Shown: one piece after another, positions 1 through 64,000 of the stretch
How the letters are laid out: every line of letters begins with the position of its first letter
How positions within the stretch are numbered: the stretch's first letter is position 1
Source of the DNA: Mesostigma viride
Taxonomy: Eukaryota > Streptophyta > Mesostigmatophyceae > Mesostigmatales > Mesostigmataceae
DNA length: 64,000 nt
Direction of reading: 5' to 3'
Assembly: GCA_009746045.1 (NCBI GenBank)
Contig: RPFO01000667.1
Location: 2,526,317-2,590,316, forward strand
Translations under genes and position numbers: made by a program
The notes under the pieces: generated by a model
Seen by the model: the letters and a program-made list of their open reading frames with translations, nothing else
Told to the model about the DNA's origin: nothing
Databases searched by the model: none

Positions 1-471
1 GGAGGATGACAGCAGCTTGCGGCAGCAGATGAGAAAGCCTTCCTTGATCTCAGCCTCGTGCCCGCGGGGTCGACCATCCAGAAGGCTGGGTTGAGCAGGT
101 ACCCTGCAGCGTGAATGGGAGAGTGCAGCTCTTCCCAGCGAGTCATCACAATGCCATCCAGCTCCTCTGCCAGCTCAGCCGGCAGCGCAGCCACCTCCTT
201 GAGCTGCGTGCGGAGGTCGGCCATGGCGTTGTACAGCCACCCCGTGCAGGGCGTGTTGGTGTCGGTGCGCCGCAGCACCTCGTGCATAGGCTTAAACATG
301 GTCACGACCATGTCCAGGTTGGCCCAGAAGGCTGGGGACAAGACTATGGCCTTGATGGTCGCCCACGGCACTGCCCAGCGCTGCAGCATGGCGTACTTCT
401 CCAACGCAGCGTCCTTGAAGGTAATCATCAGCGCCGTCATGTTCTGCTGCACACTCATGGCCGAAAGGTAC
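1..471 (-). CDS. hAT transposase exon 2 (partial, runs off window)
   Basis: The acceptor CCAG|G (AG at 473-472) opens a minus-strand frame that stays open to the window edge. It reads RYLSAMSVQQNMTALMIT, then a lysine-rich stretch and repeated Trp/Leu motifs (for example SPAFWANLDMVV and LLNPAFWMVDPR) typical of the helical region between the catalytic motifs and the C-terminal dimerisation domain of hAT transposases. The codon split AG|G matches the donor at 695, giving an intron of 223 bases. The hATC dimerisation domain would lie before coordinate 1. Confidence 0.7.
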
Positions 472-694
472 CTGGCCATGCAAGCGTTGGACAGGGGGTA
501 TGAGGCAGCAATGTTGCCCACCCACAAGCAGAAAGGAGAGAGATGTCGGATTGATGTGCAAGTAGCCGGCATCAGGCATCAATGGAAAACAAGGCTTGTG
601 GAAAATGGGAAGGCAACCGGCAAGTAGCACTGAAGCACTAGCAGGCAAGCTTGAATAGCAATAGCATTCAATAAAGCATATACAATTGTGTTAC

Positions 695-1239
695 CTCGTG
701 GCGAACCGGGTCTCGCCGTAGTTCTTGAGTTCCAGGGTTCCAGGCGCGGCATTGATCATGCGATGGTTGACCTTCTCGTGGGACCGCACGTAGCCCACCA
801 CCTGCTGTGCCTGCTCCAGCACGTTCTTGATGGGGTCCACCTTGGCGATGTCCTCCAGCAGGAGGTCCAGCTTGTGCGATGCACACTGGGAGATGATGAT
901 GTTCGGATAAATCTCCTCAATATTGCGCTTCATCAGCTCCATGACGCTCGCGGTGTCCGTAATCAGCTGCACCACCTTGCCTGCAGTGATCTTCTCGATG
1001 TGGGGCTGCAGGGTTTCCGTGAGGAAGGCGGCAGTCTTGGTCCTGCCGGTGACATTGTCGCTTCCTAGGAAGTACACAAAGTCTGGCAGCTGAAACACAG
1101 TCATGATCAGCGAATTGCCAGAGCAGTCTTTCCACCCGTCTGTGATCAGGGTGCCACCCGTGGTGTTGGCCAGCTCCAGGCGAGTAACAACCTGCGCTTC
1201 CACCTCGGCGGCAACAAGGGGGACGTCGCGAGTCCTCAT
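695..1239 (-). CDS. hAT transposase, DUF659/catalytic part (rest of exon 1)
   Basis: This continues the transposase after the G12 run. The open frame extends upstream of the Met at 1239 and includes LGQTRRVQYKPP, the usual DUF659 lead-in. It contains TDGWKDCSGNSL, then DNVTGRTK, the acidic motif LITDTASVM, and the C-x2-H motif of hAT transposases in SQCASHKLDL, ending in ETRFAT. The frame reaches a stop immediately after an AG|GTAAC splice donor (exon end at 695). Splicing to an acceptor at 473-472 restores ETRFATRYLSAM, the normal hAT sequence at this point, so I read the stop as intronic. Confidence 0.8.
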
Positions 1240-2063
1240 CGTGGTGGGCGCGGGCGGCTTGTACTGTACCCGCCGAGTTTGACCAAGCCCCCCCCCCCCA
1301 GGCTGATGCTGGTCAATGCAGCACGAAAGGCATCATTGTTAAGGACATTGAAAGGGATACCAGCAGAAATCATACCCTTGCACAGTGCAAGGTCCAGCTG
1401 CAGCTTGTCCAGCTTCATCATCTGCGGTATGGTCAGGCCCTCCTCGGATGCCTTAGGTCTGCTCGAGCTGTGCTGTTGTGAAGAGCCAACCTGGGCGTCG
1501 TGCCACTCAGAGGCGCTGCCCTCCACGAGGCCATCACAGTTGAGTCGCTGCCGCTTGGTCACGAGCTCCATGTGGTCCGCTTGGCCACGCCTCTTCAGGT
1601 CCGCGGCCCTGAAAATCCCCTGCAAATGCGCCTTATATACCTTCGGCGGATTGGGGCAAGGCTTCACATCCCGGCACCAAGGCGGGCCCACGATGTGGAG
1701 CTTTGCCCTAGTGGCGCTTCCCTTCCAGGTTGCGCCGCACTGAAGGCAGGATTGCTTGTAGTTGTTCGTCAGCAAGCCTTTGACTACAATGCGCTCCTTC
1801 TTGACAAACTCCCAAACGGTAGCCTTGGCCGGCTTTGAATCACCTCCCCCCTCGTCCCCACTGTTGTCGGGGCCAGTAGGCTCCTCGTCCCCACCGTCAT
1901 TGTTGTCGGCATCCTCATCTAACTCCAAGCTAGCAAGATGTCGTGCTTTGGCCTCTTCGTACTCCGACTCTGACATGTCATCGTAGTCTATTTCGAGGGC
2001 AGGTTCCTTGCCTCGACCGTGCGCCATCGCTCTTCTTTCCATGCAGCTAGTAAATGCCAGCAC
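1236..2063 (-). CDS. hAT transposase, N-terminal part (BED-like zinc finger)
   Basis: This 275-codon frame is the amino end of a hAT transposase. An acidic Ser/Glu-rich leader (about residues 20-75) is followed by a BED-like zinc-binding pattern with cysteines in CLQCG, then a histidine and further cysteines ending near CRDVKPC (about residues 105-140). A basic linker and a hydrophobic segment follow (PFNVLNNDAFRAAL), which in DUF659-type hAT proteins precedes the catalytic domain. The frame closes at 1236 just after a run of 12 C (about 1288-1299, G on the coding strand). Past that run the next frame continues with the expected YKPP motif, so a one-base slip in the homopolymer probably separates this ORF from 695-1239. 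Whether that is decay or a sequencing error cannot be told here. The start at 2063 is the first Met; a later Met at about 2027 is also possible. Confidence 0.8.
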   Translation of the reverse strand: MLAFTSCMERRAMAHGRGKEPALEIDYDDMSESEYEEAKARHLASLELDEDADNNDGGDEEPTGPDNSGDEGGGDSKPAKATVWEFVKKERIVVKGLLTNNYKQSCLQCGATWKGSATRAKLHIVGPPWCRDVKPCPNPPKVYKAHLQGIFRAADLKRRGQADHMELVTKRQRLNCDGLVEGSASEWHDAQVGSSQQHSSSRPKASEEGLTIPQMMKLDKLQLDLALCKGMISAGIPFNVLNNDAFRAALTSISLGGGGLVKLGGYSTSRPRPPR

Positions 2064-2228
2064 TGTGCTACCAAACTGCCCGGTACACAGGCGGCAGCAC
2101 CTTTTGCATGTTTAGTGTTAGCGGCCTCAAGCCTCAGCTTCGGTAGCGGCGGTTACTTTTGGCGCGCAAGGCTGTCGGTTGCATGAGCTACGCCAAAACT
2201 AGCTCTGGCGCCAAATTCCGGTGCCGGG

Positions 2229-2379
2229 CGCCGTATAATACGCGAAAAATACGTATTATGCGCCGTATTGGCGTTGAGAACGCAATACGCCGTATTTCTA
2301 GTACGTTAGTACGCCAAACCCCGCCGTATTGTATAATACGGCGTATTTACCGTATTATACGGCGTATTGGCGTTCACTG
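2229..2379. repeat. Terminal inverted repeat and subterminal repeat cluster of the hAT
   Basis: From the end CACTG (2375-2379) inwards the sequence holds about seven copies, in both orientations, of a core GCCGTATT/AATACGGC, often as the palindrome CCGTATAATACGG or CCGTATTATACGG, together with TTGGCGTT spacers. Clusters of short subterminal repeats of this sort serve as transposase binding sites in hAT elements. That role is inferred here. Confidence 0.7.
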
Positions 2380-3085
2380 AAACTGATGCCGCAAGAAGCT
2401 CTCGAGGACTCGCTTCACGCTGGACGACGACTTGACCCTGGCCCAGCAACAGCGGCGACGCGAGCTATGGCCGACCTACCTTCAGCTCCGGCAGCGTGCA
2501 GGGGGGAAGCCGGTATACTGGAGGGGGGCGGTCATCCACGTTGACCACAAGCCCTGGCAGGCCCCTCCTGCCACCCCAGACTAGGGAATATACCAGTAGT
2601 GTAGATTAGATAGGCTTAGCCTTTGCAAGTGGCCCACGCGCATGTGCGCCCATAATGGCCCCCATGGATGATGCTTTCAGTATTTAGCCGCGCCCAGCCT
2701 ACAATGGGACCTCCCATGGATGATGCATTAAGAATTTAGCCATGCGATGCCTATGCAGGGAGTTACTCTCTGCTGAGATGCCATGTGTACACCCCTCTAT
2801 AGCCTAGCCACATACCCTCCACCCCATATGTCATGCAGGCCTTCTAGGCCCTCTCCTCAAGCCCCCTCTGGGTGCCTGTGCTTGTTAAGGAGGCATGAAC
2901 CATCATGGCGGTGCAGGTGCACCTTGTGCACCCAGAGCAGGTGACAGTTGTACATCCTCCACCTGCAGGTTGTAGCCCTGATTGTATTACAAACCCATAG
3001 ATGCCCCTTTCTCAGGGCTATGTGTTACATATGCTCCCAACGGAGCTATGATTTTAATTAATTAATTAATTAATTAATTAATTAA
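2380..3085 (+). mobile_element. ORF1-only LINE copy A: ORF1 end, 3' UTR and (TTAA)n tail
   Basis: Coding sequence 2388-2584 gives the ORF1 C-terminus (LTLAQQQRRRELWP, then GGKPVYWRGAV) with a TAG stop at 2582. About 470 bases of 3' UTR follow, shared with the copies near 17.7, 18.7, 22.0 and 35.0 kb. The copy ends in a CTCCCAACGGAG motif and a TTAA-repeat tail at about 3053-3085. No reverse transcriptase ORF lies between ORF1 and the tail. The upstream half is separated by the hAT insertion. Confidence 0.75.
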
Positions 3086-3219
3086 TCCCGGAGAAGGGGC
3101 ATATTAATAAATTAATTAGACTCGTGCTCCCGTTGGGGAGTCACGGAGCCTTAACCCCGATGGATGGATGGATGGGTGCAAACAGTCCTACCGGTCTAAT
3201 CAAAAGGGGCATATGGCTG
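3086..3219 (-). mobile_element. LINE 3'-end fragments (TTAA tail and CCCCAACGGGAG end)
   Basis: Read on the minus strand, this is the 3' end of an RTE-like LINE family: CCATCGGGGTTAAGGCTCC, then the CTCCCCAACGGGAGC stem-loop-like end and a TTAA-repeat tail. The same sequence closes the RT-coding copy at 37030-37653. A short piece of ORF1-only LINE 3' UTR follows (3200-3219) and is continued at 17647. Confidence 0.6.
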
Positions 3220-3591
3220 TTAACCCCTAAATGGGCAGAAATACTGCCGATGCATCGGCTGTAACTTCACAATTTTGCAAACCAGATGCCATCCAACCTA
3301 CCCATATCCAATGGCTGTCCTTGGGGGCCAAGCATGTCCATGAGTTGCCCTTCGGGTTGGTATATCGCAACCTTACATATATTCATTGAGAATGATAGAT
3401 TACGAAGGTGAGATAGGCATGCAACATAAGGAAAAAACCGATGACTGGGAGAATAACCCTGAAGAAATTAATAGTAATCTGACACAGACATCCAAGGATC
3501 ACGCCAGCGGCACAAGGTACAACTAACTATACATCACAAAACTACACGCAGCAACAGCGCTGCCGGCCCACCATGCAGGCCTGGAAGGAAT

Positions 3592-6500
3592 CTAGACCGC
3601 GTGGGTCGCGACAAAGTCGGCCCGGGTGCGGCGGAATAACACATCAGCCACGGTGCGAGTGAGGGCGAGTGACAGACGCTGCCGCCAATACGAGGACCAC
3701 GTGCGGGCCGACCACGGGGCGGTCTGACCCTCGAGGTCGAGGCGGTCTTCACGGCGCTGGCAGCACTCGTGGAAAAACTCCGCTGTCTTGGGGCCCATGG
3801 CCCCGAACTCCTCAAGGACAAAGGGGATGACCCGGTGGGGCCCCACATTGCCGTAGGAGGCAAACTTGTCGCGCTCAGCCACAGCGGCAGCAGCGCCGGC
3901 ATCCACAGCCGCCCGGAGGATGTGGCGACCGGAAAGCGGCCGAGCCACGGAGACATCGATGAGCAGGTGGCAACCCTGCCCGTCGTAGTCAAGCACGGTA
4001 ATGTCGGGGCGGTGGTTGGGTGAGTAGAGGGCGGCCCCATCCGCGTCCTCGCACTTAATGGTGGAGTGGGGAAAGACCGACCGAACCATGGCACACACCA
4101 CCCGGAGGAGAGCGGTATGGAGATAGAGGAACCAGTTCTGGTTCTGCTGGCCACCCATGCACGCGATGTAGTGCGTCCCAGTAGTATCCAGAGCAAGCCC
4201 GCAGCTGCCGCAGGACGCACCCGCCGTGATGAGAGGTTGCGGGGCAAAGAGCTGGTGGCGGAGAGCGATGGCGTAAAGGGCCGGAACCAGTGTGAACAAA
4301 GGGCTCATGGGGAGGGCGCGCAGGAATGCGGACCCCACGCTCCCCTCAAGGGAAACGGAGTGAAGCCAAGCCTTCCCCTGATCGTTCAAGCTCGCATGCA
4401 GACCCATCCAGTCGGCACAGTGTAGTATACCCGCGTAGGTCTTTTGTTGTTTTTCATGAACGCAGGCAGGGAAGACACTAGGACTGACGACAGTGGACAC
4501 GCCGGGCGTGCCCCGGGGCAGGCGACGGTGGACGGCCTGAGCGGGGCGGACGAGGTCGCAAGCCTGCTGGATCCCGAGGTAAGAATCCTGCACAGCCTGC
4601 ACAAAGGGGAAGGGGGATGGGGTGACCAAGTCGGGAATGGCGCTGACGGCGCTGGGGACCAACCGGCGGATCTCCGCCCAGGCCTGAGCAACAGAGCCAA
4701 GGAAGGCGGCGGGGGCGAGGCGGGCGGCGCGGGTGAGCCCACACCCGCCCATGCGGCAGGGGAGGGTGGCCAAGCGCATGGAGTGAGCTGGCAGGCTAGG
4801 GCCGGGGAGGAGCACCTGCAAGGCGGCCTGAATGCGCTCGTCATGGCCTTCCGCGGCAAGCCGCACCAAGTGGGGGGGAGCGCCACGGAGCCAGTGAACC
4901 ACCCGCGGGTGGGCGCAAAACCACAGGAGGAGCCCTTTGGTCTGGGGGTCCTTGAGGCGCGCCCAAGTCTCAAGGACATGGGTGCGCTGTTCCACGGTGG
5001 CCCGGAGCTCCTCTTCGACGTAGTCAGGGTCACCCACAGGGACGCCCAGGCACGAGAAACCACGCGCCCGCGCCAATGCCCCCGGGATAGCCGCGGGGAA
5101 GCCAGAGCAGTCCCCCTGGGGCGAAAAGACTGCACACTTGGGGAGGGTGAGCCGAAGGTTGATGGCCGCCATGGCCACTTCAAGGGCAGCCAGGGCGGCA
5201 ACCACAGCGTCGGCCGGGCCAAGGGCATGGATATCGTCCATGTAGGCGAGGAGCACGACATCCGGGTGCGCAGCGTGGACACCTTGGAGAGCCTTGTGCA
5301 GCGGGGCAGACAGGTAAAAGGGGCCGAGGGGGTCACCTTGCTGGGTTCCCGTGCGGGAAGCGATGTCGGCGAACGTCCCATCCTCCATGAGGAAGGAGAG
5401 TTGAGTGGGTTCGCCGTAGCAGGCTGCTGTCCACGCAAGAAGGTCAGGGAACGCCTCGCCGACGGCCTCAAAGATGCTAGCCTTGGTGACAGCATTGAAC
5501 GCATTGTGGCAATCCACCTTCAGCGCCACATGGGTCGGATGCGTCTCGAGGTAGGCCTGAACTGTGTGCACGATGATGTCGCTGCCCCCTTTGGTGGCGA
5601 CGCCAAGCTGGGCCGCGACGGACTCCTCAGTATCACTCCGGTTGGGGCAGAAGTAGGCGCGAAACTCGGGGGCCTTTTGGCGACAAATGACCTTACTCAC
5701 CAGCTTGCGTAGGACCTCGCCGCAAGCAATGGGACGAACGCGGCCAGCAGGCGGGGGGACGTCGTCTTTCAGGAGGGCAATGAGGCGTGCCCCAGCCAGC
5801 CAAGGGCGCGCCGCGGGGGCCAGGGACCCCGCGGCCAAGTCGGCGGCAGCCTCAAAGAGTGCGGTCGCCCCGCCATGGCCCGCCATCACGGAGAGGTGCT
5901 CGTAGCGCCAGCCTGAGGGGCCGGTGGAGGAGGCGTTCGGCAGATCCTTCAGCACAGCCGTGAAGATGTCCAGGTCCAGGACAATAGGCGGGGGCGGGGG
6001 GGTGGCCGGGGCGGGCACCGCAAAGGCCGGTTCGTCGGGGTGAAGGTCGCGCAAAGCCTGCAGGGTCGGGGGAGTGGAGGGAGCCAACGCGGTCAGTTCA
6101 AGCTTTTGCATGGCCCGGCTCAATTCACCTACCTTCACCAACCGCATGACGTCAGCTTCCACCCGGGCAAAGGAGGCGGCCCCCGACACCCGGGTGGAGG
6201 CCGGAGGCTGCAGCGCCCACAGCCCTTCCCAATCCCCGAGGAGGAACCGCCGGCAGCGAGCGATGACCGCACCCTGTACGCCACGCACGCCCCGCTCCAA
6301 CGGCGCTAAGAGGAGCCGGGGGGTGACGAGAAACAGCTTGTGGCCGAGTTCGTCGAGAGGGTGACTATGCATCCGGGCCAGGGAAAGCAGGGCGCAGCGC
6401 GTAAACAAGCTCCGGGCGCGGTGAGGGACGTCCGGGAGCGTCATGCAAGGGTTGCGCGCACAGGCGGCAAAAGGGAGCGTGGCCAGGAATGCCCAGCCTG

Positions 6501-7512
6501 CCGAGAGGTCCCCCGGATCGCTCGTACCCTGCGATGCCGGTGGAGGGGCAGGGGCCGACCGAGGGGCCGCCCCGGACCGGGAGGCCGGTGCGGCCGCCGG
6601 GCCGCCGGGCAGGCCGTTCTGGGGGGTTTGGCGGCGGCACTGCCGCTCATGCTGGTACCGCCCGTGGATCGAAAAAATCCGCTGGCAATGGGCTGCCGGG
6701 CAGCGGTAGCAGTCCATGGCGCGCATGGCGGCCTCCGTGATGTGGGGGTGGGAAGCCCGAATGTGCACCAGCAACGAATTCCGGTTGGGCAGGCGCGCGC
6801 CACACGGGTCACCAAGGGGACCATCGACTTGGCAATAATGGAAGCCATCTGAGGGGGTGCGCCCACCCGGTTGGGCCGGCCCGGGTCGAGAGGGGGAGGG
6901 GTCGGGAGCACCCTCAGCCAGAGGAACTACAGCTGCAGCGGAACCCAGGGCGGGGCCGGCCGCCGGGCGGTCAGCAGGGCTCGTGGCAGCCGAGGACAAG
7001 ACCGGCGCGGGGACGGCCCCCACGGCCGGGAGGGGGGCGCTGGAGGAGGCAGCCAAGCCGGCGCGCGACCCACGACCACGCACAGGGGAGGCAGGTGTCG
7101 GGGCAGGCGCGTGGGACTGGCGGCGCACGGACACGGGCGAGGGCCCCAGCGGGAGAACGCCAGGAGGCAAGGGGGAAAGGACCGCGGCCCGGCAAAGGGG
7201 GCAGGTGGCGGAGGTCGTGTGCAAGCTCGTGGCGATGCAAGCTTGATGGAAGACGTGGCCGCAAGCAGGGAGGCGGCAGAGACCGTCACCAGGGCGAGGC
7301 AGGTCCAAGCAGATGGGGCAGGAGGGGCCGCTGGCAGTGACATCCACCAAGTGGGCCGGCCCGTAGTGGGCGGGCGCCGCGTCCCACCCCAGCTCCCAGC
7401 TCGGCAGTCGGGCGATCTCATCGGCGGAGAGAAGACGGCGGCGCGGACCAGCAGGGTGCCAGACATGGGGGATGCCCGCAAGCTCGAGCACATCGTGCAA
7501 GATGGCGGGCAC
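3592..7512 (-). CDS. LINE ORF2: RING, zinc fingers, reverse transcriptase, restriction-like endonuclease
   Basis: This 1306-residue polyprotein would carry out target-primed reverse transcription. Residues 65-107 are a RING-H2 finger (CPIC, then CGHVFH, then CPLC). Residues 227-255 and 271-292 are two C2H2/C2HC-like fingers, as in the N-terminal DNA-binding region of R2-type LINEs. The RT spans about 525-830 with motif A VDCHNAFN (666-673), motif B QQGDPLGP (724-731) and catalytic YMDD (757-760). A zinc knuckle CGSC-x9-H-x3-C (1101-1118) precedes the PD-(D/E)XK nuclease: RPD at 1168-1170 and LIDVS at 1184-1188. The order RT, knuckle, RLE is that of R2/CRE/NeSL-type LINEs. The intact frame suggests a recent insertion. 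The RING finger is an unusual addition. Upstream of the Met the frame remains open into ORF1. Confidence 0.9.
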   Translation of the reverse strand: MPAILHDVLELAGIPHVWHPAGPRRRLLSADEIARLPSWELGWDAAPAHYGPAHLVDVTASGPSCPICLDLPRPGDGLCRLPACGHVFHQACIATSLHTTSATCPLCRAAVLSPLPPGVLPLGPSPVSVRRQSHAPAPTPASPVRGRGSRAGLAASSSAPLPAVGAVPAPVLSSAATSPADRPAAGPALGSAAAVVPLAEGAPDPSPSRPGPAQPGGRTPSDGFHYCQVDGPLGDPCGARLPNRNSLLVHIRASHPHITEAAMRAMDCYRCPAAHCQRIFSIHGRYQHERQCRRQTPQNGLPGGPAAAPASRSGAAPRSAPAPPPASQGTSDPGDLSAGWAFLATLPFAACARNPCMTLPDVPHRARSLFTRCALLSLARMHSHPLDELGHKLFLVTPRLLLAPLERGVRGVQGAVIARCRRFLLGDWEGLWALQPPASTRVSGAASFARVEADVMRLVKVGELSRAMQKLELTALAPSTPPTLQALRDLHPDEPAFAVPAPATPPPPPIVLDLDIFTAVLKDLPNASSTGPSGWRYEHLSVMAGHGGATALFEAAADLAAGSLAPAARPWLAGARLIALLKDDVPPPAGRVRPIACGEVLRKLVSKVICRQKAPEFRAYFCPNRSDTEESVAAQLGVATKGGSDIIVHTVQAYLETHPTHVALKVDCHNAFNAVTKASIFEAVGEAFPDLLAWTAACYGEPTQLSFLMEDGTFADIASRTGTQQGDPLGPFYLSAPLHKALQGVHAAHPDVVLLAYMDDIHALGPADAVVAALAALEVAMAAINLRLTLPKCAVFSPQGDCSGFPAAIPGALARARGFSCLGVPVGDPDYVEEELRATVEQRTHVLETWARLKDPQTKGLLLWFCAHPRVVHWLRGAPPHLVRLAAEGHDERIQAALQVLLPGPSLPAHSMRLATLPCRMGGCGLTRAARLAPAAFLGSVAQAWAEIRRLVPSAVSAIPDLVTPSPFPFVQAVQDSYLGIQQACDLVRPAQAVHRRLPRGTPGVSTVVSPSVFPACVHEKQQKTYAGILHCADWMGLHASLNDQGKAWLHSVSLEGSVGSAFLRALPMSPLFTLVPALYAIALRHQLFAPQPLITAGASCGSCGLALDTTGTHYIACMGGQQNQNWFLYLHTALLRVVCAMVRSVFPHSTIKCEDADGAALYSPNHRPDITVLDYDGQGCHLLIDVSVARPLSGRHILRAAVDAGAAAAVAERDKFASYGNVGPHRVIPFVLEEFGAMGPKTAEFFHECCQRREDRLDLEGQTAPWSARTWSSYWRQRLSLALTRTVADVLFRRTRADFVATHAV

Positions 7513-7526
7513 GGCCGCACCCGCGC

Positions 7527-8696
7527 TCAGCTCAAGAACACGCCCCCCCCCGCATCGTACAGAACCAGGTCGCCGGCGTGCACGGTGACAGGAGCCCCGA
7601 AGTCAACGCGCAGGCGGGCGGCTTGCGCTGGGGTGACCGCCGTAGTCAAGCGCCCGTGGGCCTGCGCAACAAGGCCGGCCGAGCCGGGCCCGGCAGAGGC
7701 AAGAAACGTGTGCAGCTGAGGGCGATCGAGCAAGGCGTGGTCGGTGGCCCCCCCAGCGAGATATGTCGCACGGGCGGCCTGCTGGGCCTGCACGGCAAGC
7801 CCTGTAGCAAAGAGCACCACCGCCTGCGCCACTTGAGCGTCCAGATTCAGGAGCCATTCTTGGCGCACCGCGGGCAGGTGCCAAGGCAGGCGGCCGCCGG
7901 CATGGTAGTCCTCGAGGACAAACCCCCAAAGCGTGGAGGCAAGGACAGGGGGGGAGGCTGCCTGCAGCATGTGCCGGACACGAACCACAAGGGCACTAAA
8001 TTCAGGGGGCCGTGGGAGCGTAGGAAACGCCGCGTGCAAGCCGACAGCGTCCAACAGCAAGGGGCAATACAGCCAAGAGAACGTGGCGTGCCGGAGCGCG
8101 CTGACGCCCGCAATGTTGGTGGGGGGCCAAACGGAGAAGTCGTGGGACCCAAGCGCGGCCGACCAGGGGCCCACCACAGGAGTCGCCGCAGGGTGTCCCA
8201 CAGCCTCAGGGAGGAGAGCCGCCAGGGACCCCTCAAGCACAGGAGGACGCAGGTCAGTGGCCACCGCCGTGCTGGCCGGAGGTGGATCCCCAGAGCTAGG
8301 CGGGGCAGGGCCAGGGGACCCCGCGGAGGGGCCGGACGTGACGGCGCGGGGAGAGCGGGAGCACGGTGTGGAACCCTCCACGAGGTCCGCAAGGCCCAGG
8401 AGAGGGTCCAGCGAGGGGCTGCGGGAGGGGGCGCGGGCCGAATGGGATCCCGGGGTCGACACGGCCGCGCGTCGGGAGCCTAGGGACGGCCGAGGCGGGG
8501 CCACGCAATGAGGGCACGCCCAAGGACCCGGGGGAGGCAGCCGGAAGAGGGGCGGGACCAAGCAGCGCGTGTGCCAGCCGCATTGGCACGAATCACACAC
8601 AAGGAGACGGGGGGCATCCTCACCACTGTGGCAGACCTCGCACACAAGCGAGAGTGGCACAGGGGCGCCACGACCGCCGTCGTCCAGGTCGCCCAT
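7527..8696 (-). CDS. LINE ORF1: PHD-finger protein
   Basis: This is the first ORF of the RLE LINE, 389 codons. Residues 19-64 form a complete C4HC3 PHD finger: C19, C22, C34, C37, H42, C45, C61 and C64, with the usual Trp two residues before the last cysteine pair (W59). PHD fingers read histone tails, and PHD-containing ORF1 proteins are known in some CR1-like LINEs, so a chromatin-targeting role for the RNP is a reasonable inference. The rest is Pro/Ala/Ser-rich (about residues 68-180) and then an alpha-helical, Ala/Leu-rich domain (about 185-375) that I do not recognise. The ORF closes at 7527 just after a run of nine G. The ORF2 frame is open across this point, so ORF1 and ORF2 could be one protein interrupted by a slip, or be linked by frameshifting. 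Confidence 0.8.
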   Translation of the reverse strand: MGDLDDGGRGAPVPLSLVCEVCHSGEDAPRLLVCDSCQCGWHTRCLVPPLFRLPPPGPWACPHCVAPPRPSLGSRRAAVSTPGSHSARAPSRSPSLDPLLGLADLVEGSTPCSRSPRAVTSGPSAGSPGPAPPSSGDPPPASTAVATDLRPPVLEGSLAALLPEAVGHPAATPVVGPWSAALGSHDFSVWPPTNIAGVSALRHATFSWLYCPLLLDAVGLHAAFPTLPRPPEFSALVVRVRHMLQAASPPVLASTLWGFVLEDYHAGGRLPWHLPAVRQEWLLNLDAQVAQAVVLFATGLAVQAQQAARATYLAGGATDHALLDRPQLHTFLASAGPGSAGLVAQAHGRLTTAVTPAQAARLRVDFGAPVTVHAGDLVLYDAGGGVFLS

Positions 8697-8924
8697 CTCC
8701 TGCAGGTGCGCCGCGATGCGTAAGGACCGACGCGGCGCAGGGCGCCACTAGGCAGCGCATCCCGCGCCCGGGAGGTGCGTCGTCGTGAAGGAGGCATGGG
8801 GGAGGTGCGTAAAACAACGGAACCGGAAGCGCGGGGGGAGAGCGAGATGCGGACGCGGGGGGTTTGGGGGGCGTGCCCCCCAAGCGGGGGGTTTGGGGGG
8901 CGGCAGCCCCCCAACGCGGGGCGG
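8697..8924 (-). promoter_or_regulatory. GC-rich leader between LINE ORF1 and the monomer array
   Basis: About 230 bases link the ORF1 start to the first monomer. They contain G/C runs including two near-copies of CGGGGGGTTTGGGGGGC with CCCCCC blocks (8858-8915), which could form strong secondary structure or G-quadruplexes in DNA or RNA. They differ from the monomer sequence, as a non-repeated tether does in monomer-type LINE 5' UTRs. Confidence 0.45.
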
Positions 8925-11900
8925 CCGCGGTGCCGCACCTCGGCGCAGGTTTTTTCAGCTGTGCATGGAGAAAAAAACGTGTCTCAATCCAGGAACCCCC
9001 GTCGGTTCATCATGTCAGCCTAGAAAACTGGAGCGGTGGAGCCACAACTAACGGGAAAGCCGCATTCAAATTCGCCTAGCCCACGGGTCACAATTGGCCG
9101 ACAGGTAGATGCAGCCAGCCCCGGGCGTGTCGCAGACAGTAATCACTACGTAGGCCGCGGTGCCGCACCTCGGCGCAGGTTTTTTCAGCTGTGCATGGAG
9201 AAAAAAACGTGTCTCAATCCAGGAACCCCCGTCGGTTCATCATGTCAGCCTAGAAAACTGGAGCGGTGGAGCCACAACTAACGGGAAAGCCGCATTCAAA
9301 TTCGCCTAGCCCACGGGTCACAATTGGCCGACAGGTAGATGCAGCCAGCCCCGGGCGTGTCGCAGACAGTAATCACTACGTAGGCCGCGGTGCCGCACCT
9401 CGGCGCAGGTTTTTTCAGCTGTGCATGGAGAAAAAAACGTGTCTCAATCCAGGAACCCCCGTCGGTTCATCATGTCAGCCTAGAAAACTGGAGCGGTGGA
9501 GCCACAACTAACGGGAAAGCCGCATTCAAATTCGCCTAGCCCACGGGTCACAATTGGCCGACAGGTAGATGCAGCCAGCCCCGGGCGTGTCGCAGACAGT
9601 AATCACTACGTAGGCCGCGGTGCCGCACCTCGGCGCAGGTTTTTTCAGCTGTGCATGGAGAAAAAAACGTGTCTCAATCCAGGAACCCCCGTCGGTTCAT
9701 CATGTCAGCCTAGAAAACTGGAGCGGTGGAGCCACAACTAACGGGAAAGCCGCATTCAAATTCGCCTAGCCCACGGGTCACAATTGGCCGACAGGTAGAT
9801 GCAGCCAGCCCCGGGCGTGTCGCAGACAGTAATCACTACGTAGGCCGCGGTGCCGCACCTCGGCGCAGGTTTTTTCAGCTGTGCATGGAGAAAAAAACGT
9901 GTCTCAATCCAGGAACCCCCGTCGGTTCATCATGTCAGCCTAGAAAACTGGAGCGGTGGAGCCACAACTAACGGGAAAGCCGCATTCAAATTCGCCTAGC
10001 CCACGGGTCACAATTGGCCGACAGGTAGATGCAGCCAGCCCCGGGCGTGTCGCAGACAGTAATCACTACGTAGGCCGCGGTGCCGCACCTCGGCGCAGGT
10101 TTTTTCAGCTGTGCATGGAGAAAAAAACGTGTCTCAATCCAGGAACCCCCGTCGGTTCATCATGTCAGCCTAGAAAACTGGAGCGGTGGAGCCACAACTA
10201 ACGGGAAAGCCGCATTCAAATTCGCCTAGCCCACGGGTCACAATTGGCCGACAGGTAGATGCAGCCAGCCCCGGGCGTGTCGCAGACAGTAATCACTACG
10301 TAGGCCGCGGTGCCGCACCTCGGCGCAGGTTTTTTCAGCTGTGCATGGAGAAAAAAACGTGTCTCAATCCAGGAACCCCCGTCGGTTCATCATGTCAGCC
10401 TAGAAAACTGGAGCGGTGGAGCCACAACTAACGGGAAAGCCGCATTCAAATTCGCCTAGCCCACGGGTCACAATTGGCCGACAGGTAGATGCAGCCAGCC
10501 CCGGGCGTGTCGCAGACAGTAATCACTACCGTAGGCCGCGGTGCCGCACCTCGGCGCAGGTTTTTTCAGCTGTGCATGGAGAAAAAAACGTGTCTCAATC
10601 CAGGAACCCCCGTCGGTTCATCATGTCAGCCTAGAAAACTGGAGCGGTGGAGCCACAACTAACGGGAAAGCCGCATTCAAATTCGCCTAGCCCACGGGTC
10701 ACAATTGGCCGACAGGTAGATGCAGCCAGCCCCGGGCGTGTCGCAGACAGTAATCACTACGTAGGCCGCGGTGCCGCACCTCGGCGCAGGTTTTTTCAGC
10801 TGTGCATGAAGAAAAAAACGTGTCTCAATCCAGGAACCCCCGTCGGTTCATCATGTCAGCCTAGAAAACTGGAGCGGTGGAGCCACAACTAACGGGAAAG
10901 CCGCATTCAAATTCGCCTAGCCCACGGGTCACAATTGGCCGACAGGTAGATGCAGCCAGCCCCGGGCGTGTCGCAGACAGTAATCACTACGTAGGCCGCG
11001 GTGCCGCACCTCGGCGCAGGTTTTTTCAGCTGTGCATGGAGAAAAAAACGTGTCTCAATCCAGGAACCCCCGTCGGTTCATCATGTCAGCCTAGAAAACT
11101 GGAGCGGTGGAGCCACAACTAACGGGAAAGCCGCATTCAAATTCGCCTAGCCCACGGGTCACAATTGGCCGACAGGTAGATGCAGCCAGCCCCGGGCGTG
11201 TCGCAGACAGTAATCACTACCGTAGGCCGCGGTGCCGCACCTCGGCGCAGGTTTTTTCAGCTGTGCATGGAGAAAAAAACGTGTCTCAATCCAGGAACCC
11301 CCGTCGGTTCATCATGTCAGCCTAGAAAACTGGAGCGGTGGAGCCACAACTAACGGGAAAGCCGCATTCAAATTCGCCTAGCCCACGGGTCACAATTGGC
11401 CGACAGGTAGATGCAGCCAGCCCCGGGCGTGTCGCAGACAGTAATCACTACGGTAGGCCGCGGTGCCGCACCTCGGCGCAGGTTTTTTCAGCTGTGCATG
11501 AAGAAAAAAACGTGTCTCAATCCAGGAACCCCCGTCGGTTCATCATGTCAGCCTAGAAAACTGGAGCGGTGGAGCCACAACTAACGGGAAAGCCGCATTC
11601 AAATTCGCCTAGCCCACGGGTCACAATTGGCCGACAGGTAGATGCAGCCAGCCCCGGGCGTGTCGCAGACAGTAATCACTACGGTAGGCCGCGGTGCCGC
11701 ACCTCGGCGCAGGTTTTTTCAGCTGTGCATGAAGAAAAAAACGTGTCTCAATCCAGGAACCCCCGTCGGTTCATCATGTCAGCCTAGAAAACTGGAGCGG
11801 TGGAGCCACAACTAACGGGAAAGCCGCATTCAAATTCGCCTAGCCCACGGGTCACAATTGGCCGACAGGTAGATGCAGCCAGCCCCGGGCGTGTCGCAGA

Positions 11901-12220
11901 CAGTAATCACTACCGTAGGCCGCGGTGCCGCACCTCGGCGCAGGTTTTTTCAGCTGTGCATGAAGAAAAAAACGTGTCTCAATCCAGGAACCCCCGTCGA
12001 TTCATCATGTCAGCCTAGAAAACTGGAGCGGTGGAGCCACAACTAACGGGAAAGCCGCATTCAAATTCGCCTAGCCCACGGGTCACAATTGGCCGACAGG
12101 TAGATGCAGCCAGCCCCGGGCGTGTCGCAGACAGTAATCACTACGGTAGGCCGCGGTGCCGCACCTCGGCGCAGGTTTTTTCAGCTGTGCATGAAGAAAA
12201 AAACGTGTCTCAATCCAGGA
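8925..12220 (-). repeat. 14.3 tandem copies of a 230/231-bp monomer forming the LINE 5' UTR
   Basis: Units begin with GGCCGCGGTGCCGCACCTCG at about 8925, 9154, 9384, 9614 and onward. They are almost identical. Seven early units are 230 bp; later ones gain one base in CACTAC(C/G)GTAGG. A G-to-A change (GCATGGAG to GCATGAAG) is found in the unit near 10801 and in all four outermost units. The array stops mid-unit at 12220, directly against the target duplication, as expected for a 5'-truncated monomer array. Each unit contains the E-box-like CAGCTG and A/T runs. Promoter activity is inferred by analogy with rodent L1 monomers. Confidence 0.9.
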
Positions 12221-12231
12221 CTTACATATAT

Positions 12232-12888
12232 GCAGGGTAGGCCATGTATAACTGCCGTCAAAGTCAGGGGGGTCAAGACGAGCGTTTTCATTTTTGGTAG
12301 AATGTGCATTTTGAATTATGTTATAAGACCTAGGCACCTAACACTTCAGGGATGATAAACAATTAGTTGCTGAACAGTTTGAGCCATTGGGGTCATCATT
12401 TGGGTGGGTATACCAGCAGTTACACCCAGTACAGCCCATAGGGGTACCGTTGGTAAAAAGCAACCAAGGGGGTAGGAGTGGGCATACTACCTACTAATAC
12501 CTACTAATATGGCCCCCAACCATGCCACACAATACATTTCCCTTCCACAATGATGGGGAAACATAACTGCATCATCACACTGCCCTTACATGGCACCTAT
12601 GTGCAGGTGCCACCTTGTCCATGCACGTAGGTAACGTGGTACGGATACCCTACGCAAGGCATGCATTCTAGGAGGCAGCCACCAACAAACTAGTGATTTT
12701 AAGCCTATTTCAGCTTGCCCTAGCAAGGATAAACTAGGCCTAAGCTGCTATAGCTTGCCAGGTGATGGCCAGCACACCTGGTGGCACATGCTGACAATGG
12801 GAAGCTTCTACTCACCGGTTACATGCTTGATGATGCCACAGAGACCAGCCAACTGCCTCACACTCATGCAATATGTGTGTGGGAAATG
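12232..12888. other. Internal part of the split TTAA element; no gene seen
   Basis: This AT-rich stretch lies between the two LINE insertions. There is a short CTACTAATAC repeat at about 12489-12508. No ORF, RNA gene or coding signature was recognised. Confidence 0.5.
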
Positions 12889-13037
12889 TATAACAAACAT
12901 ATATTAAAAATATAATTACTTACAGCAGAGTGAAATCACTCAAACCAAAGCAAACGCCCAGCTATAAACCTATATACAGAGCCATGTCAAAGCTCTATAC
13001 TACGATAAGACCAATGGAAACGCCTAACGGGAGGAAC

Positions 13038-15248
13038 CTAATAGCCCTGCTGCACCGCAAAATCAGCCCGCGTACGGCGGAGCATGATGTCCGCCATGGC
13101 CCGAGTCAGCGCCACCGACAAGCGCTGACGCCAATATGACGTCCAGGTCCGCGCCGACCATGGGGCCCGCTGGCCCTCCAGGTCCAGCCGGTCCTCCCGG
13201 AGCCGGCAACACTCCTTGAAGAAGGCGGAGGTCAGGGGCCCCATGGCCCCAAACTCCTCCAGGACAAAGGGCACCACACGATGGTGCCCGACGTCGCCGT
13301 AGGCCAGGAGCTTGGCCCGCTCCGCCCGGTCCGCCGTGTAACCTGCCGTGAGGGAGGCCCCAGCCACGTGGCTAAGAGCCAAGGGCCGCGCCACCGAAAC
13401 GTCAATAAGCAGATGCCGGCCACCCCCCTCAAAGTCCAGCACCACGATGTCAGGCCGGTGGTTGGGGGAATAGAAGGCAGCGCCATCCGCATCCTCGGAC
13501 CGGATGTTCGCGTGGGGGAAAACCGACCGAATCATGGCGAGCACCACCGTCAGGAGGACAGTGTGCAAATACAAATACCAATTCTGATTCTGTTGGCCCC
13601 CCATGCAGGCAAGGTAGTGAGTCCCCGTGGGATCCAGCGGCTGCCCACAGCTACCACAAGGCCGCCCGGCCGGAACAAGAGGCTGCGGGGCAAATAGCTG
13701 GTGCCGGAGCGCCACCGAGTAGTGGCTGGGAGCCAAGGCGAATGGGGGGGCCATGGGAAGAGCACGAAGGTACGCCGAGCCCACACTCCGCAAGGAAAGC
13801 GAGAACAGCCACGCACGTCCCTGGGCGTTGAGGTCCGCGAAAAGAGCAATCCAATCAGCCGTGTGCAGAATACCCGCGTAGGTTTTCTGGTGTTTATCGA
13901 TGACGCGAGCAGGGAATGCGGCGGGAGATTGAACGGAGGCGACCGAGGGAGTGCCGCGAGGGAGGTGGCGCTGTACCGCCTGAGCGGCACGGACGGGAGA
14001 ACAGGCCTGCTGGATCTCAGCATAGGCCTCCTGGATGGCGGTGACGAAGGGCAAAGGGCTGCTGGGGTCCAGGAGGTCAGGCGCTGCCGTTGCCAAAAGG
14101 GGCAGGAGCCGGCAGCTTTCCGCCCACGACTGAGCGACGGAGCCCAAAAAGGCTGCTGGGGCCAGCCGGGCGGCACGAGTCAGACCGCAGCCACCCATCC
14201 GTGCAGGCAGGGAGGCAATGCGAATAGCATGTGGCGGGAGGTCGGGGCCCGGGACCAGCTGCGCCAAGGCCGACTGGATGCGTTCGTCGTGGCCCTCGGC
14301 GGCCAGCCGGACCTGAGACGGAAGAGCGCCCCGGAGCCAGTGAACGACGCGAGGGTGAGCGCAAAACCACAGAAGCAGACCCTTGGTCTGCGAATCATGA
14401 AGGCGCGCAATCAAGGGCAGTACCTCAGTGCGTGCCTCGAGGGCGGCCCGCAGAGCATCGATGACAAACGCGGGGTCGCCAACCGGAACGCCGAGGACAT
14501 CCAACCCATGGAGGCGCTCGTCCCGGCCCAAGAGCTGGGGCGGAAAGCCGGAGCAATCACCTTGGGGCGAGTACACCGCGCACTTGGCAAGGGTCAACTG
14601 GAGGTTGATGTCGGCCACCGCGGTCTGCAGTGCCAGCAGAGCCGCGGTGGTGTCCGGCACAGGGCCCAGAAGGTAGATATCATCCAAGTAGGCCTGAATA
14701 GCGACCGCCGGGTGGGCAGCATGGACCGCTTGGAGGCAACCCTGGAGGGGGGCGGCAAAGTACAGGGGTCCCAGGGGGTCCCCTTGCTGGGTGCCCGACC
14801 GCGACAGCAGGCCGCCGCGAGTGCCGTCCTCCATGATGTGAACCAGTTGGCCGGGCTGGCCGTAGCACACGGCTGTCCAAGCGTACAAGTCCTCGAAGGA
14901 CTCCATGACGGCCGCAAACATGCTGGCGCGGGACAGACTGTTGAACGCGTTGTGGCAGTCGACCTTGACGACAGCGTGGGTGGGGTGGGCCTCGAGGTAG
15001 GCCTGCACCGAATGGATGAGGATATCCGCCCCGCCTGGAGTCGTCACCCCCAGCTGGGCCGCCACCGAGGTCTCACCCGCTGCGAGGGGCGGGCAGAAAA
15101 AGGCACGGAGCTCGGGCGCCTTTTGGCGGCAGATCACTTTGCCCACGAGCTTGCGGAGCACCTCACCGCAGGCGATCGGGCGCACCTTGCCCTCGGGGGG
15201 GGCAAGACACCCTTGAGCAGAGCGAGGAGGCGAGCGCCCGCTAACCAC
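13038..15248 (-). CDS. RLE LINE ORF2, C-terminal part (RT and endonuclease)
   Basis: True homology starts at about 15195 (GKVRPIACGEVLRKL), just past the C-run frameshift. The RT has motif A VDCHNAFN, motif B QQGDPLGP and, at the catalytic box, AYLDDIY instead of AYMDDIH; YLDD is still a workable RT box. The zinc knuckle CGSC-x9-H-x3-C and the RLE residues RPD and LIDVS are intact. The stop is close to the Q-rich C-terminus of the sister copy. Apart from the one frameshift the protein looks functional, so the copy is young. Confidence 0.8.
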   Translation of the reverse strand: MVSGRSPPRSAQGCLAPPEGKVRPIACGEVLRKLVGKVICRQKAPELRAFFCPPLAAGETSVAAQLGVTTPGGADILIHSVQAYLEAHPTHAVVKVDCHNAFNSLSRASMFAAVMESFEDLYAWTAVCYGQPGQLVHIMEDGTRGGLLSRSGTQQGDPLGPLYFAAPLQGCLQAVHAAHPAVAIQAYLDDIYLLGPVPDTTAALLALQTAVADINLQLTLAKCAVYSPQGDCSGFPPQLLGRDERLHGLDVLGVPVGDPAFVIDALRAALEARTEVLPLIARLHDSQTKGLLLWFCAHPRVVHWLRGALPSQVRLAAEGHDERIQSALAQLVPGPDLPPHAIRIASLPARMGGCGLTRAARLAPAAFLGSVAQSWAESCRLLPLLATAAPDLLDPSSPLPFVTAIQEAYAEIQQACSPVRAAQAVQRHLPRGTPSVASVQSPAAFPARVIDKHQKTYAGILHTADWIALFADLNAQGRAWLFSLSLRSVGSAYLRALPMAPPFALAPSHYSVALRHQLFAPQPLVPAGRPCGSCGQPLDPTGTHYLACMGGQQNQNWYLYLHTVLLTVVLAMIRSVFPHANIRSEDADGAAFYSPNHRPDIVVLDFEGGGRHLLIDVSVARPLALSHVAGASLTAGYTADRAERAKLLAYGDVGHHRVVPFVLEEFGAMGPLTSAFFKECCRLREDRLDLEGQRAPWSARTWTSYWRQRLSVALTRAMADIMLRRTRADFAVQQGY

Positions 15249-16759
15249 TCGCGCGCAGCGGGAGGAACGCGACCAGCCGCCAGGTCAATGAGGGTGTCAA
15301 AGAGAATGTCCTCGCCCCCATGCCCCACCAGGACCTCCAAGTGCTCGTAGCGCCAGCCCGACGGCCCGGTAGAGGAAGCCCGCGGGACCGCACGCATCAC
15401 CTCCAGGAAGCAGTCGCGGTCCAGCCGGAGGGGGGCCGGCAGGGGGTCCGGCACGGGCAGCTGGAATCCGGGCTCCGCAGGGTGAAGAGCCTCCAAGGCC
15501 GCCAGGGTAGCCGCATTGGCGGGGGCGAGCTTGGCCATTTCCAAGCGGGTCATGGCCCGGCTGAGCTGCCCCTCGCGGACGAGGCGGATGACGTCGGCGG
15601 CCACCCGCTCGAAGTTGACCTCCCCCGACAGCCGGGCCGTGCGCGGGGGCGGCACGCCAAACAGCCCCTCCCAGTCCCCCTGCAGAAAGCGTCGGCAACG
15701 GGCAATAACCGCACCCTGGAGGCCGCGCACACCACGCCCGAGAGGGGTGAGGAGCAGGCGGGGGGTCACCATGTGCAGTTTAAAGCCCAGCGGGTCGTCC
15801 GGAGCGGCGTGCATGCGCCGGAGAGAAACGATTGCACATTGCGCGAAAAGGCTACGCGCGCGGTGGGGGAGGTCGGTCAGGGTAGACGTCGGGTTGATGG
15901 CGCATGCATCCCAGGGAACCGTGTCAAGCCAACGCCAACTGGCCGAGTAGTCGGGCGGCGGGGGCTGGGAGCCGGTGGGAGCCGAGGCGGGAGGGGGGGA
16001 GGGGGCCGGGACTGCTGGCCGGTTGAGGGGCCGTTGAGCAACACAGGCGCGCGCGTGCTGAGCGCGCCCGTGAATGGAGTACACCCGCTGGCAGTGAGCT
16101 TCCGGGCACCGGTAACAGCTCATGGCCTGCAGATCCGCCGCGCCGAGATCGGGGTGCACAGCGCGAAGGTGCTGGCAGAGGAGGTTACGGTTGTGGAACA
16201 CACCCGCACACGGGGACCCCGTGGGAAGCAGCACGGCACACCGGTGAAGGCCGTCGGCGGGCGCTGAGTGGCGGGGAGCGGCGCCAGCAAAGGCAGGACG
16301 TGGGGCCTGCGGCGTCTCCCCAGCCGGGCCGGCAGGCGCGCGCACCACGACCCGACCAGCGCCCGGCAGGCCCGCCGGGGCCACGGAGGAGGCAGTGCCC
16401 ACCGGGGAGACCCCCAGCGGAGGGGGATCGAGAACGCCGGCGCCCCTCCCAGGGGGACTCGCCAGCGCGCCCGCGACCACCCCAGGCCCCGGCAACGAGG
16501 CCGGGGGCGGAGGCCGAGGGGTCGGGGAGGCAGCTGGCCCCGGGGCCCGGTGGGGACCCGGCAGGGGACCCAGCGAGACCGGGGGCGGGCCGAGAGGAAG
16601 CGCAGTCCCAGGGGGCGGCACAACAGCCCGGCACAACGGGCAGCGCGGCACGGAGTGGAGCAAGCTGCGCGCGATGCACGCTTGATGGAATGTGTGGCCG
16701 CACGCGGGCAGGCGACACAAGCCATCCCCCGGCCGGAAGGGCTCAAGGCAGATGGCACA
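15134..16759 (-). CDS. RLE LINE ORF2, N-terminal half (RING, zinc fingers, RT start), truncated
   Basis: The frame enters from the truncated 5' end (the apparent Met at 16771 lies in the target duplication and is not native). It begins at once with the RING-H2 finger (CAIC, CGHTFH, CPLC). A Pro-rich linker, two C2H2-like fingers (CAGVFHNRNLLCQHLRAVH; CPEAHC with RAQHARAC) and the start of the RT (SSTGPSGWRYEHL) follow. It loses frame at a seven-C run near 15198 (LLKGVLPPPR), where the intact copy continues RVRPIACGEVL. The next frame, 13038-15248, carries that continuation. Confidence 0.8.
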   Translation of the reverse strand, partial: CAICLEPFRPGDGLCRLPACGHTFHQACIARSLLHSVPRCPLCRAVVPPPGTALPLGPPPVSLGPLPGPHRAPGPAASPTPRPPPPASLPGPGVVAGALASPPGRGAGVLDPPPLGVSPVGTASSVAPAGLPGAGRVVVRAPAGPAGETPQAPRPAFAGAAPRHSAPADGLHRCAVLLPTGSPCAGVFHNRNLLCQHLRAVHPDLGAADLQAMSCYRCPEAHCQRVYSIHGRAQHARACVAQRPLNRPAVPAPSPPPASAPTGSQPPPPDYSASWRWLDTVPWDACAINPTSTLTDLPHRARSLFAQCAIVSLRRMHAAPDDPLGFKLHMVTPRLLLTPLGRGVRGLQGAVIARCRRFLQGDWEGLFGVPPPRTARLSGEVNFERVAADVIRLVREGQLSRAMTRLEMAKLAPANAATLAALEALHPAEPGFQLPVPDPLPAPLRLDRDCFLEVMRAVPRASSTGPSGWRYEHLEVLVGHGGEDILFDTLIDLAAGRVPPAAREWLAGARLLALLKGVLPPPRARCARSPAVRCSASSWAK

Positions 16760-16775
16760 TATAACAAACATATAT

Positions 16776-17642
16776 GGAGGTATTCAAACCCATACAGCCT
16801 CTAAAACTTATCACCATCACCCTGTGGCAGGTCAACTGACTGAGGGAAGCATCTAAGAAGGGTGTTTTAGAAAGGGGCCAGGCCAGGGTCAAGAAAGAGC
16901 ATGAATAATGCAAAAAGAATGTGCTACACAAGCTAGAACGTATATATAAACGTCAAACATCGATAGGAAAACGATGATTAAGCTTTACCAGGCATGGATG
17001 GCGTTACCTTGGCCCAGGCGGTGGCCGCAAAATGGCGCATTTCGGAACACCAAAGTTGTGCAGCATGGTCGCTGGATTCGGCGATTTCTGGCCACCCTTG
17101 CACGTTTACGACTACCATGTATCATAAAAAGTACAAAGAAACCAATATATCCTTTAAAATACGCCGGAAAGGTATTGCTGTCAACGTTTCTATCGTCCGG
17201 CCTGATCGCAGTTTTTTCCAGCAAGAACGCTGCCGACACCTATCAAATGGCATTCCCGCGAACCAAAAATTGGCCTGTATCATCTTTAGGACGTATAAAA
17301 TCAATTTACTGAGTTTGGTCAGAAAATTCGAACGAAAACGTAAATGCCATGCGTGGGCGCAAGCCGCCATGGCCAGGTCGTCGTTTTCCGGAATGCACGT
17401 TGTACGTGAAAAAGTACCCTGACCCCTTGTACTTTGACCGGCCATAACACCTCTATAACTTTGTCAGAAGTATGCAAACCCTAGTACCATGCTTTGAGGA
17501 AAATTATAAACTTTCGATCTTCTCAGCTAAACGTTTCCTAATTCTCAATAGTTTTCGCGGCATTTGGTCCCCCGAGAAGGGGCCGACGTGTCGGCTGTAA
17601 CTCAGTTTTAGGCGGAAAATCGGCAGCCAGACCATTTAGGGG
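16776..17642. other. Right part of the split TTAA element; no gene seen
   Basis: The stretch reaches the right TIR at 17632-17642. Short frames on both strands overlap (for example 16994-17422) but show no motif or codon bias I trust. A subterminal hairpin-like CCGACGTGTCGG lies at 17582-17593, matching the CCGATGCATCGG inside the left end (3248-3259). Confidence 0.45.
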
Positions 17643-17646
17643 TTAA

Positions 17647-17822
17647 TACATTCTGGGCTACTTCCTGCAAGAGTGGAATGTAAGCAACACTTGCTCTAGG
17701 TGCCTCAAGGGCACCGGCACCACCATGATGTCTCGGGTTCAGCCCAACTAAGGGGATCCCGGCACGGGGGAGGAAGATAATCATGGCTATACAAGAGCTA
17801 GGGCATGGCTTCTCGACAGAGA
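17647..17822 (-). mobile_element. ORF1-only LINE copy B, 3' UTR fragment
   Basis: This 3' UTR sequence (TTCCTGCAAGAGTGGAATG on the plus strand) matches the other copies. Its 3' continuation is at 3200-3219 across the TTAA element. It was later hit by copy C, whose TSD starts at 17823. Confidence 0.65.
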
Positions 17823-17833
17823 GCGTCTCTCTG

Positions 17834-18416
17834 AATTGAATTGAATTGAATTGTAACATAACTCCGTTGGGAGTATATGTAGTAGCAAACAGCCCAGAGA
17901 AGGGGCATATGGCCTATCATACATTCTCAGCTACTTCCTGCAAGGGTGGGAATGTAAACAACACTTGCTCTAGGTGCACTAGGGCACCTGCACCACCCAG
18001 AGTTTCAGGCAACACCCAGCTAAGGGGAGCCTGTCATAGGTGGGGAAGATCAGCACAGCTATACAAGAGTTAGGGCATGGCTTCTCAGCAGGGAGTGACT
18101 CCCTGCATGGGCACGGCATAATTAAATAAAGCTAGGCATCATCTGGAGGGTGGCTCATCATAGGCACACATGTACATGACTAAAAAGGCTAGGCCTCAGC
18201 TGGTATAGTGCCTGTAGTAGGCGGGCATGTACAAGGCCGCTGTCTAACTATTCTACACTACTGCTACTGTATTCCCCTAGGCTGGGGCTTCTGGGGTCGC
18301 TGGGGCCGCGGGGGTCGAGGGGGTCGCGTGCCAGGGCTTGTGGCCGACGTAGATGGCCGCCCCCTTCCAGTACACCGGCTGGCCCGCCTTGGTCTGCCGG
18401 AGCTGGAGGTAGGTCG
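17834..18416 (-). mobile_element. ORF1-only LINE copy C with 11-bp target duplication
   Basis: GCGTCTCTCTG flanks the element at 17823-17833 and 18417-18427. It contains only the last part of ORF1 (about 18260-18416, minus), the 3' UTR and an AATTG-repeat tail (17834-17853). It is therefore a clean 583-bp, 5'-truncated retrotransposition event of an element in which ORF1 runs directly into the 3' end. Confidence 0.8.
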
Positions 18417-18427
18417 GCGTCTCTCTG

Positions 18428-18604
18428 CATAGGCATTAATTAACTAATTAATTAGGAACATAACTCCGTTGGGAGTATCTGTAGCACATAGCCATTGAAG
18501 GAGACTGGGGGTCTCTACCCTTTCTCCTGTAGTGCACACATAGGGATTACAAGCACTTCGGTGCTCCGTGACTCCCCAACGGGAGCACGTGTTTAATTAA
18601 TTAA
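18428..18604. mobile_element. Two juxtaposed LINE 3' ends with TTAA tails
   Basis: A minus-strand end (TTAA-rich tail 18435-18454 followed by CATAACTCCGTTGGGAG) lies beside a plus-strand end (CTCCGTGACTCCCCAACGGGAGC, tail at 18592-18609). Both belong to the LINE families described elsewhere in this window. There is no coding sequence. Confidence 0.6.
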
Positions 18605-19019
18605 TTAATAGCCCTTGAGAAGGGGCATATGGCCTATAATACATTCTAAGCTACTTCCTGCAAGGGTGGGAATGTAAACAACACTTGCTCTAGGTGCACT
18701 AGGGCACCTGCACCACCCAGAGTCTCGGGCAACTCCCAGCTAAGGGGAGCTCGTCATAGGTGGGGAAGATCATCATAGCTATACAAAAGCTAGAGCGTGG
18801 CATCTCAGCAGAGAGCAGCTCTCTGCATGGGCACAGCTTAACTACATAAAGCTAGGCATCATCTGGGGTGTGGCACATCATAGGCACACATGTACATGGC
18901 TAAGTAATACTCGTGCATCAGCTGGTATAGAGCCTGTAGTAGGAGCCGCTTACATGTACATATATGGCCACGGTCTAACTATTCTACACTACTACTGCTG
19001 TATTCCCCTAAGCTGGGGT

Positions 19020-19884
19020 GTCTGGAGTCACTGGGCCCGCGGGGGTCGCCTGTCAGGGCTTGTGGCCGACGTAGATGGCCGCCCCCTTCCAGTACACCGG
19101 CTGCCCCGCCTTGGTCTGCCGGAGCTGGAGGTAGGTCGGCCCGATAGCTCCCGTCGCCGTTGTTGCTGCGCCAGGGTCAAGTCGTCGTCAAGGGTGAAGT
19201 GTCAGAGTATTCTCGAGCCGTAGCTTGCGGCGTCTGAGAAAGGAAATCTTGTCCGCCAGGTTCTTAAAGGTGAGAAGGAGCGGGGGCGCCCCTGCCTTAC
19301 CCCGCGCGCGGGGAAGGCGGTGGGCGACCAGCTCGATCTCACCAGTAAGGCCGCCCATGCGAGCAAGGATTTCTCTCTCAAACGCATGTGTATGCAAGCT
19401 TCTCAGAATTCTCACCTTCCTCCATGTCGAAGTTCTTGACGATGATGTTGAGGCTGCGCTTGGCGAGCTCGGCCTCCTCGCGGAGGTCAAGCGTCTGCCG
19501 CTGGAGCTGGGCTGCGACGGCGGAGGTGGTGGAGGTGGTGTGTTGTTTAAGCATGTCCGCCCAGGTCGTGATGGGAGGAGCATCGCCGGCCAGGCCAGCA
19601 GGGGCTGGCTTGGCGGCAATGTCCTTCACGCATGGGCGGTGAGGCCTGCGGTGTTCTGCAGGACCTCGATAGCGATGGCATTGTTATTAAGACGCTGGTC
19701 GATGTCGCGGAGCTGGGCGGTGATGGATTCGGTGGAGGCGGAGGGGGGGGGGGGGGGTGGAGGCGAGGACTGAGGGTGGCGGTGGCGGTGGGGATGGTGG
19801 GGAGCTCAGCAGCCAGCGTGCCTCCATGCATTGCCGCCACATCTGTGGCAAGGGGGGTCACGTGCTGCCTGCTCGAAAGCCTCC
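19020..19884 (-). pseudogene. LINE ORF1 C-terminal part (copy D)
   Basis: Reading from the TTAA site: EAFEQHVTPLATDVAA, a Ser/Thr-rich helical repeat region with DIDQRL, a coiled-coil-like stretch (LQRQTLDLREEAELAKR), then RLPRARGKAGAPPLLLTFK, which resembles the RNA-binding C-terminal domain of L1-type ORF1 proteins. The last block is the LTLAQQQ...ELWP region. Several frameshifts occur, including near a G12 run at about 19745. Role, if intact: nucleic-acid chaperone of the retrotransposon RNP. Confidence 0.65.
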
Positions 19885-19888
19885 TTAA

Positions 19889-21232
19889 CCCATAGTCCGG
19901 AAACTGGGCGATATATCGCCCAGTTTGACCCCCGGTGGCGCGGCGCTTAATTCCAGGAGCGCCGCGCCACCCGTGACGGATGTAAGTTGTCCGATGGGTC
20001 TGGGAACACTTTGGGACGAAGGTGATGCATAGGTTTGGGGGTAATATTCGCCATAGCCTGGTAATTACAACGTGTATTGAGACAGTATCACGTGACTTTG
20101 GCGGGAAATTTTCACTCGCGCGCGCGCGCAACTAGATATGGCTGCCAGCGTGCCGTTGTCATGGAAATTTGCGTCTCGCGGCTTGTAACTGTTCAGAATG
20201 TTGCTCAGAATGATGATGCGTGATTTTCGTAGGTCAGGGGTGGCCAGATGTATAGCATTGGGAAAATACAGGTAGGGAATTACTGATTTCTTGGTCGCCA
20301 GTACCAGATCAGTAATGGCACGTCATGTTTCGATTTTCTTCTTATGGCCGGGCAGGCTTCGCCAGCCCGAGCACCCAGTTTTGGTACTGGACATCCGCAG
20401 CAGCGTCCCTGTGAATTCGGATGCGTTTATAGGTCATCTTTGCACAGAACATCAACCTGGTAATCATGGTGGATGCATGCATTATCAGGCTATGGCGGCC
20501 TATGCCTGGAAAGCATTAGCCAGTGTGAGATATGAGGGTCCCGGCCAGCAGAACCCGGAAAGGTCGTGATCGAGCCAGGTACGGCAACGTGTTTGCATGT
20601 CGTTTGCACGGGAATCTGTCGTTTATGCATCCTTGTTTCACGAGTGTATCAGTGCCTCCTGCAGCAGGTTTCCATGCCTGCTGTATGAGTGCTATTAGCC
20701 CCAAATCTGCTCAGTTTGTGGTGTTTCTTTGGAGGATGCCATTCCGTTGGTGCTGGTTTAGCAACTTCTTTGTTTTCCAGCACTTTTGACAGTCCTATGT
20801 GGCTGTATACAATGCATAAGTGTGTGGCATTGCATGGATAGCTGCATACGCGCGCGTAACCCACACACGTAAGTGAGCGGATTATATAGGTCAGTTGGGC
20901 TATCCGTGCGGTCTGACCCAAGGAAAGCATGGTGGCACTATCTATTGACATTGTCCAACCCCAGAATAATTTTTTAGAACCCTCCCTGCAGGGGTAAACT
21001 ACTAAGGGGATTTCCCTTGCCTGAAAATGATCGTCTTTTGGCCAACTTTGACATTAAATATCTTGAAAACCACTTTATAAACTCATGATATTATTGCATA
21101 TTCTGAAAGCCCTTGAAGTGTAGATATTCCTAGCACCTTGGTTGGGGGTATTTGGAGTTGTGGTCTATGAGTTATGATTTTTTTCATTTTCAGGGGTCAA
21201 AAAATGCCAAAAACCCATTCCCGGACTATGGG
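19889..21232. mobile_element. Non-autonomous TTAA element with CCCATAGTCCGG ends
   Basis: Inverted ends CCCATAGTCCGG lie at 19889-19900 and 21221-21232, each bordered by TTAA (19885-19888 and 21233-21236). Removing the 1344 bp plus one TTAA rejoins the interrupted LINE ORF1 (GCGCCCTCC-TTAA-GGAGGC). The copy near 58550 shows this uninterrupted sequence (CTCCTTAAGGAAGC). A CCC start and a TTAA duplication are the piggyBac signature. No transposase ORF is visible. Confidence 0.85.
19901..19971. repeat. Subterminal palindrome and hairpin of the TTAA element
   Basis: 19901-19926 is a perfect 26-bp palindrome centred on GATATATC. A 14-bp inverted repeat follows, with arms 19934-19947 (GGTGGCGCGGCGCT) and 19958-19971. 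Possible transposase-binding or folding sites; function inferred. Confidence 0.6.
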
Positions 21233-21236
21233 TTAA

Positions 21237-21769
21237 GGAGGGCGCGGACGATGGGTTCTGTCGCAACGGTGGGGGGCGGGGGTGGGGGAGCCCACCAGAT
21301 CTCGGTGTCGGAGCGCCCGAGGAGGGAGCAGAGGGCTAAGTGTTGGAGCTTGGGGCGATTCATGCGGGCAATTCGTGGAAGATCCTCGACGGGGTCGGCA
21401 GGCAGGCCACCGGGCCAGCGGCCGCGGTTGTGGGAGCACAGGTGCGAGCACAGGTCCATAAGCGAGGCGTACGTGCCAAAAAACACGTTTTCCATGAATA
21501 CTCCTGGACCGCTGTTCCAGAAGCCATTTGCGTTGATGTCAAAGGCGAGCTCGTCCCAGTGCGGCTCGGCAGGGCGACTGCGCTTATGTAGGCTCAGGCG
21601 ATGCAGATGGCGAGGCCAGCCCGGGGGGCTGGGCGAGCACCAGTGCGCGACTAGTGTCACCGCTACCTGCCGGGCCTGATGGCGAAGCTGCAGCTGGAGC
21701 TGCAGACGTACGTATTTTCAGGGCTTCATTCGCCAGGCTGCGTTGCGTAGATGAGCGTTTGCTCGTCAT
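21237..21769 (-). pseudogene. LINE ORF1 N-terminal part (copy D)
   Basis: The protein starts MTSKRSSTQRSLANEALK, then a Ser/Ala/Pro-rich low-complexity leader. In the next frame comes a conserved block with the residues FGTYASLMDLCSHLCSH, which in copy E reads FGDYASLYDLCLHLHSI. The frame changes about 110 residues in. It ends at EPIVRALL, exactly at the TTAA insertion site, and the continuation EAFEQHVTP is at 19884. Confidence 0.65.
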
Positions 21770-21960
21770 ATATTGCGTAATAGCTTCGGAAAATTATGTC
21801 AGCATGTGCGTCGTAGAAAGACGCGTCGATTGTGATATTCACGGCTGAATTCGGTGCTCAAACGTGAAAGTTATGAGCTCCGCCGTCAGCCATGGCTACC
21901 TCGTGGCTCGTGGCAAATGTAGCTGTGCTTGTGGCAAATTTAGCTATGCTTGTGGCATAG

Positions 21961-23700
21961 GCATAGCATGGCTAAATTCTTATAGTGCAACATCCATGGG
22001 AGGTCCCAACATAGGCATGCAGGGCGTGCTAAATTCTGAAGGCATCATCCATGGGGGCCATTATGGGCGCACATGCGCGTGTGCCATGCACATGCTAGGC
22101 TAAGCCTGACTAATCTACACTACTGGTATATATTCCCTAGTCTGAGGTGGCAGGAGGGGCCTGCCAGGGCTTGTGGTCAACGTGGATGACCGCCCGGCCC
22201 TCCAGTATACCGGCTTCCCCCCTGCGCTCTGCCGGAGCTGAAGGTACTAAGGTCGGCCATAGCTCGCGTCGCTGTTGTTGCTGGGCCAGGGTCAAGTCGT
22301 CGTCCAGCGCCGGTGAAGCGAGTCCTCGAGAGCTTCTTGCGGCATCAGTTTAAGGAACGACAGCTTGTCCGCCATGTACTTAAAGGTGAGGAGCACGGGT
22401 GCCGGGCCAGCCTTACCCCGCGCGCCGGGGAGGCGGACAGCCGACATCCGCAGCTCACCAGTGAGTTGCATGGGGGCAAGAATGTCGCGCTTAAATGCCG
22501 CCCGTGAGAAGAGTCGTCGAGGTCTCACCTGCCGGCTGGTCGAAGTGCTTGACGATGACATTGTGGCTGCGCTGGGTGATGTCGGCCTCCTCGCGAAGGT
22601 CGAGCGCTTGTTGCTTCAGAGCTGTGCCGCGATGGTGGAGGTGGTGGAGGTGGTATGATGCTTAAGCAAGTCCGCCCAGGTGGAGGGAGCATCGCTGGCC
22701 GGGCCAGCAGATGCCGGCTGGCGCTGGGCAGCGATGTCCTTCACCGCCTGGGCGGTGAGGCCTGCGGTGTCATGCAAGCTCTCAAGGGCGGTGGCGGTGG
22801 CTTGGAGGCGCTGGTCGAGGTCGAGGAGCTGGGCCGTGATGTCGCCAGTGGAGGCGGAAATGGCACTGGATGTGGAGGCGACGGTGGTGGAAAGGTGAGG
22901 ATCGAAGCTCAGCAGCCAGCGTGCCGCCGAGTGCTGCCACATCGGTAGCAAGAGGGGTCACGTGCTGCTGAAAGGCTTCCGTAAGGATGGAACGGAGTGT
23001 GGGGGCGGAGATGGATGGAGCCCAGATCTCGCCATCAGAGCGCATGAGAAGGGAGTTGAGGATGGTGTGCTGGAGGTGAGGGCGGGTGCACCCGACTAGA
23101 ACGCTGGTGTTGTGCCACCAACTGCCGTCCGAGCATGCAGATGAGGCGGTCGATGCTGTGGAGATGGAGGCACAGGTCGTAAAGCGAGGCGTAGTCCCCG
23201 AAGAAGATGCAACGCAGGGCAGTTGCCGGGAACATGTTGGTCCAGTCGTGGTCGATCATCGACCTTGAAAGGTTCAGACCGAAAGCGCGGTTCTGAGGGG
23301 CGTGAAGACCCTCCTGGTTTGTCGGCCGCGGAGCGGGTGCGTTTAGGGTCAGGTGATGCCGATGGCGAGGCATTGAGCCCGGGAGGGTGCGGGGCGACCA
23401 CCAGTGCGCGACTAGTGTCACCGCTGCCTGCCGGACCTGAGGGCGAAGCTGCAGCCGGAGCTGCAGACGTATTTTCATGGCCGAGCGCATCCGCCAAACT
23501 GCGTTGCGTCGAGGAGCGTTTGCTCGTCATATATTGCGTAATAGCTTCGGAAAATTATATCAGCATGTGCGTCTTAGAAAGACGAAGCGATAGTGATGTT
23601 CACAGCTGAATTCGGTGCTCAAACGTGAAAGTTATGAGCTCCGCTGTCAGCCATGCATGGCTACCTCGTGGCTCGTGGCTCATGGCGGGCTATCTAGTTT
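21961..23700 (-). mobile_element. ORF1-only LINE copy E, nearly complete
   Basis: 5' UTR 23700-23531, ORF1 23530 to about 22140, then 3' UTR down to 21961, where it fuses directly to the 5' UTR of copy D without a tail. It is the best-preserved ORF1 in the window, though still frameshifted. No RT. Confidence 0.75.
22140..23530 (-). pseudogene. LINE ORF1 protein (copy E)
   Basis: The start MTSKRSSTQRSLADALGH at 23530 is conserved with copy D. A Pro/Ser leader with KRTR (about residue 65) comes first. The next frame carries NRAFGLNLSRSM and FGDYASLYDLCLHLHSIDRL. Then come ILTEAFQQHVTPLATDVAAL and the Ser/Thr-rich amphipathic region with LLDLDQRLQATATAL. After TWADLLKHHTTSTTST follow a coiled-coil remnant (QALDLREEADITQRSHN), the RNA-binding-like block (AVRLPGARGKAGPAPVLLTFKYMADKLSFLK) and the LTLAQQQ region. 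The expected intact length is about 460 residues. At least four frame changes occur. The architecture matches L1/Tx1-type ORF1 proteins; the subfamily is not certain. Confidence 0.65.
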
Positions 23701-24019
23701 CTAGTTATACAGGGTTGAAAACCATCAGGCTCCGGGAGAAGCCTTTTTAGTCTCCTGGGCTATCGGGGGTTTTAAGCATGCAATATACCCTGTCCATTCC
23801 ATCCATTCCAGCCCATGTTCCCCTCCTCCTGAGGACTTATGGTCACGTGACGCACATTCATACCCCCCCACCCATCATCATGGCCGAGCGTACAGTCATC
23901 TTGGATAGTCCGGATGACGCGAAGTTGCTATCTGCGACTCCAGACCTGGGCGAGTGAGTCGCGCCACTTGCCTTCAATGTGAAGTATCCGCGAAGAAAAG
24001 TTCCTCATCTGCTACTCTG
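23701..24019. other. Intergenic stretch with a short LINE 3'-end remnant
   Basis: 23785-23865 resembles the 3' end of the RTE-like LINE at 51 kb (CCATTCC repeats, CATGTTCCCCTCC, GAGGACTTATGGTCACGTGACG). Otherwise there is nothing recognisable. Confidence 0.4.
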
Positions 24020-24862
24020 TGGCATGCCTTCAGCAGACTGTGCACGTTCACGCACTTACTTCCTTACTTACAGAGTTCGGGCGCGCAAGCGCCGATTTGC
24101 CCGCAACGTGGGTAGGGAACCGGGGGTGCAGGTTGCCAACCGTTTCTGGCATGGCGGGGCGGAAACGGAGATCCGGCTGGCGGACATCATCTATGCAGAC
24201 GACACCACCCTCTTCGAGGACACTGGGCACGTGCAGACGTGGCTTAATAACTGCCTGGCTATCGAGGCCCGTGCAGTGGGGCTTGAGGTCAGCAAGAAGA
24301 CAGAGGCTCCATGGCGCTTGGGCTCACCCACCCACCGCCAGCCCTCTTTCTCCTTGACGGCTCTCGAGTCCTGTAATAATCGGGACCGTGTCAAGCTGCT
24401 GGGCAGCCTGCTTCCCAGCTGCGAGGCTGATGTGGACCACCGCGCGGCGCATCTCCCTCGCCTGGCACGCTTTACGCCAATACCGGGCCCTGTGGCGCAA
24501 GCCCCTGGGCAAGATCGAGAAACAGGACCTGTTTAAGGTCCTCGTCCTTCCTGTTCTTACGTATGGGGCCGAGACGTGGACCCTCACCGCCGACCTGGCC
24601 CGCAAGCTGGACGGCGCGGTCACCAACATGCTGCGATCCATTTTCAGAGTAGGATATGCTGCTCATGTCCGCAATGAGGACCTGTACCTTGGCATGCCAT
24701 ATATCACCAGCACCATTAAGCAGCGGCGCCTGCAGCTAGTAGGGCACCTAGGTCGCACCAACCAGGTAGACACCTCACGTGCCCCCCCCGCGGGACTGCG
24801 CCCAGCTCAGCCTGGCCGGCACCTCCTGACGTGGGCCGGGCCCAGTGATGCTAGACGCCGCA
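24020..24862 (+). pseudogene. RTE-like LINE reverse transcriptase fragment
   Basis: The catalytic RT box is in LADIIYADDTTLFEDT, followed by LEVSKKTEA and, after a frame change, FKVLVLPVLTYGAETWTL, a hallmark of RTE-type ORF2 proteins just after the palm. Then come RKLDGAVTNMLRSIFRVGY and the basic RRLQLVGHLGRTNQVDTS region. The 5' part (endonuclease, fingers) is missing. At 24862 the sequence leaves the family represented at 37215 and continues as the 3' end of another subfamily. Confidence 0.75.
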
Positions 24863-24988
24863 ATAGCTTCCACGGCTCCGCCCACCTCCACCCATCCAGC
24901 AAGGAATATGTGCTACATGATCTCCCAACGGAGTCATATTATAATTTAATTTAATTTCATTTCATTTCATTTCATTTCATTTCATTTT
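24863..24988 (+). mobile_element. LINE 3' end with AATTT/TTTCA tail
   Basis: CTCCACCCATCCAGCAAGG, then ATATGTGCTACATGATCTCCC and AACGGAGTCAT, followed by a variable microsatellite tail (24944-24988). The same end is at 27740-27810 and, inverted, at 35290-35390. Confidence 0.65.
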
Positions 24989-24992
24989 TTAA

Positions 24993-26885
24993 GGGGACTC
25001 GGCGCGGCGAATATTTTCCGCGCCAAAAAAATTCCGCGGTACCCTCCGTACCGTGAAAAGTGGGTGCACGGTGCGCGCACCCCTTGCGGAAGTGGCCATA
25101 GCGACTGCTTTTAGACGAAGCGTGACAAATCTGGCTCGCGGAAAGCAAAAAAAATGCTCGATTCTTGGAGAAAATTAGTTACTGATTCTAATTTATGGTG
25201 AGATAGTTGCGATCTATAATGTCGCGGGCTCTTTTTCTTTACCATCGGCAGGGGGGGTCCGGCCTGAATTTCTGTCGGGATGAATAAAGTATAATGGATG
25301 CCTGCAGGTGTGATTGTCGATTGTTGCCAGTTTTGATGGTCCTAATGGAAGCTAGTTTAATGATGTTTCTAAAGCCGTAAAAATTCCCGCTGCTATCTTT
25401 ACCTTTCCCGTCATTTTGCGGTAAGATAACATTAGGCCTGCGCGATGCGCGCCCGACCTCTCCATGAAAGGGTGGCCTTTCTTGTGCGCCTGGGCACGAA
25501 TAAATGCCCGTTATGGTACGTTCTTGTATTAAACGTCCTAAGATAGCGCTTTCCTGCTTTCTTAGCTCGTTGAGCGTAAGCTTTTTGCCTTCTTTCCGGC
25601 CAGATGCAGCCATGAAGTTGCGGGTCCTGGCGCTGCATCGCTGGATTCCTGGATGTTTTTTAGCAAGTTCGTCTGTGACGTGGCTGGCTTGCTGCAGCGC
25701 GTGGCCCACAACCTGTCGGGAAGGTGTAATGCTTTTATTTCCATGCTTCTCTGAAATTTCTTTTGCTTTATAGACAGTTGTGTTCGAGGAAATTCACGCG
25801 GTCTTCCTAAGCAGCGGCATCATTTTCCCCAGACACTGACGAGCTGGCACCTGTCTCCTAAAGAAAGTGGCTCGTGCTTGTTAGAAAGGAGGCAGTGTGC
25901 ATTTTGCGGGACACAATGCTTTGGTGGCACATGCGTCAGGTAGGTTGTTCCAATGGTCTCTTCACCTTTCCCACTGAGTAAATGATAGCCTTTGTGATGC
26001 TAACCAGAGCAGCTAGCCACAGGTTGGCTGGATAAAAAGTCAGCTTATTTTCTCTTTATATACTGCGTGTGTGGTCCTCCACATGTCCGGCTTGTTGGGC
26101 ATTTTGGAAGAGCGTTGTTGGGTGGAACAACTTGGTTGTTGGCACAAAATCACACATTATTAGCCTGAGATAGGCATGACATATGCTGCTCAGGCGTGTC
26201 GTCCTACCAGCCTTGTTGAGGGTAGACTCACAAGGCTGGCTGTGCCGATGGAGGGGTGGGGCGTATGACGCTCCGGACATCCTCCTCACACTCCGTGATC
26301 AAAGTGGGCATGTTTTTGGGTGTCTAGGGTAGGAAAACAGATGTCATTTTGGCTCAGCACTAGCTCAATTCTCTTTTAGCGTCTACCCAGGTGGCATCAC
26401 AGGAAAATCAATAACTTGAGCTACGCTTGTCAGAATGAGCTCAAACTTTGGGGTTGTGTGTCCCCCCACTCAGTGGAATATAAAATGTATGGATGACCCA
26501 ATCTGATGTGGTAATGATTTGATTTATTTTTTTTGGCTCAAAAAAGTACCCATTTTGCGGGAAAATTAATAACTCAAACAAATGTGACCATTTTGGCCAT
26601 GTAAATAGCCCAGCTTTTAAAAAAGTGGGGGAACTTTGCAGAAATGTATCGGCAGGTCATTTGGATAAGTGGTTTGTCTTGGGCAAAATATCTCATAAAT
26701 AGCGTCTTTTTCTATTTTTAGCTCGCCACCGGTGCGTGGTTGGGCGTAGTACCCCCAACAAGTGGTGGCATGAATGTCCAAACATCATATTTATGGTACT
26801 CAATCATCACTAGATGGTTCCCGAGTGCATTGGAACTAATATTCATTAAAGTCAGTTTTTCAGGCTTTTGGACGTGCGAGTCCCC
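24993..26885. mobile_element. TTAA-flanked DNA element with GGGGACTCG ends
   Basis: GGGGACTCG at 24993-25001 and its inverse CGAGTCCCC at 26877-26885 are each bordered by TTAA (24989-24992, 26886-26889). The element (1893 bp) sits in a LINE tail. TTAA with G-rich ends recalls Kolobok-type elements more than CCC-type piggyBac. Apart from the frame at 25239-25709 it carries no plausible ORF; 25710-26885 is AT-rich with nothing recognised. Confidence 0.65.
25239..25709 (-). CDS. Unrecognised ORF inside the GGGGACTCG element
   Basis: A 156-codon frame rich in Lys/Arg (GRKEGKKLTLNELRKQESAIL; RLIQERTITGIYSC). It is open for 471 bases in an AT-rich region, more than expected by chance, and codes one plausible helical segment. 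It matches no family I know. It could be a remnant of the element's transposase or an accidental frame. Confidence 0.3.
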   Translation of the reverse strand: MGHALQQASHVTDELAKKHPGIQRCSARTRNFMAASGRKEGKKLTLNELRKQESAILGRLIQERTITGIYSCPGAQERPPFHGEVGRASRRPNVILPQNDGKGKDSSGNFYGFRNIIKLASIRTIKTGNNRQSHLQASIILYSSRQKFRPDPPCRW

Positions 26886-26889
26886 TTAA

Positions 26890-27345
26890 ATATGCTTTTG
26901 GTTCCCGCCGCACATTTGAAAGTGCTGTCCTCCGGATTGTCGCCTTGGCACCGTGTGCAGTTCTTGGACGTTTGGAAACGTGGCATGGCTAACGTAATGA
27001 CTTACTAGCTAGACCTTTTCAGTGGTTTTCCATTTGCGGGTATTTTCTCGTAAATGGTGGGAGAGCGATCGCAGCAATGGTGCTCACCACGAGACACTCC
27101 CGGCCAGTTAGGCTCGAAACACACGCCCAGATCAAGCTCAAGCTGTTTCCGGCCCCACCGTCTAGGTCATCTAGTCGCTCTATACACGTAAGCCAGCCAT
27201 AATAATTTCAATGCACAAGGCTACACATTTCCATCTCCATTCATATTCATCATCCTGAACGACTCGAAAACGCGGACAAGATACTGTTTAACGGCAGGCT
27301 CGAGCTACCATCGGTCCGGATTCTCCCGATTTCTGGCCTGCGCTG
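26890..27345. other. Stretch without recognised features
   Basis: No ORF, repeat or element end could be supported here. Confidence 0.4.
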
Positions 27346-27349
27346 GTTG

Positions 27350-27812
27350 CCTCGTTGGTATGCTAGTCAACGAGCAGCCAGCCCTTGGTCTGGCCGGCCC
27401 CCAGCGGCTTGGCCAACCAGGGCGGCACATCCTGACCTGGCCTGGCCCCAAGAACATTCCTAGAAAGCTGGGTAAACCTGCCATGAACTACATCCAGATG
27501 TTGCTGGCCGACCTAGTGGTCCCAGCTCAGTTTGAACACCGCATTCACTCCCTCTCTCTTGCTTGGACTGCTATGCAGAACAAGACGAGGTGGCAGAAGA
27601 TTGTCCAGGCCCACACGCCAGCCCCTGTGGGCAAGCCCCCCCCCCCCAACTGAAGGGGCGCTTTGCTGAGTAGCGTAGTTAGGATTTTCTAGATTAGATA
27701 GCTGCGAGTTACTGAGTTAGCTTAGTTCGATTCCGCGGCTTCGCCCACCTCCACCCATCCAGCAAGGAATATGTGCTACATAATCTCCCAACGGAGTCAT
27801 GTTATAATTTTA
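27350..27812 (+). pseudogene. RTE-like LINE ORF2 C-terminus and 3' end
   Basis: Codes GRHILTWPGPKNIPRKLGK, then a Leu-rich block ending in NKTRWQKIVQAHTPAPVGKP; the stop follows a C9 run. 70% or more of these residues recur in the minus-strand copy at 35414-35785. The 3' end (CTCCCAACGGAGTCATG) is at 27786-27802. 5'-truncated. Confidence 0.7.
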
Positions 27813-28082
27813 CAGGGTTGCGGGCGCCGCGGCCCGAGTCACTATGATTGCCAAATTGGGTCACACGCGGTGCCCCCACCCCGGGCCGTCGACTTGGGGT
27901 TGGTATCAAGGAGACAACCAGCGCAGGCCAGAAATTATTGGTATCCTTCATAACTACCAGTGCCACCTATCTCTACAAGCCATCTGCCTCCAGATTACGG
28001 ACTTGAAGCCTGGAGGCTGCCCGGGCGGTGGGCATAATAATCCTGTTCCTCCTCGATCGGGTAGCACATGTCCATGCCCAGC

Positions 28083-28269
28083 CTATGATGGATAGTCCAG
28101 TGCATGGCGACCTTGCTGCGCACGGCCAGCCCTGGGCTCGCCACGTGAGGACAAAGCGGCCTCATGAATGGTTGTGCGGGCTTGGTGCCATGCAGCGAGT
28201 CTATCTGATGTGTCTACCTGATCTGTGCGGGCCAGGTGCCCGGCTATGCCAAGGCGCCTGTGCCTAAGA
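28083..28269 (-). pseudogene. RTE-like LINE fragment, 3' side of a hAT-like insertion
   Basis: Reads HRRLGIAGHLARTDQVDTS on the minus strand, equivalent to 50690-50760 of the better copy. It stops at the 8-bp duplication GCCTAAGA, and its 5' continuation is at 30015-30390. Confidence 0.6.
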
Positions 28270-28509
28270 CAGCGTTTCGATTGGGTTAACCGGTAAAGGT
28301 TTTTGCAGTCCGCCACGTGTGGCGTTTTGAACTTTGTATACTGGTGTCGCTCGGCCATGTGTGGCGTTTTGACCACTAGCAGTAAGATTGGTTTCGCCAC
28401 GGCCACGCATCATTGGCGGGTTCAGCTAGTGGCGGGCGCCCGTATTTAGCGTACTATGTGTCAGCTTCCGCCAGAGGGACGGCGCGGCGCTGGTCGGGTT
28501 GTCAGTTGC

Positions 28510-29595
28510 CGGCGGAGCCCATTTTCGGAAGAACCAAATTGGTTCGAAGTTCGAAGATTAGGGGCGAAGCCAACTTATTGGTCAGCCCTGGGTCAGCGTG
28601 TGAAGAGGAGGGGACGCAATTTGCCAATTTCCATTGGCGTCTACATTGGACGATATAGATCTTACCGCAAAACTCCTGACTCTGCGGCCAAGATGGTACA
28701 ACAAAAACAGGATTATTAGCAGGATTTAGGGGAAAGCGCACGTCAAACCCATCCATCCATCCACCCATTCATCCATCCCGGCAGAATCCGGCATCCATCC
28801 ATCCATCCAAAAAGTTTGCGCATCTTCGCAAGCATAAGTCCTGGCGAAGCGTGCGGTGAGCTTGCGGAGAGCTGGTGACTGCCCCAAGTCCTGGCGAAGC
28901 GTGCGATGAATTAATGTGCACAGAGTCAAGGACTAAGGCCCTTTCCACATTCGTCAGTTCCGGGGAGTTAGGGTCCTGATTCAGTCGGTTCCGGAACTAG
29001 TACTAGAGGTTTCCACATTTGACCGTCCAATTAGAAATTTAATTGGATACGACCGCTAATTCGACCGGAACTGGGGTGGAACTCCTGGAACTCGAAAAAA
29101 GCAGTTCCGGCCAGTTCAAGTCAGACTTAGGGTCAAGAAAGGTAGGTCGAGTTGTTGAAACCGGCGGGGAAAGCGCCAGGACGGTACGGATCGGATCTGG
29201 TTGTGGAAAGGAGGTCCCGATCAATTCACCGCTAATTATTGTTATTCGCCGCGCCGAATTAGACCTCGAGCCTGGAACTGCGGTCCGGACCAATCCGAGT
29301 CCTCCTAATTCGCGCGTATTCGTCACCATATGTGGAAAGGCTCTAAGAGTTTCATGAATCATTGCCAAGAAGATCCTGTTTTTGTCAGTCGTACCATCTT
29401 GGCCGCAAAGTCAGGAGTTTTGCGCAAAGATCCATCGTCCTATAATAAGTAGGTGCCAATGGAAATCGTTCAGGTGTGCCCGCACTCCACGCACCTCTCC
29501 AATAATTGGCTTCGCCCTTTCTTCGAACCTTAGTTAATTGTTCCGAAAATGGGCTCCGCCGACGAAAGTTTTCACCTGAAAGTTACAACGCACGT
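28510..29595. repeat. Inverted-repeat arms inside the hAT-like element
   Basis: About 28510-28720 (CGGCGGAGCCCATTTTCGGA, CAAAACTCCTGACT and so on) recurs inverted at about 29365-29595, with small indels. Together with the nested element between the arms this gives the element a foldback structure. Confidence 0.7.
28937..29342. mobile_element. Candidate nested MITE (CTAA duplication)
   Basis: GGCCCTTTCCACAT at 28937 and the inverse of AGCCTTTCCACAT ending at 29342 are bordered by CTAA on both sides. The core TAA duplication and G-rich start would suit a PIF/Harbinger-type MITE, but the ends differ by a substitution and an indel. No ORF. Confidence 0.45.
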
Positions 29596-30014
29596 TACTG
29601 GATGTAGATACTCATAACAACAAGAGGGACGGCAGCAAGCAGAAAGCACAAGTTGCCACGGCGCCAGGCTGGTGAGAGCCTGCATAGATAGCCACAGATA
29701 GCCGCCTGACTGCAGCACACTGCACTAATGCACCCATGACCCACCCCGCCACCCTATCTGTTGTGGCGAGAAGCCTGTGGGCTGGCGCCTCTGACACGGC
29801 CAACCGTGGCGTACTACCCTGAACTCAGCTAGTACCGTGAGCTTTCAGCACGGCCAAACCGTGGCGAATCAACAACAACATGCAGTGTAGCACCAGCACC
29901 GCCCGATGTGGCATCTTGGACGGGCTGAAAAACAGGTCCGTACCGCCACATGTTCCCCAAATTAGCGTGTCACCGCCACATTCGGCGTAAATCCGCTGAC
30001 TAATCGAAACGCTG

Positions 30015-30390
30015 GCCTAAGAACATGGGAAATTTAAAGCGAACTGGCGTACAACTCATATTTGGTCAGAATACGCAAAGTTTATGTGGAATGTTGAGCG
30101 CCCTATACACAGCATCTTGGTCGGACAGTGCCGTCGAGCCGATCGCGATCCTCCATATCCTGCGTCAACGTCCGTACGCTTCCGCGCTGCAGGTGTCAGA
30201 GAACTGTCAAAATCACGACCTTGAACGATCGCGCTAGTGACAATTTGTCGATCGAGGCCGAGGCGCGGGGGTTGCTCCATGCACCAGCGACGGTGCTCGT
30301 GGAGCTGCCCTCGCGCCATGCCTATCGGGGTCGTCATGTCATCCTCACAGTCAGGGATGAGCCAAATGCCGAGCAGCTTAAAGCGGCCTG
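30015..30390 (-). pseudogene. RTE-like LINE fragment, 5' side of the hAT-like insertion
   Basis: On the minus strand a decayed reading gives FKVVILTVL, TLTQDM, RLDGTV and a C-rich remnant in the order seen in the copy at 50495-50650 (FKVVILMILTYGAETWTLTQELEQRLDG). Stops and frame changes are frequent. Confidence 0.5.
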
Positions 30391-30399
30391 AAGCAGGGT

Positions 30400-31220
30400 A
30401 GTTAATTTACAGTGGTGTCGTCTAAGAGGCGTAGCTGGGGCGGGGGCCCTGCAGCCAGGCCGAGCCCGCCATGGCCTCCACTTGGGGCCGGGCTTATTTC
30501 CAGACCGACAGCACGGGCTTCGAGCGCTACATGCACTAGTCCAGCCGAAGCAGGGCGGACGCCGGCTGCTCGATGACTGCTGAGCGTGATGTCATCGGGA
30601 TAAATGAGGTCAGCGAGTAAATTCTGCTTGTTGGTGGGCCCCCCTCTCGCCGGGCTCAGCCGTATTCACCAGGCCAGGTGCACTGTGCACGGCTGGCAAT
30701 GCTGGCAAAACAGGCAAGCCGCCTGGCGCATGAAATAATCCACAACAAGAATGAAAAGTTAGGTACGGTGACAGTATGTACAGCCTTGCCAGACGCCTGT
30801 CTGCAGTCAGGGCATGGCAGCTAGGGTAATGCCACGTGTTGGGTGCGCACTGAGGCGGCACGTGCGCAACCCCTCACACAGCTTGCAGTCTGCAGATGAC
30901 AGCAATCAGGGGGTTCGGTTCGCGAGCACAAGCAAGGTCGGTCCAAAGAGCGTCCCAGCGAATAGAATCAAAAGCCCGTGATGAGGTCAACGAAGATCAG
31001 GATGGTGGGAAACTGACTGAGTCTCACCAGGAATTGCATGTCAGAGCGCGATCTCCTCGATGAGGCGGCGCACGACGAAGATGGCCATCATCAATTGACT
31101 GCGTTGCGCCCTGGCCGCAGGCCATTTGGCTCTCCCCAAGGTGACGGTCGAGAGCAGAACGAAGGCCCGGTTGGTACCCAAAAAAAAATTCTCATTGACA
31201 TGCGCATTGATATATAAAAG
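30400..31220. other. Stretch without recognised features
   Basis: Short frames on both strands (for example 30610-30861 minus) have no recognisable domain. Nothing supported. Confidence 0.4.
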
Positions 31221-31225
31221 CCGCC

Positions 31226-32025
31226 ACCAGGTGAACTTTGCCCCGCAACCACTCGTCACGGCGGCCCGCCCGGCGCGCCATGCATGCGGCAGCTGCGGCC
31301 GGCTTGCTCTTGATACCCCTGCATGGGGCCCACTAGTACCGTCTGTGATCGCGTACGTGCATGGGTGGCCAGCACAACAAGAACTGGTTCCTCTATCTCC
31401 GTACCGCTCGACTCCCCCGGGTGCATGGTGTGCCCCTTGGTTTGGTCGGTCTTCAGTCCCCACTTCACCATCAAGTGCGAGGACGCGGATGGGGCCGCCC
31501 TCTACTCACCCCGGCCGACCAGGGCAACCACCGGCTCGACATTACCTTCCTCGACTACAATGGGCAGGGTTCCCACCTGCAATTAAATCGATGCCCTCCG
31601 TGGCTCGGCCGCTGAGTTTCCGGTCGACCGCCACATCGATCCTTCGGGCAGCTGTGGATCATTGCCGGCACTGCTGCCGCAGCCTGTGGCTGAGCGCGAC
31701 AAGTTTGCCTCCTACGGCAATATAGTGGGCCACCGCCGGGTCGATGTCCCCTTTGTCCTAGCTTGAGAAGTTCGGGGCCATGGGGCCGCCGAGACGACGG
31801 TGTTTTTTCACGAGTGCTGCCAGCGGTGTGAAGACGTCCGCCTCGACCTCAGACGGCCCGGGTCGAAGACTGCTGTGGTCTGCCCGGATCCGTGGTGCTC
31901 AAATTGGCGGCAGCGCCTGTCCCTAGCCCTTACTCGTACCGTGCCTGGCAGGCTGAGTACAGGTTATTCCGCCCCAGATGTCCAGGCCGACTTCGTTGCG
32001 GCCCATGGCCGGGGTATAGCTCCTC
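31226..32025 (+). pseudogene. Decayed RLE-LINE ORF2 C-terminus
   Basis: Homology to the endonuclease end of the 3383-12220 element: FAPQPLVTAA, then ACGSCG, the zinc-knuckle start, IKCEDADGAALYSP, SVFSPHFT, then ERDKFASYGN and a FFHECCQRCED block. It switches frame at least five times and contains insertions, so it is much older than the two other copies and has no known flanking duplication. Confidence 0.65.
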
Positions 32026-32034
32026 AGTTTCCAC

Positions 32035-32500
32035 GGTATGTAGTAGTGTAGAGTAGTAAGGCTTAGCCAACGCGGCCATGTACATGTATGCCTATAATGG
32101 GCCCCACAGCAGATGATGAATAAGCATTATTTAGTCATGTACATGTCTGCCTATGATGGGCTCCACACCAGATGATGCATAGCATTATTTAGTCATGCTT
32201 TGCCCATGCAGAGAGTTGCTCTCTACTGAGATGCCATGCCCTAGCAACTGCCTAGCTAGCCATAATAATCTTCCACCCCATTAATAGACACGTGACTGCG
32301 TCACGTGAGCATAATTAAGTCCTCAGTGGGAGGGGAACATGGGATGGAATTCCACCCCATGCCAGGCCTTTTAGGTAATAATGATACATCATGGTGGTGC
32401 AGGTGCACCTTGTGCACCCAGAGTAGGTGGCGGTTAACATCCCCCCACCTGCAGGTTGTAGCTCAGAATGGATTACAAGCCATATGCCCCCTCTGGCACG
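32035..32500 (+). mobile_element. ORF1-only LINE 3' UTR fragment
   Basis: Shares GTAGTGTAGAGTAGTAAGGC, the repeated GATGATG/ATTTAGTCATG blocks and CACCCAGAGTAGGTG with other copies. A duplicated 60-bp block (32070-32130 and 32135-32195) is present. It fuses to the 5' UTR of the next copy near 32500 without a tail. Confidence 0.6.
32282..32347 (-). mobile_element. Very short LINE 3'-end insertion with 11-bp duplication
   Basis: TTCCACCCCAT occurs at about 32272-32282 and again at about 32349-32359 (as ATTCCACCCCAT). Between them lies only the last ~66 bases of the RTE-like LINE whose longer copy ends at 51172 (GACACGTGACTGCGTCACG, GTCCTCAGTG), in minus orientation. Confidence 0.6.
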
Positions 32501-32654
32501 CGAGCCACGAGCCACGAGCCACGAGGTAGCCATGGCTGACGGCGGAGCTCATAACTTTCACGTTCGAGCACCGAATTCGGCTGTGAATATCACAATCGCT
32601 TTATCTTTCTAAGACGCACATGCTGATATAAATTTCCGAAGCTATTACGCAATA

Positions 32655-34841
32655 TATGATGATCGAGCAAACGCTCCTCGACGCAACGCAGCCTGGCGGC
32701 TGCGCAATAGGCCATGAAAATACGTCTGCAGCTCCGGCTGCAGCTTCGCCCTGAGTCATGCAGGTCCGGCAGGCAGCGGTGACACTAGTCGCGCACTGGT
32801 GGTGACTCGCCCCGAACCCTCCCGGGCTTAATGCCTCGCCATCGGCATCGCCCTGACCCTAAACGCAGCCGCCCAGGCGACAAAACAAGAGGGTTTTCAC
32901 GCCCCACAGAACCGCGCTTTCGGCCCCAACCTGTCAAGGTCGACGATCGCGACTGGACCAACATGTCCCCGGCAACTGCCCTGCGTTGCATCTTATCTTC
33001 TTCGGGAACTACGCCTCGCTTTACGACCTGTGCCTCCATCTCCACGACATCAATCGCCCATCAAGTTTCGTTTAAGTGGCCAGCCGGAGCGGCTGCTTAG
33101 GTTTTAGCGGGCAAGTGTTCGAAGCGCGTCATTGGTGAATTACCGGGGAACTTGGGTTTCCCCGCGAAACTCCAACCGCACGTTCAGATTTCCAAATCTC
33201 AAGTAAAGTTCGGCGCAACTTTCTGAACGGGGGCAGTTGACGAGCAGCATTCCTCCGGACGAATGAATTGCGTTCCATACTTGCGCAAAATTTTGAAAGG
33301 TAGCTTGCGTGCAGCCCTACTAAAATTTGCGCGGACGTTCAGATTTCCAAATCTCGGGTAAATTTCGGCGGAACTTTCTGAACGGGGGTAGTTGGCGGGC
33401 AGCGTTCCTCCAGACAAATGAAATGCGTTCCATACTAGCGCAAAACTTTGAAAGGTAGCTTGCGTGCAGCCCTACTAAAATTTGCGCAAAGTGTGGGACT
33501 GAAAATTCGTAACGGAAACTTTTTGGTAGTTGCCGTCACTTCCTCTTGTGCAAACGTGTGGGAGTGAAAATTCGTAACGGAAACTTTTTGGTAGTTGCCG
33601 TCACTTCATTTTGCGCGAGTGTTGGGCTGAAAATTCGTAACGGAAACTTTTTGGTAGTTGGCGTCACTTCCTTTGGTTCGACTGAAAATTCGCTGAAATT
33701 CGCTGAATTCGTACCGTAGCCTAATTTTTAGTACCTCAAAGTGACGGGGCACCTAAAAATTTGCCCACAAGTATACACTTGGCAGCGCGCTCACTGGGAA
33801 AAATTGTACAGCCGCTCCGGCGGGCCACTTGAACGAATTGTAATGTCATCACCCCGCACGGGAATTGGTTTAACCCCGACGCCCTGCGCGGGTGCGCCCG
33901 CCCCCAACTCCAGCACACCATTCTCAACTCCCTTCTCATGCGCTCTGACGGCGAGATCTGGGCTCCATCCATCTCCGCCCCCCCTGGCACTCCGTTCCAT
34001 CCTTACGGAAGCCTTCCAGCAGCACGTGACCCCCCTTGCTGCCGATGTAGCAGCACTGGGCGGCACGCTGGCTGCTGAGCTTCGATCCTCACCTTTCCAC
34101 CACCGTCGCCTCCACATCCAGTGCCATTTCCGCCTCCACTGGCGACATCACGGCCCAGCTCCTCGACCTCGACCAGCGCCTCCAAGCCACCGCCACCGCC
34201 CTAATTGAGAGCTTGCATGACACCGCAGGCCTCACCGCCCAGGCGGTGAAGGACATCGCTGCCCAGCCGGCATCTGCTGGCCCGGCCAGCGATGCTCCCT
34301 CCACCTGGGCGGACTTGCTTAAGCATCATACCACCTCCACCACCTCCACCATCGCGGCACAGCTCTGAAGCAACAAGCGCTCGACCTTCGCGAGGAGGCC
34401 GACATCACCCAGCGCAGCCACAATGTCATCGTCAAGCACTTCGACCAGCCGGCAGGTGAGACCTCGACGACTCTTCTCACGGGCGGCATTTAAGCGCGAC
34501 ATTCTTGCCCCCATGCAACTCACTGGTGAGCTGCGGATGTCGGCTGTCCGCCTCCCCCGCGCGCGGGGGAAGGCTGGCCCAGCATCCGTGCTCCTCACCT
34601 TTAAGTACATGGCGGACAAGCTGTCGTTCCTTAAACTGATGCCGCAAGAAGCTCTCGGGGACTCGCTTCACGCTGGACGACGACTTGACCCTGGCCCAGC
34701 AACAGCAGCGACGCGAGCTATGGCCGACCTTAGTACCTTCAGCTCCGGCAGAGCGCAGGGGGGAAGCCGGTATACTGGAGGGGGGCGGTCATCCACATTG
34801 ACCACAAGCCCTGGCAGGCCCCTCCTGCCACCTCAGACTAG
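32655..34841 (+). pseudogene. LINE ORF1 (copy G), interrupted and frameshifted
   Basis: Order of recognisable blocks: QTLLDATQ-like start region, KRSRPGDKTRGFS, DWTNMSPATALRCIL, the interruption, then DGEIWAPSIS, LRSILTEAFQQHVTPLAADVAAL, ITAQLLDLDQRLQATATAL, the coiled-coil remnant, and AVRLPRARGKAGPASVLLTFKYMADKLSFLK followed by the LTLAQQQ C-terminus with a stop at 34839. The C-terminal half is very close to copy E (about 95% by eye), so the family was active fairly recently. Confidence 0.65.
33190..33690. repeat. Two tandem repeats inside the block interrupting copy G
   Basis: A unit of about 165 bp occurs twice (33190-33350 and 33350-33490; TTCAGATTTCCAAATCTC, CATACT.GCGCAAAA, GTGCAGCCCTACTAAAATTT). 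It is followed by three units of about 70 bp carrying GAAAATTCGTAACGGAAACT and TTTTTGGTAGTTG. No ORF. Confidence 0.7.
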
Positions 34842-35290
34842 GGAATATATACCAGTAGTGTAGATTAGTCAGGCTTAGCCTTGCATGTGGCCTACGCGCA
34901 TGTGCGCCCATACTTGCCCCCATGGATGATGCCTTCAGAATTTAGCCAAGCCATGCCTATAATGGGACCTCCCATGGATGTTGCATTAAGAATTTAGCAA
35001 TGCTATGCCTTATAGTACGCAGAGAGACGCTCTCTGTTGAGAAGCCATGCCCTAGCTCTTGTATAGCCATGATGATCTTCCCCCCCATGCCGGCCCCCCC
35101 TTAGTTGGCTTGAGCTCCGAGAGAGCATGGTGGTGCAGGTGCCCTTGGTGCACCTAGAGCAAGTGTTGTTTACTTACATTCCACTCTTGCAGGAAGTAGC
35201 CCAGAATGTATTCAAAGCCATATGCCCCTTCTCTGGGATATGTGCTACATATACTCCCAACGGAGTTATGTTAAATTAAATTAAATTATA

Positions 35291-36178
35291 ACATGCCTCC
35301 GTTGGCCGGGAGATCATGTAGCACATATTCCTTGATGAATGGGTGGAGTGGAGGAAGCCGCGTATCGAACTAACCTAACTCTAAGCTACCTAGTCTAGAA
35401 AATCCTAACTACACTACTCATCAAAACGCCTCGTCCTCTTGGAGGGAGGTGGCTTGCCCACAGGGGCTGGCGTGTGAGCCTTGACAATCTTCTGCCACCG
35501 TGTCTTGTTCTGCATGGCAGTCCAAAGAAGGGAGAGAGAGTGGATGCGGTGTTCAAACTGAGCTGGGACCACTAGGTCGGCCAGCAACATCTGGATGTAG
35601 TTCGTGGCATGTTTCCCTACCCTTTTTGGAATGTCCTTGGGGCCAGGCCAAGTCAAAATATGCCGCCCTGGCTGGCCAAGCCGCTGGGGGCCGGGCAGAC
35701 CAAACGTGTCAACCTGGCTGGTGCGAGCAAGGTGTCCTACAAATGCTATCCTACGCTGCCTAATCTCGTCTGAAATACGAGGCATACCCTGACTGATACA
35801 AAGACTCTAATGACCTACGCTTGGAAAACCCTACGTTCAGGACCTGTCGGAGCATCCTGTAAACCGTGCCGTCTAGCTTAGCTGCCTGTGTTTCCCTGAG
35901 TGTCCACGCCTCGGCGCCATACGTGAGCACCGTGAGGACGAGGACCTTGAAGAGCATGCGGTTGCGGTGCTCGCCCAGGCCCTTCGAGCGCCAGTAGGTG
36001 TTGAGCGAACGGAGCCTGGCCCAGGCCAGGCCGATGCGGATGTCCACATCGTCGGCGGTGTCAGGGAGCATGCTCCCCAACAGTTTGAAGCGATCGCGGA
36101 ACGGGACCTCCGTCCCTTCGAGCAGGCGCGGCAGCGGTGGGCTACTGGAGGCCCCAATCACCATCGGAGTTATGCTAC
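35291..36178 (-). pseudogene. RTE-like LINE ORF2 C-terminal half and 3' end
   Basis: Minus strand: FRDRFKLLGSMLPDTADDVD, a helical stretch with GLAWARLRSLNTYW, then LFKVLVLTVLTYGAEAWTL and KLDGTVYRMLRQVLNVGF. After a small break at about 35785 the frame 35414-35785 gives RRIAFVGHLARTSQVDTFG and HILTWPGPKDIPKRVGKHA. The 3' UTR and end with CTCCCGGCCAACGGAG (a 4-base insertion) abut the tail of copy G head-on at about 35290. The catalytic YADD part is absent: 5'-truncated at 36178. Confidence 0.75.
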
Positions 36179-37020
36179 TTTTAATTAATGCCCCCTCTTG
36201 ATCAGGGCTATGTGTTACATAAGCTCCCAACGGAGTTATTAATTAATTGATTAATCGGATTCCTTCGACAATAGTTTAGTGTGGTGGTACGAGAGAGACC
36301 GCCGCAGGCAGCTGGGACAGCCGCCGGTTTTATGTTCCGCCGGCCGCGCGGGTTTCAGGCGCCAGACAGTTAAGTGATAAAGTAAATATGGGAAATTGTG
36401 GGCTGGCTGCCCTTGGTCAGGCCATGCGCCACTAGTCCTTATGCAGCTAGTACGGAATGTACGTCATTGCTGAAAAACCGGCGTCACATGCTAGTGACGT
36501 GATGGTCACCACTTGTCAGTGGACGCATTTTGTGACGAAAGCACTTTGCGTGGCAAGTCCTATTGGGCTTTGAAAGGGAGTAGGAATAGATAGTTCAAAG
36601 CTTGCATAATTTGTAGGGAGTTTGTGACGCAAGTCTGACGTTGCACGGAAAGTGAATGACTTTTGTCGACGTCTGTCCTGCTTGGCCAAAGAGGAATATA
36701 GCCCAAAGCAGTTTGTCGTCTAGGTGGTTTCTTTCAGCAAAAGCAAACAGCGCGGCAGCAACAACAAAAGTTTCTTGGGAGTGAATGGGTGTAATTAATT
36801 AATTAAGAACAGCAGTCTGCGTCCAAGGCAGGCCTCAGTGTCCGAAGAGACTTTCCGACAAAGTTGCGTATAGCAATTGCAAATAGCTTTGGCAGCAGCT
36901 GTGAGGATGACACCCCCTTGTGGGGGCATGCATTTCAATAAACGTTGTGATAATGTGCACAATGTAACTCAACAAGCTAGCAATGATAATAGCAACAGTG
37001 AAGTCGCTTCCAGCTGCTGC
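36179..37020. other. LINE tail remnant, then no recognised feature
   Basis: 36185-36256 is another CTCCCAACGGAG end with a TTAA-rich tail (plus strand). 36260-37020 contains no supported ORF or repeat apart from a short TTAATTAATTAA at about 36794. Confidence 0.45.
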
Positions 37021-37029
37021 GGTGCATTA

Positions 37030-37653
37030 ATTAATTAATTAATTAATTAATTAATTAGACTCGTGCTCCCGTTGGGGAGTCACGGAGCATTAACCCCGAT
37101 GGGATGGATGGGTGCAAACAGTCCTACCGGTCTAATCTCTCTACATCAGCTACCTACGACATCTATCTAACAGCATTCTAACTACAATATCTATCTAGAC
37201 AGCCTCACGCTGCCCTAGGGGAGCTGGCTGGCGTGCCTCCCACGGGTTTGCACACGCAGGCGCTTCCCCACAGGGGGGGGCTCGTTGTCCTCTATGACCT
37301 GGGCCCACTTGGCCTTGTCCATCATCTTCGTCCAAATCACGGAGAGGCATAGGCCCCCCATGTCCTCTACTAGCTGTTCTTTGAAGGTGCGGGCCTTGCG
37401 GCGTCTAACATCACTGGGCCCGGCCCACGTCAGGAGGTGCCGGCCAGGCTGAGCTGGTCGCAGTCCTGCGGGGGGGCCACGTGAGGTGTCTACCTGGTTG
37501 GTGCGACCTAGGTGCCCTACTAGCTGCAGGCGTCGCTGCTTAATGGTGCTGGTGATATATGGCATGCCCTGGTACAGGTCCTCATTGCGGACATGAGCAG
37601 CATATCCTACTCTGAAAATGGAACGCAGCATGTTGGTGACCGCGCCGTCGTGT
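37030..37653 (-). mobile_element. RTE-like LINE insertion with 9-bp target duplication
   Basis: GGTGCATTA at 37021-37029 and 37654-37662 flanks a 624-bp, 5'-truncated minus-strand insertion. The frame from about 37650 to 37215 codes DGAVTNMLRSIFRVGYAA, RRLQLVGHLGRTNQVDTS, HLLTWAGPSDVRRR and a KWAQVIEDNEPPPVGKR end. The 3' UTR ends CTCCGTGACTCCCCAACGGG and a TTAA tail (37030-37058). Confidence 0.8.
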
Positions 37654-37662
37654 GGTGCATTA

Positions 37663-38956
37663 CCTAGCCCATGGTCTGACATGCAGCATGTGCCCAAGGC
37701 ACTCTACCCAATCAAGTCATAATTGCAGCGAATGCCCTTGATGGCTGGGAGTATCACAAAGGCAGATCCTGGATTGTGTACCCAAGAGCCAATGCCTTGA
37801 CCCCGTCGTCTGACCAGCCGGCCACCTTCATCGCATGACACAGCTGCGGAAAATGGCTCTGGGCGAATTTATGAGACTCCTGACAAACCATCACAGTATA
37901 TGCGTGGGAAAGCAGCAAGGCAGCTCCCACAGGGTCAGCTTCCGCAGATAAGGGACATCACCAAAGCAGGCTAAACGTTTGTGATTTGTACGCACAACGA
38001 TTACAAGAGTCGTATATTACTACCTCCACAAGTCTGTCACCCGTTTCCTTTGATTTCAAGCTTTAATCCACCTGCAAAAGCCCAACCAGCATTCCGGCAA
38101 ATTGGGCTTCAAATCTTCAGGCCCTTGCAACTTTGGGACTGCACTGATACACAAACAACATAGGAATGAGGTGAAGGAAAATGGCTATGCTGCGGCGACA
38201 AGAACAAAATGTACCATAAATGCCAGCCAAAGCAAGCCACCTCATTTCCGTACCGCCCCCTACAGACCCGACTGGTCACCACGGCTATCATGCCAACCAC
38301 GGCTATCATGCCAATATCTGCCCTTGGCTGGAGAGATGATAACAACATGTCCTCGTGATTGCACCATGCACCGCTTTTCAAAAGATTGCATCTGCAGCAG
38401 CAATGACCGATGTAGTCGCACATATGCTAGGCATGTGCCCGGGCATATACCGGGTGACCAGGTATATGCGTATACCGGGTGACCAGGTATATGCGTATAC
38501 CAGGAGACAAGATGGAGCCAATTACAACAGGCAAATTTTTTTGGAATCTTGTGTATATTGGGGTGATTGTAACTGAAGCTAGTATCACATTCAACCAACA
38601 ATCATGGGCACCGTTTGATCTGATGGAAACAGTATCTGCAATGAATGCGGTGTTGGCAACAAAGGCGGCGTTGGCAGCAAAGGTCCGAGGACATCCCTCC
38701 GGTCGCTGAGGTCAGGGGCATGCGTTGCGTGTGTGAGCACAAAGAGCCACCTACCCAGGTTCCCAATGAGAAAAGCAGGGCGGCGGCCAGACACAAAAAC
38801 CGGTAATTTCGGAGCACGAGGTACGTAGGCAGAAACCATGACAATAATGGCAATATTGCCATCAACAATCACCTACAAGAGGGTTAAGGCGCGAATACTG
38901 GTGACGACGGTAGCGATCCTGCGCACACGCAGATTAAGGGGTCTTGATTTGGGCAC
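37663..38956. other. Mostly featureless; small 29-bp tandem repeat
   Basis: 38445-38505 holds about two copies of a 29-bp unit (ACCGGGTGACCAGGTATATG). No coding region was recognised. It includes the region downstream of the RUS-family gene. Confidence 0.45.
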
Positions 38957-39457
38957 TCAACCACCAACAAAGTCCCCTAATCTTTCGGTAGCTGGAGAAC
39001 ATACCGCCAGCAGCCCGCCTGCCTGGATGTCTGACAGCCGTATGGGAGCCGACATGCGGCCGCCTGCTGTGTCCCTGCTGGCACCTGGCAACACCCCCTG
39101 GCCGCCGCCCTTGGCCAGCCCGTCCCCCCCGTGGTCCTTAGTCCAGTCGGCCAGCTCTCCCCCAGCCAGCTGCCACAGCTTGGCAGCCTGCAGCATGGCC
39201 TTGAGGATGTCAAGGCCGATGTAGCCCTCGCGCAGCGCCACCAGGACGGCGCCCTGGGACCACCCCAGCAGGTACCTGTCGTCGCGGTGCAGCGCGAACA
39301 GTGCCGCGAGCTGGCTGCGGCTGCTGCTTATTCGGCTGAGTGGCACGCCCAGCTGTACAAAGTCGCTCTTGCCCGGCGGGTGCCATGGCACAGGGATGGA
39401 CACCGTGTCCTGCTTTGCGGCGTCCGCCACGTCCACCACATGCCCCGTGCGCACAAA
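38957..39457 (-). CDS. RUS-family protein, exon 4 (C-terminal domain)
   Basis: 166 codons plus stop. Starts FVRTGHVVDVADAAKQD, which continues LLLER of exon 3 as in other family members. Then comes the C-terminal domain: LGVPLSRI, LAALFALHRDDRYLLGW and VALREGYIGLDILKAMLQA. The last ~50 residues (GGDGLAKGGGQGVLP onward) are low in family similarity and may include an unrecognised intron. The acceptor CCGCAG (39463-39458) directly abuts the 14-bp minisatellite. Confidence 0.8.
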   Translation of the reverse strand, partial: FVRTGHVVDVADAAKQDTVSIPVPWHPPGKSDFVQLGVPLSRISSSRSQLAALFALHRDDRYLLGWSQGAVLVALREGYIGLDILKAMLQAAKLWQLAGGELADWTKDHGGDGLAKGGGQGVLPGASRDTAGGRMSAPIRLSDIQAGGLLAVCSPATERLGDFVGG

Positions 39458-39460
39458 CTG

Positions 39461-39846
39461 CGGCCACAGTTTGGTGACCACAGTTTGGTGACCACAGTTT
39501 GGTGACCACAGTTTGGTGACCACAGTTTGGTGACCACAGTTTGGTGACCACAGTTTGGTGACCACAGTTTGGTGACCACAGTTTGGTGACCACAGTTTGG
39601 TGACCACCGTTTGGTGACCACAGTTTGGTGACCACAGTTTGGTGACCACAGTTTGGTGACCACCGTTTGGTGACCACAGTTTGGTGACCACAGTTTGGTG
39701 ACCACAGTTTGGTGACCACAGTTTGGTGACCACAGTTTGGTGACCACAGTTTGGTGACCACAGTTTGGTGACCACCGTTTGGTGACCACAGTTTGGTGAC
39801 CACAGTTTGGTGACCACAGTTTGGTGACCACAGTTTGGTGACCACC
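39461..39846. repeat. 14-bp minisatellite in RUS intron 3, next to the splice acceptor
   Basis: About 27 copies of CCACAGTTTGGTGA. A few units carry C for A (CACCGTTTGG), spaced irregularly at about 39605, 39660, 39772 and 39841. On the gene strand the array supplies the last intronic bases before CCGCAG. The 14-bp period makes all three frames open for long distances, which explains the long ORFs here. Confidence 0.9.
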
Positions 39847-40749
39847 GAGGTTATGGGGGAGAGCACAGCGGGTGGGGACCGCGCGGGAGGGGGGTTGTGG
39901 CATATCGAAATTCCAAAAAATTGGACCCCCCCCCCCAGCATCCCCCCGGAAATAAATGGGGTAAGGCAAGGCACACAGGGTACAGCATGGAGAGATATCA
40001 GTATGGGCAAGAGAGATACACCCAGGCAGGTGACCTGTGACACAAAGGCAGGCGGCTGGAACGGCGGAGTCGCCACAGCGGCAGGAGCGAGGATGAAATG
40101 ATCCTACTAGGTATACTGCTGGTGGGTCACACAGTTGATTTTTCATGGTTGCTGGCCAGCACATGCTTGGATCAGCCAACCAGAGAAATAACGCACACAT
40201 CCACATAATAATGTGTCCTTTACCTGTTCTCCATAATGGATCTGTGCACAAAAGCTTCAAAGCAACTGACAGCCATCCCATGGCCCGCACAAGAAAGCAG
40301 CATCCCACGTTAAGAAGCGCTGCCCTTCCTCACAACAGCCCTTAAAGCAGGGCCCTTGGCGTTGCCACAGGAGGTACCACAGCAGACAAGAAACGAACAG
40401 GGGCATGGGCGAATAAGAATCAGAAGACAAGGAGACAAGGAGACAAGGAGAAGGGCTGAGGGGGAGACGGGGAAGCTAGGAGTGTAGAAGATGAGGAGGA
40501 GAAGTACATGAGAAGAAATAAGAGAAGAATAGGAGGTTAGGAGTAGAGGAGGACCGGAGACTATACAAACAGGATCACAGTAGGAGAATTGGAGAATAGA
40601 AAAAGAGAAATAGCCAAGGACGAGAAGAAAAGATGGGGAAATAAGATGGCAAAAATATCAGAGTGAGAGAAGAGTGAAAGAAGGGTCAGTGGGAGACTAA
40701 ACTGAAAGGCTAGTAGAAAAGTTGAAGCGTAGAATACTACGATATCAAA

Positions 40750-41776
40750 ATAGCATGGTAAAATGGTAGAATGGTAGAATGGTAGAATGGTAGAATGGTA
40801 GAATGGTAGAATGGTAGAATGGTAGCATGGTAGAATGGTAGAATGGTAGAATGGTAGAATGGTAGAATGGTAGAATGGTAGAATGGTAGAATGGTAGAAT
40901 GGTAGCATGGTAGCATGGTAGCATGGTAGCATGGTAGCATGGTAGCATGGTAGCATGGTAGCATGGTAGCATGGTAGCATGGTAGCATGGTAGCATGGTA
41001 GCATGGTAGCATGGTAGCATGGTAGCATGGTAGCATGGTAGCATGGTAGCATGGTAGCATGGTAGCATGGTAGCATGGTAGCATGGTAGCATGGTAGCAT
41101 GGTAGCATGGTAGCATGGTAGCATGGTAGCATGGTAGCATGGTAGCATGGTAGCATGGTAGCATGGTAGCATGGTAGCATGGTAGCATGGTAGCATGGTA
41201 GCATGGTAGAATGGTAGAATGGTAGAATGGTAGAATGGTAGAATGGTAGCATCGTAGAATGGTAGAATGGTAGAATGGTATAATGGTAGCATGGTAGAAT
41301 GGTAGAATGGTAGAATGGTAGAATGGTAGAATGGTAGAATGGTAGAGTGGTAGAATGGTAGAACGGTAGAACGGTAGAATGGTAGAATGGTAGAATGGTA
41401 GAATGGTAGAATGGTAGAATGGTAGAATGGTAGAATGGTAGAATGGTAGAGTGGTAGAATCGTAGAACGGTAGAATGGTATAATGGTAGAACGGTAGAAT
41501 GGTAGAGTGGTAGAATGGTAGAATGGTATAATGGTAGCATGGTAGAATGGTAGAATGGTAGAATGGTAGAATGGTAGAATGGTAGAATGGTAGAGTGGTA
41601 GAATGGTAGAACGGTAGAATGGTAGAGTGGTAGAATGGTAGAATGGTAGAATGGTAGAATGGTAGCATGGTAGAATGGTAGAATGGTAGAATGGTAGAAT
41701 GGTAGAATGGTAGAGTGGTAGAGTGGTAGAATGGTAGAATGGTAGAATGGTAGCATGGTAGCATGGTAGCATGGTA
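40750..41776. repeat. 8-bp minisatellite in RUS intron 3 (about 128 units)
   Basis: Units ATGGTAGA or ATGGTAGC. The C-type forms one homogeneous block at about 40905-41205 and short blocks elsewhere. The right part mixes A-type units with variants (ATGGTAGAG, ACGGTAGA, ATGGTATA). Open reading over more than 450 codons per frame on the minus strand is an artefact of the 24-base translation period. Confidence 0.9.
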
Positions 41777-41991
41777 GAACTGGATGATAAGATGAAGAAT
41801 GATAGGGCAACAGGATTGGAGAACAGGATGTAGGATAATACACTAATGGGAGAGAGGAAGAAAGGAAAAGAGATGACGGATTGAGGGGTAGGAAGGTAGA
41901 AGGGTAGAAAGGTAGAAAGGCAGAAGGGTAGACGGGTAGAAGGATAAAAGGGGAGAAGACGAGAGGCCAGGACAGCTCCTCCCCGACCCAC

Positions 41992-42149
41992 CCTCTCCAG
42001 CAGCAGCGTCGCGCGTTGTGGGTTGAGAGTACGCAGCTGCACGGCCTCGTACGACCGAAGGTTGGCAAACAGGTGCACGGCCGCCAGCAGGAAAAAGGTG
42101 GCGGCCATCGGCGGCAGGTGATCGCCCAGGCGCGAGGCGACGGCGATGC
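41992..42149 (-). CDS. RUS-family protein, exon 3
   Basis: 158 bases. Completes GIGIAVASRLGDHLPP and gives the hydrophobic helix ATFFLLAAVHLFANLRSYEAV and LRTLNPQRATLLLER, the conserved end of the membrane-associated core. The donor AGG|GTGGGT leads into a 2.5-kb intron that begins shortly before the 8-bp minisatellite. Open reading runs on through the minisatellite, but family homology stops at the donor. Confidence 0.85.
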
Positions 42150-42695
42150 CTGTGCGCGGGTGGGGGTGGGCACACCCGTCAAGTAGACATGCCTAAATGT
42201 AGGACATGGAAAGCAGCCACTATGGTACAAATTTGCACGTGCTTGAAGCCTCCCAACTCCGTGAGTAATGCTACAGCCAGGGCCACAGCCACTCGGCAGC
42301 GGTTCTTAGTACACATGGCAAGTTACAGCCATCCCACCCTACTACTGACTGATGGATATCCGCCGTGATAGCATGCCTCACACAGGGTGCCCATACGCAG
42401 TGTCAAACATGGCATGGGGCATGCCGTTGTGCGTTTAGCAGCAGCACCACCTCTGCAAGTGCAACATGACTCGACCCGTGCATGTATGCAAGCAAATCCA
42501 TCCATGCCGGACTCCAGCAGCTCCGATGCTTGCCGCCGCATCACCACGGCCGATAGCAATACCTATGATCGCTGTTGTCATGTGTGACAAACGCAAGCTC
42601 TTATGCACCCATGACGGGTTACTAACAAGGGGCATACCCAGGATGTCGTGCCCAAGGCCATGTGCTGGCATAACGGCTGTCACATGCTACCCTAC

Positions 42696-43110
42696 CGATG
42701 CCGATGCCGAGCGACTTGGACAGCATGCCCTGCGCCTCCGCCTTCGCCGCGATGTCCGCAAGGTTGCCGCGTGCCGCAAAGCTGGCGTTGAAGTAGATGC
42801 GCGTCGCGCTCTGGGTCATGGCTGCCGCCGCACGCAGGCACCCTGCCAGGCCGGCAAGAAGCAAGAAGTGTCGCGGCATGGTTGCGGTGGCCAGCTCCAG
42901 CGCGTACGACGCGTTCTCGAGTATGTCCGCCAGCAGGCGCCAGCCTTTAGGGTCCACGTCAAACAGGCCGCCAAAGCGCGACACCCACAGCTTTGTCAGG
43001 TAGCCCAGGCCGTCCTTGACCACCCAGTTGACGGTGGCGGCGGTGGGAATGGACCCCTTGCCCAGCCCTACGGCGACCAGCATGGCATTGGTGCACAGCA
43101 CGCCGTTGAC
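42696..43110 (-). CDS. RUS-family protein, exon 2
   Basis: 415 bases, phase 0 to phase 1. Begins VNGVLCTNAMLVAVGLGKG, continues the LASQ of exon 1 exactly as the family does, then AATVNWVVKDGLG (a near-invariant family block), FDVDPKGWRLLADIL and ELATATMPRHFLLLAGLAG (hydrophobic), and ends with the ENL-like RGNLADIAAKAEAQGMLS and LGIGIG. This is the core of DUF647. No frame break. Confidence 0.9.
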
Positions 43111-43255
43111 CTGTGGCCGGGGGGGGTAACGGCCAAAAGTGGTCTCCATGCAGTGGGAAGATGAAAGCTATCAGGCAGGCCGCAAAGGGGAGAGGGTGGG
43201 GAGGATGGCCTGGACAAGGATTGTGGGGGAGAAAAGGCAGAGGAAGGGGGGGGGC

Positions 43256-43257
<2 letters not shown>

Positions 43258-43344
<87 letters not shown>

Positions 43345-43346
43345 GG

Positions 43347-43418
<72 letters not shown>
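43258..43418. repeat. (GA)n microsatellite in RUS intron 1
   Basis: About 80 GA units with two short interruptions (GGGAGAGAGAGGGGGAG near 43335-43352). It lies within the intron between exons 1 and 2 (43111-43670). Confidence 0.95.
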
Positions 43419-43420
<2 letters not shown>

Positions 43421-43670
43421 AACAGATGGGGGATGGATGGGCCAGTGAACCCATCCGGACACACGCGATCACGCGATCACGGCCGGGAACCCAGGAGGCC
43501 ATAAATGCATCTGGCGTAGTGACAGATGCAGACATGCTGGTGGCGTAGTGAGACATGTACGCAGGTGGTGCTGCCGATGGGGGCTTGTCCCCAGGAGGGG
43601 TGGTACTTCCCACCATGATCACTCAAACCATGACAGGCGATGCCACAACGCAGCGGCCGTCCGCGCTCAC

Positions 43671-44366
43671 CTGTGACGCTAGCACTTGCACGACGCGCCA
43701 ACGCATAAACGAGGTGTAGTCGGACGTCACGCTGGCAGGGTAGCCCTCGGGCAGGAGGATGTGCTGAAGCAGGTGGCGGCCCTGCGCCAGCAGCCCCCCC
43801 AGCGCCCCCAGGGGCCCTGGTAGCATGTCGTGGGCGGCAGTGCCCGCATCTGCCCCGTTCTGCATGTGTCGCACGATCAGGTTGTCGCCCAGCGCAATGA
43901 AGTACCGCCGGGTGAAGCCGTCCGTCTCCCACACATGCTTCAGCTTGGTCGATGGCACGCCATCAGGCCCTGCGTCGCCGGCATGCCGCGTGGTCTCTCC
44001 CAATCTGCCAAGTACAAAGGCGCTGCCAAGCGCGACCGCAACCGATGCAGCGATCACAACGTCTCTCTTGTGGCCGCCATTATCCTTTCCACCGTCCTCC
44101 TTTACGCTCTTCTTCCCTCCGCCAGCGCCACCAGTTCCGCCTCCGCCAATGCCGGAGTCAAGCTGATTGCCCGCGCCGCCATGACATCGAGGGACGGACT
44201 TGCGCGACCGGGCAGAAATGTGAACATGACGGAAAGGTTTGCCTGCTATCTGGCATGGCAGTGACCAGTAAACGCCACTGGGTATGGCGTTTGAGGCGAG
44301 ATTCGATCTATGGCCCAGCCATCCCTGCATGATTGCCGGGCTTTTTTCAAGCTTTCGGAGGGTCAC
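43671..44366 (-). CDS. RUS-family protein, exon 1
   Basis: 232 codons from Met at 44366. Residues 1-100 are basic and then Gly/Lys-rich, and may include a targeting leader. Residues 102-120 form a hydrophobic helix (VVIAASVAVALGSAFVLG). The family domain begins around VWETDG (146) and includes LLPEGYPASVTSDYTSF (204-220), the most conserved signature of DUF647, where a Pro-Glu-Gly-Tyr-Pro core is typical. The exon ends in phase 0 at LASQ with a CAG|GTGAGC donor. Why this start: it is the first Met in a frame open well upstream of the domain, and no nearer Met gives a complete domain. Confidence 0.8.
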
Positions 44367-45147
44367 AGAGCTAGCAATAACAACGCGATCATATAGTTAC
44401 AAAAGGCATTTTTTCTGCATTCGTATGAGCCCCGTCTGGTTGCAAAAAAACCCCGCAGCCCGGCGTTGCGTGGCAACTTCTCAGCATTTAACCCCGTTGA
44501 TGCGTACAACAGCACATTCTGTTCGGGCAGAAATTCACTGCAGCTTAAGCAAGGCACACTAGCCTTGTTTGTCGTCCACACGGTATGATACGTTTATGTT
44601 TAATTTCCACCTGGTTACATTTTAAAAGTGCAGCTAGTTGGCGATTCAGCCCGCCAAATTGTTGTGAGTTTTTTCATCTCATATGGCGATGAGGAAAGTC
44701 TGCTAATGAGATAGCGCGCATGACCCAAAGAGACAGTATAATTCTCCCCGGCAGTGGCAATATGCAGGCACCAGGAAACTTTATCTGCCGGAAATGAACG
44801 GGCTCAGCTCAATGCCCAAAATTATTACCTGTACACGCCGTTGGTGTACCGCCAAGATGTACCGCCACTTATTACAATTTCAGTAACCAGCTAGACTCGT
44901 GGCCGCCGCGGGAATAAGGCCCTTGATCAGCAGTCGCGCCGCGCTGTCCAAGTACCGTAGCAAGACCTGTAGCAAGTACAAGTACAGTAAGATACTTACG
45001 TACGTACACCCCCCTCTTGATGTTTAAGAAAGGGGTTAGACCAATCCAGGCAGGGCTCACAATCTCCGAGGAATCTTACTACTGTGATTCGATTATACTG
45101 TGTTTACTACAATTATACTTGTCTCCTTGATACTACTAGTAGAGGTC
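44367..45147. other. Upstream region of the RUS-family gene; no further gene seen
   Basis: Should contain the promoter of the RUS-family gene, but I cannot point to a specific core element. No convincing ORF is present. Confidence 0.4.
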
Positions 45148-45222
45148 AAATCCAGGGTCTCGTGCCCACCTTCATTAGGATTCGCTGATACTCATTTCCC
45201 CTCTCACCTCTTTGGTCCATAA

Positions 45223-45621
45223 TTGGCTAATAAATCATGGACCCTATCATCATGGACCCTACTCCTAAACGGGCACTTCTCACGCACAGGCACTAGCTCT
45301 AGGTCACTCCCACAAGGCGACTGCATGTCCCCGCTCCTGTTTCTTCTTGCGCATGCCGGGCTGTTCTTTTTGCACGCTCGCGACAACAGGATCAGGGGCT
45401 TCCCCATCCAAGGTAAACCGCGAGGTTTGTTCCAAACTGCTTATGTTGATGACACCACTAATGTCTGCACCTCCACTACCGATGTGCATGCTATCATGGA
45501 GAATATCACGACATACTCTATGGCCTCTCAACAGAGGTGTAACGTGCAAAAGTCCACGGGGCTGCACATCGGGAGAGGATCCTCCCCCCGCTTATCCACT
45601 GACTCCCTAATCTGCCTGTGA
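45223..45621 (+). pseudogene. L1-like reverse transcriptase, motif B to palm end
   Basis: The frame enters at the truncation. Motif B is LPQGDCMSPLLF, then RGLFQTAYVDDTTNV with the YVDD catalytic box, and the palm end GLHIGRGSSP. It stops at 45619-45621; the continuation LPNLPVTWVQPDG is one base out of frame, near a C6 run at about 45585. Fingers, motif A and the endonuclease are lost to 5' truncation. Confidence 0.75.
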
Positions 45622-47687
45622 CATGGGTCCAGCCAGACGGTCACCACCTATTACACAACTGCCCTATCGGTTGCACTATGGATGGACGTCTTGCTGAACA
45701 CCCCACCTTTTTGTATGACAACACAACACACAGTGGCAAACTCACAGGCATGCTCCAAGCGGCATCAAGATGGGCAGCGGTTCCCCGTCTCAGCCTACGG
45801 GGCAGGGTCCTCATCACCAACCAAATGTTATTCTCCAAAGTGCTCTACTACTGCCAAGGTCACCCACCTAACGAGTACACCACCAAGATCATCCAACGAA
45901 TCGGCAGCAATTTTGTTTGGAAACAGCAGGGTATCATAACACACACGGTGCCGGGATGGATCGATCGGGACATGTCCTATATGCCATGGGTTCAAGGAGG
46001 CTTGGGCTTACATAATATGGAGTGGCGCTTATGGTCAGTGTACACCAAACAGATCCTAACCGCTTTCATAGGCGTAAACGCACACCCTGGTTGTATGTTG
46101 GCACAAGAAGCTTTCGCCACAACCTATACCCACAACAATGGTACATCATGGCACTTGGGGGCAGCAATACTTACATGTGCGCTCACTTCGTATAAAGGCT
46201 TATCATGGTACTGGGCACGTATGTGGAAAGGTTATAAGAACCTAAAACCGGACAGAATTGCTCACCCTACCACGCGGGAAGAGGTGGCACGCCAACCATT
46301 ATATTTCAATGATTTGCTGCGCGATAGTGAGCATAATGTGTTTGGTGTTTTAAGCGGCCGCAACCCATATGAGGGCTTTTTGACGGCCAACCCGCCGGTT
46401 ACGCGAATCATCGATTTATACGCGGCTGACGGTGACCGATATCGCCTCCTAACATACACGGAAATCAGTGCGTGGATCGCAAACATGCCCAGCCGACCAG
46501 CTTGGGACAACCTTCTACAAGCAATTCCCGCAGGATGGCATACCCTCATGACAACCCCACGCAAACCCCTACAAGTCGGGGAATGGGTGAGCTATTACCC
46601 GGATCGCGACACGCCCATACATAAGGGCTGCATCGTTGCGGTCGCGTCGACGGGCGTTACCATACAATTGCTCCAGGAGACACCCGACGGTCAAGGACTT
46701 CTCGGCAAATTGATTACATCGTACGCCTACATTCCAGCATTTCAATGTCACCGCATTCGAGTGGTCCCGTGGTCACTGTCACAGGCGTGCATGTTACCCT
46801 TGGACCCCACCACAGTGATACGCGACACCACATGGCTACATGTTGGCAAAGGGCGACTGGACACGCTTGCTCTAGACCCGCTAGAATTTGGGTGGGTCCT
46901 CACATCTGGCGGCACCCCCATGACGAAGTGCCTTTTCGAGTACACGGCAGACTGGGGATACCGGCTACTTCTACATAAAAATCATAGGATGCACCCGGGT
47001 CGCCTGCGCTGGCACCCCGAGTGGCCGGGCTACACCTGGATCAAGAACATTACCTTGGCAGTTGATCACCCATTGGTTGACAAACGGGCCACCGACGTCC
47101 AGCACCTGCTTATGCATCGGGCCATCGGGGTCAATTCCCAATTGCACCACCGGTACTCCCACGCGGCGGCGTGCTTATGCAACTTTCCAGATGAAACAAT
47201 TGAGCACAGATTTCTGGACTGCCAACTCGCCGGGGTTTGGCAATGGCTGCTGGGTATATGGGCCAAGTGGATGGCTATTACAGCTCCCCCCACCACCGTC
47301 ACACTATCTACGGTTATTTTCGGCATCACGGGATTACGGGACGCGAGCCTCACAGCCAACCAGATGGCATGGATATGGCTACGCACGACGATGCTTCACA
47401 CCATATGGCAAGTTCGCAACGAGACCGTATTCACGTTACGTGCCGCGTACACGAGAGGTGCCGTGGTCCGCCGGTTTATCTCCTCTTGGAACCTGGCTAT
47501 GCGTCGTTACTGGCTCCTGGCGACGGAACAACACAAAGTATGGGACCCGGGCCCTAACAATGACACCCCCAGCCCCCTGGAAGTCTTCCATGCACTCATG
47601 GGCATGAACCAGGTCTTTACACGTATGCCGGATGACGATATATCTACAGTACAATGGCTACCTTGGTCGCAGGGCGCGCCTTATTAA
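45618..47687 (+). CDS. L1-like ORF2, thumb and C-terminal domain
   Basis: 689 codons following the frameshift. The first part is the RT thumb (LQAASRWAAVPRLSLRGRVL, FSKVLYYCQ; GGLGLHNMEWRLWSVYTKQ), with the N-x-x-L-x-x-x-W pattern common to L1-type proteins. The middle (about residues 200-480) is a long domain I cannot assign. Near the end there is a zinc-knuckle-like C-x-C-x7-H-x4-C (CLCNFPDETIEHRFLDC, about residue 525), the usual CCHC of L1 ORF2, then an Arg/Trp-rich tail. The apparent GTG start is not a real initiation site. Only the upstream frameshift and truncation mark it as inactive. Confidence 0.75.
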   Translation: MTWVQPDGHHLLHNCPIGCTMDGRLAEHPTFLYDNTTHSGKLTGMLQAASRWAAVPRLSLRGRVLITNQMLFSKVLYYCQGHPPNEYTTKIIQRIGSNFVWKQQGIITHTVPGWIDRDMSYMPWVQGGLGLHNMEWRLWSVYTKQILTAFIGVNAHPGCMLAQEAFATTYTHNNGTSWHLGAAILTCALTSYKGLSWYWARMWKGYKNLKPDRIAHPTTREEVARQPLYFNDLLRDSEHNVFGVLSGRNPYEGFLTANPPVTRIIDLYAADGDRYRLLTYTEISAWIANMPSRPAWDNLLQAIPAGWHTLMTTPRKPLQVGEWVSYYPDRDTPIHKGCIVAVASTGVTIQLLQETPDGQGLLGKLITSYAYIPAFQCHRIRVVPWSLSQACMLPLDPTTVIRDTTWLHVGKGRLDTLALDPLEFGWVLTSGGTPMTKCLFEYTADWGYRLLLHKNHRMHPGRLRWHPEWPGYTWIKNITLAVDHPLVDKRATDVQHLLMHRAIGVNSQLHHRYSHAAACLCNFPDETIEHRFLDCQLAGVWQWLLGIWAKWMAITAPPTTVTLSTVIFGITGLRDASLTANQMAWIWLRTTMLHTIWQVRNETVFTLRAAYTRGAVVRRFISSWNLAMRRYWLLATEQHKVWDPGPNNDTPSPLEVFHALMGMNQVFTRMPDDDISTVQWLPWSQGAPY

Positions 47688-47856
47688 TGCGGGCACCCCA
47701 ATTTAGGCAAAACTAGGCATTTCAGGCTATTTTTGGCATACCTGGGTCACCTTAACTGTTATATGGAAATAAACTAACACCCATTTCACCGGAATAATTG
47801 GCTAATAAATATACCCATTTCCCCGAAAAAAAAAAAATAAAAAAATCCAGGGTCTC

Positions 47857-49671
<1,815 letters not shown>

Positions 49672-49904
49672 CAGTGTTGTTGTTGTTGTTGTTGTTGTTT
49701 AGGCCATTTTGTACCCCAGTCAACCTGTCGCCCCTCGCCTTGGGGACAGCGCCTCCACCATCCGATGGCCCCAATCCCTCGCGTCGCGTCTATGCCTATG
49801 CCTCGGGCAACTCTGTACCATCTATGCGTTTTTTCGGGTTTTCGGGATCCATCTATGGGCTGTACTTGCTTGCGCTCGCCTCCCCACTCCCCTGATTACC
49901 GTCA

Positions 49905-50643
49905 TCCGCACGCTGTATATGAGGGGTCAACCACTTCGGTGCGCACTCAACACGGCATTACCCCGCCATGCCCACTGCAGACCGGCGTCTGGCAGGGTTG
50001 CGTCCTGTCGCCGTACCTGTTTATTATTGTAGTGGATTATGTTATGCGCCAAGCACGTGCTCCCTTTGTTAGCATTGCAGGCCGTGCCCCTGGCCTAGCG
50101 ATCACGAACGAGCTTGGAGAAGGGGGGCCGACTAACAAGCAGAATTTACTAGCTGACCTCATTTATGCCGACGACATCACGCTCATCGAGAAGCCGGAGT
50201 CTGCCCAACTCTGGCTGGACTGCCTGGCGCTCGAGCCTCGGGCGGTTGGTCTAGAAATCAGCCCCAAAACGGAGGCCCTGGCCCTCGGCATGGCAGGGCC
50301 CCCACCCACGCTCCGCCTCTTAGACGATGCCGAGGTCAACTACCCTCCTTCAGGCCGCTTCAAGCTGCTCGGCAGTTGGCTTCCCGACTGCGAGGACGAC
50401 ATGACGAAACGGATTGGCATGGCGTGGGCGCACCTCCATGACCACCGCCGCTGGTGGAGCAACCCCGCCCTACCCCGGATCGTCAAGCATGACCTCTTCA
50501 AGGTCGTCATTCTGATGATCCTGACCTACGGCGCCGAGACCTGGACACTGACACAAGAGCTGGAGCAACGACTCGACGGCGCCGTCACCAAGATGCTGCG
50601 CCAGGCCCTTAATTACATCCCCTTTGGTTTGCACATTAATTAG
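49905..50643 (+). pseudogene. RTE-like reverse transcriptase domain
   Basis: Motif block VYEGSTTSVRTQHG, then GVWQGCVLSPYLFIIVVDYV (the RTE-type motif B with GCVLSP), LLADLIYADDITLIEKPES with the YADD box, LEISPKTEALALG, RFKLLGSWLPDCEDDM and LFKVVILMILTYGAETWTL. It ends LDGAVTKMLRQALNY, followed by a stop at 50641, just before the homologous C-terminus resumes at 50646. The upstream 500 homopolymeric codons in this frame are the GTT array, not protein. The best RT of this family in the window, but fragmentary. Confidence 0.8.
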
Positions 50644-50645
50644 TA

Positions 50646-51068
50646 ATGCGGATTTGTACGCTGATTTCCCACATTATTCGGCACAGGCGCCTGGGCCTAG
50701 CCGGGCACCTAGCTAGCCCGCACAGATCAGGTAGATACATCAGATGGACTAGCTTGCACCAAGCCCGCCCACCCCATGGGCGATATGTCCTCACCTGGCG
50801 TGCCCCCGGCCGCGCGCGGCAGGGCCGCCACCCGTGGACTTTTCGTGATAGACTCGGCATGGACATGTGCTACACTAGACGTGACGGGCTCACACCCGGG
50901 CAGCCTCCTGGTCTGTCTGTAATATGGAGGCAGATGGTGCGCAAGGATAGATGGCACATAGTGATGAAGGAGACCACCCCCAAGCCTGTGGGGGCTCCGC
51001 GTGTGACCAAGCATGGCATTCATAGCGATTCGGGCCGCGGTGCCCACACCCCTGTAACTAAGACCTAG
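50646..51068 (+). pseudogene. RTE-like ORF2 C-terminus
   Basis: Continues the previous frame's protein: IIRHRRLGLAGHLASPH, RYVLTWRAPGRARQGRHPW, LGMDMCYTRRDGL, and a Trp/Arg-rich end WRQMVRKDRWHIVMKETTP similar to KTRWQKIV / KAKWAQVI of the other subfamilies. Ends at 51068. Confidence 0.65.
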
Positions 51069-51175
51069 ATAGCTTACACCATCCATTCCATTCCATGTTC
51101 CATGTTCCCCTTTCACTGAGGACTTATGCTCACGTGACGCAGTCACGTGTCTATTAATTAATTAATTAATTAATC

Positions 51176-51258
51176 TATGCGGTTTTCGGGTACCATCTAT
51201 GCGGTTTTTCGGGTTTTCGGGATCCATCTATGCGGTTTTCTGGTACCATCTATGCGGT
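51176..51258. repeat. Short tandem repeat, CTATGCGGTTTTCGGG(T)ACCAT
   Basis: Four imperfect copies of a 20-28 bp unit, also present upstream of the LINE at 49816-49853. Confidence 0.7.
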
Positions 51259-51865
51259 TTTCGGGTGTACCTGTCAGTCGGGCCGATGGATTCACACATC
51301 TGACAGTCGTAAATCGGTGGGAGAGTAAATGGGTGGGAGAGAGGAGCATGCTTGTTGTTGTTGTTGTTTTGTGTGCACATGAGCATCAGAGAATCTATAG
51401 TGGCTGAGGACCTTTCACCTATCACACTACCCTCAATTGGTAACCGGCTGGTCGATACGTGGTACCTAACGATATTCTTATTGGTAAAAAATACCCATTT
51501 ACCCGGAAACTGAATCTGTAGCCGTGGCCGAGGGCCGGGTATATCTAGGTAGTATCTATGCGGTTTTCAGTTCGGGTGTACCTGTCAGTCGGGCCGATGG
51601 ATTCACACATCTGACAGTCGTAAATCGGTGGGAGAGTAAATGGGTGGGAGAGAGGAGCATGCTTGTTGTTGTTGTTGTTTTGTGTGCACATGAGCATGAT
51701 GAGAGAATCTATAGTGGCTGAGGACCTTTCACCTATCACACTACCCTCAATTGGTAACCAGCTGGTCGATACGTGGTACCTAACGATATTCTTATTGGTA
51801 AAAAATACCCATTTACCCGGACTGAAATCTGTAGTGGCCGAGGGCCGGGTATATCTAGGTAGTAT
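51255..51865. repeat. Two direct copies of a ~290-bp unit
   Basis: 51255-51546 and 51560-51863 are nearly identical, with small indels (for example GAGCATCAGAG against GAGCATGATGAGAG). Each contains (GTT)4-5 and an AAAAAATACCCATTTACCCGG segment resembling the 3' end of the L1-like element at 47811. Confidence 0.8.
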
Positions 51866-51952
51866 CGGGGGTACTATCGGGGCTCTATCTAGTATCGGAT
51901 AGTACCTACCACCGATGCTAAATATATCCGGCCCTCGGCCACTACAGTCTAG
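51829..51952. repeat. Foldback: inverted GTAGTGGCCGAGGGCCGG arms
   Basis: CTGTAGTGGCCGAGGGCCGG (from 51829) is inverted at about 51929-51948, with further partly matching bases inside. The loop carries several GTATCGG/CTATC motifs. Confidence 0.75.
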
Positions 51953-51961
51953 ATTCTCTGC

Positions 51962-52150
51962 TGCCCATGTGCGGCGTGGGACACAACAACACAACAACAA
52001 CAACTATCGGGGCACTGTGACGTGTACGGTTGCATCGTTGTACAACTGTTACGGGTGAACTGGTGCGTAAAGCTGTAAATCCTTACTGTTGTTGTGTTGT
52101 TGTTGTTGTTGTTCTTGTTGTTGTTGTTGTATCCCACGCCGCACATCCTT
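51962..52150. repeat. Inverted CAA/TTG repeat with GCGGCGTGGGA border
   Basis: ATGTGCGGCGTGGGACACAAC at 51967 is mirrored by GTATCCCACGCCGCACAT at about 52128-52145, with short CAA and TTG arrays inside each border. Confidence 0.7.
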
Positions 52151-52683
52151 ACCGCACGTCAGGGTCGCTTGACTGCGTGAGGCCAGGGACGGGGCAGTGC
52201 GCGCCCGACGCGACAAAGATTCGCGGTCTTATTAGACCCGTGAGTGTGACAGCACACCACGACATTCATGCCCCATATTCATGCCTGTTTAAGGAGGAAA
52301 TTATCGAATGCGCAGGCGGCATGTACTTTTTCTTTGGCTTGTAACATGAAAAGGTCATTCAGCTGAGGAAGCTTTCCGAATGTGCTTTGCTGGGTTCAAT
52401 TGTTTACGGCGTTCGTATTTGCAGCTATCCATGCCTAGACTTACAGGAGCCTTTGCTTCTTCTCAGTAAAGAGAAATCCTTACTTTCAGGAGTAGAATAG
52501 GTTAGGCGGGTTAGAATGTTGTCTGAAGATGTAATGCTTGTTGTCGAGAAAGCGAACAGCCTACGAGAAAGCATTGTCGAAGTTATTAAGGAGGTAGGAT
52601 TTGAATTTTGTGCCAATCAGTTTCGGTGCCGTCCATGCTTCGTCTGACATAGGCCCTCGAGCGTTTCCTTGGCTACCTAGGAT
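52151..52683. other. Upstream region of the second host gene; no element recognised
   Basis: Unique sequence with no convincing ORF. It may contain the promoter and 5' UTR of the gene starting at 52684. I see no clear core promoter. Confidence 0.4.
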
Positions 52684-53205
52684 ATGGTCTTTATAATAAA
52701 TGCCGTTGTCAATGCCAGTCAAGAGGAAGCTGTACTGGCGCTCATGCCTTGTTCCCTTGGGCACGCGATGCATGGTTTGCAGGAGACGTCCAGTAGAGAT
52801 GTCTCTGGCCTTCGAGGGTTAGACGACACCGGCGATGGCACCTCCTGCTTGTCAGACGAGGACGCCTTGAAACTGCAGCAGGTCAGTCAAGCCTTGGACA
52901 CCCTGGAGTCACAACTGCGTCAACTGGATGCCGTGGATTTCCAGCACCGTGTAGAAAAAGCTGCTGCTCTGGCCAGCATTGATGAGAGCCGGTCTGAGCT
53001 CGCCCAAGTTGTCCAAAACGCGCGCAACAGCTTGAGCCACAGCGGCAGCGGTGGGGACGCCAGCAGGTCTTCCAGCAGCAGGGCGCTGGCTGTCCTGCAG
53101 GAGACGATCGACTTCGCCACGGGTGCATCATCTGCCAACTCGGGCCGGTCACGCCCCGCGTCGGAGGCCGGCGACCTGGTGTCCATGCTCATGGGGGTAG
53201 CACCG
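52684..53205 (+). CDS. Unknown membrane protein, exon 1
   Basis: 174 codons from Met at 52684. After a short hydrophobic start, ETSSRDVSGLRGLDD begins a Ser/Asp-rich part. Residues about 60-120 (DALKLQQVSQALDTLESQLR, AAALASIDESRSELAQVVQ) have heptad-like Leu/Val spacing and may form a coiled coil. A Ser-rich segment with SRSSSSRALAVLQETIDF follows. Ends phase 0 at MGVAP with donor G|GTGGGT. No signal peptide is obvious; the first ~20 residues are hydrophobic (VFIINAVV), but this could be non-coding. Confidence 0.65.
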
Positions 53206-53769
53206 GTGGGTGCTCACACATGTTCACATCACTATGTTGTTCATACAACTGTGCCAAGTGTGCACGCATGCTGGTAGGTTCTGTGCCATGGCCGGCGGCG
53301 TGTCTGCCTCGGTGCCGTCGGGCTACGCTGCGGTATCCACCCACGCGCGCATAGACTCGATGGTCCCACATGCTGAAACCACGCACCTTCCCTCCCGGCA
53401 CCCCCGTCTCTTCTCAGCTGCGTTGTGGTTTGGCGACCCTTGGTGAAGAGGTGCAGGATGCGGTAGTTGTCACCGTGGGCAGCGTCAGCCACAACGTAGA
53501 GCGTGGCTGGCAGCTTGATGCACCGGTGCGTGGGCAACGGGCCGTCGCTTCTTCTCCCATTCTGGTTCCGCGTCCTGGGGCAGCAGGCACAGTGATGCCA
53601 TGTGGTGCAAGCGGCCTTGCATGGCCATGTCGCATGAATGCATCGCTGGGTGCTCACACCACCACATACCCATGGACCATCGGCATCCCCCCCCCCCCCT
53701 TGCCACCTTCTCAACCGTCTCGCAGTGCCTTTCCCGCGACACGTGCCGCATGCGAGGCCCCCTTCCCCC

Positions 53770-54090
53770 ATCGCATGTGTGGCTACCTCCCCCCATCTCA
53801 TGCGCGGCCCCCTCCCCCCATCTCATGCGCGGCCCCCTCCCCCCATCGCATGCGCGGCCCCCTCCCCCCATCGCATGCGCGGCCCCCTCCCCCCATCGCA
53901 TGCGCGGCCCCCTCCCCCATCGCATGCGCGGCCCCCTCCCCCATCGCATGTGCGGCCCCCTCCCCCCATCGCATGCGCGCCCCCTCCCCCATCGCATGCG
54001 CGGCCCCCTCCCCCCATCGCATGTGCGGCCCCCTCCCCCCATCGCATGCGCGCCCCCCTCCCCCCATCGCATGTGCGGCCCCCTCACCCC
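53770..54090. repeat. ~26-bp minisatellite in intron 1 of the second gene
   Basis: About 12 copies of CCCATCGCATGCGCGGCCCC(CTCC), with variants TCTCATG, TGTGCGG and shortened GCGCCCC. GC-rich; contains GCATGC. It sits just upstream of the exon 2 acceptor (54131). Confidence 0.9.
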
Positions 54091-54131
54091 GTCTCGTCCG
54101 CTTGGATATCTCCATCTGTGCCCGCGCGCAG

Positions 54132-54376
54132 GAAGGGGTCCCCATCGGCAAGACGTTTGCGGGCCTGGGCGCGCGCGCCTACCTGGCCAGGGAGCGCGCG
54201 GCCGCAAGCGTCGGCACGCGCTCGCAGCCCACCTCGGCGCGCTCCTCTGCATCCGCGGTGGCAGGTGGGGCCGCGTCGGTACGCAGCTTTGCGGACGGGT
54301 CCTCCCCTTCGTACACGGCGCAACAGCCGGCCTCGGCGCAGGCAGGCCAGAGCAGCACGTTCACGCCTGCCCAAAG
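54132..54376 (+). CDS. Unknown membrane protein, exon 2
   Basis: 245 bases, phase 0 to 2. Codes EGVPIGKTFAGLGARAYLA then a Ser/Ala-rich low-complexity stretch with SVGTRSQPTSARSSASA. Acceptor CGCGCAG|GAA. Donor AAAG|GTGGGT. Confidence 0.65.
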
Positions 54377-55455
54377 GTGGGTGGCAGCTTGCAATGTTGG
54401 GATCCTACCACCTGGGTGCTTCGGCTTCACAAGGCAACCCTTGTTGGTTTCCGATCACGTTGTGGGCACCATGCGTCTGGGAAAAAAAAAGCCATCGCGC
54501 GCATCTGTGGACAGGTAGCTATCGGGGCCCTGTGGCTCCCGTGCACGGTCAGGGCGGTCATGGTGGGCGTAGGGGGCCATGGGATGGCCGTGGCACGCCT
54601 CTTCTTCTCGAGACGGCCTGTTCTTGTGGAAGACACGGGCTTCCATGGCTTTGTGTCACCGTCCGTGACACGTGTCAAAATATGTGTATGGGCCCTGAAG
54701 CCCTGAAGCCCTGGCGACTTGAAGCCCTCAAGGCAAGCTTCAGGGTGGAAGCTGCTCTAGGCGTGCCGGTGCTTGCGAGCAGTTCAGGCATGTCCCTCCT
54801 TGGATAGTCCAGCTTGCCCCTGGTAGCCTGCAGTGACAAACGTAATGCGCTCTAGGCTGCCGTAGTTAGCAGCAGCAGTGCATGGTGAACTTCTGACAGT
54901 ACTGTTATGTTGTAGTTGTGACATCTCTAGTACTTACGTCACGCTGACGGTCATCATGGCCTTGGCCACAGACATGGGTAGGTGGGTGATGGGCAGGGTG
55001 TACGTGAGGGAGGAGGGAGTGCTCGGTTGTCTGGGAAGCGATGCTGGCTTGCGTTTGTGGGGTGATTCACTGAATTGGTTTCGTCCAAATATACTGGACA
55101 TCCACCTGCCCTTTGGCTGTTGTACTCGTGTGTCTGCTGCCGCGGTCACTGACGCACAAGTAAGTGCCCTACATAAACCATCTCTCATTTCACCCATCAT
55201 TTTTTTGGAATGTTCACTTCCATCAGGTGCCTCACGTGCCCCTCTCCGGTTGGATGTTGTGTGCCCTGGTGCGTCAGCACAGTTTGTGTTCATGTGGGCA
55301 CAAGTCGTTCATGAGGGTCATGTTTGCAGTCATTGATGCGTCTGTTTGAGGGGTGTGGTGGATGAAGGCTGCTGCCGCATGTGCTTTTGCCTGTGATTGT
55401 CAGGGCTGTTGTTGTGTTTTCTTTTCATTGTGCGCATGTGTGTTGGTGCGCGCGC

Positions 55456-55580
<125 letters not shown>

Positions 55581-55944
55581 ATCGCGCGCGTGTTTGTGAG
55601 TGCAGGGGCGGGGCTTGAATTCGGTGTACGTTGCTAGTGCGTAGCAAGGTACAGTGAGGAATAGAGGGAGGAGGCGTATGGGCTTCCATTGCGCCGTGGT
55701 CATGGAGAGATGGTGCGGATGCTTCTTGTAATGTGACGGGGAGTTGGCCACAGCAACAGGAAGCAATGGAAGAGGGGAGCAGCAAGAGCTCTTGCAAGCC
55801 ATCAGCCCACCGTGCCGTGCCTGTGTGGGTGCAAACAAGGGAAATCATACCCCTTTAGAGGGTCGCCATCCCAAAGCCTAGGACGCAAGTGCGCTGAACA
55901 TGGCTTCGTGCATGCCTGTGCTTCCATCCCTTGGGTGCCTGCAG

Positions 55945-56457
55945 GTACCGCCCCAGCAAGCAGCCTCAGGACGAGGACCTGTACGGCCCCTACTCGGTCT
56001 ACGGCACGTTCGACGCCGACAACACGTCTGCGTCAGGGGTTGCGGGCACCAGCGGGCGGCGGGGCCCGACGGCTACCACCAGCACACCTGCACGTCCGGT
56101 TGCGGTTGCCACAGCCAGCAAGACGCCTGGGAAGGCAGCGGCCGGGAAAGCCAGCGGTGCGGGTGAAGGCAGCAAGGTCAAGGACCTGGGAGTGGTGTCC
56201 CGCTCCTGGGGCCTGTGGGCAATGACGGCGGGCATGGCCGCGGTGGGCATGGCGCTCGTCATGGGGGGGCCGAAGAAGGGCCACCGCCGCGGCCGCGGGC
56301 TGCCCCACCACCACAGTAGCGGGGACCACACGTGGACCGCGGAGAGGCAGCGGCAGCACGTGACGGCGGCAGCGGCCACCGCGGTGTCAGACAACCTCGC
56401 GCGGTCGCAGCTGACAGCGGCACAGAAGGAGGCGGCCGAGGCGGCGCGCGCAGCCAG
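55945..56457 (+). CDS. Unknown membrane protein, exon 3 (membrane segment)
   Basis: 513 bases, phase 2 to 2. YRPSKQPQDEDLYGPYSVYG is a Tyr/Pro-rich segment. It is followed by a Thr/Ser/Ala linker and VVSRSWGLWAMTAGMAAVGMALVMGGPKK, whose middle is a clear hydrophobic helix (about 18 residues) ending at a basic GPKKGHRRGRG, consistent with the positive-inside rule. After it comes a His-rich bit (HHHSSGDH) and a helical, Ala/Gln-rich coiled-coil-like region (RQRQHVTAAAATAVSDNLAR). Acceptor TGCAG|G. Donor CAG|GTAGGC. Confidence 0.7.
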
Positions 56458-57252
56458 GTAGGCATGGCTGCGTGCGAGCTGCGCGCTCAAGTGACCGCTC
56501 CTGTAGACGCGACTGTGAGCCAACGCGGTCTTGTCTGGATCACATGGTTCGCAATTGTTGTGGTGTGATCCAATTGTTGGCGCACGGGGTGCTTTGTTTG
56601 GGAGGGCAGGGGATGATGACGCGTGCATGAACAGTCTCTAGGGGTTCATCGCCCCGCACAGCTCCCGTGGTGGCCCGATGCCCCAGGATTGCCATTGGAT
56701 GTTGTTGCGTGGTCGACAGGCACTGCAAGGCAGGCATATCGTCTTGGACGTGAAACGCGCCGCTTCTTCCTTTACAAAAGCATGGAGATGTTGATGGCAG
56801 ACGTCTCTTGTGAGCGGCGGCTTGTCCGGCTGGCCTCAGGCAGGGTCCTTGCGCCCAGTGTCAACAGTGTGGATCGTTGGCTTGACTCGGGCAGCTGTGT
56901 GGCATGCGAGGTTTGCCGTAGTTTGCAAGCAGTGAGGGCTAAGCAAGCGTGGAACTGTATCCCCCTAATCTGCTTCTTGCAGTCATGGGAGAGGGGCAGT
57001 GTGTGCAGTTGATTGATGGGTCTGATGGTGCGTAGTGGGATGCTTGGGTTTCAGCTTTTTTTTTTGCTGGCTGACCTGTGCATGCACAAGCTCCATAGGT
57101 TTGGACTATGGTAACGGGGCTTGTGCAGGTTTCTACTATTTCAAGATACTATGGGAGGTTTTCTGAAATGAAGGTTTCTCTTCAATTTAGCCAAGGATCG
57201 TCTGTGTCTCATCATGCTGTACACCCTCTTTGATCTCTGGCTTGCATCGCAG

Positions 57253-57397
57253 GGAGCAACGGCGGGCAGCCGCCAAAGCTAAATCTGATTCAGCGCCTGT
57301 CAGTGTTGCTTTGCCGAGCTGCGTTACTCGACAATACTGCAGTCCTGGTGATGGGGCATGTGAGACAAGACCAGACGTTTTACGCGGGAGAGGATAG
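57253..57397 (+). CDS. Unknown membrane protein, exon 4
   Basis: Continues the helical region as EQRRAAAKAKSDSAPVSVAL, then a short Cys-containing tail (three Cys) to a TAG stop at 57395. Acceptor ATCGCAG|G, with a TTTGATCTCTGGC pyrimidine-rich lead. Confidence 0.6.
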
Positions 57398-57399
57398 TT

Positions 57400-58535
57400 G
57401 GAGGATCTTATTGAGTGGTTCATCCATTAGCCATCCCACGCCGGATCTTGTGACAACTGGTGACCACTCAAAGCTCAAGCCTGCCTGGATGCTTGCCGCG
57501 ATACCAGTCTCTGATTAGCCATGACTGAATGGGATGGCAGTGGTTAGCATTGTACACAAATATGGCTGAGACCAAGTGGATCCGTATGTGGATTGGGTTC
57601 ATGGTATATCAAGGAGACAACCTGTGAAGATGCAAGTACTGGCTTTTGTGATTGAAGTTTTTAGCTATGTGTGCCTGTTTTTCTAGCATCAAACTAGTTC
57701 GTAACGTTTATTTTTTTACTTAACCCGTGTTTTTTTTTTAGAACGCGATATATTGCGTTGTGAGCTATTTATAGAACACGTCATAACATCTAGGGGGAAA
57801 AAATTGTCATAGTCATGTGTATACTTTCCTGAAAGCCCATAAATCAAAGGATTTTTTTAGCTACTCAGACGTACAAAATGGTAATTCATTAGAGAGATAC
57901 ACTGGTTTGAATACAGGCGGGTCTGACCATGAACGTGATTTGTTGACCCTAGGTCACAAGTCATGTGCTTATTCACAAATGGTTCATGAAAAAAATCTGG
58001 CTTCTTGCACGAGCTATGGGCGACATATGCAGCAGGCTTTGTGGAACAAAACTCAGGCCCATTGTGCCACTGGAGCTATTTTTCATTAGCAGCACAAACA
58101 CAACGCAGCACAACGCAGTGGGAAAAGTGAGAGCCCTTCACAACATGACGAAACGACACGAGCCCCATAAACGGGGCCATAATGAGCTAGGAGGGTCAAA
58201 ACGTTGAAAATAGGTGTTGTATAAGTTATACAGCATCAAACATGCATCAAACATCATGACTGGATGACATAATATGACTGAATCAGGCAGCCATAGCCAC
58301 AGCATCATCCACTCTCACAACGTGTTGAGCACATGCCTCGTGGGAATGGAGGTGCTGAGTTTTCATTCCATAACGCGTGCAATACTGAAAGAAAGAGGCA
58401 CGTGTAATGCAAGGCTTGGATAGGTTGAGTGATCCATGAGCTTACATGCAGGCAAAGATGACGCTGGAATGCATGCTAGCAAACAGTGGCAAGATGCTAA
58501 CAACACATGATTATACACCATTGCGACAGAATCCA
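57400..58535. other. Stretch without recognised genes
   Basis: Downstream of the second gene, AT-rich. Short frames only. No polyadenylation signal that I would assign. Confidence 0.4.
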
Positions 58536-58776
58536 TCGTCCGCGCCCTCCTTAAGGAAGCTTTCGAGCAGCACGTGACCCCCCTTGCCACAGATGTGGCG
58601 GCAATTGGAGGCACGCTGGCTGGCGAGCTTCCCACCATTTCCACCGCCACCTCCACCATCCTCGCCTCCTCCACCGCCACCCTCCCCTCCTCCGACGCCA
58701 TCACCGCCCAGCTCCGCGACATCGACCAGCGCCTCAAGGATAATGCAATCGCTATCGAGGTCCTGCAGAACACGGC
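58536..58776 (+). pseudogene. LINE ORF1 internal fragment
   Basis: Codes ESIVRALLKEAFEQHVTPLA, then ATDVAAIGGTLAGEL and ITAQLRDIDQRLKDNAIAIEV, the middle of the ORF1-only LINE protein. The uninterrupted CTCCTTAAGGA here is the empty form of the TTAA site hit in copy D. It is cut at 58777 by the LTR of the Ty3-type element. Confidence 0.7.
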
Positions 58777-59470
58777 TGTAACGACTAAAAATGTTGTGTT
58801 TGCAACAGCCTCAGTTTCAACATTGATGTGAAAAGATCTTTATACCTGGGTTGGAGTCGCGACAGATAACTTCACGTCCAGAGAAGCAATGAAGATGGAT
58901 CTTCAACAGTTAAGGGAATGAGTCCCCACCCTTGTTAGACACAACAGACAATGTTATATCCAAGTCGACTATCTGTTGAAGTTATAGTTGACTTTTGGCA
59001 AGGGTTGTTTGATTGATGAAACAAGGAAACCCTTGAATTACACCATAGCTTTAGCTTCTTACACGCACACATGCAGCCGCCACAAACAGGATAAAAGTCA
59101 TCGTGCACGCAGAGTCGGCTCAACCCTAACCCGGAAGGACCAATCAAAAGTGAGGATCACTCAAGATAAGATCTTAGCTCCGAATCCTCAACACAACACA
59201 AAGCCAGCACATACGAAATCTCCATGACCTGGAACCAATCCACCAGGTACAACGGTATTAAAGAGAATCTATGACTGACTGAACAAAACCATGCAAAGTA
59301 CCCTACGTGGATCAGGCCACGACCAATGAGGGTAGAACAATAATTCGACAGATCTCAGCAGGCCCAATATCTCAGACGTCGAAGCCTCCTAACTTCCAAA
59401 TAATTGTCCTAAAGAACTCATAATAAGATCAACAGTAGGAAAACTTTGGATGTAACATTTGGTTGTTACA
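58777..59470 (-). repeat. 3' LTR (694 bp) of the Ty3/gypsy element
   Basis: The ends are TGTAACAAC (from 59470, minus) and GTCGTTACA (ending 58777), a TG..CA LTR with a short inverted TGTAACRAC terminus. The polypurine tract precedes it directly. Confidence 0.8.
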
Positions 59471-59485
59471 TATCTCCCCCTCAAG
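59471..59485 (-). other. Polypurine tract
   Basis: Minus strand TTGAGGGGGAGATA immediately before the LTR start TGTAAC; primes plus-strand synthesis in LTR retrotransposons. Confidence 0.8.
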
Positions 59486-61122
59486 ACAGGAACTCCCAGT
59501 TCCTAGAAGCCAAGAAGAATAAAACAACAACCTCCACAAAACAACACAACAATAAACAGGAAGTCCACCACCTCTTGGGACAAGCAAGTGGGTTTTTACA
59601 TCCCCAAAGGGCCTCCTATCTCATTCATCTGATCATGTCAACCCTGAATAAGACAAATTCACCCACAGATGAAATGTCATCAAGTGACTAACACACAGGC
59701 AACCATGCCTGGATAATACAACTGCAAGACTACCATGAACTCAGAACTGTCATTGCTGGAAATCTGGACTGGACATCAGAACTGGCCTCCTCCATTCTGG
59801 ATCCCCACCTCACTCCACAGCCCATCTCCAACCATCCTGGAACCCTTCACAAGTGAACCAATCCCCCTTCTTCGTATCCTTCCCCCTCGTTCCAAACACT
59901 GGGAAATGCTCCACCATGGACACCAGATCTGGCCAGTTCCTGCTGACCTGAATAGCCAAGCAGGTCTCAGCAGCCTTGCCCAACTCAGCTGAAAACCTAC
60001 TGCACTGGGCAGGGTAGGACAGAGTGACCACAGCCTGTCGGAGGGGTCGAAGACCCAGCCACTGGCAGTCTTATGGCGACATAGCCAGCTGCTATAGGCC
60101 CACCACAGCTGTAGAAAGGCCTTGATAGGCCCCCACCTGGCCCCAAGATGGGTACCAGCACCCTCAAGGCGTGAGCCTGGCCCTCAGCTCGTTAGGGAAC
60201 TTTGGTAACTGCAGCCCCACAAAGACCGTGCTGTCCTTGTGTGGAAAACAAGACATCACAGAGCAGCTGGACGACGGAGTCATGTCAAACTCTCCCTGCT
60301 TGACAGCTGCTCAAGTAGCTCAGTGTAGGTCTGGGAATATCCAACTGGCTTGAGCTCTGCAAAGGCGAGTCTCAGGTCACTGGGCAGAGCCATCAAGTCC
60401 TGGCCCTCCACCGGCCTCATGTCAAACGAAGGCCACGGGTACACTGCAAAGACGGTGTGCATAATGTAAGCCACCATGGGTGAACCAATCTCACAAGACT
60501 GGGGGGCAGACAGTCAGGGCCAACTCTACCATACCCTCAGGTACTAGTTCACCCTCCTCCACCACTGTCTGGTCGATGCCTGCATGGCTGTGTACAAGGA
60601 TTTACACCACTCGCACTGTCCAGGGCACATTACGGTGGTCCAAGAACTGCTCCACCTGTTTTGTTGGGACAGGACCTGGGCAAGTGTACCACCACCTTAG
60701 GGGGTGGAGGAGCCTCCGTAGAGGAGGGACTGAGGCCACCGGTGGGGATAGCCTCCTGAGCTACTGGAGCCTCAGAAACTGCAGGCACAGCAGAACCCAC
60801 AGTGGAATGTGCCCAGCCCTCAAGTGTTCTGCCATCTGAGTAACCAACCCTCCACATGATCAACCTGATATCAAGGCCCCGTGACGCTGCTCGTGCCGTT
60901 GCTGATCATGTACCATACGCTGGAACAGGTTGAGAAAATGGGCTTCCACGAACCCAGCGTCTTCCTGGATCGAAGGGCCCGGGCTCTGGGGCCAGCGTAG
61001 TCGTGCTGAAAGACATACGTAGCCCTCACGTCCTCTTGGGTTGGCAGGTGGCCTGGGTGTCCCCTCAGGATGGGAGTCGGCCATGGCTGGCAACCACAGA
61101 CACACAGCACCAAAAAGAGGCG
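59486..61122 (-). other. Post-pol region of the Ty3/gypsy element, no intact ORF
   Basis: 1.6 kb between the chromodomain and the LTR. Broken frames on the minus strand (for example 60860-61105 with QRMVHDQQRHEQRHG; 60630-60863 Pro-rich) hint at a decayed additional ORF. I do not recognise a domain. Plus-strand frames are weaker. Confidence 0.45.
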
Positions 61123-61390
61123 TTAGCAGTGCTCACTGGGAGCTATGAAGGGGAGCACACCGCTCAGAGCCCATGACATACCACTCAGGCAAGGTGATCC
61201 ATGACGCTGACAATACTCTAGTACAGCAGAGTGACTGTTGGTGAGATCAGACAACCACAGCCACGTAGCAGTCACCTCTAGCTCTCCCTTCCAGTGTACC
61301 TTAAACTGCAACTGTTTGTACGACCTTTCCCCTTCACCCTGTGAGCCAACAACCGCTCCACTTCATAGATCTTCTCCCCCTCAGAATCCA
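61123..61390 (-). pseudogene. Chromodomain of the Ty3/gypsy integrase
   Basis: GEKIYEVERLLAHRV at about 61380-61335, then after a one-base break QFKVHWKGELEVTATW and LEYCQRHG. This is the chromodomain pattern (Y-x-V-E, W-K-G, then A-T-W). Chromodomains at the integrase C-terminus direct chromovirus insertion to chromatin marks. The break lies in a GGGGAAAGG stretch. Confidence 0.75.
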
Positions 61391-61447
61391 ATTCATAAGG
61401 CAAAGGGGCAGACAATCTGCCTGGTAAGGTGTTACGCCTGTACAGCT

Positions 61448-62202
61448 TCAGCTGGCTAGGTGAAAAATATTATTCCTGAGCTTCCAGTGAGAAGGCACTG
61501 GACCTGGACCACTGTACCATAGTGAAGGTGCCAACACTGGGTAAGGACCCAACCAGAGTGGTTGCAGTTTCCTGCATTGCTCCTTCTCAGGCAGCACTCT
61601 GTTGGCTTCCAACAACACCAAGTCCCCAGGAGCTACAAAGGAATGACTGGCCACCGTTTGCTGCCAGGCGTTAGTCAGGTACTTGTCCTGTGTCCTCAAC
61701 AGCTGGGTAGCCACAATGCTGTGAGCCTCCTGGAAGGAAGCCAACAACTGCTGGACTGAACCAAGACGTCGCTGGAAAGGGCCTTCAGCGTCTCTGTCAG
61801 GCAGTTCCAAGTCGAATGGTGTCAAGGGACACTGGCCATTGCAGATCACGAAGGGGGACATCTGGTGAGGAGCCAGAGGAGAGTTGTTGATTGCGAACTC
61901 TATGAAAGGTATCTTCTTGTCCCAGTCCTTGTTGTCGTGGTACAATAGTGCTTTTGACACTCCCTGACAATTCTGTTCATCCTCTCCACCGCCCCAGTAC
62001 TGGCACACCTGTATGCCACACCGAATGCCAGCTTAGTGTCTAGGATGTCAAAGAATGACTTCCAAAACCCTGACAGCCAAAGGGGGTCCTGATCAGTGAT
62101 GATCACTCTAGGCATGCCGTGCAGACGGTAGATCTCCTTCATAAACAAATCCACACACTGTGCAGCGGTGAGATGAGTATTGCAAGGAATCAGATGGCAC
62201 AT
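61448..62202 (-). pseudogene. Integrase catalytic core end and C-terminal domain
   Basis: Frame 62202-61900 has the second catalytic Asp in ITDQDPLW and the Glu in TGAVERMNR, about 35 residues apart, with an additional Cys-rich end. Frame 62008-61448 continues with IPFIEFAINNSPL, MSPFVICNG, a helical linker and GDLVLLEANRVL, the start of the C-terminal SH3-like region, ending at HWKLRNNIF. The two frames overlap by ~100 bases, indicating a small indel. Confidence 0.75.
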
Positions 62203-62869
62203 CCTGGAAGCCTGTCCATGACCACAAGGATCCTGTCATTGCCACCATCTGACATGGGAGACCACAGATAAAATCCATAGTCACACTGATCCAAGGGCGC
62301 AGGGGAATGGGCATAGCCATGGGAAAGATGGGCGTGGCTTGGTTCCTGACCTTATTTCTCTGGCAGGAGTCACAGGAATCCACATAGGCCTTAACATCCT
62401 GATAAAGGCCAGGCCACCAAAACCTCTGCTGCACCTCATGAAGTAGCTTAGCATAACCAGGATGACACGCAGTCACATCGTCATGGAAACAATGTAACAC
62501 TGTGGGAATGGCCATCTCAGGCACATACACTTTTCTAGTCACCGTGTGCTCTGCATCATGAGTGTGAACATACAGAACGCCCTCCCAGTATTCTACAGGT
62601 CTATTGCCAAAGTTGCCCCTCTGGATAGCTGCAGTAGCCATGTCCTCCGTCTTGGTGAAGGCCTTGATGACGTCCAGCAGGGAAATATTTAAAGGATTAG
62701 GCAACACCAGGTCCTTGTCAGGTCCCAGGGGCTGCATCTGCATCTCCTCTTCCTGCCCAGGGCTAGCCACCAACTGCTTGGATGAGACAGTAGTAGCTAT
62801 AGGCCCTTTTGACCTTGCCATCACCTGAGAGGCCAACACCTTGGACCGGCCTACCAACACAGGGTCCAT
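62108..62869 (-). CDS. Integrase zinc-binding domain and first catalytic Asp
   Basis: 253 codons. The HHCC zinc-binding domain reads HDDVTACHPGYAKLL then YVDSCDSCQRNK. The first catalytic Asp is in VTMDFICGLP. The first ~90 residues are a spacer between RNase H and integrase. The last ~40 are out of frame; true coding passes to 62202-61900. Confidence 0.75.
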   Translation of the reverse strand: MDPVLVGRSKVLASQVMARSKGPIATTVSSKQLVASPGQEEEMQMQPLGPDKDLVLPNPLNISLLDVIKAFTKTEDMATAAIQRGNFGNRPVEYWEGVLYVHTHDAEHTVTRKVYVPEMAIPTVLHCFHDDVTACHPGYAKLLHEVQQRFWWPGLYQDVKAYVDSCDSCQRNKVRNQATPIFPMAMPIPLRPWISVTMDFICGLPCQMVAMTGSLWSWTGFQDVPSDSLQYSSHRCTVCGFVYEGDLPSARHA

Positions 62870-63468
62870 GACCCACTTCCTGGGCCTACCTCTGCTGCGC
62901 CTAGCAGGGCTCCCTCACCTGGCTGCACTGTGGGAGTGGGCACCACACCTTCAGGACTTCTCCTAAGACTGTCAGACAGTGACTGGACACCCTCCTGGAC
63001 GCCTGTCAACTCTGGGACAGAGCCCTGGTCGATGAGCATCACGGGACCACCGTTATTCCCTACAGGTGGTGTCAACAGTTGAGAAACCTTCTGGTTGTTG
63101 GCCTGAGCTCTAGTCAAGGCTCCACACTCTACCACAGAAATCAGGGCAGCACAGATGTCCAAGTCCTCATGAAAACTTCCCATCAAATCCCTCCTCCTGG
63201 ACAGGGCGTCAGGCACCACATTCTGCGTACCAGGAATGTACCTCACAGAGAAAGGTCCAAACCCCCCCAGGAACTCCATCCATCCAGCCATCCTCTTACT
63301 CATCCGGGTCTGTTCCAACACATGTACCAAGGGCCTGTGGTCAGTCATCAGGGTAATAGACTCGTTGCCCTGCCCATCCTGGCGCTGCTGGCCACAGAAA
63401 ACTGAGCCCCCTTCAGTAGGTGTTCCCACTTGTGACAGGCCACCACCAATCCCAGCAGCTCTGCTCAT
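62851..63468 (-). pseudogene. RNase H domain end and connection to integrase
   Basis: ITLMTDHRPLVHVLEQTRMS, GFGPFSVRYIPGTQNVVPDALSRR are the end of the Ty3-type RNase H, with the last catalytic Asp in PDALSRR. A spacer with little similarity follows. The first ~15 residues are out of frame. Confidence 0.75.
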
Positions 63469-63973
63469 GAACAGGGTAGTTACGTTCTGCAGACGTCATA
63501 CTCCTGGACATGTATTCCACTGGTTGAGGGCCCTTACCATGATCTTGCATTAGTACTGCACCAATAGCACCCTGTGAGGCATCAGACCTAACCTGGTATG
63601 GCAAGTCTGGGTTGGGGCCCACCAACAAGGGAGCAGTGGTAAGCTTCTGCTTCAACACATCAAAAGCTTGCTGGCATGCTGCAGTCCACTCAAAGGGAAC
63701 ATCCTTCTTGAGCAGGGCTAACAGGGGACCAGAGATGGCCGCCATGTCAGGGATGAACCGTCGGTACCAGCCCACCAGGCCCAGAAAGGATCTGACATCC
63801 TGAGCTGACTTCAACACAGGCCACTCCAAAACAGCAGAGACCTTGCTGGCCTCAGGAGTCATACCTGCAGCGCTCAGCTGGTAGCCCAGAAACTTCACCT
63901 CTTGGCCCCACTCCACCTTGGACCTCTTCACCGACAGATGATACTGATGGATCACCTTAAGGACCTCCTCCAC
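63413..63973 (-). CDS. Reverse transcriptase thumb and RNase H start
   Basis: Starts inside the RT (VKRSKVEWGQEVKFLGYQLS), then VRSFLGLVGWYRRFIPDMA, the Ty3-type connection, and FEWTAACQQAFDVLKQKLTT. RNase H begins with QVRSDASQGAIGAVLMQ. Frame is lost at about 63440, after NYPVHEQSCW. Catalytic YxDD lies beyond the window edge. Confidence 0.8.
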   Translation of the reverse strand: MEEVLKVIHQYHLSVKRSKVEWGQEVKFLGYQLSAAGMTPEASKVSAVLEWPVLKSAQDVRSFLGLVGWYRRFIPDMAAISGPLLALLKKDVPFEWTAACQQAFDVLKQKLTTAPLLVGPNPDLPYQVRSDASQGAIGAVLMQDHGKGPQPVEYMSRSMTSAERNYPVHEQSCWDWWWPVTSGNTY

Positions 63974-64000
63974 GTTCTCCAGGTGCTCCCTGAAGGTACG

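Follow-up and report, generated by a model that had tools for sequence, protein, structure and literature searches.

The question raised by this locus is whether a tandem array of 230-bp units in the genome of Mesostigma viride is a satellite lying beside a LINE or a part of that LINE, and what the array does for the element in the latter case. The array is found in a stretch of 64,000 nucleotides that was analysed as a whole and is referred to as the window; the LINE next to it is termed LINE-A. Reading the array as the 5′ UTR of LINE-A is strongly supported by the results given below. The array probably provides the internal promoter of a young LINE of the restriction-like endonuclease (RLE) type that targets (AT)n, with start sites within its monomers.

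Array and LINE as one insertion

The whole insertion spans positions 3383–12220 (8838 bp) and is read on the minus strand, which is its sense strand. An 11-bp direct repeat, CTTACATATAT, lies at 12221–12231 and again at 3372–3382. In sense order the locus consists of the target-site duplication (TSD) ATATATGTAAG, an array beginning TCCTGGATTGAG, a tether, ORF1, ORF2, the 3′ UTR and the TSD again:

12221–12231, minus strand: 5′ target-site duplication, sense ATATATGTAAG (12231–12221 in sense order)
8923–12220, minus strand: 5′ UTR monomer array with 15 anchors and a unit of 230/231 bp (from TRF and anchor spacing)
8697–8922, minus strand: GC-rich tether without monomers, leading from the array to ORF1, with a 65-nt part like the tether of a sister family, LINE-B
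7527–8696, minus strand: ORF1, 389 aa, PHD finger at residues 19–64
3592–7512, minus strand: ORF2, 1306 aa, with RING finger (64–108), reverse transcriptase (589–824), CCHC (1101–1118) and RPD...D restriction-like endonuclease
3383–3591, minus strand: 3′ UTR, ending ...CTATCATTCTCAATGA at 3383
3372–3382, minus strand: 3′ target-site duplication, sense ATATATGTAAG

The TSD flanks array and LINE together, as the earlier note on this DNA had proposed, and single insertions of this kind were found at other loci too. The far end of the array was likewise seen to be mid-unit and to adjoin the TSD. The interval that had been given for the array, 8925–12231, does contain a 230-bp tandem array but includes the TSD, the array proper being 8923–12220.

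TRF reported a 230-bp unit in 14.3 copies with 99% matches at 8923–12220, and the 15 anchors on the minus strand were spaced 230 or 231 bp apart, the last unit being partial. With position 1 of the unit set at TCCTGG, the outermost unit of the window array begins at position 1, TCCTGGATTGAG. The 14 complete units fall into 6 types. The six next to the LINE are identical, the ten closest to it carry at most one change each relative to the commonest unit, and variants sit towards the outer end. Among typed array stretches, some of them short or from the same contig, 35 out of 43 hold one or two unit types and the types differ between arrays; one array (L012) has 12 identical 231-bp units and another (L084) 11 identical 230-bp units. 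Judging from these few types per array, different from one array to the next, units seem to be homogenised or expanded inside arrays. TATA was not found in the 230-bp unit, and its one CCAAT, at position 128, is a lead only.

The PHD finger of ORF1 corresponds to 8500–8645 and the RING finger at the N-terminus of ORF2 to 7186–7320; the ORF2 frame opens with GTG in a bacterial-type ORF listing. A run of nine Gs is found just before the ORF1 stop. A frame error between ORF1 and ORF2, arising from an assembly slip of the window copy alone, was considered and rejected, since the same run is present in L063, L077 and L017, the three other copies where it is visible. In an alignment of 16 sequences, residues C1101, H1114, C1118 and H1132 of the ORF2 C-terminus are invariant while C1104, P1169 and D1170 are kept at 90% or more. 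The reverse transcriptase is of the LINE type and nearest to R2, as in RLE-type (R2-group) LINEs, and the C-terminus combines CCHC with a PD-(D/E) endonuclease without an APE domain. R2 also provided the closest solved structures to the reverse transcriptase plus C-terminus of ORF2; in the PDB search the ORF2 sequence alone matched only RING domains and a profile reached R2. The RLE type assigned in the earlier note is therefore borne out by both the C-terminus and the R2-like fold. L1 encodes an APE endonuclease. The endonuclease/exonuclease/phosphatase family was absent among domain matches up to E 0.1, and the element, which resembles the rodent L1 monomer promoter in working, is not an L1. 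The presence of PHD in ORF1 and RING in ORF2 may point to a link with host chromatin or ubiquitin.

Copies and target sites across the genome

A 34-base pattern spanning the array/tether junction was searched against the whole genome with up to 2 mismatches. This resulted in 86 monomer-to-LINE boundaries, 43 per strand, compared to 0 for the reversed-pattern control. Counting the monomers upstream of these copies, a check proposed in the earlier note, gave at least one monomer at 72 boundaries, a partial monomer at 12 and none at 2. Sixty of the boundaries were measured; 46 had 225 bp or more, counted as one monomer at least, 12 had a partial monomer and 2 (L110 and L116) had none. The remaining 26, made up of the window and 25 plus-strand copies, all have an array-query match of ~600 bp just upstream; one of these 25 (C1:1.95M) adjoins a run of N and one (C1993) reaches the contig end. 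When minus-strand copies were read for 2.7 kb, 17 out of 40 were still in monomers at the end. LINE copies lacking monomers but with intact 5′ ends had been named as evidence against the 5′ UTR reading; truncation can account for the 14 boundaries that fall short of a full monomer.

Arrays without an exact boundary were drawn from the array-query matches listed, 150 of 203, and the LINE side of nine was read. Six of these (L016, L062, L063, L064, L065 and L066) continue into the body of the LINE and are variant boundaries of LINE-A, one (L060, C1471:55.3–56.5 kb) ends in other sequence without a LINE, and the reads of L059 and L061 stayed within monomers or had ambiguous ends. Many arrays without a LINE, the other counter-evidence that had been named, were thus for the most part not encountered. 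The array of contig C834 extends to the contig end (L011). At the opposite end of the element, a 268-bp query with the 3′ UTR gave a 100% match at at least 40 other places, 40 of 1543 first-look candidates having been scored.

Reading of both ends was tried at 25 loci. The 3′ end was readable at 18 of these, and both ends at 17; at 6 loci the stretch did not include a 3′ end, and 1 was incomplete. TSDs of 7–14 bp were obtained by a fixed rule in 10 of the 17 two-ended loci, the window included; C1324 and C1579 have a TSD plus filler, read by eye, and 5 loci are without a trustworthy TSD. Sharing between 5′ and 3′ flanks exceeded that of shuffled pairings, as 0 of 20000 permutations reached the sum observed for the 17 loci (at four loci the 5′ flank was extended by the first bases of the element, in the shuffles too). 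Flanks shared 9 or more bases in 8/17 matched pairs versus 28/272 mismatched ones. ATATA adjoins 18 out of 18 readable 3′ ends and is the preferred target. Several targets (those of the window, L014/L017/L029, L033, L038, L078 and L100) are copies of one repeat, and in L078 and L100 that repeat passes unbroken through the target sequence of the window, which is the empty-site form.

Positions at which copies begin

The 5′ ends of arrays were mapped onto the unit in two sets. In set 1, 72 sequences gave 53 readable starts, with 17 running off the stretch and 2 without a monomer, and merging of 5 repeats with like flank and phase reduced these to 48. Three loci whose array lay at the edge of the stretch (L021, L022 and L030) and one with a run of N (L025) were left out before the count, and some of the 48 starts come from arrays without an exact boundary, e.g. 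L020, whose other end is L060. Unit positions 183–189 accounted for 13 of the 48 starts and positions 227–1 for 10, whereas in 3000 trials with random positions no 7-nt interval received more than 10 of 48. Set 2 comprised 600-bp stretches from 19 further loci; 12 starts were readable and 7 ran off, the stretch length leaving longer arrays unresolved. Six of the 12 fell at 182–189 (4 at 183–189) and none at 227–1. For all 60 starts, and with the first interval widened by one base to 182–189 after set 2 was seen, 19 lie at 182–189 compared to 2.1 expected and 10 at 227–1 compared to 1.3 expected, with 31 outside both clusters. Six copies with only 113–124 bp of monomer begin at the 182–189 site of the last unit. 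By eye, GG followed by YTCC is common to the clusters.

In mouse L1, the sites at which the outer monomer is truncated have been interpreted as start sites and set against CAGE data (PMC6454616). By analogy, the 5′-end peaks of LINE-A may be the start sites of the parent copy. Promoter function of the monomers is likely, with the clustered 5′ ends as indirect support.

The clusters could instead be stops of the reverse transcriptase, in which case the array would still be the LINE's own and have some other role, e.g. in RNA packaging or structure. This is unlikely in our judgement. The strongest predicted RNA structure lies upstream of unit positions 111–135 and 154–156, at which only 2 of 60 arrays start, whereas positions 184–189 rank 109 to 210 and positions 228–1 rank 80 to 139 out of 230 in upstream structure; with such middling or weak ranks neither cluster lies where stops are most expected. 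The 227–1 cluster nevertheless lies directly 3′ of a weak predicted stem, so that stopping is possible there, and the 1543 first-look candidates (40 scored) of the 3′-end search set against 86 array boundaries hint at common truncation. Joining via bases shared with the target is an unlikely main cause of the clusters as neither resembles the AT-rich target by eye; at C1:264k the TSD overlaps the first two bases of an array start in the 227–1 cluster.

Transcription driven by a host promoter at the insertion site, for which a precedent exists in an RLE-type LINE (PMC3447711), is considerably less probable still. It predicts host sequence between TSD and monomers, whereas TSDs mostly adjoin monomers, and the examined copies lie at ATATA sites in differing flanks, which give no sign of a shared host promoter. 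That the arrays are an ordinary satellite which a LINE adjoins or has invaded is barely credible in general and is refuted for the window locus, where the TSDs and the fixed array/LINE boundary rule it out. Arrays are near-identical internally and L060 is an array end without a LINE, as a satellite would have it, but TSDs lie outside the array, 86 like boundaries occur in one orientation and the host flanks differ; L060 was the exception to the association of arrays with the mobile element.

If LINE-A has its internal promoter in the array, each 230-bp monomer would have its own start site, mainly at 182–189 and perhaps also at 227–1. Transcription would begin in an upstream monomer, and the transcript would span the monomers that follow, then the GC-rich tether, ORF1 with its PHD finger, and ORF2 with RING finger, reverse transcriptase and RLE. 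Target-primed reverse transcription would place a copy of this RNA at targets that contain ATATA, and a new copy would as a result begin at the start site of its parent. Every round would trim part of the outermost monomer, which homogenisation or expansion inside arrays may then refill.

A sister family and comparison with known elements

A LINE at 13038–16771 in the window is a 5′-cut copy of LINE-B, with an ORF2 69% identical to that of LINE-A over 715 aa. The two families were grouped at support 1.0 in a tree of 27 sequences, built from relatives found in this analysis. ORF2 relatives in Cymbomonas tetramitiformis and other sources show 36–49% identity (best 12 of 47), LINE-B being nearer to LINE-A than the Cymbomonas relatives are; the latter LINEs are uncharacterised and were compared with LINE-A in ORF2. 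Elsewhere in the window, degenerate fragments of a related LINE ORF2 (~40–47% identity) lie at 31222–32009, a (TGT) microsatellite of ~504 units at 48186–49699, and ORFs resembling, by eye, the integrase/RNase H of an LTR retrotransposon at 61448–64000.

In L015, which holds a longer LINE-B copy, a 170-bp unit is repeated 11.6 times at 100% identity and is followed by tether, ORF1 and ORF2. The ORF1 of this copy is related to that of LINE-A, being 54–59% identical in pieces with the PHD stretch included. The monomers of the two families have at best 9 nt in common (E 0.67), whereas the tethers are identical at 61 of 65 nt (score 108 compared to at most 39 in 200 shuffles). The GC-rich tether (8850–8922 and L015:1980–2060) contains inverted G/C runs, seen by eye, and is nearly identical between the families despite the mere 69% identity of their ORF2 proteins. 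A genome search with up to 3 mismatches resulted in 171 LINE-B boundaries (94+77; control 0), with a pattern that holds only nine monomer bases and of whose matches, 100 of them listed, only that in C965 was read. LINE-B arrays were read at L015 and at L090. By eye, each of these arrays starts a short way past an ATATAT stretch, and neither start coincides with a motif similar to GG/YTCC. At L137:470–500, which was read together with L015, a LINE-A 3′ end lies ~15 bases from the LINE-B array start, the two being neighbouring insertions at an ATATAT site.

Rodent L1 elements (L1Md A, Gf and Tf) have tandem monomers of ~200 bp 5′ of ORF1, in variable number and with preferred truncation sites (PMC6454616, PMC9022269). 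Their non-monomeric tether differs less from one subfamily to another than the monomers do (PMC6454616, PMC9022269), as is also the case for LINE-A and LINE-B. LINE-A has monomers of ~200 bp in variable number between target site and ORF1, a preferred 5′ truncation site within the unit, and a tether that is conserved between families with unrelated monomers. The monomer-plus-tether plan of rodent L1 is thus present in an R2-like LINE. Unlike rodent L1, LINE-A has an RLE, an R2-like reverse transcriptase, a PHD ORF1 and a RING finger, and here we infer the promoter activity.

SLACS and CZAR of trypanosomes (CRE clade) are RLE-type LINEs like LINE-A and have ~185-bp tandem repeats near the 5′ end. 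They insert only in SL RNA genes, with transcription inferred from the host SL RNA +1 (PMC3447711), whereas LINE-A uses ATATA sites. R2 inserts in 28S rRNA genes (PMC13188248) while LINE-A adjoins ATATA. FoTeR and MoTeR, the CRE-like telomeric LINEs of fungi, also have an RLE. FoTeR carries variable tandem repeats (VNTRs), mostly upstream of the reverse transcriptase ORF and identified with two programs of which one was set to units of 6–100 bp (PMC12857005), and the 5′ end of MoTeR bears tandem-repeat blocks as well as telomere-like repeats (PMC7367193). In contrast to LINE-A, both are telomere-associated, and the passages on them cited here make no mention of unit-phased 5′ ends (PMC12857005, PMC7367193). 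The remark in the earlier note that no such case was known in RLE-type LINEs needs qualifying, as upstream tandem repeats had already been described in others (FoTeR VNTRs, PMC12857005; also the 185-bp repeats of SLACS/CZAR). Our literature search, with most subscription papers outside its coverage, returned no description of an RLE LINE with a phased monomer promoter.

It is an old question, studied mostly in rodents, how LINEs retain a promoter when reverse transcription trims their 5′ ends. LINE-A and LINE-B add a second case that is independent of the first: their young copies are many, the monomers of the two sister families are unrelated, and a start-site footprint can be read from them. 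This allows a test of whether LINEs in general avoid promoter loss by means of monomer arrays. We see an even chance that RLE LINEs of this host evolve by equipping a conserved GC-rich tether with unrelated, self-contained promoter monomers in tandem, of 230 bp in LINE-A and 170 bp in LINE-B, and that every monomer fires from fixed positions; this would make them a convergent and complete counterpart of the rodent L1 monomer/tether promoter in LINEs with a different endonuclease. Satellite annotations may hide LINE 5′ UTRs.
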